Shown here one piece after another: positions 1 through 64,000 of a stretch of DNA of 64,000 bases. Where the stretch lies: NCBI GenBank assembly GCA_016617785.1, contig JADILM010000003.1:1054001-1118000 (forward strand). The letters run 5' to 3'. The stretch is from Sporobolomyces roseus. Lineage: Eukaryota > Basidiomycota > Microbotryomycetes > Sporidiobolales > Sporidiobolaceae. How positions within the stretch are numbered: the stretch's first letter is position 1; every line of letters begins with the position of its first letter. A program made the translations under genes and the position numbers. A model generated the notes under the pieces. That model searched no databases. It saw only the letters and a list, made by a program, of their open reading frames with translations, and was not told the DNA's origin.

Positions 1-2
1 TC

Positions 3-1603
3 ACTGGAGATAAATCGACTCGGCACTATCACCATCAAAGCCGGTACAAGGTCATACAAGCTGAGAATAACCGAGTAGCGAAGGTTCTCGAGAAGTTGGA
101 GCCGGATCGACGACTTCAGGAAGGTGAGCCGTTCTGTTTCGCGAATAACCACCTACGATTTCAGCTTACTGACTCCTCTTCGATCCACAGCTCAAGAGAC
201 GTACAACAAGAAGCAACGAGCTCTCGTCGGTCCAGCTCTCGTTCCTCCTCCCTCAGAATCCAAAAACTTCTTGGTTCAGCAGCGAGTCTTCGCCCCTCCC
301 GTCGCTCCTCCGCTTCCGCCTCCCCCTCAACTTCCTCTCGCTCCCCCAAACCTCGCTCTTCCCCCGATTACTCTTCCTCCTCTCGATCTTCTCCCACCGC
401 TCCCACCACCGATCCTCCCGCAAGTGTTCCCCTCTCAATTAGTTCGCCTCAATCCTAGACTTCAGCACGGAATGAATGTCAAGCAGGGACAACTCGGTCA
501 GTTACGCTCTGTCAACGTTCAGGAACATAATCATAGAATCATGCAGAAGGAAGCAAGCGCCGAGATCCACGCAATATTCCCAAATCCGAACATGGCGAAG
601 AAAGAGACGAAGAAGAATGAACCCCATCAAGCCGATCCTCCTCCGCCCGTTCAATCATCATCCTCGAACGCACCTGTAGCTGGAGTCCCCTCTTCGTCCT
701 CCCTTACGATCGCTCAAGTTCCCGCTCCCGAAGCTCCTTCCTCGGATTCTCCTCCCTCGGATTCTCCTCCCTCCGATTCTCCTCCCTCCGATTCTCCTAT
801 GGCAGATCCTCTCGCGTCCCCGATGGCTCAGCGAACTTCAGTACTCTATGCACCATCAGCTGGAGATTTCCCTCAAAGCGGTAGTCGAAAAGGTTCGAGT
901 GTGGTTGGTCAGCTCAGTCAGACGTTCGCAACGGGATTGCACGGCACTCCTTGGCTCGATGTCACTGTCTGCACTTGTGGTGAAGGTCACACCTCTTCGG
1001 TGTGTCCTGATCCCAACTGTCGCGCAAGGTAAGCATTCAAGTCATCACCGTCGAAAACTTGCGAAATCTGACGTTTCGTCCGCGATCATTAATAGTGTCA
1101 TCAATCCTCGTCGAAATGGATCCGCCAAGTTCTCCTCACTCAATCGAATCAAAACGTGTCTTCCAAGTAAGAGCGTCGACCACCGAGATGGTCTCGCCGG
1201 TACCAACATCGCCGCCATCATGTACCAAGTTTCGCACGGAATCCATCAGAATCCTCTCTCTCTAGACGTAGCTCAGAAGATGGACAACGGAAACCGCTAT
1301 ACGCCTCATCAAGTGGACTCCGTCGGAAAGGAAATCGCCGCAACCCTCTCAACGACGAAAAATATCGAGGAGCAACGATCCTTGATGGAGCGTCTTCACC
1401 AAGCTACTACGGAACCAGATGCAAACATCGCTACGTTGCGAGCGACGCTTCGAGGTGGACCCGTGGATGACGAGAGCGATGTCGAGTCGGATGAGTCGGA
1501 GGAGGTCGAACCGAAGAAGCGAAGGAAGAAGAGACGAGGAAGAAAGGGAAAAGGACGAGTTGCAAAGAGCGTTGATTATGATGATCCTGTCAACGATGAT
1601 TAG
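3..1603 (+). CDS. Proline-rich protein of unknown function, 5' end cut by the window
   Basis: Three exons join in frame: 3-123, 191-1028 and 1096-1603, separated by 67-nt introns (donors GTGAGC and GTAAGC). Stop is TAG at 1601-1603. The start lies outside the window. After a basic stretch comes a long proline-rich region (about 250-470), then a Ser/Pro segment with a four-fold repeat of SDSPP coded around 741-797. Next is a short Cys/His cluster, CTCGEGHTSSVC followed by another Cys, which could be a zinc knuckle (inference). The C-terminus is acidic and then strongly basic (KKRRKKRRGRKGKGR near 1516-1560), which suggests a nuclear protein. I do not recognise the family. The real exon structure is well supported; the function is not. 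Confidence 0.65.
741..797 (+). repeat. Tandem 15-nt coding repeat (SDSPP x4)
   Basis: The unit tcggattctcctccc, with tcg/tcc variants, is repeated about four times without interruption inside the second exon of the proline-rich gene. It codes for SDSPP units. This is a simple in-frame minisatellite, expected to vary in copy number between strains. Confidence 0.8.
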
Positions 1604-1799
1604 TGTGTCTCATCGTTTGTGTATCCCCAAGTCTCATTTGTTCAGCGCTCTCGAGTGATTTGTTTTCAATTTTCGAAAATCGTATCTAGTTTGGAAAGAA
1701 TCGACGTTCATGTGGATCTCACGATAGAACTCTGATAGTCATCGTCTCTCGCGAGGGTGCTTGACTCGTTGACGTCTTCCGAGAGTCGGTCACCAAGAG

Positions 1800-2348
1800 A
1801 TGAAGCTAGCCCGTCACGAGGATCCTCTCAGTCGTTCCGTCTCGATCGCCGCGCATCTTGACTTCTCGTCATCGGCCGATTGAGTAATCGACAGCTTATT
1901 GCACGTTTCAGCCCTTCCGAGTGATGCTATACGACCGTCCAAATACGATCTTTCGTCCGGAGCAAAACTTCGTGGACCGCTCGTTCCGATCCCTGCTTCT
2001 GCTCCATTTCCCACCAGCATCCAGCGATTCCCTGATGTCACGAACTTTCTTCTCCCTTCCGCTGTAAGTCCTGTTTGATGATGGTCTGAAGTAGGAAGGA
2101 AGGAGAAGAGTGAAACGAAGAAAGTGTCGCGAAGTGCGGTTCGGACGAGAGAGGGACTCGACGGTGATGATGTTGACGCTGCTGACATTCAAGAGGTCGC
2201 TGGTCGATACAAAGGAGGGGTAGGGAGAAAAGCGTCGAGCGTCGAGAGGAAGATGGTTGCGAAACGGAAGCGACGCTGTCCTTCGAGCCTCGATGAGAGG
2301 ATGGAGAGAAGTGAGGAGTATAGCTCGTTGACTCTGCTAGCCATCTAG
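1800..2348 (+). pseudogene. Possible small gene with an in-frame TGA
   Basis: From ATG 1800 one frame reads 27 codons, meets TGA at 1881-1883, then stays open to a good donor GTAAGT at 2063. It can be joined to an exon from about 2104 (after AGGAAG) ending in TAG 2346-2348. The second half reads as plausible protein: SDAIRPSKYDLSSGAKLRG, then an acidic/basic tail containing RKMVAKRKRR. Either the TGA is a true lesion, or an intron I cannot define removes it. A 27-nt GTCATC...ACAG interval would remove it in phase, but that is too short for a normal intron. No family is recognised. It could also be chance open reading. Confidence 0.25.
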
Positions 2349-3006
2349 AGGGCGTGTCGTGAGGGTGAAGGGTTGTGGGGATGAAAAGAGTGAAGTGACA
2401 GAAATCCGCACGATGAAGCGCGAATCGGCGGTTTAAAAGTGTGATCGAGCTAGAGTACGTCTTCTAGCGACTTCCCCAGCGGTTCCAGAGCATTCGAGTG
2501 ATTTGAGGTGAGGAGGAGGAGTCGAAAGTCGAGAGCATCGTTTCCTTCCTCTCACACTTCACTCTCGACTCCGACTAGCGTATGCTGCGAGTACAAATCA
2601 CTCAAATGATGTGGAAAGATTGGTAGGCGAGTCCCGCTGTCAGAGAGTTGCGCAAATGAGCTGATATCGTTGCTGACTGGCTCCTTCTTTCCACAGACGA
2701 TAGCTCACTCCCTCGTCCTCTCCTTGATCAAGAGTGTTCATTAGGCAACCGGAGTCTCCATGCCCAGAGGTTATTGGTAGCTCTGGCTCTGCGTAGGAGC
2801 ACTCTAGACGGGAAATCTCTTTCGACTTCGACTTCACTCTCGTCTCCACTTTCTTCTCGAGTCAACGGTCTGCGCGTATCATCGATGTGTGCGCTATTGT
2901 TGTGAGCCTCCTTTCTCTACCTGAGTAAGCTGAATTGAGCTGATCCCAACTCGGATGCTTCGCATTCAGTCGAAGTTTGGTCGGTTTCTTCAACCCAAGT
3001 GAAGTA
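2349..3006. other. Intergenic stretch, no gene recognised
   Basis: Only short open frames with no convincing splice partners are visible. The stretch contains purine-rich GAGGAGGAG runs near 2510 and pyrimidine tracts near 2540-2570. No tRNA and no repeated element was seen. Confidence 0.4.
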
Positions 3007-3294
3007 ATGGGACGCCAAGATCAGCGCTGCACCTACGGTACGTTGGAAAAAAAAGTTCTGTTCTGGAAGCTGAGGCGGTTGACGGTTTACTGAGATCAGG
3101 ATCGCTTGGCAGAAATTGCCGATTCGTGGTTGCGAGAGAGTGAGGCGAGATACTTGGTAAAGCTCAAACAGTGTTCGAGGTCAGTCTATGTTCTCGCCAC
3201 TCATGAGGTGCTCGTTCACGCTGATCGGTTAGGGGTGTGCAGATTGGTTATCTTCCGGAACGAGTTCGAGGTTGAGGAATTGAATCGAGAATGA
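3007..3294 (+). CDS. Possible 70-aa two-exon protein
   Basis: Exon 3007-3037 (ATG, donor GTACGT) can be joined to 3113-3294 (acceptor TTGGCAG) in matching phase. This gives about 70 residues, with a segment around ADSWLRESEARYLVKLKQ that looks helical and charged. Stop is TGA 3292-3294. There is no recognisable domain and no neighbour that explains it. The short length, and the alternative acceptor ATCAG at 3099 that gives a different frame, make this weak. It could be a fragment of a decayed gene. Confidence 0.25.
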
Positions 3295-3804
3295 TGACGG
3301 ATCAAATTGAAGACGGAGGAAGACATGTGTGAGATGAAGCTGGACAGTAGTATCTGGTCAAAGGGCGAGAGGAGGGGGCTACGATTAAGAGAGGAGATCA
3401 GAGAGGTCATAGATGAATGGCACGATTCGAATTCGCAGGTGGTACTAGAGAAAGGTTGAGCTCGACTTGTAGCAGGATCGAATCTTGTGTCTGATTTGAG
3501 AGCTACGAGAGTATCGTTGAGTCTTCGAGAAAGGAAAACGTCAAAAGTGTGCGAAAGGTTTGCTGTGCTCGCAAAGTCGAAAACCGAGTGGAGTTTCGAC
3601 GCTTTGTTTCGCCATCACACCGCAATTTCACCTCTCGACAGAGTCGAACTCTTCTACAAACACCCAGCTATCTGACAACCTCTCGACGATAGCGACGCAC
3701 GACTCAGCGACACCCTCCCTTTCCATCGTCCCTCTCTCCCTCTCTCGATTCCTCTTTCCACGCTCAGATCACTTCTCAGCCCAACTCGATCCTTCTACAG
3801 TCGA
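3295..3804. other. Intergenic, upstream of the Lys-rich gene
   Basis: No coding exon is supported. The last 150 bases before ATG 3805 are rich in pyrimidine tracts (ccctctctccctctctcg near 3729), as seen upstream of many genes here. It probably holds the promoter and 5' leader of the gene that follows. Confidence 0.35.
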
Positions 3805-4316
3805 ATGGATCAGCGTATCAGCTGTAAGTCGCGTCGAACTACCCTTTTCGTCGTCCTCCGTTGAATTCTTGATCTCTCAATTTAGCTCACGAAACTTCCT
3901 CCAACTCCGCACCGAAACGACCTGCACGGAGCACGAGGGTGAACTACGCGCTATTCGATGATGAGAGTGACGAGGAAACCCCTTTCTCGCACAAGGCACC
4001 TCCAAAGAAGGGAAAAGGGAAATCGAAGAAAGGAGGCGGAGTAGATGATTACGTTGAGACTTCAAGCTCGAAAACGAAGAAGAGAAAGAGTCTGACCAAC
4101 GACGATTCTTCGACTCCTAAGTTCAAGGTACTGCCGAAATGGGGGAAGGAGAAGATGAAGCTTCTGGATGGGATGAAGAAGGCAGTCGAAGAGGAGTTCG
4201 CAAATCTGAAGGATGGAGACGCCGGCCCCGATTCTCATCTCATCCCCGAAGGTACATTGCATCTGGGATTCGTTCCCATAGTTCGTCCAACTCCTTCGTC
4301 TCAGCAACTCAAGTGA
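3805..4316 (+). CDS. Small Lys-rich probable nuclear protein, unknown function
   Basis: Exon 3805-3823 (MDQRIS plus one base) joins exon 3886-4316 across a 62-nt intron (GTAAGT...TTTAG). This gives 149 aa with TGA at 4314-4316. The protein begins Ser-rich with RPARSTRVNYALF, then has an acidic patch DDESDEE and two Lys-rich blocks (KKGKGKSKKGGG, SKTKKRKS) resembling nuclear localisation signals. The C-terminal half is more ordered (PKWGKEKMKLLDGMKKAVEEEF), suggesting one helix followed by a short Pro-rich end. The charge pattern suggests a nuclear or nucleolar protein. I cannot name a family. Codon usage and splicing look like a real gene. Confidence 0.6.
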
Positions 4317-5413
4317 AACGTGCGTTTCTCTTTTCTAAACTGTCATCTGCAGCTCTCATCCCCTCATGCGTCTTTCTTCGTTGATCAGGTTGATCCACAT
4401 AAAGCTTGATATCATTCTCACTAGTCGCCGTCGCTGTTTATTCTATTCCTGTTGTCGTAACCTCATTCCCACTATTTTTTGTATCCTCTTCGCAAACTTT
4501 GTATCACCTCCTAATTACTGCAAATTACCCTCTACATTATCACCTACCTTGAGCTATGAGAGTACTCTAGCCCTAGTGTAAGCGATGATCAATGTTGATC
4601 TGACCCGACGAATCGACAAACCGGAAAGGGAAAGTGAAAGCAAGAAACGAACAGACGAAGGGATCACGTAAAGAGGAATGAATGTCATGAAGCTACTGTA
4701 CGAGCAAGTCGTTCGGCTGGAGGTCTGAATCTGTGCGATATCGAGGTTGAGCTCAAGCGAGGTAGAAAGGAGAAGCGAGACGAACTCACCTTCGTGCAAT
4801 AAAGTTCACAACGAAAGGAGGATTGATCTAGGACTAGCCTTAAAGACAACGACAACACCGTGCCTCGATTATCAGGCAGAAAGACAGCGTTTGAGCGAGC
4901 GTTGCAAAAGGAGACGTTCGAGGAGAGGAGAATATCGAGCGCGACGAGCATCTCATAAGACCTCGGTGGCACGAGGCACAATGCGAAGAAGGGCATGTCG
5001 AGTATCAAGCAGGAGCTGGAGTAGAATGAGGTTGGAAGAGCGCTGAGATGGTAGAGAAGGATGGGAAGCAAATTCGCGATGAAAAACGGAGTCGAGAGGC
5101 CAGAGCGTAGATGGAAAACAGACTCGAAGACCGAAGAGTGGGTTCACATAATACATTCGATGAAAGTCGATGGAAGGAGGTGGAAGGAAGAAGGAAGGGA
5201 CAGGGGAAACGGACGCCCCTTTGAAAACGAGAGACGGACGTTCGTCTCTTTTCTTCCTTCTCTTCACTCTCCAACTTCCCTTCTACCCCTTCCCACCTTC
5301 TCGGCGCAGCTATCACTCCAGTCAAGCTCGCAACTAGGTCTTTCACCTCACGCCGCAAGCGCTCGCGGTTCACCTTCGAATGCTCGCACCCCCTTTCTCG
5401 CTCTCCCTCGGCG
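4317..5413. other. About 1.1 kb without a supported gene
   Basis: Several minus-strand frames are open for 60-190 codons (4685-5071, 5005-5586). They are Ser/Arg/Leu-rich, lack good splice sites or start context and match nothing I recognise. The 4320-4560 part is AT-richer and probably the 3' UTR of the Lys-rich gene. The 5230-5410 part is pyrimidine-rich and probably leader sequence for the next plus-strand unit. Confidence 0.35.
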
Positions 5414-5933
5414 ATGAGTCGAGTGTCTCCCGCTGGAAAACTGCATAGTCCTCGTGAGTTCAGTATCCTTTCTTGTTCGCTCAAGCAGACGTTGACTGCT
5501 CGTCTCTTGACACAGCGGGAGGTTCTGCTTTCCTCTTCGATTTTACGTCGTCCATTCGTCTTTCTGCTCACCGCATGCCGCCGCAAGGTGAGCTGACTAT
5601 ACTCGCTTGTCTCTCACCTTCAACTTCAACTGACGATCATTTGTCTGGCGTTGAGTAGGTGTTTCGTTCTTGCTCTTCTCTTCTCTCGTTGCTTGCCACC
5701 GCTCAGAAGGAATACTCGAACAGTTAGTCCTCCCTTCCTCTCTTTCTCTCTCACTTCTTCATGCTGACCGGGAGTGAGAGCATTGCGAATAGGACCGCGA
5801 AGCAAGAAGCGAATGTGTCGATTTCGATGTTGATTACTAGCTCCTCCCTCTCCCCCTCCTTTTGCCTCTCCTTCACGGCGGGCAAAGATAAGTCCAAATC
5901 TCGTCCAAACTGCATGTCGGAATCAATGTCCTA
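5414..5933 (+). CDS. Possible small intron-rich protein
   Basis: ATG 5414 opens MSRVSPAGKLHSP. Donor GTGAGT at 5454 and acceptor ACACAG at 5515 join to GGSAFLFDFTSS. Exon 2 ends at 5587 (GTGAGC). The next acceptor is uncertain: TTGAGTAG at 5658 or GCTCAG at 5706 keep the same frame. The end is also uncertain, either TGA near 5778 or, with a GTTAGT intron, TAA near 5933. The N-terminal SPPGGSAF motif with two clean splice sites suggests a real gene. I recognise no family. Treat the coordinates after 5587 as a proposal. Confidence 0.3.
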
Positions 5934-6436
5934 AACTATTCCGCAGATAAGGGCGCGGACACTGAGTCCGATATATGTCCGCTGGATAACGTTTGATTAT
6001 GCTTGATTAGATTTGCCTAATTCACAGATTTTGGAAGAGTAATGGACTTTGATTCCAAAGCTATTCCAATTGCAGCTGCGGACTAATTTTTGCCCGCCGT
6101 GCTTCTACCCCCTTTTTTTGCTTTTTTTTGTTACCCCTAAAGATCAGGCTCAACACCTGGTCTTGCATTTTCTCCTTGTAAAGTGCACACCTCTGTAGGC
6201 ATTGCGTCCTCGAGGCCAGATCTGCAATGATCGACCTTTTTGTCGTGGTGCTGCAGCGAAATAATTTCCAACTTCCTCCATTGCAAGTCACTCTTAAACT
6301 TCAACAGCACGCCCACGCCAGCTCACGTTTAATCAGTACAATACTTTCAGTAACACACGACTTGTAGCAGTATTCAGCTCTCCCTCAGCAGTCCTCAACT
6401 CTTACCCATTGTCCCATCCCACATTTCTTAGATCCG
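5934..6436. other. Intergenic, AT-richer leader region of the zinc-finger gene
   Basis: This stretch is AT-richer than its neighbours. It has runs of T near 6113-6131 and a degenerate near-palindromic patch around 5960-5990 with repeated gtccg words. No coding exon is supported. Pyrimidine tracts at 6380-6435 precede ATG 6437. I see nothing that identifies an element. Confidence 0.35.
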
Positions 6437-7999
6437 ATGAGTTCTTACGGAACCCGTCGTGCATCTGCTGCTATACAAGTAAGCTCCTCTTGAAGTCCAT
6501 TTCCACGTCGATCTATACTCACGATCTGATCCGCTGTAGATGGGAGCTCAGAATGGAGCTACTCACGATCCTTCGTCTCTCTCACCCTCGTCTCCCTTCG
6601 CCTCTACGACTCTCAGTTCTTCCGTGGGCAAATCTAAACGACCTACGATGATGAGCAAGTCTAGGAGGCTGTCCAGTTCGACTCAATCGCAGCGTCCTGC
6701 TTCAGTTCCAGTCAGTTCGGGGTTCTCGCGGGGGCGATCTGTCAGCGTTTCAGCGCCTGACGAGGAGGACGACGGTGAAGTCATCAGGGGATCAAGGAGA
6801 GACAAAGATAAGCTCCTATTTGAATGCGAGAAGTGCTCAAAGGTACGTTCTATCCCTATCCTATCTATCCTCTCAAGAATTTTATCCCGGTTCATCGGGT
6901 TCCCCCCAAAAACTTTTTTTTCTCTCTGTCTCTTTCGAGACGAGGCGGTGCTGACTGGTTCTCCTCCTTTTTTTCCCCCTCTCTCTTTGATAAACAGGTT
7001 TATCGTCATTCGACTTGCTTGACGAAACATCGATGGGTGAGTCTCTTTTGTTGCAGTCAAAGCGATGGAGAGATTAAACTGACGATATTTCGCAATCTTC
7101 TCGTTGCGCCATATCTATTTAGGAGCACACCAGCGTAAGTTGTTCGACACGAGCTCAGCCTATTTTGTGACGTGAATGCTGATTCGGCTTCTGCGACTTG
7201 ACAGCATTGGAAAGAAGCGTCAAAGCTCCTTCTTTCGAAACATCAACAAGTTCAACTCCTCGAAGGTGCCGCTATCCTCGCTGCTGCCTCAGCAGGAACT
7301 TCCCTCCCTGACGAGAAGCATTACTGGTGCGTTCTCGACGCAAACTACAAACTTGTCGTCTCCGGAAACTGACATTTGTTTTTGAGGACCCACAGGCCTG
7401 CTGCCGTTTCACCTCCCGCATCTGGTCTTCTCGGTTCTCGTGATCTCGGCATCAACATCCACGCACTCGCCGCTTCATCACCTCGCTTCACTCCCTCGTC
7501 CCTCCTCTCAGACAACGGCGATTTCCCTTCATCCCGATCCGACTTGTCGATGGACGACGACGATTCCGACGACGAAGACGAGGGAAGCTCACCTGCTGCT
7601 GAAGGTTTGAGTCTCACGATGGAGGAGGACGAACCACTCGAAGATGGCATGTTCGACTTGGATTTGGGAGGAACTGGAGACTCACCCTCACCCCACTTGA
7701 TCCCTCTCCCTCACATCGGCGCTTCGACCACTACAGCATCTCACCTCGCTACTATGGCTCGTCCTACACCTCTTCCTCGACACGTTTCACCTTCAGAATC
7801 CGATTCGGCTGCATCTCTCTCCAGTTCGCCCGCTTCAGGTCTCAGTCGTTCTCAAATTCGCTCAACAGACAGTGGATTTGGCTCATTATCAAGGAGTGCT
7901 CAAGAGTCGGCGACGAGGGATTCAATAGCATCTACGATCCCTCAATCGAAGGCCCCCCTCGTCGGTTTCTTCCCTCCCTCAAATTCGACTTCATCTTAG
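6437..7999 (+). CDS. C2H2 zinc-finger protein, putative transcription regulator
   Basis: Six exons join in phase: 6437-6478, 6540-6842, 6998-7036, 7123-7134, 7205-7326 and 7396-7999, giving 373 aa. One classical C2H2 finger is present, Cys110-x2-Cys113-x12-His126-x3-His130. It is followed by HTSHWKEASKLLLSKHQQ and a conserved-looking helix. The finger is coded across three exons, and the last His lies in a 12-nt exon. The rest is Ser/Pro-rich and disordered, with an acidic patch MDDDDSDDEDE (about 7550-7585) that could activate transcription. Fungal proteins with a single finger followed by this helix are known. DNA binding and a nuclear role are family inferences; the target genes are unknown. 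Confidence 0.85.
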
Positions 8000-8476
8000 C
8001 TTTCTCGATTCGCCTACTTCACCCTTGTACGAATCTTCCAGCCATCTCTTCACGCCACCTTTCAATCTATCTCAACTTATCAACGACTCCTCATTAACCG
8101 ACCTTCATTCGCTCGTTCAAGCATTATACACGCCGCCTCGTCCCTCATTCCGCTCACCTCATTCGCAAACATCCCCTCTCCTGACCAGTTCCACTCATTA
8201 TCGCTTTCTCCCTCAGTACCTGATTATGTCGTCGTTTGTATACCTCCTTGATTTTATTTCGTACTTCCTTTTTCGTCTTTTCTTCATTCGTACCTGCTTT
8301 CTCCCTTATCAGTACCTGTCACTTTTTCGTCCTTTGATCGTTGTTTAGTACTCCTTTTCTTATTTGTCCAAATACCTTGGTTGTTTCGCTGTCAGTTTTT
8401 GGAACAACTCTCTCCTGCAAATTTGCAACCTCGTTTATTCTGCAAATGCGCTCCTCTCCTTGTTCGTGCCTGATCG
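8000..8476. other. Intergenic between the zinc-finger gene and RIM13
   Basis: Extremely pyrimidine-rich on this strand (TTCGTCTTTTCTTCATTCG-like tracts at 8270-8400). No supported exon is visible. It probably contains the 3' UTR of the zinc-finger gene and the promoter and missing first exon of the calpain-like gene. Confidence 0.35.
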
Positions 8477-11400
8477 TTGTTCTCTCTCTCTCGCCTGCCA
8501 TGTCGAAATGAAAGTTGCGAGGTTGCGAAACGAAACTTGAGTCTGTCTTCTCATCTTTTGATCGACTCTACACCTCAGCACAACCTGGCCGACTCTATTA
8601 CGCAAGAGCAATGGGCTCAAAAGTACCAAGAAGCGCAGGTAGGCTTGCTCTCAACTTCTCTCATCGAGTGCTCGCTGATCTCAATCCGCTTCATCTCCCC
8701 ACCTCCCTTTCTAGGCCGCTGGTACACGAGCGACAAAGCTAGAGCTATCTGCATCCTATGATCAAGCCTTTCAAATCTACATACAAGCAGCTCAAGCTTA
8801 CCTCTTCCTCATCCGACATACGACGGACAGTGAGATGAAAGGGAAACTGAGAACCGTGTCGAGTAAGTTGGTGCAACGGGCGGAGAAGATCAAGCAGGCG
8901 AGAAAGTCACAAGTAGGACCTATACAGAGGGACAGTCTGGCAATCGGTAAGCCTCACATGCGCTCTCGAAGGGACGAAATTGACTTGGAATCTCGTTTCA
9001 CAGAGGAACAAGACGAGGTACTGGTCAAGTCGGGCGTGTACAACGGTCAGAGGTTACTTCGATGGATTAGCTATGATACTGCCGCACAGGGAGACGTCAA
9101 GTGAGTTCGACTTCTGTCCTTCGTGATCGATTTTGCTTGACAATTCTTCATATGCAGGTTGTTCCCTCGTCCGGCGCTCTCGTCCAGACACATCGAGCAG
9201 GACTGCGTATGGAAGCGGCCCTCTGGCAGAGTCTCCGTCATTCTTCCAGTTGCAGGATCGGTCAACGGCAGAGATATCATTCAGGACAACCTTTCCGATT
9301 GTTCTATCGTCGCTGCTCTCATCGTCTCGGCTGAACACCACGCCAACTTCGGGTCAAAGGTGAGTCTCTTCGCCTTGCAGACTTGCAGCTCAAGCTAATG
9401 ACGGAAACGCTTCGTAGCTCGGGATTTCCAGTCTTCACCCTCAAAATGCAGCAGGTTGGCCCGTTACGAGCGATTCAGGAATCTACTCTGTGCGATGCTG
9501 TATCAATGGGACTTGGAGAAGAGTGAGCATCTTATATTCTTTCGTCGATGAACTCTAGCTCACTCTAATTGTACAGATTGGTGAGCCGCGCGCGATCCCT
9601 CACGGCGATTCTGAATCTGACCTCGGCTCGAGTAGACGTCGACGATCAACTCCCGACCACTCCAACTGGTAGAATGGTGTGCGCTTCAACTGTAGCGCAA
9701 GATCAGCTTTGGCCTGCTTTGATCGAGAAAGCGGTGAGAACCTTTCACTGGTCTCTGCTCTCCTTCCTCGACTGATCTGTTCCATTACATGCAGTATCTC
9801 TCGCTATCTGGCAGCTATGAGTATCCGGGATCGTGAGACTCGCTTCGACTGTGCTAGATCTAACGAATACTGACCCGTGTGTCGCAGAAATTCAGCAGAT
9901 GACCTCTAGTACGTTTCCCTCCCTTTCTGCCCGGACTACTTCGAATACGGGGCTGACCTCATCACAGCGCTCTCTCCGGGTGGTTACCCGAGCATATCTC
10001 ACTACGGTAAGCAACCCTCTCGATCCATTTTAGAGTTCCCCTAATTCCTGTTTTCGACTTCCGATAGGCAAGGTTTTCGGAGTGAGGCTACCTGGTTGCG
10101 TCTACGAAAGGCATTCGAGCTGGGCAAATGCGTCTTGACCGTCGGAACGGGCAAAGTTCTCGACGATTTTCTCGTGGGAGCTGGACTCGTTCCTTCTCAC
10201 AACTATGCCGTTCTCGGTAAGTTCGGTAGCCTGTTCAATCGACTTGTTGAGGCTGACTCTATCGCTCATCATAGATATGCGCGAGCGGAACGGCGTGCGA
10301 GAAGTCGAAGTGATTAACCCCTGGCCGAATTCGCGCTCAACTTGGTCGAACGATCTTCGTTCTTCGCTACCTGTTGATCGAGGTGAGCCTTCAACAACGG
10401 TCTCTCTCTCCATCTATTGCTGACCTTGACTCTATAGATTCTCGAACTCTACTTATTGACTGGGACGAGATTGGCAATCATTTCGCTGCGATTCATTCGA
10501 GTTGGGATCCTACAGTGTTTGATCATTCAGATACGGTGCATCTGTGAGCGTTTTCTTCCTTTGAGTATCAGTGCTTGCGTTGACGGTATGTTCGTTGTAG
10601 GAGCGTCCCTGCGAGCACAAGCGAATCGTCGAACTCCAAAAGTTCGTCGCCAGTATCATCAAAATCCATTTCCATTTGCTGATGAGCATTCTTCTACAGC
10701 TCATCGACATAGCAAGACGCTTCGTTTGACGGTCGCATCGGATAAGACGAGATCTTCAGAAATCTGGTTCTTCGTTGCTCGACACGCGAAGACGGCGAAG
10801 GTGAAGCAAGAATACATCGGGCTACAGGTCTCTCGAGCGACGGAGGGAGATACTGGTACTTCTACACGCCTAGCAGTCGATGAAGCTGTACGTTAGTCTA
10901 TCTCGACCTAGTCTACCCGAGGCGAAACTGAAGTACCCCGAACTTTACAGTCGTCTATGACCGATAATCCTTACCTCTTCGTACGTTCATCTACCATTCA
11001 GTAGTACAGTACATCTTCACTGACGATTGGTAGGTATAGTATCGCCTTCATACGCCAGCCGATACCTCTCTTTTCGATCTCGTCATTTCGCATGAAGGAC
11101 CTTCGACAGATTTCGCTTTCACCCTCAAAGTCTTCAGCAACGATAAGGTTCGGATTGACAACGGTCCACCTCCGCTACCATACTCGAACACGGTCAGTTC
11201 TGGTACTGTTCTCGATTCGACGAGCGAAGTCTGAGTGGTTCTCCTTTGTCGATTCTAGTCTCAAGGGGCTTGGTCAGGCATTACTGCAGGAGGGAATCAT
11301 ACTTCCTCGACGTTTGTCTATAATCCTCAATATCGAATAACGCTATCAGCTCCACCCGATCGAAATTCTCCCGTTGGTGAACTCGAGATTCACGCTCAAA

Positions 11401-12276
11401 CTTCGAAAGATACCCCGATAAACGTCAAACTGGTCGTGAACGGTGGAAAGCGTGTCGCAGAGTAAGTCCTGTTCTCTCGTCTCGGTTCTACCGAGCTGAA
11501 CAGCTGTGGTCACAGCTTCGAATCTCGAGACGTCTTGACCGGACCTCCCTCGTACTCTTACGGTCGACAATCTCGACATGTCGGTACTCTCAAGCGTGAG
11601 CTTTCTTCTCTCCTGTATTCGCCTCGACTCGACTATTAGCTGATGTACGCAGACGTTTAGCGGAATCTTACACTCTCGTCGTCTCTTCGTTTCAGGCGCA
11701 TCACGAAGACACCTTCGATTTGACAGTGAGATCATCTCTACCGCTCAGCGTATCGCCCATACCATCGGAAGGTGCTGGCTTGTATTCCCGATGCGTGCGA
11801 GGAGCTTGGAACGAAGGCAAAGATGGGGGAAGTCACGATTTGATGAGGAATCCGATCTACCGCTTCAAGTTTGCAAAGTCGGCAGTCCTGAGGTGAGTTC
11901 GCTGTTCTCTGAGACTACTTCTGGACCCGCACACTGAAGCTATGAGGGTGGTAGGGCTCGTCTACAAACTCCTGAGGGACCTCTCCCGATCGCTTTATCG
12001 CTCTTCGAAGCCTCCTCAGATGGAAGATTTCACAAGCGAATACAAACGACAGAGCCGTATTCCGATCTTGTTTGTGGTGTAGTCATGTCGCCGATTAAGC
12101 TCGAACCGTCAGAAACAGGTTTGCTTTTCTCGATCTCTTCTTTTCGACCTCTGCTGACCTGCTCAGCCGTTTCAACAGACTACCTGCTTATACCTTCGAC
12201 GTTCTCGTCGGGAGTGCATGTCTCTTTCGTGTTGTATGTATACGCTGATACCCCAATAGATTTGACCGAGGCGTGA
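8477..12276 (+). CDS. RIM13: Calpain-like cysteine protease PalB/Rim13
   Basis: Twenty-two exons give 860 codons from 8477 to TGA 12276. The true ATG exon is unresolved, since the first frame lacks an in-frame ATG. Exons include 8715-8946, 9158-9359, a 4-nt exon 9577-9580, 9636-9733, 10068-10216, 10275-10382, 11640-11892 and 12167-12276. An N-terminal MIT domain (8715-8946) is followed by the calpain core. Catalytic Cys is in LSDCSIVAAL (codon 9300), His in PSHNYAVLD and Asn in VINPWP. IDVDDQLP and YALSGWLPEH match PalB landmarks. Two beta-sandwich C2L-like domains follow (AWSGITAGGNH). PalB acts with ESCRT-III at endosomes and cleaves the transcription factor PacC/Rim101 at alkaline pH. The identification is strong; the start is not. 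Confidence 0.92.
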
Positions 12277-12616
12277 AACGAAGAAATCAACTCTTTTTGA
12301 GAATAGTGACGGCAACCAACGCTCTGAGGCTTCAGTAGGTATGCTTGGTCGAGTATCCTCATCCTGCGAGCCTGTCTCGTGATAGAAGCGAGGAATTAAA
12401 CTGCAAGCAACGATCTCGCGGGGCTTGCGAAAGGTTTTTGTTCGAATTGAGCGAAGAAATGACCGAGGTCTCTATCGAGCATCGTTAGCTGCAACCGATC
12501 AGCCCGCTTTATCCAAGGAAGTGAAAACTTTCCTTTGCAAAATTCAGTATTGAAATCTGCCCCACCTGCGAAGCCTCTCTCTTCCTCCTCTTCCTCTCCA
12601 CTTTCCCTCGATTGGC
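12277..12616. other. Intergenic between RIM13 and the START-domain gene
   Basis: No exon is supported. A CT-rich run (ctctcttcctcctcttcctc, about 12576-12595) lies just upstream of ATG 12617, typical of leaders in this window. Confidence 0.35.
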
Positions 12617-14006
12617 ATGTCTGTACAGCGCCCTTCTCGTCCAGCAGTCTGCGACTACCCCAACACGTCTGCACATTCGTCTGAATTGGACGAAGCAAAG
12701 GCGTTATTTGAAAAGGAGCTCGCAAGTCCCGATGAAGAATGGGAGGATCAGGGAGAGCGCGAGGGAGTGAAGCTACACAAGAAGACAGATCCAGAGGTAC
12801 GTCTATCGAGTCGCTGTCTGATGTTGTCGACGTAGGAGAGCTGATCGAAATCCCGATCTCCGGTGACCTTGTAGAACCCTTGTAAGCTATCGACGGTGCT
12901 GCTATCTGGCAGACTACAATATACTAATCGTTTCGAGCTATAGATGCTGTACCGACCGTGAAAGGAGAGACTGTAGTCGAGGGAGTAACTTCGGATGCGG
13001 TTGGTTGAATTCTTTACTTAAACATCGCAAGTAAACCAATCTCAGTGCGACATCTATCCAACAGTTCCTCAGCGGGGTCATTCAACTTCCGGGAATGCGA
13101 AAGCTATGGGACACGAGATTCGTCGAAGGATTTCAAATCCAAAGATACACTCGTACTTCGTACTGTTTCTACTCCGAGATGAAGGGTATGGGATGGTTAG
13201 TCTACCCTAGAGATATTGTCGGGATTCAGAAGAACTACGGAGGCGAAACCGAGAATGGGGAACGAATGGTGATTCAAACTTCGGTCGAAGAGTCGGATCT
13301 CGCGGCTGAACAGAAAGGCAAGACGAGGGCTACGCTCAAAGTCAGTGGATGGAAGCTTGTGTGAGTCTTCAACTCGGTGTGACTATGCGGGCGAGAGGTG
13401 GAGTTAACGACTTCTAACTCACAGTCCCGAAGGTGACAACTTGAGAGTAACTTATATCGTCAATATCGCTCTCAACGGATCCATTCCTTACGCAATGGTA
13501 AGCACACGTATTGAGTGATGCTTCTGCTCCTTGTTGATACTCATGCTCGCTTGTTGGATCTAGGTTTCAATGCTAGCGACCGAAACACCTCTTTGCACCG
13601 GTCGTGCTCGAGACATCTACTATGAGCGTGAGTTCACAACCATCCTCTCTCACTCACTCTGTTAAGTAATTGACTCGTCCCATCTGCAGATGGATACGCT
13701 CCTTTCATCCGCCTCACTCCTCCCTCAGAAGAACCCTCCATCATTTTCCAAACTGAATCATTCTCCGACCCACCCGCCGTCGCTGGAGATCCACACCCTC
13801 GTGAATACCGCTGCGTACTCACAACAGGCTCCAAGACCGATGAGACGTTCGAGATCGAATACGATACGAAGCGAATGTACAAGGAGGGAATCTCGGTTAC
13901 CGTCGAAGGAGAAGGAGTCGAGGTTACCGATGATGGAAAGGGACGAGTCAAGGTTACGACGAAGGAATCAAACAAGGAGGCTACTGTCGTCATCTCTCCC
14001 AAGTAA
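12617..14006 (+). CDS. START-domain (lipid-binding) protein
   Basis: Seven exons: 12617-12796, 12841-12862, 12944-12999, 13065-13360, 13425-13497, 13564-13627 and 13690-14006, giving 335 aa. The second intron has a textbook TACTAAT branch site (about 12931) and several donors are weak (GTGACC, GTTGGT). The acceptor of exon 2 (GGAGAG) is the only one that keeps the phase. Residues about 60-230 have START signatures: LHKKTDPE, a TVKGETVVEG strand, SGVIQLPGMRKLWDTRFVEG, the RTSYCFYSEMKG strand and a GWKLVPEGDNLRVTYIVN hairpin. A final Glu/Lys-rich beta segment follows. START domains carry sterols or phospholipids in a closed cavity. The ligand is unknown. No signal peptide or membrane span is visible, so it is probably cytosolic. 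Confidence 0.85.
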
Positions 14007-15036
14007 ACAATATCGGGGCATCGTTGGAAAGTAAGAATCTTCAGAGCAGTATCACTTTTGTTCATTTTTGTATTGTATGTACTGGCAATATCATATCCAG
14101 TCATCTCCCTTTGAAGACCTCGAAAGCTGTCAGGACTCGCTCACGAGCCTCGAGGGGTGATAGGTAGAGCGAGTCGTCGTTCACAACCGGAGTTCCCGAA
14201 AGCTATCGACTCTTTCGTTAGCACTAAACTTGTCTCGCCGATCGCTCGCCCGTCTTGTAGGGTGCTCTCTGTCCATTGGCTCGACCAGTCTGACCGAGAA
14301 TGGACAGGAGAGCGGTCGAAAGACGAGAATGAGGAATCGGATCAGTATTTTTCCGGTTTCTCGGGGCGCTCCTCTCGAGGTAGCTTAGCTCTGTATCTAC
14401 CAAAGAGTGAGATTCGTTTACCCAGTGCGAAAGAGCTCAAAAAGGGGGATCCGCATCAGACATGTTGAGTGATTAACGATCGGACTCTCCAAAAAAATCC
14501 CCTTCGACTTCTACCCTTCTTCCGCTTCACCTACTCAACCTCTAGAGCCCTTACCCCTCATTGAGGTGAGTCTCATATCCCTCCTCGACTGCTGGGTAGC
14601 TATCCGTACTCTCTCTGAAGGCTCGCTGACCTTCTGTTGAGTGACGCTAGGAACTTTCCTCCAATTCTCTTCCCTTGCGCTCTCTGCGCTCTTCCATTAG
14701 ACGTTCGTTGTGGAGGAGATAGAGTGAGTGAGTGGCAGCTTGCACCAGTCGATCAGAGTTAGTTCAAAGGGTGAGTAGCAAAAAATTCAAGTCTTTCCCC
14801 TTTTGGAGGAGGGCAGAGCAAAATCGCTCGTGAGATTGACCACGCTGATACGCCCATCAAATTCTTCCTCTTCTTTCCTGCAGATCAAATCTCCTCGACT
14901 CCCTCTATTACACACACACATTCGTTTACACCTTCCACTCCTTTGAACCCGTTTCCCTCCTCGGCCAGCTGTCGAATCCCTTTCCTCAGCTTCTCCCATC
15001 ACATTCTCTTCTCTTTTCCCTTTCTCCCTCCTTTGC
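14007..15036. other. About 1 kb without a supported gene
   Basis: An open frame at 14157-14468 has no splice partners and no recognisable content. The 14500-14760 part has many GTGAGT-like words and may be a long 5' leader with introns of the following gene. The tract 14860-15035 is strongly pyrimidine-rich and ends at ATG 15037. Confidence 0.35.
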
Positions 15037-17079
15037 ATGTCACACTTCGAAAACGCGCCTCTCCTCAAGACTCGACAACATCAACAACGTAACAAGAACA
15101 CTCTCTACATCGACACTCTCTCAAACGCGCAATCTTCCCTCCCTCTCGAATTCAACGACTCCGATTCTCCAGCTTCCTCCCCTCCCTCTCCCTCGCGTTA
15201 CAGAGCTCTCGAACCGCGTTTCGTAACTCTCAAAGCGCTTCGACTCCCTCAAATCGCCAAAAGACACGCGAAACTTTCAAATCATTTCGAAGAGAAAAGA
15301 GACGGACCGAAATTCTTCAACTTACTTCCAAAGAGGGCGCCGGTTGCGATAGGAGGGGAGGAGGTAGAGATCGATGAAGATACAAATTGTAGGGATGTAG
15401 TGAGGGAGTATGAGGGAGATGAAGATATCCTTGAAGTGAGGAGGAATTGTGCGAAAGCAGTGAGGGAGGCAATCGTGGCGAGTCGGAATGAGGAAACTGA
15501 AAGGACGAGTACGAACACGGTCGCTAGCTCGACGACAACGAGGCGGACGGCGAACAGGAGTCGGACAACCCCAAGGGCCCGTCAAATTGATCAAGTCGCG
15601 GCAGAATCTCGACTGGCAAGAATCGCAGCTGTCTCTCTTACGGCGGACCCACAAAACACGGCAGCCCTCGCTTCGAACGTCGATCAAATCTTCAGCGAAG
15701 CGTATTCGGTCGTGGCGAGCAGGAGTAGTTCACGAGCAGCTTTGGCCAATTCTGTCAGCTCAATCTTCTCCGATGCAGCAAGTGTGATCTCGAGTCGACA
15801 AGTGGCCGCAACTGCAACGACAACACCATCGAGCTCCCCTTCTTCCTCTCTCGCCCCTTCGACATCTTCTGTTCCCACTCAATCTGCCTCCTCCACATCG
15901 ACTTCTTCGTCTGCTCCCGTTCCTTCTTCTTCAAGCACGCCAGAAAACAGTTCTTCCTCGTAAGCTCTTCGTCTCCCTTTACATTTGTCTTCAAATAATT
16001 CTGACCTTTTTCCCCTGATCACTCATAGGGACAATCATCGAGTTCGAAATATTGTCGTTCCCTCAGTGGTGATACCCATCGGTCTCCTCCTCATCTTGGG
16101 ATTGCTGTTCTTCTGCTGGCGACGACGAAAACGACGACGAGACGCTGGAGGAGGATACAACGGGCAAACGATTAGTGGTCCTCGTCCACTCCGACTCGCA
16201 GCAAACTACGGGGCTTCGACGGCCGGAGCAGGGGTAGCGGGAGTTGGTGCAGGAGCAGCGGCGGCTGGACGTTCAGGACGAGGAGGAGGAGGAAGGGGGA
16301 GGAACGCTTCGAACGAGAGTTTCGGGACGACACCTTCTGCTATCGGAGTTGCCGTGAGCGAACCTCGATCGAAATGGGGCAGGCGATCACTCGTCGAGGC
16401 GATCGCTGGAGGAGTCATGATGGGTTCTTCCGGTTCGGGCAACCCCAACACTCCCTCGCCATCAACTCCACGAGGAGGAATGCATTCTCGTCAAGAATCG
16501 CTCGCGTCTTCTATCGATCGAGGAACTGGAGGATACAACAGTAAAGGAGGATACCGACCTGGAATGCCCCGACCTTTCTCACCCGTCACGGCCCAAGATC
16601 CGTTCCAGGAAGCTCCTTCGATCATTGCAGTTCCGCCTCCGACTCGACGTCCCGCTTCTCTCTCATCAGGATCCGATCAATCCCTCTATGATCAATCTCA
16701 CGAATCGAACGAGAGTCTGACTGCTCGACTCGCTCGCCCTATCACATCAGGCTACCCCTTATCGACGCCAGGAGTCGAGAGCAGGACATCAACAGAAGGA
16801 GAACAAGGGTATTGGACGGCGGATGCTGGCATCAACAGTAGTAGAGAAGCAGGAGTAGGTGGATATTTCGGAAGAGGAGCAGGTCGACGAGAAGATGAAG
16901 AGGAGGAGGAATTGAGTCCCGACGATCAACCACCAGTCGAACCGGTCAATTTTGGAAGTGGTTCAAGTAATTCTTCGGGAGGTTCTACGCCAGTCGTTGG
17001 AACAAACACGACACCTCGGCTAGGGAGTGGTCATGGATCTAGAGGATATCGGAGAGGAGATTCGTCGTGGTGGAACTGA
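15037..17079 (+). CDS. Ser-rich single-pass membrane protein, possible surface sensor
   Basis: Exons 15037-15959 and 16029-17079 join to 657 aa. The N-terminal 190 residues contain Arg-rich and acidic stretches. Residues about 190-307 are Ser/Thr/Ala-rich, likely a glycosylated stalk (TTTPSSSPSSSLAPSTSS). A single strong membrane span follows at 15-40 residues into exon 2 (VVPSVVIPIGLLLILGLLFFCW), then a stop-transfer RRRKRRRD and a long Gly/Ser/Pro-rich tail. Stalk, one span and a disordered tail resemble Mid2/Wsc-type wall sensors, but no signal peptide and no cysteine-rich head are seen, so this is only an analogy. An upstream exon that codes a signal peptide may be missing from my model. 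Confidence 0.7.
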
Positions 17080-17209
17080 TGATCATTCTTTAACTTTATC
17101 TTATTCATTCTGTTTCATTGTGTAGTCTCTCTCTCTCGTAGCAATTACCGTAATACATAGGATCTGCATATTAATGATTCTCTAAGAAAGTGTCTACTAA
17201 TAGTGTTGT

Positions 17210-17973
17210 CTACTCTTCGTCTCCTTCGCTCGTTTGGTTTTGTTTCCACGCTTCGACCCAACTGACTATCCGTGCTACGTTCTCTTCCATCTGCTCTGGA
17301 CTCTCACTACGTAACTCGACGACTATCTCCTCAGCATACGAATCCCTCGCGTCATTCAACACCACTTCCATGATCTCTGCCGTGTTGTTTTCTTGAATCT
17401 TTGGCAGAGCATAGGCACTATCGAGAGGCCTCCTTGATCAGCTTTACTTTGAGACGCGGGATGAGGATGAGAGACTCACCGCTTCTCCAATCGAGACCAG
17501 AGCTGAGAGTGATCACATCGAAGGACGACTACGAGATCGATCCATCGTTCTGGAAAGATATCGCAAGTATGCCAATCTAGTACTTTCGCACCCGCTTGTT
17601 GTACAACTTCCAGTTCATCCAACAGCTGCAACGTACATAGTCCTCACTCTGTCAGTGTGGCCTGAATGAACAGCGAGCAACAACAGAAGAGAGAACTGAC
17701 TTTATCTTCATCGACATCCCAACTCTGCCACTCCTCATTGTAACCCGAATGACATCCTTTATCTTTGACAAAGTCTCCTACATTGACATGCTGCCAACTT
17801 GCAGTGGAAGTTGAAGGAGTTGATTGAAGTTGTTCAACTAATTGAGCAGCGTGAGTCGTCTTGCCCGTTCCTGGTGTGCTGTTAAGGGTGGTAATTGATT
17901 AGTGGAGCCTCTAGCAAGCTATTGGGAGATAGACTGACCCAGTAATGAGGATGTTGGGCCAAGTGCGAGCCAT
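17210..17973 (-). CDS. FAP7: Fap7-type nucleoside-triphosphatase / adenylate kinase
   Basis: Four exons on the minus strand: 17973-17939, 17878-17701, 17625-17480 and 17417-17210, giving 188 aa, the usual Fap7/hCINAP length. The P-loop ITGTPGTGKTTHA is split by the first intron. NVGDFV and DEDKLLDELE follow (NMP-binding region), then VLDWHTCDIFPERWIDLVVVL, and the LID/C-terminal part RAYALPKIQENNTAEIMEVV. Fap7 binds ribosomal protein uS11 and helps mature the 20S pre-rRNA in late small-subunit assembly; it also has adenylate kinase activity. Roles come from the family. The neighbour downstream on the plus strand ends at 17079, so the two genes converge with about 130 nt between them. Confidence 0.93.
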
Positions 17974-18341
17974 TTTTGATCAAGAGGGAAGAAGAAGGAG
18001 AACTCGGATTCAAGGTGCGTAGACTTGAGTAGGTGATGTGTAGAGTATTCCTGAGTGCTCAGATAGTGTTTACGGATTGAGTAAAGCGCTGCGAGTAATC
18101 GTGGCAAGATGGAGGCGACCTCTGAAACTCCCCAAGTCGAAAAAGTCAAAATCCAGTTCTCTCGACCATGGAAAGTGTTGCGAACAGTGACAGGATGCAG
18201 CTACGTATGCGATACAGAAAGATAATGCTAGAGAAGAGGACAAGTGAAGAAAAGCTAGATGGGTGAACTGAAGAAGAAGGAGGAGGAGATTCTCGATAAA
18301 ATCCATCGATATCGTTTACAAGACGCCAACCGTAACCTCCC
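17974..18341. other. Intergenic, promoter region of FAP7
   Basis: Lies between the end of the lyase-like fusion gene (18342) and the FAP7 start (17973), both on the minus strand. No exon is supported. Confidence 0.35.
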
Positions 18342-21300
18342 TCACACCCCCAACACGTCGAGAGGCGTCTCATTACCATGTGCTGAACCGAGGAACATTC
18401 CTTCCGAGATTGGATCACTCGCGTAATGCCATGGTCGAAGTTGAACGTTGGCGGTACCCTGGATCAACCTGAAATGAATCTCCCTCACTGATTTCCCATC
18501 GTGCATGAGTCCCTCCATTCTTGCATCGAGGGGAAGTCGAAGTCGTCCACGATTCGCTACTCGACCCATCAGGCGAGCGTCGTCGAGGAAAGCAGCGAGT
18601 GCGGCGACTTTCGCATCGTAGAACGCTCCTGCTTCGGCTGATGGAGGTTTGCGAGAGAACTTGACTGCTTCGGGAGCGTAGAGGAGCCAGGAAAGGTGGG
18701 CGGCGAAGAGAGGGGTGACGGCTTTGCGAGAAGCGGCGCTCAGCAATTCGGGTCGAGGAGATTTGTTGGAGCTGAGGAGGCGGACTGCGTCGAGGAGAAG
18801 GAGAGGCTAAGGGAAAGTGTCGACAAGGGTCAGCACAGCTGCAGCAGAAAATCCAGAGAAGCGAGACGTTTGGACTCACATCGAAAGCAAGGGGATCGTA
18901 AGCAAGGGGAGGTGCGTTTGGTCGAGTCATGAGAGCAGCGAGCTCTGCACTCCAGCTACTCGACTGATCGGAGGGGAAAGGTGGGAAAGTGTAACCAGGA
19001 GAGACGGTGTCGACATCTGGGTCGTCAAAGGTGTCCTGTAACTTGCGAAGTTGCTCTCGTTGATCGAATTGACGGTAGAAGAGAGGAGTTTGTCGAACGA
19101 AACGATGACCGATCAAGTCGGCTGCGGCTGTCGAATAGGTTGCGTTCGAGGTGAGGTAACCGGCCATGGCGAGAAGGGTAGCGTTTGTTGCGGCGAGTTG
19201 AGCGTTCGATTGTCGAAGGACATCACCAGGGGCTTTGAGGAGAGCCGCGACACTATCATAGGCTGGTCGAATGAGTCGTTCGTAGCGGTCGACCTTCTCC
19301 AAAGCATCTCGACGATGAATCTTGTACTTCTGGCGAAGTCGTTCGACGGCGACAGGGTCGAAGTTCCATAAGCGATCTTGCGTGAAGCCACAGTTGTGCG
19401 GATGCTCGTCGGCGAAGCAACCTTCCTCCCCTCGAGCCACCTTCTCGTCGAGTCGTTCAAGGAAAGCGATAATGCCGCGAATTCGGTTCATGTTGCGAAG
19501 AGTGACGGCTTCGTTGTTGTGTTCCTCCTGACTCTTGTGACCCGAGAAGAGACGGTACACCCATCCGGCTTTGACATAAGCGAGAGCTCCTCGATCGGGA
19601 TTCGGTGAACCAGAGGGATCCGCTTCTCCGTGAGTTTCGTGAATCTTCGAATTCTTCGTGTGTTCGTTGACGGCTCCTGGAATCGATCCCCAAGTGTCTG
19701 CCGTGATGTGAGCTCGATCTGTCACCTCCCAAGGTAGTGTTCGACGATCGAGTGCTCTGGAGTAAGGAATCGCTCCGAGTCGCCAGAGGAGTTCGAGCTT
19801 GCTGCGACGACCGTATCGCATCGCCTCCTGGAAAGATTCGGTTGAATCGTAGCGGAAACCGATCTGCGGCTCTTCTGGTGTATCGGGCGCTGCTGCTGGA
19901 CGATGATGGATCTCGGATTCGATTGAAGCGGAAGTTCCCTCCTCCACAGCATCGAGGGGTACGAGGGCGACACTGTTGTTCTTTCGGATCTCGTTGTTGT
20001 CGAGAAGTCGAGCCATAGGGATGATGACGTAGCGAGAGGCAGAATCGCCTTCTCCAGCGATAGAGAGAGTTTTGACGATCGAGAACATGGCGGCGGGAGT
20101 GAAGAACGAGTTGCCGTCGAGAGGAAGGATCCATCGAGCGTTGGGAAGGGTTCTGCCGTGTTGAAGTGCAAAGTTTCGACCACCGTTCTGGGAACGAAGC
20201 GCAAATACAGATCAGCATTCTCGGATCGAAAGAAAGAAACAGAACGGGAGGACTCACATTGTTCATAGCGTAGAGGTTCTTTTCATGATAGGTGAAGTCG
20301 AGAGCACGTAGACGAGCGAGAGTGTGAGACTTGCGATGCTTCGCTTGCAAAGCTTTCGCTTCTTCGCTATCTGCCTCCTCCAGAAGGTCCGCCATTCGTT
20401 CGATCGAGTTCTCGAGGGCCTCTTCGGGATCAACAGCTCGCCACTTGTCATCTCCGAACACCGGCTTGTACACTGGTGCCGCTCCGATACCCCATCCGAA
20501 CGCTCGATCAACTCCTCCATCCCATCGGAACTCCCGAAGTTGGTACTCGTCCCATTCGAAAGGGATGATGAGGATTCGACTGTCGGGTACCGAATAGAGG
20601 TGAAGGAGACCGATTATAGCGTTGACCATTTCGGGTTCTGCGATTCGATTCAGGACGAAATATTTGTCGACTCGAAGACCTCCCATTTGAGTGTGAGCTT
20701 GCTTTGCTTTCGAGCCTGACCCATAGAGATGAGAGTGATGAACTCCGTGAGGACCGAGGGGAGGCAAGACGGAGAAATCGGACTCGTGCTGGAGGAGGAA
20801 TCGAAGATTGCGAAGGGTTTGACCGGGAGAGTGACGAGGGGGAAGATCGTTTCCTAATATTCGATAGAGGACGAGAGTGTCGCGTTTTGGTGCGGCAGAG
20901 TGTTCGACGGGTGGAGGAAGAGCTTCGTGATCGACGAATCGAACAGTCGGAGCCGAAACGAAGACGCTTCTTCGTTTTGCGTCTTTCGTCTTGTCGTTCT
21001 TGTCGGTGGTGACTCCAGCGGTTTTCCGTTGACGTAAGCTCTGGGTAAATCGCGATCGCTCGATAGGCTGAGAGACAGCTATACTTCGAATCCATCGCCA
21101 GGGAGCGGTTAACCAACTTTTTGAAGATGGCTTCGGCCGTTCGACGACGTGAGGATGAATGAATGAGCGGCCCCCTCCTCCCCTTGCTGGACGCCGCATC
21201 CGAGATCCAACCGAACCGACTGGTTGCCGTACTTGAGCTGCAGAATCGTTTCCTCCTCCAGACACCCGAGAGTAAATCAGGAATAATCCGACGATAACGA

Positions 21301-22545
21301 CTAACCCAGCGAGAGTGCGCTTCCGATTCGCTAACCATCCCAACCCAAACCCCCCCTTAGTCTGACCTGCTGTTTTCGCTGACCAACTCTTGCCTCGCGT
21401 ATGTCGGAATTTTTCCTCTCTTTTCTTCTGTTCCATCTCTTTCGCTTCCCTCTCCTTCTCCTTCTCCTTTTCTCGAGCCTGTGCAGCAAAGCTTGACCGT
21501 CTGATAGTCGCTCCACCGCTTCCAATATTCGGACTGAGAGAAGGACTGCTGAGGGTAGGAGAAGGTGGTGCTCGATTCGGTGAAGGTGAACGGCTTCGCG
21601 ATGTCGGCAATTCTGCATTGAGAGACGAGTTTGATGCTCTTCGTACGATCCCTGTTGCGAGGCGGCCCAGAGGATCGGTGAAGGAGGACAGTCGAGGGGA
21701 GGAAGGAGCTTTTTCGACGGGAGAGGAGGGAGCGAGTGTAGGGCTTCCAGCGGAAAGGAAGGGACTTGGGAAGGAGCTGGGGATAGAGCTTGGAAAGGAG
21801 CCGAGAACTGGTGAGCCGACGGGAGAAGTCGAGAAGTAGGGTGTTTGAGGGGTCGAAGGAGAGGAATTCGAAGGATAAGATCGGCGAAGACGAGGAGAGG
21901 GGGGCAATTGGTCGATATCGACTCCTAGAGCGAGGCCTTGAGGTTCGTCGGAAGGTGCACTGGTGAGAATGAGAGAAGGGCGACGCTGAGCTGCTGGATC
22001 CCCGGATTGTCGTAGATCTTCTCCGAGCAAGATTGATGAAGAACGGCTTGCACTCCTTTCCATCGGAGACGCTACTTCATCGTTCACCGGATCAAGACCT
22101 ATTCATCATTCGGGTTTCAATGTCAGCGTCTAGTGGGCACCGGAAAGAGAGATAGGATGGACGTACCGGTTTCGAAACCTCTTCTTGACCGAATGCTTCC
22201 CGGTGTACTGCCTGGTGGAGTCGGGTAAGCTCCCCTCTGTATATCTCTTCGTGATACTGGAGGTAAAGATTGAGAATCGATCACGACGAGGGGAGGAGAG
22301 GGAGGAGTTGAACGAGGAGGAGAAGGAGGAAGGGCCGACCAATGATGAGCCGCATTCGTCACGGGAGAAGGCGGTGGGATGTATTGAGGAGAATGGAAAG
22401 CTGGTGATCGAGGACTGGAGGCATCTTGAGATACTCCAGCGAGATTCTCACGCGAAGGACGAACAATCAATCGAGGTGAACGTCGCGAGATTGTCTGACC
22501 TTCAGCCCCCTCCAGGTCTACACTAGGCTTCACAGTATGAACCAT
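18342..22545 (-). CDS. Type II membrane protein: glycosyltransferase-like region fused to alginate-lyase-like domain
   Basis: Four exons: 22545-22167, 22098-20258, 20187-18880 and 18806-18342, all in phase, 1330 aa. Residues 1-380 are Ser/Pro-rich and cytosolic. One membrane anchor lies near 387-402 (GLVVIVGLFLIY). From about 533 comes DTLVLYRILGNDLPPRHSPG, then KYFVLNRI, IPFEWDEYQLREF, and RNFALQHGR with WILPLDGN, a layout like a Golgi nucleotide-sugar enzyme. The C-terminal 300 residues look like the alginate-lyase superfamily: YERLIRPAYDSVAALL repeats of helices, then LLDAVRLLSS and GAFYDAKVAALAAFLDD, matching the conserved YD-VAALA helix. Both halves are family-level inferences. It probably acts in the Golgi lumen on polysaccharide. 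Catalytic residues need alignment. Confidence 0.7.
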
Positions 22546-22909
22546 ACCGATCTAGCTCTCATCCACGAGTCCAGGATCAGCAAAACGCGTGAAGGGACCT
22601 CGTTGAGAAACGGTTGGAAAACTTACTATCTAGAATCCTGACTGTTCGAAACGAGTGTGTGTTGAGCGTCCAGCGTAGTCTTGAAAGTGTGGGCGAGCTG
22701 GTAGCTAGAGCTGAGAGGCGATCAGGTTGACTGAGAATGGAGGAAAAAGAGTGATTCGCGTTCCTCTCGAGATTCGTTTTTAGATCATGCAAACGGGGTT
22801 TCCGTTGCTCTCGATTACTTGAACTCAAAGCGACAGAGAACAAACTTGACTATTTCTGATACAACGTGGATTATGCAGCTAAAAGAGAACACAATTTTCG
22901 AAAAAATAT
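22546..22909. other. Intergenic between two minus-strand genes
   Basis: No exon is supported. The part next to 22545 is presumably the promoter of the fusion gene. The part near 22860-22909 has an A/T-rich patch, probably the 3' UTR of the ABC transporter gene (seen reversed). Confidence 0.35.
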
Positions 22910-25891
22910 TTACTTTTCGACAACTCCCTCCTCGGACTCTACCGCTCTCGCTGGTGGTGTTGGTCCTCCGAGTAGTTGACTCCTCACGAGATAGTTGAAT
23001 CGAGTACCCTCCCTCGATAATTCCTCGTATGTACCTTCTTCAGCAACTTTTCCATTCTCCATCATGACAACAGTATCGGCCGTCTTCAAGGTTGAGAGAC
23101 TGCAATGCACAGCTTACTCGTCAGCTAGAGGATTCGAGTGAATACGAGAAAGAGGGGAGACTGACCGGTGAGCGATCAAGATGGTGGTGAGCTGTTGAGT
23201 AGCCGAAATGTTCGAGATAGCTTGGTTGACGAGAGACTCGCTGGCAGCGTCGAGAGCCGAAGTAGCCCTGCAGGTGAGAGTCAGAGTCAGCATTCAGATC
23301 GCATAAAAACCGAGACGGTAAGAGACTCACTCATCGGCGACGAGAATCCTAGGTTTTTGTAAGAGAGCTCTCGCAATCGCCAATCGTTGTCGTTGTCCAC
23401 CTATTTCGTATCGAACGTCAGCATTCAACGTCAGACAATGATTTGGATATCGTACTACGACTCACCAGATAGCTGAGCACCTCGAGCTCCGACTTGAGTA
23501 TCAAAACCACGGGGAAGTGAATCAATGAAACCGCAGTTTGCCAACTTCGCAGCCTCTTCGATCTCATATCTCGTAGCATCGGGTCGTCCGTAAGCGACTG
23601 TATGGACGCAAGCTCGTTAGCTTGAGCAGCAGAAGAAGTATAGCAGGAAGAGCAGGGCTTACTGTTTTCAGCGATGGTAGTTGAGAAAAGAGCGGGATCT
23701 TGAGGAACGACGGCGATCTGTTTCCTCCAACTCTCGGGAGTGAACGATCGAATATCATCTTCACCATACATGACTCGACCGTTTTGAGGATCGTAGTAAC
23801 GAATCAAAAGGTTTGCGAGGGTCGATTTGCCCGATCCGGATCCACCAGCAATCGAGACGATCTTTCCTGGTTCGATTGACAAGTTGACTCCTTTGAGAAT
23901 CTCGGTGTTGGGTCGAGAAGGGTAAGCGAAGTGAACGTTGTCGAAAACGAGACGACGAGGGGGAGTCGTGACAGGTAGGACACGTCCGACACCGAGCTTG
24001 ACGGCGAGAGGTCGAGCGTCGAGTAGTTCAAAGATACGCGAAGAAGCTCCGAGACCTTTCATGATTGTACCGAAAAACGAAGTGAGTCCGATCAAAGATC
24101 CTCCGATGCTGCAAATCGTCCAACTCTTTTAGTACTGTAACAACGCGGAACTGAAGGAGCAGACGACTCACTAGAATGTATACACCATGAGAGAGGTGAG
24201 GTCACTGTGGGAGACGTACTTGAGTCAGTATGGAGTTTCCCGAAAGACATAAATCTTGCTTACCCAACAGTGATTTCTCCTCTAGCGACCAAAGATCCTC
24301 CATAAGTAAGAAGTGCGATCAAAGTCATGTTTCCAGCGAATCCAGCACCACCAAAGAACAATCCTAAAACGTTTCCGGATTTCGCAGAATCAGTTCTGGT
24401 CTAAATTCGAAGGAGAGAATTCGAAGACTCGCCAGAAGCCCATGCCTCAGTCTTTGCCAAAGTGAAGATCTTGTCAACCTTGTCCCTGAAAGCCTTGGTT
24501 TCGGTAGGTTCGACCGCGTTGAATGCTTGAACGGTTCTGATCGCTCCGAGTCGTTCTTCCGATACCGCAACCATTTCTCCAACAGCCTTTTGAGTTTGCC
24601 TTGAGAGCTTCTTGAGGAATCGACCATAGAACACAGCGGCGATTGAGATAGGTGGGACTAGAAGAGAGAAATGAAAGATCAGCTTTACGAGCAAAGAGGA
24701 AAGCAAAGTACGAGCAACTCACCGATGAGAAGCATGACTGCCGTTACTTTGGTCGAGATATAGAGCATCGCACCGACTCCAACGAAAGTAGTCACCAAGG
24801 CCCTCAAACCCTCGCTCAATTCCCTCGTCAAACTTTCTCCAACGATTCCAGCATCCGATCCTAACCTCGAAATGATGTCTCCGGTCGAACGAACTCCAGT
24901 CTTCTTGACGGGGATCAATTCAGTTGATGAGATAGTCGATTTCGTGGTTTGTCGTTGTTGCTGTTGTTCGGATTCGGTGGTAGGTGAAGGTAGAGGTTCG
25001 TTAGGATTGATCGACTTGACTTGTTTAGTTGATGCACCTTGAAGATCATGCCATCCAATATCCTTGTATAGCAAACAACCTGATCAACAACTAGTCTGAA
25101 GAGAGAGAGAGATAGAGAGAGGTGAGAATGCTCACTTGTCTCAAAACGTTTGTATAAGCGGCTTCTCTCAGTCTTGCGACAATCCTCTGACCCGAGATCC
25201 TCATCAAAATGGTTCTCCCCATGTTTGCAGCGGCGCCTAGAGCGAAGAAAACCCCCAGAAGAGCTGCGGCAGTTGGAACAGAGACGGGTAGACCAGTCGA
25301 TTGGCCAGAGAAGAGATCGATGATTCGACCGATACCGAATGGGATCGAGAGGGATACTGTTGATGATACGCAGAGCTGTACGAAGAAGATCAATGAGGGT
25401 CAGAGGGAGGTGAAAGGGAGAGAGAAAGAGTGTTAACTTACGAGTCCGATTGCGATTCCAATAGTTTTCCTTTCAGGTTTAGCCAAGATTGCTAACCGTT
25501 TCACTTCACCCATCTTTATCTTTTCTGCCTTCTTCCCTTCTACTCCTTCTTCCTTGTCTCCTTCATCTTCGATAATCCTCTTCTGCTTCTCTTGCTCTGA
25601 TACAACTGAACTCGATTTACTACTCGTTGTCATTGAAGCTGTTCGTATTCGCAGTGCTAGTGTCCGTAGAGGGAGAGAAGAAGTAGAGGGAGATGATGAA
25701 ATTGATGAGATCGAAGAATGAGTTCGAGATGAAACAGCGAGGGGAAGAGGGCGAGGCAGAGTAGTGTAAGATCTAGTAGCTTGTACTCTCCATGAGGATG
25801 CTGATCGAGTCGCTGTCGTCGTCGTCGTCGTTGTTGTTGTTGAATTCCATGCCGATTGAATCAGCGGTCTTAACCGAGTAGATCCTGACAT
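22910..25891 (-). CDS. MDL1: Mitochondrial ABCB half-transporter (Mdl1/ABCB10 type)
   Basis: Eleven exons from 25891 to 22910 give 775 aa: 25891-25442, 25375-25136, 25062-24723, 24657-24433, 24363-24264, 24204-24172, 24108-23663, 23597-23466, 23400-23331, 23267-23166 and 23099-22910. The N-terminus is rich in Arg/Ser/Thr with no acids for 100 residues, a likely mitochondrial presequence. One transmembrane domain follows ([37 protein letters not shown]). The nucleotide-binding domain has Walker [11 protein letters not shown]-loop VVPQDPALF, signature [14 protein letters not shown], Walker B ILVADEATSALD and H-loop LIAHR. Intron 4 (24432-24364) starts with GC. Mdl1 exports peptides from the matrix; the substrate here is inferred. 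Mdl2 or ABCB8 are alternatives. Confidence 0.9.
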
Positions 25892-26181
25892 TCTTCCGTC
25901 CCGTGATCGTGTCGTGCGATCAGTCAGCTGCTCTGGTCTGAATCGGGCTCGCAATTAGGCGGAGGTGAAGTGAGAGGGTTGAAGTCAAACCTTGTCGATC
26001 GAACAACTTTGTCATTTTCGCAACATTTGTCAACTTCATTTTCGATCTTTCTCGCTCTCTATAACCCCTATGAGAAGTTCCCGACGACTGAACCACCGCG
26101 CGAGTAGAGGGAAACCAAAACATGCGATTACTTTCACGACAAAATTCTCCGAAACCTCATTTCGCACCACCTCGCTCGCTC

Positions 26182-27196
26182 TCAACCCGTGAACGTGATC
26201 ATCACAAACACAGCAAAGAACAATACCAAGAAAACCTGTTGAAATACCTGTCTCAACCATTCCTGATCCCTTCCCAAACCTCTCGTCAAAGTCGTCGCTC
26301 TCGGATTCAGATTCGAACCCTCAGCTGGAGGATAAGTGTACGACATGGAGACTCCGGATAAGGGGAAGAGACCTCCTGCGTGGAAAGAGAAGGAGGAGGA
26401 GGAGAATCCGGAGGTGGTCGAGGAGAGAGTGGACGCTGGGAATAAGGAACCGAAGGGATTGAATGATCGAGCTGCGAGAGGAGGTACTTCGGGTCGCGGT
26501 CGAGGTGGTAATGGCTTCTCCCTATTGAGGTGCTCATTAGATGTCAATACGAGACTGAAAAGTGGTAGAGGAGAGAGACGAGGGAGGACTTGCCGTGGAT
26601 CTTTCTCTTGTTCACCTCCATCATTCGAGGACGAATAGATCGGTATTAGTTTCTCGACCGTAACTGCCGCTTTACATACTGGACAAGTTCGTTTGTTTGA
26701 CGTGACGAGCCACTGTGGAACGATCAAGAGGGTGAGCATCTCGAATTAAACGAACGAATCGGTTCTCTTCGCAGAGTAAGCTAGGTTTACCTCATGAAGG
26801 CAGGGCCAACAAGTTAAGTGACCACAAGGAGTCACTACTGGATCTTCTGCGAGGTCGAGGCTGCATTGAAAATTTGAGGATTAGGTCGGGTTGGGGAGAG
26901 TTTGCGAAGTGAACGAACCAAATGCAACAACTGAACCTATCTTCGGCTTTCGCTCGTTCTTTCCCTTTATCCTTTCTTCGAGTGTCCATTCCGCTGTCTC
27001 CCTTCGCCTCTCCTTCATCGGTTGCTTCGGAAGTTGCACCGCTTTGAACTTCAGGACCTCTTGAACTCGTACTGGAAGATAGTGGGCGATCTCGAAGCTC
27101 AGCTGGTAGATCCTCTGGTTCTGCCACCGTGTAGGAGGCTTGGGGAGTCGCTTGAGGTGGAGAAGAGGATGAAGAGGGCTCGTTTGATGATGACAT
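26182..27196 (-). CDS. ER membrane-anchored RING E3 ubiquitin ligase (RNF5/RMA1 type)
   Basis: Exons 27196-26919, 26860-26791, 26712-26594 and 26521-26182 give 268 aa. A disordered Ser/Pro-rich start leads into a C3HC4 [28 protein letters not shown], then CPVCKAAV. At the C-terminus is a hydrophobic anchor ([15 protein letters not shown]), so the protein is probably tail-anchored in the ER membrane. This layout of N-terminal RING and C-terminal span is that of RNF5/RNF185/RMA1, which act in ER-associated degradation. The third intron (26593-26522) starts with GC and is 72 nt with no stop, so reading through it would also be open; splicing is the better guess because of its CTAATGA branch site and AATAG end. 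Confidence 0.87.
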
Positions 27197-27627
27197 CAAA
27201 GTTGGACGGGGCGAGCCTGAGTACGTGGAAGCTGGCGATGGCGCGTGAAGAATAAGAGAGAGTACTCGAGGCGAAGAGTGAGTCGAGGTCAACAGCGAGA
27301 GGAATTAGGAGAAAGAGCGATTTCGCAAGATTTATACAGCGAGACAACTTTGCTTTCCTTGCTCTCAATCTTGTCTATACAGCGGTGAGTCGATGTGGGA
27401 GAGAGCGACTCAAGTGTGTGCCATTGCGAGCGATTCATCTCGATCGAGAACAGACGAATAGAAATCGCATTCTCGTTTCATTCAGTTCGATGACGAGCTA
27501 CAAGCGTCTGGGTCGTCTCATTTACATCCTTCACTATATACACTGTCATCTCCCTTCCAATATCTTCGAGAGCTAGCTCGCGAATCCACCTCGAGGCCTT
27601 CTTCTCCGTCCTCTTCAAACCTCTCCC
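27197..27627. other. Intergenic between two minus-strand genes
   Basis: Promoter region of the RING gene on one side and 3' UTR of the thioredoxin-fold gene on the other. No exon with splice support is seen. Confidence 0.35.
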
Positions 27628-28603
27628 TCAAAGCACAGCTTTGCTTCCCTCAGGCAAGATCTTCTCCTTCAAGAACTTCTTCCAATCGTCTTCCGTGAAT
27701 CCCGACGACACCGATCCTTCAGGTAAACCGCTATATTGAAGCAATTAAAGTCAAGCTCGTCAATATCCTCTCCTCGCTCAAATTGTCAAACGGTGCGAAC
27801 GTACTCGAGGAAGACAGTAGGAGTTACATGAACCCCCCTGAATCGATGATACTTGACTTGTAGTTTCAATAGATCCGTGACTGCCGATCCAGAGTTTCCT
27901 TTTCCCGTACTAATGTTGTCGAGGAAAGCTTTGCGATCTATTCCGAGTACCTTGTATGCGAGATAGGAGAGTCGAGAACGAGTTGCTGAGGGAGCTTCGT
28001 CTGCTGTCGGTTCATCAAAGTATTCCTGAAAGCGAGAAAGATCAAAGATTGATACCTCTTTCCAGGAATCGGCGCTCTCGAGTCCTACCTGCATAGTCTC
28101 GAGGGAGATGGAGAAGAGGAACGCACCTCTTGTTTGTCCATCAATTCGAAAAAGTATTTCTGCCATTGCTCTACGACGTCTTGATCAGAGTAGGATTTGC
28201 CTTGATCTACGAGAGTTTTCGATACTCCCAAAGCGGCTTCATGTACGAGAGTCGAAGAAGCGTGCCAAGATTGAGGGACTAGATCGAGAAAAGTGCACTT
28301 GGTCAGCAAAGAGTAAGAAGGGGAAGTATGGATTAGAGGCGCTTTACCTTGAGCGATAACGATTGAAAGGTGCTTGCGAACTTCTTCGTTGTTCTCGATG
28401 AGAGGGATTAGAGTCTTCCTGACTCCGTTTAACTGTTTCTTGCTGAATGGACAGACCAGATCTGTCGTAGAGGGAGAGAGGGAATTGTGTGAGATGAGGT
28501 GGTGCCCGAAGTAACAAAGAGGAGACTAACCGAGAAAGAGTTCGATTGTATGACTAGCCGTAGGAGGTCCAATGCGGTGAGTAGCGAATTGAGGTGCGAT
28601 CAT
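27628..28603 (-). CDS. DsbA-like thioredoxin-fold protein
   Basis: Five exons: 28603-28531, 28461-28348, 28278-28127, 28025-27805 and 27730-27628, giving 220 aa. The start reads HTIELFLDLVCPFSKKQLNG, the typical first strand and helix of a DsbA/thioredoxin fold with a single Cys (CPFS) in place of the CxxC pair. A helical insertion follows, then a segment ending in VHVTPTVFLDGLP, which contains the conserved cis-Pro strand (VTPTVF). The single Cys suggests a redox or glutathione-related role and not a disulphide oxidase. Many fungi carry such short proteins with no assigned function. No signal peptide is visible. It is transcribed away from the ABCC pump gene, sharing a 212-nt upstream region. 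Confidence 0.75.
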
Positions 28604-28815
28604 CTTGAGTGAGAGAAGAAGTGTCGAGTCAGAGGTAAAGAAACGAAAAGCGAGGGTTTGCAGTCCTCCCATTGATGCATCCCATTCCTCGCTTCAGGGG
28701 TTCTGACGGCTTTATCGACCGTACTACAAGCTCATACACACCGCCTGGTCGACGTAGCCACCAGCATTGAGCCTCTAGTCATCTTCTCCGATCGACATCA
28801 TCAAGACCCCTTTTC
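28604..28815. promoter_or_regulatory. Divergent promoter region
   Basis: The 212 nt between the thioredoxin-fold gene (minus) and the ABCC gene (plus) must carry both promoters. I see no clear shared element. A TATA-like word, tatgatgatataaaag, lies further in, near 29005-29022, inside the first intron of the ABCC gene. Confidence 0.3.
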
Positions 28816-31800
28816 ATGCAACTCTCCTTCAACAGCTTCTCAGATGACTCGGTCAGCATCAAGAGTAACTTGTGGTGTACTCCAAAACCGAATGAAGTAT
28901 GGAATGGAGTCGATTTCGATCAGTGTTGGAGGAAAAGGTCAGTGAACAATCTTTCAACCTCTCTCTACACGGCACACGACCCTCCCTAGAGAGATCTCGC
29001 CCCTATGATGATATAAAAGAGCTCATCTTGGCTGCCTGATAGGATATTCAACGGCTTGATCCCATCCTTGTTCCTCATACTGTCAATCCTTTCCCTATCA
29101 GTTCACCTCATCCGACTCTTTGTCCGACTAGGAACACGCTCAAAGCAATCGATGAAGTACCTGCCAATTCCTTCGATACCTCAGAACGACAAGAGTCCAG
29201 CTTCAGCCATCTCGATAGCAGAAAATGAAGTTCTCGTGAGAATCGTCAAGAAGGAATCGCCAGACTGGTCGAGTCCGGCAACTCAGAAAGAGCTGTTTGG
29301 ATCTGTCGTTACCGCAGACTTGAAAGAAGAGGATCTGGACAAGGGGAGAGGGAGGATTACGTTCGCCCTCGCGTTGAGAGCCGTTTGGGGTTCGAAGAAG
29401 GATCTACTGAATGTCCTCGCGACGGCGGGGATGGTCGTTTTAGCAGTAGTGAAGTTGGTAGAGGAGCTCAGGAGTAGGCCACGGATTGATGGATCAGGGT
29501 GGACAGTCGTCGTAGTCACAGCATGGGTGAGTTACTTTCCTTCTTACGAAAGTGACCTCCCGACTGATCGATCCTTTACAGGCATGGACTCTCCTCCTCG
29601 TCATCTCGAAATTCTCCATCTCATTCTCCCATCGAATTCACGCCCTCACCTATCCTACTCTCCCTCACCGCAATCTTCCTGCATTCTATACGACTCTCGA
29701 ACGACATGTCATCCCTTTCTTCATGTTCTACTCGAGTCTCTCCGCTTTCTTCGAATTCCGTACCGCTCTACTCATTGCCTACGATCGGCCACCTCACTCT
29801 CGTCCCTCTCACTCCGACCGACAGAGCTTAGCGATCGAAGCTTCGCTCTTTGCAGTTTCCTCTTTCCTCTTCCTCCTCGAACTCTTCGCCCCTCGTCCTT
29901 CCCGGTTCTCATCTCGCTCCCGCTCCTCGGACTCTTCAGCTTCTTCACCCACACTCGTTTCTCCCGAGATGCACGCTTCCCTCTTCAGTATCGCAACGTT
30001 TTCCTGGCTCGAAAAGTTCCAATTCCAAGCTACCTTTGGCTCGGCTCCCCTCACCCTCGAAACAACTCCCGATCTCCGACCCGACGACAAGACTGCTCGA
30101 GTCTTCCTCACGTATCGTCGCTCACTGCAACGACTCGACAAACTCATTCACAAGCTTCCCTCACCTCTCAAGAAACTGTTCAAAGTCAACTCGGTCGAAG
30201 ATCTCGGATTGACCGGTCGACTACTCTACCACTTCATCCCCGAACTACTCGGTCAACAGATCTGGGCAATGGTTCGAGTCGTATTGAACGGTGCTCCTCC
30301 CCTCTTCCTCCAAGGTATCCTCGCTCACCTCGCACGACGTCAAAGAGGCGAAGAATCGCCGACTCACGTCGCCATTCTCTACGCGTGGTGCTTGTTCGTG
30401 ACGATCATCATTCTGTCACTCGCGTCGAGTCAGGGCTTATTCGTGGGCAAAAGGATATGTATCAGAATGAGGAGTATCATCATTACCGAATGCTATACGA
30501 AAGCGCTTCGTCGAAAGAATCAAGCTGGAAGCTCGGCTCGTTCGAAAGAAGCTGCTGATGCAGAGGGGGTCGAGACGCAGAAGTCAGGTCAGGGGGAATC
30601 AAAGGAGGAATTGACGGAGGACGAGAAGGAAACGATGGCGAGTTCAGGAAAGATCATCAACTTGATCTCGGTCGATACGTATCGTGTCTCAGAAGTTTGC
30701 GCCTACCTGCACTTCCTCACAACGGAGATGCCTTTGTCGATTGTCGTTATCGGTACGTCAAATCTCGCTTTATACGTCTCTGCAGCGAAGATTCACTCTG
30801 ATCGTTTCCGTAGTCTACCTCTTGTTCCGACTTCTCGGCTGGAGCGCGAACGCCGGAGTCGCAGTCCTCGTTCTCCTCCTTCCCGCTCAAACAGTCATTG
30901 CCAAACTCTACAACAAGTATCAAGAAGAATTGCTCGCAGCTGCCGATGATCGACTCACCCTCGCTACCGAAGTCATCAGTCAAGTTCGAATCGTCAAATA
31001 TTTTGCATGGGAGACCAAGTTCTTGCAGAAGATGGATGAGACGAGGAGGCGAGAGTTGACGGCTCTTTGGCATCGAGCGCTCGTGATGGTCGTCGGCCAA
31101 GGTCTTTCGTATGGAGCTCCCGTCTTCGTCGGTATATCGACGTTCACCTTCCATACGAAAGGTACGTTCACATCTCTCCTACCGTCCGTCGAATTTGCGA
31201 GTACTGACAGTGACCGTAAGCGCAAACAGTCATGAAGCAAGACCTCACGGCAGAGACTGCGTTCACGGCACTCGCTTTCTTCAACGTCTTGAGAGGCGCG
31301 CTCGAGCGTCTCAGCGACATTTCCGCCAATGTTTTACAAGCTTACGTTTCTCTCAAGCGTATCGACAAATTCCTCGATGAAGAGGAAACCGCGAAATACT
31401 CGGTACTTCGAGAAGTCGCTGGCGAAGACGATCCAGTGATCGGATTTGTCGATGCGACTTTCACTTGGGCAAATGAGGAGAAAGCTAGGGAAGACCCGAG
31501 CGTGTTTAGAGTGAGCGGACTAGACTTTTCATTCCCCGAGAACGGGTTGAGTGTCATCCTAGGTCCCGGTAAGTCAGCTTCCTCTTCGATCGCGACCTCC
31601 TCATCGACTCACGATCATTGTTTTCAGTCGGTTCCGGCAAGACTACTCTCCTCATGTCTTTACTCGGCGAAACGAATCGACTTTCCGGTTCTGCTTTCCT
31701 CCCTTCTCCCGTCATTCGCTCGACTTCAGCCAATCCATCTATCCTCTCCGCTACTGCCGCTCTCGCAACACAACAACCGTGGCTTCTCAGTGCCTCAATT

Positions 31801-34800
31801 CGAGACAACATTCTGTTCGGAGCAAAGATGAACGAAAAGCGATACAAGAACGTTCTCGAGGCGTGCGCTCTCAATCCTGATCTCAAGCAGTTCGAGCTAG
31901 GAGACGATACAGAGGTTGGAGAGAGAGGGACTGTACTCTCTGGTGGACAGAAAGCAAGGATCAGTCTCGCGCGAGCGGTAAGCTTCGATTTCTCCCGCGA
32001 GACGAGAGATTTGCGAAACTGACAAATACAGTCCGCTTCTACAGATCTATAGCTCTGCGAAGTATGTCCTACTCGACGACGTCTTAAGTGCTGTCGATAG
32101 TCACACGTGAGCTCCATTCTACGCCCCTCTCTTTCACTCGAACTGACCTGAAATCGTGAGTAGTGCTCAACACCTCGTCGAGAAATGCCTCTCGGGAAAG
32201 ATCATGCGACATCGTACGTGTGTGCTGGTCACGCACGCGGTCGACCTCTGCCTTCCCTACGCCTCATTCTACGTCTCGATGTCAGGAAGCGGCATCGTCA
32301 CATCCTGTGGCACTCTCACTCCCGCTGTCATTCGCGAAGTCGGACATCGCGACGCCGACGAAGCGAACGTAGCAGTGTCCAACGCTACCCCTGTTGAATC
32401 GATCGTCGCGGGGGGAACGGATGAACATGTACTGCAAGAGTGCGAGGAGGAGCAAAGAAAGAGAATTGAGAATCTAAGACTCGTTAAGGACGAGACTCAA
32501 CGTCAGGGAGCGGTGTCGAAAGCGATTTACATGCTCTATATTCGAGGACTGGGCGGATGGAGTTGGGTCGGAGGCATCGTCGGAGTTTTCGTTCTCGCGC
32601 AATTCAGCGACGTCGGCAAGTCGATCTTCTTCTCCTTCGTATCTTCGCTATTCCTGACCTGTCTTTCTCTACGCGTAGCTGTCAATCTCGCTCTCCGCCA
32701 ATGGACAAGGTCATACGATACAATCGAAACTTCCGCCAAAGCTTCTTTCGTTACTACGATACGCTCTCCCTTCGTCACTGCTCAAGAAGGCGTCGAGCCT
32801 ACTTCTCAGTATACTTCAGACTTTTGGCTCAGAGTGTACTGCGTCCTCGCGCTTGGGTTTGTTTTACTCAGTTCTGCTCGAACGGCATTTTGTGCGTTTC
32901 CTTGGTTTTTCCTGATCTCTTCCGCAAACTGACCATTTCTCGTCCAGTCCTCAGGCGCGGCGTACGAGCGTCCAAAGTCATCTACAGATTGCTTGTTGAG
33001 AAGATTCTCGGGGCACGAAGTAAGGCTTTCGATATCGTCTGTAACTTGCACTTTTCACTAACGAGAACTGTGTCACACAGTCCGTTTCTTCGATTCCACT
33101 CCTAGTGGTCGTATCCTGAATCGCCTCTCGAAAGACATAGAGACGATCGATCAAGATTTCTCGAGAAACGGTGCATTCTTCGGGACCCACGTCTTCGCAA
33201 CGATCGCGATCATTATCACAATCTCATACTTGCTACCAGCGTTCCTCCCTGCCGCTATGGTCATATCTTCGATGTATTGGTGAGTCGTCTCGTCTCTCCA
33301 CTGCTGAAGCTACGCTAAAAATATCGATCAACAGGTTTCTCGGGTTCATGTATCGCTCTTCTGCCCGAAGCCTCAAACGTATGGAGTCAGTAACCAAGTC
33401 CCCAATCTTCTCCCTCTTCAGCGAGTCGCTGGCCGGTATCTCCACGATCCGAGCCTACGGAGCTGGGAGGCGCTTCATTCGAGAGATCACTGGTCTTCTC
33501 GATCGCAACAATCGACCATTCTTCCTTCTTTGGGCGGTCAACAGGTGGTTGTCCATACGAGTCGACGCCTTTGGTGCTCTTGTTGCCCTTCTCTCGGCGC
33601 TGTTCATCATCCTTTCTCGGAGAATGGATCCAGGTCTCGCCGGGGTAAGTTCGCTCACTTCAGAAGTTTACATCAGCGAAAACTGATTGGCGCTACCGAT
33701 TCATCAGTTCATCATGAGTTTTGCATTAGGTCAACGACTCTCTCTTTCTCAGACTATGCTGCTTGAATAATAAACTGATGGAATTTGTTGTTCGCACTAC
33801 AGCTTTCCAAGAAAGGATGCTTTGGCTCGTTCGACTCATCTCGGATATGGAAGTTAGTGCGAACTCTCTCGAGAGAGTGCAAGAGTGTATGTCATACTTC
33901 CTCTACTCGCTGTCATACGCAAGCTGACGTTTCGACAAACTCTAGATTTGTCGCTCGAACAGGAATCGAAGGGAGGTGTTCTCCCTCCCGCGATCTGGCC
34001 CTCACGATTCGGAGCGATTCGAGTCCAGAACCTCACCGCAAGTTACGCTCCCGAGCTCCCACGAGTCTTGAAGGATGTTTCGTTCGAAGTCAAGGGAGGA
34101 GAGAAGGTAGGAATCGTCGGGAGAACAGGAAGCGGCAAATCAACGCTTGGTCTCAGTTTCTTCGTAAGCCGACTGGTTCTCGGTCACTCGTTCAATGTGA
34201 CCGCAGACACTGATTGTGTTCTCGAGCGAAATATTCAGAGGTTTATCGAGCCAACGTCGGGACACATCGAAATCGACGGAGTCAACATCAACACGCTCAA
34301 GTTAGAGAGTCTCCGTTCATCGATCACAATTGTAGCGCAAGACTCAGCCCTCTTTGCCGGAAGTTTGAGGTTCAATCTTGATCCTTTCAACCAATACGAA
34401 GACGAAGCGCTTTGGGACGTTCTCCGCCGAGTCTCTATGGCTGGATCAGGGACTTCGTCAACGCCTGCTCCTTCACGTCCACCGAGCGAATCTGATTCAG
34501 ATGAGGAGGGAACAGTGACAGTTGACGACGGCGAGAAATTCGTTGTCAAGGATCTCGCAATGGAGGTGAAAGAAGGTGGAACAAACTTCAGTGCCGGTGA
34601 GTCTCACTACTGTCTCGATCCCTTCCAACAGATCCAAGTGACTGATTGACTCAGTATCGTCGCTCTAGGTCAACGTCAATTGCTCGCCCTCGCTCGAGGA
34701 ATGCTCAAACTCAAGTACTCTCACTCCTCCATCCTCATTCTCGATGAGTCAACCGCCTCTCTCGATCATGCTACGGACGAAATTATACAATATACGATTC

Positions 34801-35092
34801 GAGACGAGCTTGGAGAAGCTACGATTCTGTGTATCGCACGTGAGCTCCTTTGCTTTCCTGTTCCCTCGATTCGACGCTTCATTTCCCTAACTCTCGACTT
34901 GTTTCTCTAGATCGTCTCCGTACCATCATTGATTATGACAAGGTGCTCGTACTGGACGACGGCATTGTGCTCGAGTACGATACACCGCTCAATCTCCTCG
35001 CGAACGAAAAGAGCAGTTTCTTCGCGCTTTGCAAGAAGTCTGGAGAGCTAGAAACATTGAAGGACATGGCAGAGCGGACGCTTCGAGCCTGA
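28816..35092 (+). CDS. ABCC-family (MRP) full ABC transporter
   Basis: Eighteen exons give 1718 aa, from ATG 28816 to TGA 35092: 28816-28937, 29043-29526, 29582-30752, 30814-31161, 31230-31568, 31628-31977, 32045-32106, 32164-32615, 32679-32891, 32948-33019, 33081-33279, 33335-33644, 33708-33729, 33803-33886, 33946-34163, 34239-34596, 34669-34839 and 34911-35092. An N-terminal membrane region (TMD0-like) precedes two TMD-NBD halves. NBD1 has GPVGSGKTTLL, LSGGQKARISLARA and VLLDDVLSAVD, with Asp in place of the catalytic Glu as usual in this family. NBD2 has GRTGSGKSTL, FSAGQRQLLALARG and ILILDESTASLD. An acidic Ser/Pro insert sits in NBD2 (about 34440-34555). Probably exports conjugates or drugs at the vacuole or plasma membrane. 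The intron at 32616 starts with GC. Confidence 0.93.
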
Positions 35093-35338
35093 AGGATAGA
35101 TCGGAGACTGCATCTATAGACATTGCGTCGAGTTGCGAGCATTTCAGATCTCGCAAGCAGAAATTCGCATCGGTCTGACAATTCTGTTGTTGTATTTCTG
35201 TCGGGGAGGTGTCTAGTGGTGCAACTCTCACGCGCAGCTTCACTCTTTATCAAGGTGTGGCAGGTGAGGAGAGAGATGAGAGCGGGAGGATTGCTTGGTT
35301 TCATTCCATTCACTCTCAATTCTCCAGAGTTTGCTCGC

Positions 35339-36458
35339 ATGTCTAGACAGCCTTTATCAACTCTACCTTTAGCACAATTCATTACGACCCTCTCTACCTC
35401 CCCCTCCAAGCCTACACCTCTTCGTCAATCTGCTTCATCTCTCATGACTCTCAACTCGCTCCTCCCTTCACCATTCTTAGCTTCAACTACTCCGAGAGCA
35501 CCAGCAGGTCCATTGGCAACTATCTATGATCGAACTACAACCTCAACCTCGAGAGGAGGTGGAGCGAGTCCAACATCGAGATCACGTCAATCAACTTCTT
35601 CAAATCCTTCTCGTTTGATCGACCAGGAGGAACAACAAGAGCAATTACCAACAGATGAAATTACTACTGTCACTCCACCGAGGAGGTTACTCGATCTCTT
35701 TGTCGAATCTGCATCAAAGGAGTCGAAATCTCCTAGACAACGCGTTCAATCGACTCAGCCAGAAGAATCCGCACCTGGTGAGTCATTCATGAATAGTACC
35801 CATTCTGTTTTCGACGCGACTGATCCAAAATCTGCGAGATTTAGCATGGTCGTTCTTTTTCGACGACGAGAGCGAAGTTGCTCCCCATTCCCACCTTTCC
35901 TCGTCTCGGCCAGTCTCACCTGAACCTACTCCCATCGAAGAGGCACCTGAAGACTCTCCGGAAGAAGTGCCTTACAAAGAGAACGAGCGACTCCCACCTC
36001 GGGCACATTCCCGCTCAACCTCTCTGCTCTCCCTATCACTATCCCGCACCGAATCCACTTCAGAACCAGATCAACCCACTTCCGTCTCCCTTCCAGCTTC
36101 GATCAATCCTTCCCCGACCAGACCAGAACCTCCTAGAACTCCTCCTCCAGTCACGAATCACGACGATAGCTTGTTACCCTCGCCGACTTATCCAACTTCG
36201 TATCCTCCACTCAATTCGAATCTCGAGCAAGAAGCAACAGCGAACCCATTCTCGGAAGGTCTGTTCGAGTCGTTCGAGAGCGAGAGTATCGGGAGAAGGA
36301 GTGAGGATCGAGGAGGGCAGGGAGAATCAGAGATGGGTTTGTTAGATGGATTAGGGATTGGTATGAGTACAGGCGAGGAACCACTTGGGAGAGGGAGGAA
36401 AAGATTGAGCGAGGGAACGAGGGAAGGGGAAGAAAAACGAACGAAAACGAACGAGTAA
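35339..36458 (+). CDS. Low-complexity Ser/Pro-rich protein, unknown
   Basis: Exons 35339-35777 and 35845-36458 (intron GTGAGT...TTTAG) give 350 aa. The start MSRQPLSTLPLAQFITTL is the first ATG with a hydrophobic, ordered-looking segment. Upstream in the same frame there are further codons back to 35123 but no better start context. The rest is disordered: Ser/Thr/Pro-rich, with DDE-rich and EEAPEDSPEE patches and a Lys/Arg-rich end (GRKRL, EEKRTKTNE). Short motifs such as PRRLLDLFVE and a Trp-Ser-Phe-Phe-Phe motif after the junction (AWSFFFDDESE) may be functional. I recognise no family. Confidence 0.6.
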
Positions 36459-37024
36459 GACTCAGTGCTTCTTGTTTGCGTTTATTGTATACTTGCCGCT
36501 CTCTCGTCTTTCTTGTTCTTGTACCCTCCCACGCAGCAGTCTTTCATCTTGTTGTCCATTCTTCTCCCATTTCTTGTTCTTTCGCAACTTTCACTCGATC
36601 TCTTCTTGCGTAGTACCTCTTGTTGACACTATTTAAGTCGCTTGTCTCTCACTTCTCTCGAAGGGGTATGGTTAGAATGGAAGAGGCGGCGGAGGAGGAG
36701 GAGAGACAGAGAGATTAGCTTCAATCGTTTATTGGAATGGAACAACCTGACTTCAATTCGACTTGTTGTACTCTCCATTCGTTTCGTATTGCATGTTGTT
36801 GACATTATAGAACTAACTTTCCAATTTTGTGAGTGAAGAAATAATTGCGAAAAAAACACGATCTCGTTTTCGCTCTCTATTTCTCTTTCCTTCCTCTCAC
36901 TTCACTTTCCCTCACTTCCTCACTTTGGATACGTACGCCACTCTCAAGAGAAGAGTAGCTCCTCTTTACTCCATCAGCAGGTCACGCTCAACTAGCTTGA
37001 ACAACTTCCCTTGTTCCACTCGCG
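36459..37024. other. Intergenic with a GGA-rich repeat patch
   Basis: Contains the 3' UTR of the preceding gene and the leader of the next. At 36681-36712 there is a purine-rich aggcggcggaggaggaggag patch. Pyrimidine-rich tracts occupy 36870-36930. No exon is supported. Confidence 0.4.
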
Positions 37025-37838
37025 ATGCCTTTCAAGTCTCGCCATTCTTCTCGTCAAGTTCGCTCTTCGATACCTTCTCCTCCTTCAGGTGCGTATCACT
37101 GGCTCTCTACCTCTACGGGGGGGCAGTAGATTGATTGGAATGATGAGCACAGTTCCCTTTTTTCAGGCTCCGAACGGACTTTCCGTTCCCTTTCTTTCCA
37201 CTCAACCGATCAAAGGATACTTATACGTCTATACGAGAGAGTACCAAGAGTACTATAACCAAGGGATGGAGAGATTGGAGCAGGAGAAGGGGAAGGAATG
37301 GTCAGTTAAAAAGAGGGAATTCAAGGTGATCAAGGAGTGGGAGGTGAGTCTCGAACGCTATCCTATTGCTTGCTAAGTTTAGCTGATAAAGGGGTGTTTC
37401 GAGGATCACGGAAACAATGGTAGAAACGGAATAGGAATGACAATGCAGAACAAGAATCAATTTCGCAAGATGGAGACCTCTCGGAGAATGGTGCTGCTCT
37501 TTCGAAATCGGTGAGTGGTTGAAGCCATATGATCCATCACTGCTCAAGCTGATGGTCCAATCTCATGTTCCTCACAGATCACACACGAGAACTTTCTCAA
37601 TCTTCCCTCTCAAGGTCTCCATCTCTTCTTCGCAACCCTCCCTCTTCCTCTACCTCTTCATCCTCCTCCTCCGACCTCAACATTGCCCCTGAAGCCCGTG
37701 GTTCTCATCCCAACCACCTCCCTTCCTCGATCATGCACACCGTTTATTCAGAAGTTGGCAAGATGTATGAATCTCCCAGGAAGAAAGCTACCTCCTTCAT
37801 GCTCGACCCTCAACAAGATTTTGACGAAGCTGAAGTAG
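37025..37838 (+). CDS. Unknown protein ending at the inverted-repeat breakpoint
   Basis: The last three exons are clear and in phase: up to 37343, then 37424-37510 and 37578-37838 with TAG 37836-37838. They code SVPFLSTQPIKGYLYVYT, a charged helix EYYNQGMERLEQEKGKEW, an acidic linker and a proline/leucine-rich tail. The first exon is uncertain. Either the frame opens at ATG 37140 or 37143 (MSTVPFFQAP), or ATG 37025 (MPFKSRHSSRQ) is joined by a weak GTTCGC donor to 37167. No family is recognised. The last three codons lie inside the outer end of the left inverted-repeat arm (starts 37829), so the duplication that made the repeat broke at the end of this gene. Confidence 0.5.
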
Positions 37839-37961
37839 TGCAAGGGGGCGAGGGAAGCGTCGAGACGGAGATAAAGGGAGGAAGTGAGTCGCGATGGAGG
37901 TTCTACCAGAGTATTTCTGATACTGTACCTCTTCCACCGCTCTCTCTACATCACAAGTACA

Positions 37962-38112
37962 GTCAATATGGCCGAGTGGTCTAAGGCGCTGCATTCAAGC
38001 TACTAGCTCGTTCGCTATCCTATCCGTAGGAAAGTGATCAGCTTGCTTCCTCGACCTGTCGAGGGGAGTTTCGCAGTCATTATATGGCGTGGGTTCGAGT
38101 CCCACTATTGAC
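37962..38112 (+). tRNA. tRNA-Leu(CAA), intron-containing, copy 1
   Basis: The acceptor stem GTCAATA pairs with TATTGAC at the 3' end. D-arm is GCC-GAGTGGTCTAA-GGC. The anticodon loop TTCAAG is followed by an intron of about 67 nt, the 3' half of the anticodon stem (CGCAG, one mismatch), a long class II variable arm (CATTATATG) and T-arm GTGGG-TTCGAGT-CCCAC. A long variable arm with CAA fits Leu. No CCA is encoded. An identical copy is at 43684-43834 on the minus strand. Confidence 0.9.
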
Positions 38113-38757
38113 AATACCTTTTTGTCTCCTCGTGCTATCATCTGGCGGAGTCTTCAACTTTTGGATCAGAGGAAAAGGTCGACGGAAAAGGAAAGCGAAG
38201 GTGAAAATGCTCTTGGAGCACTTCTCGTAACTGTGTAAAAGATCCCTAGTTTCGTCGTTTCCTCGTAACGCACTCCTAGACTCAGAGTGTCTTGATAGCC
38301 ATTCCTCGTCGAGACAGTGAGCGCTTCACAACTGAACCAACCTCGAGATTAAAAATGTTCAATCCGAATTTCGAGCATTTCGACTTCAAACGTCCACGTC
38401 GCAGAGAGTTCTTTCTTCTCTACTGTGTACTTGACACATCCACACATGAGACTCCCTCAAAGTGCTTCATTTGTGTGCTTCTTCTCTAAGGTTTGCCTCC
38501 CATGACTTCTTGTTTCGCAGAAAAAGAGAAAACGAATTTCGATTGTAAAGGCCTCTGTATCTCGATACCAATCCAGCAGAGTTGTATCTTGCAAGGTTAG
38601 CCACCTGTACAGGACCCCGACTGGTCTTCAAAGGGACATCGAAGGAGAGGGAAGCACCTGAGAGAGAGGATTTTCTTTGCTCGTATCCTACGAAAAAATG
38701 AAGGACCTTATCCGTCTTCCCACTGTCTTCCCCCAGCGACGAGAGGCAAAAAGATAT

Positions 38758-38855
38758 GCTTTCACTCGGGTTCGAACCGAGGACCTTATCCGGCTTTAGA
38801 CGTCGACGAAGACGCTTTGTAAAGGAGACGTGATAACCAACTACACCATGAAAGC
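38758..38855 (-). tRNA. tRNA-Val(UAC), intron-containing, copy 1
   Basis: Read on the minus strand, GCTTTCA pairs with TGAAAGC. D-arm is GTGTAGTTGGTTATCAC and the anticodon loop is TTTACAA (UAC). An intron of about 25 nt follows position 37, then GGATA completes the anticodon stem with one C-T mismatch. The variable loop is AGGTC and the T-arm CTCGG-TTCGAAC-CCGAG. Total length 98 nt. Copy 2 (42941-43038, plus) is identical. Confidence 0.88.
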
Positions 38856-38866
38856 ATGAATTCTTG

Positions 38867-40031
38867 TCAAGACGCTCAAATCATGCACATCCGATCCGCC
38901 GCTCGCACCTCCGTCGAGTCTTCAGCCAAAATTTGAGTAGGAAGACAGGACACACTTTTTCGCTCCGAGAACGTCAACGAAGCTCTTTGGACCACTGACT
39001 GACGCAGGCATAGCTACAATCAGCTCGAACGCTCGTGGTCATGTCCAATCGATGGCACCAGAGTAAAGAACAGAGCTTCGGTTACAGACTTACCAGATTT
39101 TTCATTGTGAGTTTCGATCTCCCTGATACACTACCCTTGCACACTCACTACTGAGGTCGCAGATCTATGACCCTACAGACCAGCGTTCGAGTAGTTCAAG
39201 CTGGAGGAATATTCCGCTCGCTCTGGCTCTCTATTCTCCTTTGGAGTAGCGAAAGCGACCGGGTCTCGCGCATCAGAATCTATTTGTCTCTTCGCAGCTC
39301 CTCCATACACGAGGATCCGGACTTGGTGCGCTTTGACTCAAACTGAGCTCCTGACCCACGCCAGCGACGGAAGAAGTCTAATCCAAGCGTAACAATCTTC
39401 CTTCTTGCAGTCACGCTCTAAGAACGGTTCTAATACAGTCGGCCCGTCTTAGCCTTACATATCTCCGCCTTGTAGCCTGGCTCAGAAGCAGAAAAGAACG
39501 ACTTCTCCGCTGCTCTCAAACCGTCGATAATTCGATCGTTTTGCGTTCTCTGCAATGATTTTGTCTTCGTTCCCCGCGACGGTTTTCGAAACTCAGTGGT
39601 CTGACTTCTCTAGAGCTTGTCAAAAGTCGTCGGAAATGGACTCAAAGGCGAAGCGAAACGTCGGCGAGAGGAGACATCGAAACACCTGTCTTGATCGTTC
39701 TGATCGTTTCTCAGCTGAATGGCGACTAGTCAGCTCCGTCGCTCCGATTCACCCAGAATACAAGTTTATCGCTCGCGAAAGGGTGAAAGGACCAGGAATT
39801 GAGAATCCGTGCGAAATATCAAAAGTGAGAGACAAGTGAAAAATTGCGAAAATGGTTCATTCTTTGCTCGAGGGAGGGCGACCGGTAGCAGTGCAAGTTA
39901 TAAGCCTCTGTCTGCCATCATGAGTCAAGAGCTGGCGAAAGAGAGTGAGTGAAGTGAAGCGCCAGTTCGAATTCCTTTTCTGATTCACGCTCTCCACCAC
40001 GAAACATACGCTCGCTCTGGACCAGCTCAGA
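38867..40031. other. Left part of the inverted-repeat spacer, no supported gene
   Basis: An open frame at 39555-39839 (94 codons) ends with TGA but has no splice support and no recognisable content. The rest is free of long frames. Possibly decayed sequence plus the promoter of the F-box gene starting at 40032. Confidence 0.35.
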
Positions 40032-41718
40032 ATGTCACAGGCAGCACTTGAAGCAGTACCGGTAAGTGCCACAGCCATGTCTCGAGGTCCTATGCTCTCG
40101 CTGATGAAGTTTCTCGTCATCAGTCAACACCAAATCTTCCAGCTTCTACAGGCGATGAGAGCGATGGGAAAGAGTCACAGTCGATGGTAGAGCCCACAAA
40201 TGTATGCCCTTCCTGCCAAAGCCGGTCTCAGTTGCTAATTTCTCGCTCTCGTGAATCATTCAGATTGATCGCCTTTCCCTCCTTCCAAACGAAATTCTAC
40301 AGCAGATCTTCGATACCATTTACGATACGCCGCCGTATCGCCCTCCGACTGCTCTCATAGCTAAACGCTTCCTCCCCTTCCACACCCCCGGTCTTTACCG
40401 TAGAATCCACATCTCCCATCCTCTCTCGCTCGCTCTCCTCCTCTCTCGCATCAAGTCCGGTCCAGGCTTGGCAGAGCTCACCAGATCCCTCAGTATTGTG
40501 ATTGATCCCGACATGGACTACTACGGCGTCGAACTCCCATCGAAGGTCGAAATCGCACAGTTCTTCCGCTGTCTCGTCAACCTCGTCGTTCTCGATTTGA
40601 TGGATGCCTGCCCCGAAATAATGGAAGGATTTGCAGAACATCAGACTCAGGGAATACCCCTGCTCCATCTCCGGGAACTCTCAGCCAATCACTTCACAGC
40701 CTCTCGTCCTCTCTCCTCTTTCGCCCATTTGAACCTCACGCATCTCACCTCATTAACGATCCGGGACGACTTTCAACAAGAATGGAATATGTATCCGGAG
40801 CCTACGGATATCTTCGAGGGCTGTCACGATCTCCCATCCCTTTCCTCACTCGAAATTCATGGTCAATTCGCAGGAAGCACCGACTTGGCGAAACTCTGTC
40901 AATTCTGTCCTTCCCTTACCAGTCTCTCCCTCCTCAATCCCTCCGAGTCCTTCAACGCTGTTCTCTCTCTCCTCCCCACCTCCCTCACCAGTCTCAGTAT
41001 TTCAGACCATGGATTCAACAGCGAAGCCGATTTTTGTGATCACCTCCTCCCCCGCTTCACCAATCTTCGAACCCTCGATGTCGACACTTGTTTCTCGACT
41101 CACGTTACTCTCCACCTCTCAAGCTTGACTCGACTAGAGGAACTCGACATCGTCTTTGGGAACGAGGTTTTTGGCATAACCGACCTCGAACAGCTCATAG
41201 ACGGTCCGACTCGACTTCCTTCTCTCAGGTTACTCCGCTTCTATACAGACGAACGTTTGTCTGGTCTGGAGTTGGAGATCGACGGGGAAGGCGAGTTTGA
41301 AGGCAACTTCGATTGGGAAGGCGAGGTGGAACCCGAAGAATTTTATTTGAGGTTACCACGGTGCTACACAGACAGTAGGTGGAGTATCGAGGGTTTGCGC
41401 AGATTGATAACGTTGGCAGAGATGAATCGGATCCGTCTAGAAGGTGGGCAAAGGGCAATCAGTCAGATTCTCGAAGTGATCAACGCCTATGAACTCGAGG
41501 TCGCCAATTTTGCCATCTATCAAGCTTGGAAGACGAAGAATCTCGAGCGACTACAAATCAAACACCTTGCAGCAGCCACCCGTTCTCACTCTCGCTTCCC
41601 TTCCCTCGATTACGACACCCTCGATTCCAAGAATCTAAAACTCGTCAGGACTGAGTTGATCAAATGGTGTTTTAAGTTGACGCTGGAGAATGGTGGAGGT
41701 TTTGAATGGAGGAAGTGA
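40032..41718 (+). CDS. F-box / leucine-rich-repeat protein
   Basis: Exons 40032-40061, 40124-40201 and 40264-41718 give 520 aa. After a short polar start comes an F-box-like segment, IDRLSLLPNEILQQIFDTIY, with the classic LP-E-L-IF spacing. Irregular leucine-rich repeats follow for about 300 residues (LVNLVVLDLMDACPEI, HLRELSANHF, LTHLTSLTIRDD, FTNLRTLDVDTC, LTRLEELDIVFG). The C-terminus is helical and acidic. F-box proteins link targets to an SCF ubiquitin ligase through Skp1; the target is unknown. It sits alone between the two inverted-repeat arms, so its orientation could flip by recombination between them. Confidence 0.8.
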
Positions 41719-42929
41719 CAGGGTTTTCGAATGGAGAAACGAGTCGAGCGATCGAGAAACGGAGAAACGGCTTGTACGCGAGAGTAGAGGAGCATGCATG
41801 AACTGTTCAAATGGAATTACTTTTACCACCCCAATTCCTCGTCGTGATGTCGCCGGGAATTGCACAGCTTTGAAGCAGGATTGCGATTGATTCGACGGAC
41901 TTTGTCGCGATATCGTGTTTCATTCTCACTGAGGTTGTCTTAACTTCAGCTGGTTGAGACAGTGCTGTCAATTGAGGAAGCAAGTCACATTCCAGGAGTC
42001 TGTTAACGGGACAGAACGCGCTAGAATTCCGAGGCAGAAAGTCTAAATGCCTTGTCTTTGCTCATTCTCAGCAGGTCGATTAAAGAAGGGGTCCTGGTCT
42101 CGGGCCCTGATATCGAGATATACGGGCAAGATTGCGAAACTCTCGTGTTCGAGTTCACGAGTTCACAACGAGAGAGCCGCTTCGAAATTTGAGAAGACTG
42201 AGAGCTTGCATCTGCAATCCAATGACCCACAACAGGGCAGAGCTTGAACAGTAAAGTATGTTGTTGTTGTCGAATCAAACAGCAGGTCTGGAGGGGACAT
42301 GCTGGATCTCGACTTTGTTCGGCTATAGATTTTCGACGAACGAAGGGCGTATTCTGCCAGACCTCGGTACTTTCGATCCCTACTGTCTCGAGTTCTGGGA
42401 GCTATCACGTAGCGGGATTCTTGCTTGTCTGAAGACATTCGAATGGCTCAGTTGCGGACAAGACTTGTCCCTTTCGACTCTGACTGGTCTCTCTCTATGC
42501 AGATCTTACTACTGTCGTGCCTTCCTCCTTTCGATTGGTACTGGTCGAAGTGAAGAAGAAATGCAGGAAGACAACCAACGGGGAACGACGAAAAGGTCAG
42601 ATCGCTCGGACTGGTGAAGTTCCAAGTTCAGCTGTACCGTAGTTCCTCGTCTTCTCCTGCGCTTGTTCGACCGTGTACTCGACATGCCCGTGTCGAGACC
42701 ATCGCTGTAATCTATTCCCGCCCTGGCAAGCTTCGTCTAGACGGCGAGACGTTCGACCTGAGTTTTAGCTACTTGGGATGTGACATGGGACGACGAGGAG
42801 AAAATGTCTGAGGTATTGTGTGAGAGGCTCGAAAGTCACTGGGAGACGGAGTGGTGGCCGCGAAGGTGAGCGACACCTAGTTTGCCGAACGTAGTGTATT
42901 GTTGTATATGTCATAATTTAAGCCATTTC
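41719..42929. other. Right part of the inverted-repeat spacer, no supported gene
   Basis: A 119-codon open frame (42258-42617) contains a Leu/Cys-rich stretch, but I find no start context, splice sites or family. An internal AT-richer patch (about 42895-42925) lies beside the right arm. This may be decayed gene sequence. Confidence 0.35.
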
Positions 42930-42940
42930 CAAGAATCCAT

Positions 42941-43038
42941 GCTTTCATGGTGTAGTTGGTTATCACGTCTCCTTTACAAAGCGTCTTCGTCGACGTCTAA
43001 AGCCGGATAAGGTCCTCGGTTCGAACCCGAGTGAAAGC
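42941..43038 (+). tRNA. tRNA-Val(UAC), intron-containing, copy 2
   Basis: Identical to the 38758-38855 gene, in the right arm: acceptor GCTTTCA/TGAAAGC, anticodon loop TTTACAA with an intron of about 25 nt, T-arm CTCGG-TTCGAAC-CCGAG. Confidence 0.88.
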
Positions 43039-43683
43039 ATATCTTTTTGCCTCTCGTCGCTGGGGGAAGACAGTGGGAAGACGGATAAGGTCCTTCATTT
43101 TTTCGTAGGATACGAGCAAAGAAAATCCTCTCTCTCAGGTGCTTCCCTCTCCTTCGATGTCCCTTTGAAGACCAGTCGGGGTCCTGTACAGGTGGCTAAC
43201 CTTGCAAGATACAACTCTGCTGGATTGGTATCGAGATACAGAGGCCTTTACAATCGAAATTCGTTTTCTCTTTTTCTGCGAAACAAGAAGTCATGGGAGG
43301 CAAACCTTAGAGAAGAAGCACACAAATGAAGCACTTTGAGGGAGTCTCATGTGTGGATGTGTCAAGTACACAGTAGAGAAGAAAGAACTCTCTGCGACGT
43401 GGACGTTTGAAGTCGAAATGCTCGAAATTCGGATTGAACATTTTTAATCTCGAGGTTGGTTCAGTTGTGAAGCGCTCACTGTCTCGACGAGGAATGGCTA
43501 TCAAGACACTCTGAGTCTAGGAGTGCGTTACGAGGAAACGACGAAACTAGGGATCTTTTACACAGTTACGAGAAGTGCTCCAAGAGCATTTTCACCTTCG
43601 CTTTCCTTTTCCGTCGACCTTTTCCTCTGATCCAAAAGTTGAAGACTCCGCCAGATGATAGCACGAGGAGACAAAAAGGTATT

Positions 43684-43834
43684 GTCAATAGTGGGACTCG
43701 AACCCACGCCATATAATGACTGCGAAACTCCCCTCGACAGGTCGAGGAAGCAAGCTGATCACTTTCCTACGGATAGGATAGCGAACGAGCTAGTAGCTTG
43801 AATGCAGCGCCTTAGACCACTCGGCCATATTGAC
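43684..43834 (-). tRNA. tRNA-Leu(CAA), intron-containing, copy 2
   Basis: Identical to 37962-38112, on the minus strand. It has the same 151-nt length, GTCAATA/TATTGAC acceptor stem, CAA anticodon, intron and long variable arm. Confidence 0.9.
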
Positions 43835-44236
43835 TGTACTTGTGATGTAGAGAGAGCGGTGGAAGAGGTACAGTATCAGAAATACTCTGGTAGAACCTCC
43901 ATCGCGACTCACTTCCTCCCTTTATCTCCGTCTCGACGCTTCCCTCGCCCCCTTGCACTACTTCAGCATCCTGCCTGAGTGTCGCTTCCTGTTTCCAAAC
44001 GCTGCTCGTCAGGGTTTCGCTCGAAGAATATAAATTTTCGCAACAAAGTCACAAGGGCGGTTCGTACAGTCCTCCCTTCCCTAAGCACTGTACGGTACAC
44101 AACCAGTCGCTACCTCCTCGCAAACGAAACAAGTGTAAAGTCACTTTAGCCGACATCTAAGCGACCAACTCGAATCTTTCTCTCTCCTCTCTTCTCTCTC
44201 CTTCAGCTTCTCCCCTCAACAAAACACTCACCAAAG

Positions 44237-45699
44237 ATGGAACCAGAGGCGAGTATCATGCCTCACAAACGACAGACTTCGACCGCCGCTTCCTTGATCT
44301 CGGGTTCAATGGGAGGAATGTCCCAAGTTTTAGTCGGTCAACCCCTCGACACTATCAAAACCAGGGCACAAACTGCGGCGAGGGGTCAGTTCAAGGGTCC
44401 ACTAGATATCGCCATGCAGACTATCAAGAAGGAAGGCTTCTTCGCTCTTTACAAAGGTGAGATTCATCTTCGTAACTCTCTACAAAGCCCTCGCTGACCT
44501 TCAGAGGCGTGCGATAGGCATGTCGAGTCCTTTAATCGGTATTGCGGGAGTCAACTCGCTGCTGTTCGCTTCCAACAATTACGCTCGAAAGATCGTTTCT
44601 CCTTTCCCCGACCTCTCCATTCCTCAGGTTATGCTAGCTGGATCAATGGCTGGTGCAGTACAATCGGTCTTGGCTAGTCCAGTAGAGATGTTCAAGGCGA
44701 GTCGTTTCTTTCTCGAGCGAACGAGGCTTTCGCTCATTTCGACTTTTCTTCGTAATTAGGTTCGAATGCAAGCGAATCAGTCAATAAACCCGAAAGGGCT
44801 TCGACAGGTAGTAGGAGAGATGTATGAGAAGTATGGATGGAAGAAGGGAATCATGCGAGGATACTGGGTACGCCGCATTTCAAGATTTTGACGAAGCGAG
44901 ATCACTAATCTCTCCTTCCGTAGATCACGGTTGTTCGAGAGATTCCCGCTTATGCTGGTGCGTCTGAATCTCTTATCGTACAAGAGAGTTGAAGCTGACG
45001 GCTCGAAGTTCTTCAGGTTTCTATGCTGGATATGAATACTCGAAGAGATCGTTACAGAAGAGCTTGGGAACCCAAACTCTGCCAGTGTGGGCTACTCTGA
45101 CTGCTGGAGGTATCGGAGGGCTTGCTTACTGGACTGCTTGGTAAGCTTTCATTCCCTCACAACTCAACGAGGAGTCATATTGAGTCTAGTTCGATGTGTT
45201 TCACGAGCAGCTACCCTCTCGGTAGGTCTTCCTTCCCGCTTGTTGCACTTTGCTGCTGGTTCTGACTCAATCTATTTGGCGTAGACGTCGTCAAATCACG
45301 GATTCAGTTTGCAGAAGCACCTCCGCAAGGAGCAAACTATATCATCAACACTTTCCGCGATATTTATCGAAGAGAAGGAGCACGAGCATTCGTTGCTGGT
45401 CTCGCCCCTACTTGTATGCGACTGCATCTCGTACTTCCTCTCTCTCCCTCACTGACGACATCCTTCGCTGTTCTGCAGATATTCGAGCGTACGTTCTCCG
45501 AAGTTTGTCTTCTCGGCTCGCAAAGCTGATTAGGTCGTTCTATTTCTTCACAGTGTTCCTGCGGCAGCTTCTACTGTAAGTCTCCATGCCTGAACTATTT
45601 CAGGAGAATCGTACAGCTGATCGAGATTCTTTCGTTGCTTTTCAGTTTGTCGCTTTCGAAATTACGATGGAACTCTTGCAAAAGAACACGAACCTGTAG
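44237..45699 (+). CDS. Mitochondrial carrier protein (SLC25 family)
   Basis: Ten exons: 44237-44456, 44518-44696, 44760-44867, 44924-44957, 45017-45140, 45211-45221, 45285-45413, 45479-45488, 45554-45575 and 45646-45699, giving 296 aa. Three carrier repeats are seen, each with its signature: QPLDTIKTRAQ, SPVEMFKVRMQ and YPLDVVKSRIQ, plus the matching second motifs (EGFFALYKG, YGWKKGIMRGYW, EGARAFVAGL). The carrier probably sits in the mitochondrial inner membrane and exchanges metabolites. Features such as GYEYSKRSL suggest the basic amino-acid or acylcarnitine branch, but the substrate cannot be read from here. Exons of 11 and 10 nt occur, and the intron after 44696 starts with GC. Confidence 0.9.
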
Positions 45700-46298
45700 A
45701 TCAGGAGGCTTACTCACGATCAGGTTCTGTCACAAATTGAGAGCTTTGACTTTACCCCGCTCGGCTCGTCGTCAAGCGGCAGACTTGTTGTCGACAACGC
45801 TTTCTCGAAGTTTCGCGCGCTAGATAGGGATACTACAATGAACGCAGAAGCAAGCGGTGAACCAACGACAGCAAAGACTCACCAGGTCTTCTCTAGGACA
45901 GCTCTGTAGGCGATAGATGGATTCTACGGACTGTCGGGGCTGTTTTCTCGAGAGACTCTGAAGTTCTGTTTTGTGCGATCTTGGCGAGGCTGTCCCGTTC
46001 GCTTTAGCCTGATCAGTACAGTCCTGTTTCGCACTGATGAGCGAACTAGATACTAAGATCGAGACGGGGCGGGCAAGAAGAGTGGAATCTTTCTTTGCGA
46101 TTTTGCAAAGTTCGACTTGGTAGAAATTTCAGGCCAATTCCCTCCTCCTCATTCACCTTTCACCTTTCACTTCACCTTTCGCGCCGCAGATACATTCAAT
46201 TGCACCTGCTCCTCCTTTTTAGCGCACTTCTTCCCACCCTTTCTACGATCAATTCCTTCCTCTCGCCAGTCTACTAGAAAAAGGGATCTACAAACTCG
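45700..46298. other. Intergenic, promoter of the eIF2A gene
   Basis: Contains GC-rich gacggggcgggcaag near 46062-46076 and strong pyrimidine runs at 46135-46270 leading to ATG 46299. No exon is supported. Confidence 0.4.
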
Positions 46299-49169
46299 AT
46301 GTCTGCACCTTCGATTCAATATGCGAGTACGTGGAACCACTCAGCTCAGCTCTCTGACTACTATGAGGGTCTCGTTAGCTGACTAGCTGTTGTTGTCGTT
46401 GAATTACAGCTCGTTCGCTCAAGCAATTAGGTTTGATCAACGGTACTCCTTCATGGCAACCAGTCGCTCAATTTCAAAAGTGAGTATACTCTCGAATCGA
46501 ATACAGGAGCTGCAGAGGGAATAGGCTAGTTGGAAAGTTAGAGAGGGAGAGAGCGAAAACACCTAGAAAGTCGTGTCGAAGAAAGGGGTCTCTGACAGTT
46601 CAGAACGAGGGCGTCGTACTATAGAAGTCTGAGATGGATTAGGAAGAGTCCAGAAGCCAGATAGAACGATTCGAATGGATCGGATTGATGCATCATAGAC
46701 TCGATGGATAATGAATGAGGAGGTCAACGTTCGGTACAATGTACTAATCGTTGGTTGTGCTCTCGTTCACAGACCTGAAGGCGCCGTCAAGGTATACCGA
46801 TACTCTGCAGATGGACGATTCTTCGCTTCAGTGACCAGCGCGAGGTTCGTTTCTCAATCCCCTATCTCCCCTCCTCTGCCTGCTGTCATGCTGAACACGC
46901 TCTCTACTTTGGCAGCGTGCAAATTCTCGACGCTGCGACTGCTGCAGTAGTTACCGACATCCCCGTCAAGTCTGTTATCGACATTTCTTTCTCTCCCAAA
47001 GGAACTCAACTGCAAACTTGGGAACGACAAGGTTTGTTTCGATACCCACGAGGTCGTGTGAACCTACATGAGCTGATATGGAAACTATTACAGTGAAACC
47101 GGCCGATGGAGAACCACCTCATCGCAATCTTCGAGTTTTCGATGTCGCTACTGGTCAAGAAATCGCTAGTTTCTCGCAAAAGTCGATCGAAGGCTGGTAT
47201 GTCGTTGACTTTCTCTGGTGATCCTGTCCGGCGCGAGACTGACTGATGAATGGATGCGACACAGGGAGATCCAATATTCCGAAGACGAGGCAAAGGCTGT
47301 TCGATGCGTTACAAATGAGATGCACGTGTACAACCCTTCATCTTGGGATCAGGGTATTGCCGAGAAGCTGCGACTTGAGGGAATCACGAGTGTCAGTATC
47401 TCTCCCGGACGAGCACCTAGTGTCGCAGCTTTCGTCGCAGAGAAGAAGGTAAGTGATTTTGGCTTGCCTCATTTCACGACGAGTACTCATCCGCTCCTTT
47501 CGAACATACAGGGTGCTCCCGCTTCCGTCAAGATTCACTCTCTCCTCGCTCTCGCTTCTCCATCGTGCTCGAAAACTTTCTACAAAGCCGACAAGATTCA
47601 GATGAAGTGGAACAAGACTGGCAGCAATCTTCTCTTCCTGACGCAGACCGATGTCGATAAGACCGGGAAATCGTACTATGGAGAAACGAATCTTTACTTG
47701 ATGAACGCTGCTGGTCAATTCGATTGTCGAGTAACTCTCGGTACGTTTCTCTCTCGATCAGCCTCCTCGTTTGCGAGCGGTTCTGACCGAATTCTGGTGA
47801 AATCTGCAGACAAGGAAGGAGGTATCCATGACTTCGCTTGGTCTCCCAATGATCGAGAATTTGCAGTCACTTACGGATGTACGTTTTCCTGTTCTTTTAT
47901 CGAAGTAGATGTCGGAACGATGCTGAACCCTTCCTTTTCAATATAGATATGCCCGCAAAGACTGTCATTTTCGATGCTCGCGTCAAGATCATCAACGATT
48001 TCGGAACAAACCCTCGCAACTTCCTCTCTTACAACCCTCAAGGACGTCTCCTCTGTATCGCTGGATTCGGTAATCTCGCTGGACAAGTCGACGTATGGGA
48101 CAGACAAACTCTCAAGAAGGTCACCACTATCGATGCTCCCAATACGGTGCACTGCGAGTGGAGTCCCGATGGTCGATACCTTCTCTGCGCCACTCTCAGT
48201 CCTAGGTTACGAGTCGACAATGGTATCAAGGTGTTCCATTTCACTGGTGGACTCATGCATACCGATTCGATCGAAGAACTGTATCAAGTGAGCTCTCCTT
48301 TCTTGACGCTTTCTCGGTTTCGTTCGAATCTGACTTTCATTGATTTTAGGCTTCATGGAGACCTGCGAATCCTGGTTTCTGGCCCATGAGTGGACCTCTC
48401 GATCCTCCTCCTACGTCTTCGATCGCTGTTGCTGCCGCTCCTACGTCGAAACCGGCGAGTAAGTCGAATTCAATTCTCGATTTCGACTTTTTTTTTTGGG
48501 GAAACTGACAACCTCGATTCGTTGTAGCTGCCGGTGGCGCTTACCGACCTCCTCATGCACGAGGGACTCTTACACCCACCGTTTACAAGCGTGAGGATGA
48601 AGGAGGAGCCGCTTATGATTCGTCGAACGGCACCAATCCTTTCCCTCACTCTGGCGGCAACAACGGTCGAGAGGGAACTCCTGGAGGATTCGCTGCTCGA
48701 GGTGCTCGAAGAGGTATTCCAGGTGCTCCTCCACCTGGCGCTCCCGTCAACGCTGAAGATCCTTTGGCAAATCGACGCAAGAAGAAGGGAGGAGACAAGA
48801 AGGGGAAAGGAAACAACAAAGGTCAGCAACAACAGGAGGATGGAACTGGATCCTCAACACCAGCTAGTGGAACCGCTACTCCTGTTCCTGTACCCGAACT
48901 CCCTCCTCCTGTTCCCGAAGTACCCGTCGAAGCGAGTCTCTCACCTGAAGATAAGAAACGTCGAGCGATCGTCAAAAAGTTGACGGCTATCGAACAACTC
49001 AAGTCGAAGAAGGCTGCAGGAGAAAAGCTCGAACTCACTCAACATAAGAAACTCGAAAGGTAAGCAGCTTCATTTCGAACTCTGTCGTCGTTCTCGCTGA
49101 CACCGTTCACTCTGCATGGCGCACAGTGAGGTCGAATTACGCAAAGAACTCGACGCCCTTTCGAAGTAG
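46299..49169 (+). CDS. EIF2A: Eukaryotic translation initiation factor 2A (eIF2A)
   Basis: Twelve exons sum to 631 aa: 46299-46326, 46410-46479, 46773-46844, 46916-47031, 47094-47196, 47265-47448, 47512-47740, 47810-47878, 47947-48287, 48350-48458, 48528-49059 and 49127-49169. The N-terminal two thirds form a WD-like beta-propeller: VYRYSADGRFFAS, KSVIDISFSPKGTQLQTWER, KIQMKWNKTGSNLLFLTQTD, GGIHDFAWSPNDREFAVTYG, NPRNFLSYNPQGRLLCIAGF and VHCEWSPDGRYLL, followed by ASWRP. These match eIF2A closely. The tail is Pro/Gly-rich with YRPPHARGT, then Lys-rich helices near the stop. eIF2A can deliver initiator tRNA to the 40S subunit in certain non-canonical starts. The second intron is unusually long (293 nt). 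The identification is strong. Confidence 0.93.
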
Positions 49170-49573
49170 GTTATCTAAGGTATTGCATTTGGCATAGGGG
49201 GATCCTGGAGGGTCAGAGAGTCAAAGGGGAAAGGGAAAGGGAAAAGAAAAAGAGAGGGTTTCGTTTCTTTTGTTTCTACTCATTCGCAACACCTCGCATG
49301 GTTTCCATCTTTTCTTACTCTTCTGTATCATTCTCTGTGTCCCTCGCAATAAAGTCTCTCTCTCTCTCGTCTGTTGGCATCCGTCTCTTTCCGTCGATTT
49401 TAGCGATTCTTCGATCTGCGATCTCTCACTTTTCCGCTCCTTTGGGTCGTAGTCCTCCCAAACTCCCCCTCGTATGCCAGCTGTGAACAGCAACTGGAAA
49501 ATGAGGACTTTATCGAAGTCAAATTTGAGTGTGCGAACTTCCAAGGTTCGCTTTTCTCTTTCAACGCTTCATC
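49170..49573. other. Intergenic between eIF2A and uL4m
   Basis: Contains purine runs (gggaaagggaaagggaaaag near 49228) and pyrimidine runs (tctctctctctctcgtctg near 49353). No supported exon. Confidence 0.4.
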
Positions 49574-50722
49574 ATGTCGTTCCTCGCCGCTACAAGGAGG
49601 GCCTTCAAGGTACAAAGTGACTATGTACATTCACGTCGAACTCCTACTGACCTCGTCTCGCCTTTGTATAGCCTTCTTCCTTTGCTTCGACTTCAAGGGC
49701 ACTCGCTACTGTTGCAGAGCCAACACCGGAGATCCTGTCCTCCACAGAATCATCTACAACATCTCCTAGCACTACAGAAGCTGCCACACCAGTCCTAGCA
49801 CCTCTACCTCGCACTCGTCAGTTTTTACTCCTTTCTCATCTTTCTTTCCAATTCAACAACAACTGAACGAGATGCTCTATGTATTACAGCTCCTCCTTCA
49901 GCACTCGATGCATTCGTACATGTACCCCTCGAAACCTTCTATCCCAGACACTCCGATCCTTCCCTCAACAACCCTTCAGAACGACTCATCGTCCCACTCC
50001 CTGCACCACTCTTCAACGTACCCTCCCGCCCTTCCCTCCTCCACAAGATCGTAGTCGCCCACTTGTCCTCCCTCCGTGCCGGTACCGCTTCGACCAAGAA
50101 TCGAGCCGAAGTCAACTTCTCTGGCAAAAAGATTCGACCTCAGAAAGGAACTGGTCACGCTCGTTTAGGTTCTCGAGGTTCGCCCATGTTGAAAGGAGGA
50201 GGAAGAGCATTCGGTCCTCGAGCGAAAGGTCCAGATGGATGGAAACGCAAGATTAATCGAAAGGAGGAACAGTTGGGATTGAGGGTTTCATTGAGTGAGA
50301 AATGGAGGAGCGGTCAATTGGCAGTCGTCGAGAAGTTGGGATTGGATCAACCGAGTACGAGGACGCTGAGGGAGAAATTGGTCGAGAGAGGTTGGACCAA
50401 CGCTCTCTTCATCACTGGAGATTCGACCAACGAAATCGACGAACGAGCGAGGTGGGCTTTCGAATTATCGAGTGGCAACTTGCCGGACGTAGCGGTATGC
50501 ACAAACGTATTCGATATGAGCGTGTGGGATATCGTCAAGCGAAGAAACGTTATTCTCGATCTCGAAGCTGTCGACAGCGTGATTGCTCGCATCGACCCGG
50601 ATGGACCTTGGCTAGAAGAAGACTGGGAGGATATCGAAGATGGAGAGTTCGAGGGGGAGGAGATTCAGGATCTCTATCAGGCAAGAGAAGACGCAGCTCA
50701 GGAGATTGAAAAGAGTGCGTAA
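49574..50722 (+). CDS. YML6: Mitochondrial large-ribosomal-subunit protein uL4m
   Basis: Exons 49574-49609, 49672-49816 and 49890-50722 give 337 aa. The N-terminus is basic and Ser/Thr/Ala-rich with no acids at first (MSFLAATRRAFKPSSFASTSRA), a mitochondrial presequence. The L4 core is clear: SLRAGTASTKNRAEVNFSG, KKIRPQKGTGHARLGSRGSP, GGGRAFGPRAKGPDGW and INRKEEQLGLRVSLSEKW. The expected later strand (NALFITGDSTNE, NVILDLEAVDSV) follows. The C-terminus adds an acidic tail. It converges on the following minus-strand gene with about 230 nt between them. It is part of the mitochondrial 54S large subunit. The identification is strong. Confidence 0.93.
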
Positions 50723-50951
50723 TGGCGTTTGCAACTAGTATTCAACCCTACTGGCCCGGATCACTTCGACTCGCTCGAAGTGCTACTTCACGAGAGAGGT
50801 CCATCGATCGAGTCGCAGTCGAGTCCTCATTGGCTCAATTCGCCGACACTTCTCAGGTGCTCTTCGAGTCGATCAAACTTGTCCCGACTAGATCCAGGCA
50901 AGCTCGTCAGCTTCAACTCGTTCTCTGTCAACGATCGACGAATACGTGATC

Positions 50952-53188
50952 TCACATTTCTTCTATCTCTGATTCAACCTCCTCCTTCTCCTCTCTCAAC
51001 CTCAAAATCCACCCCGAATTGCCAATATAATTCTTATTCTCAATCCCATCGTACTCCCCCTTGACCCTCTCGAGCTCCGTCGAGAGTCGTTGAAGTCGTC
51101 CGTGACGTGCGTTAGTGAGAGAATTGACAATCTCAGGTGAAGAGAGTCGAGAATAAGCTTTTCTAATTCGAGCGAGTTGAATAATCTCTGCCTCAACACC
51201 AAGACTCGTGAGTGAGCTTCCGTGACTTGGAGAGATGGAGAGACACATGACTCACGTTGAGTGACTAACCAATTCCTCCCTTTGATCTTGTCAAATTGAA
51301 ACCCAAAATCTCCCTCAAACTCGAGTACTTCCCTCGCAATCCCTTCAAACTCCCTCATCCCAACTCTCTCGCTCTCTGAATCCCTCATCAACTTCTTCGT
51401 CCCAATCTGATCTGAAAACTCTCCTAACTGCCAACAAGCACGGTTTATCCTCGAATCCGAGTCGACTCTGAGAGGTTCCGAAGAAAGGATGGCAAACCAA
51501 ATTGAATGGGATTGGGAGGAAGTAGGCGGGAGGGAGGTCAGAAGAGATAGGTGTGCCTCGAATGTACGGGGGAGAGAGATAAGGGGTGGAAGAGGAGGAG
51601 AAAGCGAGGGAAGGAGAGAACCTAAATCTTCGTGAGTCTGTCTATACGAAATCCAATCGCACGATCTGTATCCTTCATCATAAGATCAGTTCAAGGACGT
51701 TATGAGGAAAAGGACTTGGTGAGACAGAGTTCACGAGGGTATGGGACGTGAGTTTGAACTTTCCAATCCTACTTCTAATTTCCAACGACCAATCGCTTCC
51801 TCCCTCGATTCCAACCTCCTCGGTTTCCCAACCTCTGAAACGTAATCATGATCAAGAAGAGAGATCTTTGGTTTCGTTCCGAATCCATCGAGGAGTTCTT
51901 CGGGAGGCGGTAATGAATCTTCCTCTTCATAATCTACTAAATCATTTTCCATCATTGGAATCGAAGGGTCGGGTCTCGAGGCCGTAGAGCTACCTCGAGA
52001 AGCGTGAGGGATGTATTCGGGTTCGAGAGGGGGAGAAGGGGAACGAGATTGAAAGAGAGGAGGAGGAGTCGGGGAACGACGACGAGGTGAAGGTTGTCGG
52101 ACTTGAAGGACTTGGTGCAAAGGAGGAAGGTGGGATGAGGAGGCTGCTACGGTATTTGTGAGTCGAGCTTTGATGGATATGAGAGCGGGTTGAGGGGGGT
52201 CGATTGGAAGTTGAGAGAAGAAATCACTCGCTAGAGAACGGGAAGATGAGCTCTGACGCACGAGAGCGAGTAGATGAGAAGAGAGAGAGATACGTACTGA
52301 GTCTCGCAGCTTGTTCCGTACGTTCCTTCTCGAGTTCCTTCTTACTCTTCTTGGGTTCCCTCCCCTTTTTCGAACCTTTTCGATTCCGTTTCCTCTTCTC
52401 ACTTGTCAAGTGTCCTCCAGCTCTCTTCTTCTTCTCCTTCTTGCTACCCCCTTCGTCACTATTATCGTCGCTGTCCTCTTCTTGCTCCGAGCTGTCGACT
52501 TCTGGCGTCTCGCGTTCAAAAGGTGTTCCTTGAATCGTTCCCTCCCTCTGATCTTCCTCGTCGTCTTCATAATCAATCTCCCTCCCGTCTCTGTCATCTT
52601 CTCCGTCCTGAGTCCTCGAGAATAAAGTACTCGCTTGAGATCTCGGCGTATCATCTCTAAACGATTCTTCCCTTTTCCATTCTCTCTCACCCGCCTCGTC
52701 CTCTTCCAAACTTCCTCCATACTCCCTCTCGTTCACAGGGGTCCAAGTTCTCCCCCTTCTCTCTCCCCTCAACATCGGCGGTCCCATCTCTCCCTCTTGC
52801 TCAAACTCTTGTTTAACCTCCTCCTCCGCTATTTTGGGCCATACTTTCCCCTCTATGAGTTCTCCCATGCCAAACTCAAACTCGGGTGCCGTACTCCTCC
52901 TGAACACTTCTTGTCCCCGTTTCATGATGACCTCGGAGGGTTCATCTTTCGGCTGAAGGAGAGGTTTCTGATCTTCCGAGAGGAGAGGATGGGGAGAGGG
53001 AGCTTTCGAACGACGTAGAGAGGAGGAGGAGGAGGAGGATTGGAAGGGTTTTGGAGGGTCTTCGGGAGGTAAGTGAGGAGTAGGTGCAGTGGATCGGGAA
53101 CGAGATGAATTCGAGCTGAGAACGAGAAGAGAAGTGAGCTTGATTCACGGGATGTAAGAGAGAGAGGGCAGTTGACGTACGAGGGCAT
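50952..53188 (-). CDS. Unrecognised 649-aa acidic/basic protein
   Basis: Five exons on the minus strand: an 8-nt first exon 53188-53181, then 53115-52294, 52250-51773, 51637-51270 and 51225-50952. They sum to 649 codons in phase, ending TAG/TGA at 50952. The phase fits only with donor GTATCT at 52293 and the acceptors CAGAG and GACAG. The N-terminal half is Ser-rich, then very acidic (EEDSDDNSDEGG) and Lys-rich (KKEKKKRAGGH, EKRKRNRKGSKKGREPKKSKK). The C-terminal 190 residues look folded and helical: GTKKLMRDSESERVGM, REFEGIAREVLEFEGDFG, then VEAEIIQLARIRKAYSRL and RLQRLSTELERVKGEYDG. A nuclear role is suggested by charge. I do not recognise the family. Confidence 0.6.
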
Positions 53189-53604
53189 CCTGAGTGGATC
53201 TTGTGTTGTAGAGTGGAGGAGAGAAGGGAGGCAGAGGTGGGGATGTTGAAGGATGATGTTTGAGGCGACGAAAGCCTGCGGGTCTAGACTGGAGCTCGTA
53301 GAGTGTTGGCAGATGCTTCTTGTATGACTAGCAAGTGTTCGAAGTGGTCGTGAGTGATTACGAGTCAAGTGTCGACATATCGAAATTGATGAGAATGTTT
53401 AAATAATCTTAATCCGACATGTCACTCTACAACACCTTACAATAGCACCAATCACTACAGCAACAAGTCGAGTGTACCACTGGTCGCCAAGATTGACGAA
53501 TAATTGAAATTACCCCAACCCCGAAACTCACTAAACCGCAAACCCGAACGGACAAACTCGCACTTTGACTCTCTCCCACTCTGCCAGCTCGAACTAGGAC
53601 GGGC
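53189..53604. promoter_or_regulatory. Divergent promoter region
   Basis: The 416 nt between the unrecognised minus-strand gene and ATE1 must hold two promoters. A short AT-rich word, tgtttaaataatctta, lies near 53397-53412. No exon is supported. Confidence 0.35.
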
Positions 53605-55673
<2,069 letters not shown>

Positions 55674-55886
55674 AGCTGGAGACAACAAAAAACCAGAGTG
55701 GATTTCTCTTTAGCTCGCATTGTGGAAGTTGCATGCCCTAGACATCTGAGACCGGAGTGAAGTCTAGCACTATGGCGAGAGAGAGAAGTCAAGCGACTTT
55801 GAAAGACAGAGATGCGAGCGTTGCAGTGTTGTTACAACAAAAATAAAGACGACATGAATAGTTCTCCAAACTCCTATCTTCCCCTC

Positions 55887-57378
55887 CTATCGCAATGACA
55901 CCTCCGTTTCCTCCACGCCTCCCTCGATCGTCTCACCGACATGCGTTCCTTCTTCGACTAAACTCGGTCCCGCTCTCACTCCCTCGAGGTCCTGCCAATC
56001 CGCAACGTAAAGATCCCTCTCGATTCCCTCCCAAACCGGACTATCCTTCTCCAACCAGCTAACTTCTGCCCATCCTCGCTCGGGAGTCTTGATCTCTTGT
56101 CCCAACCCCTCTCCCTCGATCCCTCTCCCTTTATCCTCCGGGTCCAATCTCAAACTCATTAACCCTCCAGCATGCCCTTGCAACTTGTACACGATCTCCT
56201 TAGTCAATTCCAACATTCTGTTTGCCCTCATTCGGAGGAGTCGACGGAAAGTTGCCGGTCCATCTTTTCGATCTGAATCGGGAATCGATGCGATGAAGGG
56301 CAAACCACGAGGATGACCGTTGCAGAGTCGAGCGAGAGTTGCGGCGAGGGGTCGAGTAGGGAGAGTGACGGTGAGGAGAGGGACGACGAGTCTGGTATCG
56401 AGGTAAGGAGGTTGAGGTCGAACATAATTCGAGGGAACGACGGGATGTAATTCCTTCTTCGTCGCTTTGACGAGTGCTTCAAACTCTTCGACTCTCGACA
56501 GATCCGAATCGGGTTTGCCCTCCTTGAGTTTCGTTCTCTCTCGTTCGAACTCCTTCATGACCGTCTTCAATCGATTCGAGATTGGTTTGTTGAGTAACGA
56601 ACGTTCCTCCGGACTTCCCGGCATGACGGCGAGGTCGAGATACTCCTTACTCTCCGAAGAGCAGTGCCAATGAGCAGGAGTCACGACAGGTTCCTTTGGT
56701 TTCCCATGTCGAAGTTTAACCAACTTTGTTTCCTCCTCTTTCCAAACCCCGTAATTCAACTCTTTGAACCTCTCGCCCATTTCCGACTCCTTACAGAGCC
56801 CGCTGAAACATTCTCGACGGGTTGATCGTCCGTGTCCCCATCGAATCGGGAGTCGAGTGACGGCGAGGTAAACGGTGTGAGGTTCGTAGGCTTCCGCTGC
56901 AGGTCTTACTCGATTCTCGCCTACTCGGATGTCGTAAGAGTCTTTCTGTTTCCGACGTGGATCGAGCGTGTTGAGAAAGTGTAGATGTCGAGGTTGAGTG
57001 AATCCTCCCATATCTGCAATTCGACTCATATTAGCGATAGAATCCCTCGAGCTCGACTGAAGCGTGCCTACAGGTCTTTGTCTCTGTCAACTGTGCCGTT
57101 AGATCTTTCCTCTCTAGCCTCTCTGCCCGTTGTATTCTCATCATTTTACGTTTTTCTCTTTCCTCCGGAGTTGGATCTGTATTCTTGTGGTTGATGACCC
57201 GAGGCATTGGTTTCCTCCTGTTTGGTTTGTCGTTGTCTTTGGGTGCATTCCATGATCTTGTAGGAGGAGGAGCCGAGTCGTCCCAAGAAGTTTGGCGAAT
57301 GATGGAACAAGTCGAAAACAAGAGAGATTTCGAGGTCGACGCTAAGGCTGGTCGATATATTGAGGTTATTAAACTCAT
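55887..57378 (-). CDS. Probable mitochondrial protein, unknown
   Basis: Exon 57378-57072 joins 57013-55887 in phase across a 58-nt intron (GTAGGC...TGCAG), giving 477 aa. The N-terminus is basic and Ser/Thr-rich with hydrophobic patches (MSLITSIYRPALASTSKSLLFS), a likely mitochondrial presequence. It continues with EEREKRKMMRIQRAERLERK, then HTVYLAVTRLPIRWG, a helical acidic linker and a C-terminal half with LVVPLLTVTLPTRPLAATLARL and FRRLLRMRANRMLELTKEIV. The layout would fit a ribosome- or RNA-associated mitochondrial protein, but I recognise no family. It diverges from the BTB gene with only 121 nt between starts. Confidence 0.6.
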
Positions 57379-57499
57379 TTTGAGCTGGTTTAGCGAGAGT
57401 CTGTGATGTGTAGGAAGCAGAGTAATACTTTGAAATTTCTCATCTCTTGCTTGTCCTCTCATCCTTCGCTCGACACTTGACAAGCTCGAAATTGGAGCA
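57379..57499. promoter_or_regulatory. 121-nt divergent promoter
   Basis: The whole space between the starts of two head-to-head genes (mitochondrial-type minus, BTB plus). It is short for two promoters, so the genes probably share factors. No specific site was recognised. Confidence 0.4.
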
Positions 57500-58853
57500 A
57501 TGCCTACGCTAGAGTCAATCAAGCCTGTCGCGTCATTCCTTCAGAAAGTCACCTTCACTCTCGCCGACTTGAATCTATTCGATCCGAAACTCAGCCTTTC
57601 AGCCTCCTTCAGGCCGGCCCTAGGAGGCAAATGGTCAGTGGGCATCAAGTATGAGACAGACAATGACCTTCCTGGCGTCACGATTCAGTACAACTGGCTC
57701 GAGATTGCCGCAGGTGCTCTCGGGGAGAATATCGAAGTGACTTCTGAGCTTGCGGCGGTGACAGCGCAGGGAGGGCTCGTGCCAATTGCCGACTTTCGAT
57801 GGAACCCCTACACAAAGTTCCCGAAGTCAAACTTCGCCGGTGCTCGCGGTTTTTTGTCTTACGTACAGCTGGAGGCGAAGGCGACTTCATCAGGTGGAAC
57901 TTTCGATCCCAAGACGCAACGTCGATACATCCTCGAGCTAGATCTACGAAGCACGGCTTATTCGGATTCCGCAGAGCGTGCTCTGACTCAATCAGGTTTC
58001 TATTGTCACTTCTTCGCCTACTTTGACCAAACTGACGGGCTTCTGAACAGACCTTCATCTCTCGCCGCTCCCGAATGACATCCGATTCTACTACGTTACT
58101 GAGGGAAGCAGCTTTGCCCTTTGGAGTCGTATGAACGCTCTCCCCTCTTCTTTGCAACACGAAATTCGAATCGCAGATTTCGTATTCCCAGCTAGAACCG
58201 GTCACTCGACGAGAAACGCTCCTCCTCCCTCGATGCTAGCTGCCTCGATATCTTACGAATCCGATTCAGCTTACCCAGATTCGGATTCCGAAGAAGATTC
58301 GATCTACTCCCGCATTTTGCCCGCCGTTGCGAAACAGGCCAACGATCTTCCTACACCCAACAATTTCCGCCAAGTCAATCTCAAAGGTATCAGGTACTCG
58401 ACCTTCAGAGCTCTCCTCGTCTATCTCCATTCAGGTTACATCGAGTTCAGTCCGCTCACTTCCTCTTTCCCTCTCACTTCACCTCCCTTCCCAACCCGCA
58501 AAGCCTACCTCGAGAAACGTCTCGTCGACCATCCAGAGCTTCCCCTCCCAGTCTCCCCGAAATCCATGTATCGCCTTGCTTCACTCCTCGACGTCTCCCC
58601 TCTCAAAATCCTCTCTCTCTCCTCACTCAAATCTTCTCTAACCCTTTCGAACGCAGCACAAGAACTCTTCTCACCCCTTTCGATTTCACATGAAGAAGTA
58701 CAATCGGCAATCATTGATTATGTAGGGTCGAATTGGAAAGCGATTCGTGATGGAGAGAGTTACAAAGAAATCGTCAAGAGGATCAAGAGGGACGAGATTC
58801 AAGGTGCGGGCAAAGTATTGGTCGATTTGATCGTCGCTGTACAAGGAAAGTGA
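57500..58853 (+). CDS. BTB/POZ-domain protein with an N-terminal MATH-like region
   Basis: Exons 57500-57995 and 58051-58853 (intron GTTTCT...GAACAG) give 432 aa. The N-terminal 165 residues are beta-rich: KVTFTLADLNLFDPKLSLSA, GKWSVGIKYETDNDLPG, VTIQYNWLEIAAG. This resembles the MATH-like or C2-like front half of fungal BTB proteins. The second part starts LPNDIRFYYVTEGSSFALWS, then IADFVFPARTGHSTRNAPPP, an acidic insert (DSDSEEDSIY) and the BTB core LKGIRYSTFRALLVYLHSGY. BACK-like helices follow (LASLLDVSPLKILSLSSL). BTB proteins often serve as adaptors of Cul3 ubiquitin ligases. The partner is unknown. The GTTTCT donor is weak but phase and homology agree. Confidence 0.78.
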
Positions 58854-59061
58854 ACGAAATGAGCGAAACGAGAAACGGTTTTGTCCTGAAATTCGAACAG
58901 ACAGATTTTCACAAGTCTTCGCTTCGTTGAGTGAACCGCAGACATTGATTTACAAGTTGAGAGATTCTTCTTTGCTACAACAATCGACTTCGCGACGGAA
59001 ACTAAGCAGTGCAAGCGAAAGAGAGGTTGGGGAATACATCGAATTTAGCTCTTAGAAGGCA
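58854..59061. other. Convergent 3' region between BTB gene and lipin gene
   Basis: The two genes end facing one another with about 208 nt between the stops. No exon or terminator motif is recognised. Confidence 0.35.
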
Positions 59062-62000
59062 TTATAGGTACTGTATCATCGAGAACAGCATCAGTACATC
59101 ATTCGAGTTGAGAGAGTAGAGGTATAGCTTACAGGTACACTGGAAAAGTCAAGTTGATCACCGAAATCGTCTCCTTCTCCCGCTTCCTCATCCTGATCTC
59201 GATCCGGGAACTCATCTCCCTCTTCATCGTCCTCATCATCCAATTCCTCCTTGACTTTTCTCTTGTATGCTTCCGCCTCTGTCGTTCCCTCGCCTGGAGC
59301 AACTTTCGATTCATTGTAGAACCTCTCGAAATCTCCATCTTCTGGCAAACTTCCTGGCATCGACGAAGAACGTTGGTGTCGACTGTATCCTCTCGGTTGA
59401 CCAGCTTCTTCGTCTTCGAAATCGAGGGGTTCTTCAGCGACGGTAGCGGAGAGTAGAGGGCTCGAAGGAGTGGTGCCACGAGTCGAGCGACTTGGGGGAA
59501 CTGTATCGGTGAGAGCCGAACGAGAAGAACGACGAGATAGACTGCTCGCAATATTGCCGAGTCGAGGGAAGGGAATGCGACTTGTTGTGGATTGGTCGGA
59601 GCGGGCAGAGAGAGCGGGTGAAGGAGGAGCGAAGTCGGGGAAATCGATTTGAGGTAGAGGAGCTCGCCAGTAGTTGAAATCGGTGAAATCTGGTGCGGTC
59701 GACTTGTTGATCGGAGGGAACATTTGATCGACGAGATCGGTCATGTGGATATATCTATACATGCGACGAGGTTCAGAAAGAGAGTGAGAGAAGAGAAAAG
59801 ACAGAGTCAAACTGACGAAGATTTGTAACCGGCTAGTTCGAGCAACTCCATCTTGACCTCTCCGTTTGAATCGATGGTGAAGATACGGGAGGAAGGGATA
59901 TCGACACTTCGGTACGAGAGAGCATCGGTGATTCTATTACCGAACCCAGCGTAGAAAGGAGATCGTTCGCCAAAGAGTCGTTGAATGTCGCGCAAACATG
60001 CCATCTTGAACACTTCAGGTTTTCGCATGATGACCTCACTATACAAAGATAGTATCAATAAGGCCTTATCTGTGAGAGATCGTAGTACGAGGAAACATAC
60101 CGATGAAGCGAAGTCATCAATCTATCGGGACTCATAATAACGGGACCTTCAGGAAGTTGGAATCCGTTCTGTTTAATTCCCTTGAGGTATTCTCGAGTAG
60201 TATCTGCTTGACCGATCGCACGAGAGGTCAAGTACATCATCTTGTACCCGTTTCGAGAGATATCCGTGTAAAGTTTCGCAACTCCGAGATGCGTCCAGTC
60301 TCGTCCGATCATTGTGAAAACGTGGCCGAGAGCGTCGGATCTACGGGAAGACTTGTGTGTCACCTCACAAAAAGCGATGAAAGAGCGAAGCAAAAGACTC
60401 ACTTGGTGATTGTTCCGTCAATATCCGAAATCACGACTTGATAATCGCCCTCCCACAAGAAGATTCTTGAAGTACAGGTAGCGTAACCAGAATAGGACGA
60501 TCTGACAGAGAACGAGATCGTGTTCATTCCTTTGTTGAGCTTGAGCGCTTTCTGCAAAGTCCAAAACGAATGAAAAATCAGCCTAGGTGAAGTAGCAAGT
60601 GAGACGAAGAAACGCACGAGTTGATCAGAAGTCAATCGAAGGGTCTTTGCGTAGTGCTTCGTGTGATCTTCGGGAGGGAAATCGTCTTCGTGAACTTCGG
60701 GAGGTGGTGAAGCAGGTTGGAAAGCAGGAGGATCTTCGACTGGTCCAGCTTGAGGAGATTCTGGTGGACTGATCGGTGGACTCGTAGTCGGGCTCGTTTC
60801 TGATCCTGGTAAGCTGACCGACGAGGCTGCGTCGCCTGCAACTGTCGAACTCCTATTTCTTCCCCACCACAGACCCCAGCCTCTCCCTGAACGTTTCGCC
60901 GATCGATCAATGTGTTTGTGGTGTTCCGGATGATCGACGAGTGATTTGCGATAGACAGCGAGAGAAGCGAGTACTGGTGATGCATTGTCCCAAGTCAAGT
61001 ATCGTCCAGCGTATTTCACGACGAGATCTGGGTTCTCGGTCAATTCACTCTGTTCCATGAATTGATTGAAGGTGACTTGTTGATCGAGGAAAGCTCTGTC
61101 GGCAGAGGCCTGCAAAGCGAGGAAAGATCAGCTTGCTTGAGGTCCAGACGCGAAGGAAGAGCAGAACCAACTTGTTCATGACCGAAATCTTCACTCCCGC
61201 ACAAACTCAACTCGAAAACGTGCACCTTTCCTCCGATCTTTAACGAGAACTGCTTCGGACTAGCGTGGAAGACTCCATCGTCGGGACTCGGTGCGATACC
61301 AGACTCGGCGTGAAGGGATTGGAGACTTGATATGCTGACTGGTCGAGGAGGAGGAGAACTTGCTCGCGAGCTGTGTCGTGATCGAGGTGTTGGCAACTTT
61401 CGATCAGACGTGATAGATTCCGTTTCGAGATCGAGTGCAGGGATGGCGCTTTCGGCAGTCGAGTCTTCTTCGGAAGGGTCGAAGAAGTTTGCGAGAGTTG
61501 TCGGGTCGGTCGATTGAAGTAAAGCTTGAGTGAAACCAATGATCTCTTTCTCGGCCTCTGTATAACTCGATTGAATGAGCTAGAGATCACCGGCGAGAGG
61601 TAAAGGCAAGAACTCACTCGCATCGATACCCAAAGTTGACGGCGTCAATTCTTCTCCTAATCTTCGATCCACCTCTTCCTCTCTCGCTTCCTTCTCTTTG
61701 TCCACCTTGTATCCACTCATATCCAGCATGAGCGCTCCCGTGTTCTCAGGAGCAACTCCAACTTCTTCTCCAGCTGCATTTCGAAGAACCTTTCCCGTGA
61801 CAGCGTCGACCTCAGTCGGACCCGTTGGTAAAGGACGCATCGAGAAGTCGACTGAGCTCTGAGATCCATCGTGTGCCGTCGCATGACCTGTCCCTGCATG
61901 TCCACCGAGGATTTCCTGAACGTCGGCATTCTTCTCCCTCGCCGCCTTGATCACTTCATCTCCCGTACTACTCGCTCCGTTCTCCTCCAAACTCATTCCC

Positions 62001-63169
62001 GCTAAATCCTTCTCCATATCTCCATCCAACTGAGCAATCTCTGCACTTCTCCCTTTCGGATCCTCTGATTTCTGTCTCTTCGGTCCCGTTCCGTTGGTTC
62101 GACTGCTCCCGCTCACATCCTTCTTGATATCGTGCTTGATCTTGGCATCTCTGAGTTCGTGTCCGACTCCCCCAGCTGCGAGAGGGAGCATTCCAGCGGC
62201 CTTTTCGACTGCTCGAGTGATCGGACCTGGAATGGCATTCGCTGATTTCGCTCCTGCTTTCTCGTTCTCTTGCTCCAAAGGTGACTTGCTACCTTCCGCT
62301 CCTTCTTCGTCGTCGGCGTGAATGTTGTTCGTGGAAGATTGAGGGGAGAGGCGGGAAAGCTGAGGGATAGAACGAAGTGTACCGGTTGGAGAACCGATGT
62401 GAGTGCTCGAGAGAGAGGCGTAACGGGAAGAACTCGGCGAGGAAGGTTGTGAAGGAGTCGGTGTGAACAGCTCTATGAACACCTCTCGTAAGCTTGATCC
62501 AAAAAGAGAGCGAGGGGAAAGGGACAAACGATCTTCATCCGCTTCTCCCACTGAAGATTCCTTCGTTTCCATCGCAGGCGCATCTAGGTCGAGAGGTTCC
62601 ACTTCCTGTAACAAACTCTCGTTAGCTTCCATGATGCGCACTAGTGTCACTATGAACGTACTCCTTGATCTCCAGTACCATCATCTGACATTGGACCGCT
62701 GAGAGGACTCGTTTGTAAACTTTCTGGCACGTCCGCCTCTGTCTCGAATACAAAGAATGCTTCTCCCGTTTCTCCCACCTTCATATAGAACGGTACTCTC
62801 TCATCGTTGACGCTGATTCGAACCTGTTTGAATTCGAAACCCCACATCGAAAGTCAGCTCTCCTCTCTCTTCTGCTCAGTTTAATAGGTCTATGGAAGCT
62901 CACCTTCTTGTCTACAGGTCTCAATACACTCAACTTTCCGAACCTAACATGGAAGGGTGAACAAGCGAGTTCGACTTCGCCGGTCACTTGAGCGGGTCTT
63001 TCTACTACGATGACATCGATTGCGCCGGTGAGAGTAGCCGGATTGATATCTTTGTAGTATTGTACAGCCTATACACTCTCGAAGAATGGGTTAGCGAGGA
63101 CAAGGAGAGGTTTGGGAAAGATGAAACAAGGAGGAGAGGAGAGGAACTGACCTTTGAAACCCACTGCAT
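59062..63169 (-). CDS. PAH1: Lipin-type phosphatidate phosphatase (Pah1/Smp2)
   Basis: Eleven exons on the minus strand give 1150 aa: 63169-63152, 63068-62904, 62823-62662, 62605-61618, 61557-61172, 61109-60618, 60551-60403, 60340-60101, 60038-59817, 59754-59133 and a 9-nt last exon 59070-59062 (stop TAA; without it the frame would end at 59091). The N-lipin domain is [35 protein letters not shown] and [10 protein letters not shown]. The C-lipin phosphatase domain has the catalytic [15 protein letters not shown] (near residue 780), [20 protein letters not shown], then [18 protein letters not shown] and [15 protein letters not shown] disordered acidic tail follows. Pah1 makes diacylglycerol from phosphatidate for triacylglycerol and membrane lipids, at the ER/nuclear envelope. 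The identification is very strong. Confidence 0.96.
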
Positions 63170-63461
63170 ACTCTAATGCGGGCGAGCCAGTATCGTCTGA
63201 GAAGTAGAAGCGAGATCAAGCTGATGCAAAGTTGTGAAAGTGAAAGTGAGGAGGAGAGGTTGACCGAAATGAGCGAATAGCCTTTCTCCCTCGCGGCACT
63301 TCGCACGGGGTGAGAATCTCTCATTTTGCTCAAACAGAGCACAATCCGAACAAGATGCATTAAGTATACATAATGTATTGCGAGGAGATATTGCCATTGC
63401 TATTAACCCAACAAATTACCACCCTTTTTTTCACGACCAAGTTCTCAGTTTTCCCTCCTTC

Positions 63462-64000
63462 TCACTTTCGTCTCGATATCTTACCTCCCCTTTTGTTTCC
63501 CGACGATGTACCTTCCGACTCCTTGATCTCCTCAATCTTTGCACTGTGAGTCAGACGAGTTGAAACAGTCAACGAAGAGATCCAGACTGAGGATGAAACG
63601 CAGGAACTCACTTTGCTTGATCAACTTTCGCTTTCGCCGCATCCTCTAGCTGCTGCTGCTTCTTCTTGCCATCACCCGAATGTAACCAACTCAAGAAGAT
63701 GTTCATGATGAAACCACTGAAGCCGAGTAAGACGACATTCGGGATCTTCGATGTTGCTCTGTGCCAGCGAGCCCATGCATCCGCGAGCCTTGCGACTGCC
63801 CACTCGCTATACACTCAAGGAAGCATCGTCAGCAAGACCATTTTCGACGAGCAAACGAAGTCGAGTTGTTCCCGGTCGTTAAACAGCAAGAGGAATCGAA
63901 AACTCACAATTTTCCGCCAGGAGCTAAGGATCCCCTCCAAACTGGCAGTGTCTCCCAGATCTCAGGTTTCGACAATAGCTCAGCGAGCGCGTCTGGTGCA
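63462..64000 (-). CDS. C-terminal part of an unrecognised membrane-associated protein
   Basis: Cut by the window at 64000. Three exons are seen: up to about 63913 (VWRGSLAPGGKL, donor GTGAGT), about 63805-63616 and about 63559-63462, the last with stop TGA at 63464-63462. The part in view has a short acidic/hydrophobic start (LLSKPEIWETLPVW), an amphipathic stretch SEWAVARLADAWARW, one hydrophobic span (VVLLGFSGFIMNIFLSW) and a Gln/Lys-rich helical tail. It could be a single-pass membrane protein of the ER or mitochondria. No family is recognised from this fragment. The spacer 63170-63461 is the promoter of the lipin gene and shows no exon. Confidence 0.45.

Follow-up and report, generated by a model that had tools for sequence, protein, structure and literature searches.

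A near-perfect inverted repeat with paired tRNA genes in a red yeast, probably one of a genome-wide class with homogenised arms

Ascomycete centromeres already offer examples of homogenised inverted repeats that carry tRNA genes, and the flip/flop region of Saccharomyces an example of gene-bearing ones. The barriers of S. pombe cen1 are 1.7-kb inverted segments that are 100% identical and carry tDNA-Ala and tDNA-Glu (PMC4059236), and inverted tRNA repeats also occur at the centromeres of S. octosporus and S. cryophilus (PMC6538654). In those fission yeasts, such centromeric regions contain about a third of the tRNA genes (PMC4059236, PMC6538654). Pichia kudriavzevii has inverted-repeat centromeres with arms ~99% identical and 21 tRNA genes in centromeres (PMC6053246); both there and in Candida tropicalis (PMC4741521), arms of several kb surround a unique core. 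On Saccharomyces chromosome XIV, continually homogenised 4-kb inverted repeats surround a gene-bearing 24-kb segment (PMC9731477), and the inverted arms of Y-chromosome palindromes are homogenised by intrachromosomal gene conversion (PMC3403216). Our search of the open-access literature, with subscription journals and preprint servers outside its coverage, found no description of a genome with many such repeats, scattered and together containing much of its tRNA gene set.

The window, by which we mean the whole 64-kb stretch of DNA analysed, contains a long inverted repeat with two tRNA genes in each arm:

37829..38866, + strand: 1038-bp left repeat arm, aligned to the reverse complement of 42930-43967
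42930..43967, - strand: 1038-bp right repeat arm, aligned to the left arm
37962..38113, + strand: intron-containing tRNA, left copy, by eye Leu(CAA) (Rfam RF00005, 42.7 bits)
43683..43834, - strand: intron-containing tRNA, right copy, by eye Leu(CAA) (Rfam RF00005, 42.7 bits)
38756..38856, - strand: tRNA-Val(UAC), left copy, 25-nt intron (ARAGORN; Rfam 38757-38855, 49.5 bits)
42940..43040, + strand: tRNA-Val(UAC), right copy, 25-nt intron (ARAGORN; Rfam 42941-43039)

The sequence-only reading had described these arms as a near-perfect inverted repeat and had proposed that they be aligned and their mismatches counted. The alignment agrees: it is ungapped over the full 1038 bp, with paired coordinates that sum to 81796 and exactly one mismatch, at position 38859, 8 bp from the inner edge. 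A repeat search of the window (find_repeats, seed 18) reported these arms as the sole repeat of at least 60 bases. The same program extends the arm to 1041 nt by crossing a further mismatch at 37828. The ends are sharp, BLAST finding no continuation of arm similarity outside either of them, and the only genomic copies of the arm are the two in the window. Each arm holds 785 bp of non-tRNA sequence, of which 642 bp lie between the two tRNA genes; the figure of about 645 bp given earlier is thus right for the intervening part and too low for the whole. With about 1 kb of arm and more than 99% identity outside selected genes (the 785 bp of non-tRNA sequence), the arms have the length and identity expected of a gene-converting palindrome or inverted repeat. 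A match of this length is far beyond random expectation, which rules out chance, and selection on the tRNAs alone, already considered insufficient from the sequence, is ruled out by the same 785 bp.

Run without its intron mode, ARAGORN detects no tRNA in the window; with it, the program reports one gene as Val(TAC) and the other as SeC(TCA) with a 73-nt intron. We reject the SeC label as a mis-split and judge the gene to be a tRNA-Leu(CAA), its anticodon loop reading TTCAAGC by eye. Of the tRNA pair proposed for each arm, tRNA-Val(UAC) is called by ARAGORN where Rfam also finds a tRNA, while the Leu(CAA) anticodon is a by-eye reading set against the SeC call. Across the genome, a T-arm/acceptor pattern of the Leu gene and a pattern of the Val gene each match in the two arms only, so that the arms appear, by pattern search, to hold the only detected tRNA-Leu(CAA) and tRNA-Val(UAC) genes. 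Between and across the arms lie three further features:

38867..42929, no strand: unique spacer between the arms, 4063 bp, GC 0.502
40255..41718, + strand: LRR-like open frame in the spacer, 487 codons, 401 from the first ATG (40513)
37553..37984, + strand: open frame that crosses the left arm's outer edge, 143 codons, in the ORF list

The open frame in the spacer has a Sporobolomyces roseus homologue with 85% identity across 83% of the query, and this best protein match marks the genome as Sporobolomyces-like. The F-box label proposed earlier for this gene found no confirmation in Pfam, where the matches are to LRR only and all below the curated cut-off. The frame across the left outer edge has no Pfam match, and a spliced guess of the gene that crosses this edge returned no homologue in a homology search; it is possibly the last exon of a gene, in which case the left arm would be the original one.

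The locus belongs to a genome-wide class of about ten tRNA-bearing inverted repeats, a membership hidden from the sequence-only reading because that reading saw the window alone. Four of 13 other tRNA regions fetched as DNA are such repeats, with arms of 1.5-9 kb that are 91.6-99.9% identical, and the other nine contain no inverted repeat inside the stretch read; the regions were picked for strong tRNA matches, paired ones included, from 63 scored candidates of 1095, so that 4/13 is a biased rate. Five further tRNA inverted repeats were deduced from the mirror-symmetric coordinates of pattern matches. Roughly 43% of pattern-detected tRNA genes sit in multi-marker repeats, with pairs assigned to loci by hand and with patterns that miss tRNA genes with different T-arms or terminators. 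One tRNA pattern search, run as two halves (69 + 79), gave 148 matches, of which three nested duplicate rows were removed. Another gave 100 (one nested duplicate removed), about two thirds of them expected by chance, and the reversed pattern, used as a control in place of an unselected genomic block, gave 69 (one nested duplicate removed). There are 13 single-pair loci, some of them presumably due to chance, and a near pair on contig C10 (632769/644318, lengths 36 and 35) was left out of the count.

Compared with the described systems, the window locus resembles the fission-yeast centromeres in that identical inverted segments with a tRNA pair or cluster flank a core. Unlike them, its core contains a gene, a match to the centromere-like element A lies elsewhere on the same contig (C3, at 252 kb), and the host is a basidiomycete with several loci per contig; C7 carries two multi-marker repeat loci, and contigs may be less than whole chromosomes. 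The centromeres of P. kudriavzevii and C. tropicalis, one per chromosome and free of protein genes, are closer to the sister loci on C5, C7 and C12 than to the gene-containing window locus. The flip/flop region shares with the window inverted repeats that flank a gene-bearing segment outside a centromere core, but its arms carry sporulation genes rather than tRNA genes, and inversion, proven in Saccharomyces, is only inferred here. Y palindromes differ from the window in lying on sex-limited chromosomes and carrying mostly testis-expressed protein genes.

We reject the window locus as a centromere. Its core is not gene-free, as an inverted-repeat regional centromere requires, since the open frame at 40255-41718 has a homologue in S. 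roseus, and neither of the two noncoding elements common to the repeats on C5, C7, C8, C11 and C12 was found there. Some sister loci, unlike the window, resemble inverted-repeat centromeres. On a broader and rather doubtful reading, self-homogenising tRNA repeats would hold very roughly 40-60% of nuclear tRNA genes, those on C5, C7, C8, C11 and C12 would be centromeres of separate origin from those of the fission yeasts, and the rest, window included, would be gene-bearing with flippable spacers.

Where the arms differ, the differences bear on how identity is maintained, with the reservation that the edge tests use widths picked with the data already in view. The arms on C1 have no substitutions in the outer 500 bp and 104 in the other 1 kb (P = 8e-19 if uniform). 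On C7, seven of nine substitutions fall within the outermost 265 of 2941 bp; past the arm ends, homology continues in decayed form (score 89, against 30 for the best of 200 shuffles). C5 has three of seven within the outermost 31 of 6404 bp, and C12 lacks clear edge clustering, with two of nine within ~90 bp of the inner edge. In three of these four sisters, differences thus either bunch at the edges or leave a long tract untouched, a pattern that homogenisation of old repeats fits better than recent duplication does; for the window this evidence is indirect. In the window, the position of the sole mismatch has a chance of 0.015, and one mismatch cannot separate conversion from recency. Past the inner edges, one of ten flank tests gives a weak similarity with a score of 30, where the highest of 200 shuffles reached 28; it carries no weight in our reading.

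The strongest rival, which we consider unlikely although worth keeping in view, is that a template switch or break repair recently copied the left segment in reverse 4 kb away, so that no homogenisation would be needed. The single difference in 1038 bp and the sharp ends fit this account, as do the outer flanks of the window arms, in which alignment against shuffles finds no residual homology, and the open frame across the left outer edge, which would suit a right arm copied in truncated form. It would, however, need a recent origin for all of the ~10 loci, and it sits poorly with the clean tract on C1 next to 10% divergence and with the decayed homology on C7. Indirectly, the enclosed gene's S. 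roseus homologue also suggests arms older than the species split: it sits on a 4,201-bp contig, against a spacer of 4,063 bp, a size expected if a short-read assembly broke at the same arms. This is a single value from a draft assembly, in which another matching S. roseus protein lies on a contig of 19,447 bp; the comparison is not repeatable for C12, since a search with a protein from that arm found only two homologues, whose contigs measure 2402 and 1220 bp. Of the two origins proposed at the outset, recent duplication or gene conversion, the patterns on C1, C5 and C7 favour conversion, and recency keeps its smaller share of probability at the window locus.

That a fold-back or misjoin doubled the arm during assembly is very improbable. 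On C14 and C15 one tRNA set recurs every ~28 kb, which indicates an incompletely cleaned assembly, but fold-backs have no unique 4-kb spacer and would show no association with tRNA genes, divergence between sister arms reaches ~8% (C1), and the architecture recurs at ~10 loci with different spacers. Equally hard to credit is an invertible cassette moved by a dedicated recombinase or a tRNA-gene-targeting mobile element: some mobile elements do insert beside tRNA genes, and the inner arm edges here lie 10 bp from the 5' end of tRNA-Val, on its upstream side, but Pfam finds no recombinase or transposase in seven neighbourhood ORFs (one in the spacer; small ORFs outside the set), the nearest tRNA gene is 150-1541 bp away from the edges at the sister loci, except on C1, where one edge is inside such a gene, and the edges of five repeats have no obvious common motif by eye.

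We therefore regard the window locus as a genuine long inverted repeat of the ~10-locus class, with arms that are probably homogenised by homologous recombination within the chromosome; by analogy, the process would be the same as at its sisters. It may have started when a pair of tRNA genes was duplicated in inverted orientation, which gave two arms. Repair of one arm from the other would then keep them alike, and the tRNAs, their introns and the intervening DNA would evolve together. An occasional crossover between the arms may plausibly flip the 4.1-kb spacer with its gene, as is mechanistically expected. The tRNA genes might promote arm formation or recombination, for instance as fork-pausing sites, and selection may preserve both copies because they are, by pattern, the genome's only genes of their kind.

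If this is correct, these repeats would amount to a natural experiment on tRNA genes as drivers of inverted duplication and concerted evolution, would supply a red yeast with candidate centromeres, and would explain how tRNA genes that are otherwise single persist in the yeast as two identical copies. Should the reading with two subsets, centromeric and gene-bearing, hold, tRNA genes would shape both chromosome structure and gene orientation.

The sequence-only reading described an inverted repeat with two tRNA genes in each arm, and alignment of its 1038-bp arms bore this out, with no gap and a single mismatch, at 38859. No similarity was found past either arm end when the flanks were compared, and this repeat was the sole one at least 60 bases long listed by a repeat search of the 64-kb window. 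In the window's own genome (22.4 Mb, 15 contigs, C1–C15; the window is C3:1054001-1118000), a search with the arm returned only the two window copies.

Left arm: window 37829-38866, 1038 bp, reverse complement of the right arm
Sole long open frame of the spacer, from a frame search: window 40255-41718, + strand
Right arm: window 42930-43967, 1038 bp, reverse complement of the left arm

Both tRNA genes of each arm contain an intron. The first is Leu(CAA) by eye, its ARAGORN label (SeC) being taken as a mislabel, and the second is Val(UAC). The tRNA-Val gene starts 10 bp from the inner arm edge and the tRNA-Leu gene 133 bp from the outer one, each edge lying upstream of its gene. Patterns of 24 and 25 nt covering the T-arm and acceptor end of these genes, with up to three mismatches allowed, each matched only the two window arms in the whole genome; by that test, these are therefore its sole genes for both tRNAs.

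The spacer measures 4063 bp (GC 0.502). That its gene encodes an F-box protein, as proposed earlier, is still a guess; Pfam yielded only LRR matches, all below cut-off. Seven proteins match the frame at E <= 0.001, the best being Sporobolomyces roseus JCM5353_009042 (85% identity, 83% query coverage), and two further named matches are from Sporobolomyces (27-29% identity); these matches put the genome within Sporobolomyces or close to it. The contig bearing JCM5353_009042 is listed at 4201 bp, near the size of the spacer plus short overhangs; this one number is what a short-read assembly would give, had S. roseus the same arms. Another S. roseus protein among the matches lies on a contig of 19,447 bp. 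To the right of the repeat, Pfam identified exons of a mitochondrial carrier and eIF2A (44150-45529 and 47209-47946).

Beyond the window, a tRNA search of the genome, in which 63 of 1095 candidates were scored, revealed oppositely oriented matches separated by 6-10 kb on C1, C5, C7 and C12. Thirteen regions, from 200 kb around strong tRNA matches, were each compared with themselves and with the window, and in four of them the comparison revealed inverted repeats whose arms carry tRNA genes (sister repeats, named after their contigs).

C5 repeat: arms 6.4 kb, 99.8% identity; core 2.46 kb; six tRNAs per arm
C7 repeat: arms 2.9 kb, 99.5% identity; core 2.49 kb; two tRNAs per arm
C12 repeat: arms 8.8 and 9.4 kb, 99.5-99.9% identity by segment, with a 0.65-kb insertion; core 3.0 kb
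C1 repeat: C1:780484-787538; arms 1.5 kb, 91.6% identity; core 4.0 kb

The C12 locus is a nested palindrome (C12:691623-712832), each ~9-kb arm enclosing a further inverted repeat of 893 bp that carries tRNAs for Ser, Thr and Val, which thus occur in four near-identical copies. Within the C1 core lie a hexapeptide-transferase frame and a second frame that is F-box-like at sub-threshold scores. The remaining nine regions showed no tRNA inverted repeat within the stretch read. Related segments on C4 lie 9 kb apart in direct and ~110 kb apart in inverted orientation. Among the 63 of 1095 candidates scored, one tRNA set recurs every ~28 kb on C14 and C15, which may be unresolved mitochondrial-genome multimers.

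Coordinates alone extend the class further. A T-arm-plus-terminator pattern gave 148 matches against 37 for its reversed control, and a variant gave 100 against 67; pooled, with nested duplicates dropped, they comprised 244 matches. Pairs of equal matched length at most 25 kb apart numbered 62 inverted versus 20 direct, while the 68 matches of the reversed pattern formed no pair of either orientation under the same criteria. At least two markers shared one mirror sum (the sum of paired coordinates) within 3 bp at nine loci, on C2, C3 (the window), C5, C6, C7 (two), C8, C11 and C12, and this agreement indicates arms nearly free of net indels. Counting C1 brings the total to ten; for five members (those on C2, C6, C8 and C11 and the second on C7) the evidence comes from coordinates alone. 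A single inverted pair marks 13 further loci, some by chance, and a single direct pair three, assigned by hand. The nine multi-marker loci hold 60 matches, ~43% of the roughly 140 expected to be real.

A likeness to inverted-repeat centromeres is seen at some of the sister loci. In the cores at C5, C7 and C12, open frames do not exceed 171 codons and GC is 0.461-0.475; the C12 arms do carry longer frames. Published work describes a similar plan in Candida tropicalis centromeres (PMC4741521), in Pichia kudriavzevii, whose arms are 99% identical and whose centromeres hold 21 tRNA genes (PMC6053246), at S. pombe cen1, where 1.7-kb barriers of 100% identity contain two tRNA genes apiece (PMC4059236), and in other fission yeasts, in which centromere regions house ~32% of the tRNA genes (PMC6538654). 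Two loci on C7 would argue against a single member per chromosome across the class. Two noncoding elements are shared among loci: one of ~200 bp, at one locus each on six contigs (in both arms on C5) and within the tRNA inverted repeat on C5, C11 and C12, and one of ~270 bp, carried by the repeats on C7, C8 and C12 and also present close to the ends of C5 and C6.

~200-bp element: C5:185278-185477 and 188392-188591
~200-bp element: C12:701409-701609
~200-bp element: C11:75591-75724
~200-bp element: C10:836848-836979
~200-bp element: C4:141452-141629
~200-bp element: C3:251889-251944 (252 kb)
~270-bp element: C7:190112-190382 and its mirror copy
~270-bp element: C12:699868-700133 and 703670-703935
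~270-bp element: C8:1546119-1546330 and 1550478-1550689
~270-bp element: C6:128-412
~270-bp element: C5:1876531-1876800

The ~200-bp element is a candidate for a centromeric role, and either element could equally be an old retroelement end. On C10, a U2 spliceosomal RNA gene (832952-833145; Rfam, 137.8 bits) adjoins a tRNA-Thr gene, and the ~200-bp element has a copy about 4 kb away. Searches with either element found no match at the window locus, which, together with the gene in its spacer, speaks against that locus being a centromere.

The likeness of the arms had been attributed to recent duplication or gene conversion. That interpretation finds partial support, and conversion-like patterns appear in three sister repeats. 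At C1, the outer 500 bp contain no substitutions versus 104 in the rest of the arm (P = 8e-19 if uniform), which looks like a conversion tract within an old repeat. With edge widths picked after inspecting the data, the outermost 265 bp of the 2941-bp arm hold 7 of 9 substitutions at C7, and the outermost 31 bp of 6404 bp hold 3 of 7 at C5, bunching that is expected where conversion homogenises arm middles and reaches the edges less often. Decayed related sequence continues past the C7 arms (score 89 versus 30 for the best of 200 shuffles). No clear clustering of differences was found at C12. The window's one mismatch lies 8 bp from the arm edge (chance 0.015), a position that fits conversion but proves little. 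One outer edge of C1 falls inside a tRNA-Lys gene, so that the other copy is truncated; elsewhere in the four sister repeats, each edge is separated from its closest tRNA gene by 150-1541 bp, and thus tRNA genes do not generally set the edges.

The window locus may have begun when a pair of tRNA genes was duplicated in inverted orientation, perhaps because a replication fork paused at tRNA genes and switched template, after which recombination between the arms would, most likely, have maintained their likeness. A crossover in place of conversion would invert the spacer, by analogy with the Saccharomyces flip/flop region, where homogenisation acts on 4-kb repeats that are nearly identical, and the enclosed segment re-inverts (PMC9731477). 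The new point is class membership: the window locus belongs to a large group of inverted repeats that bear tRNA genes in this basidiomycete yeast.
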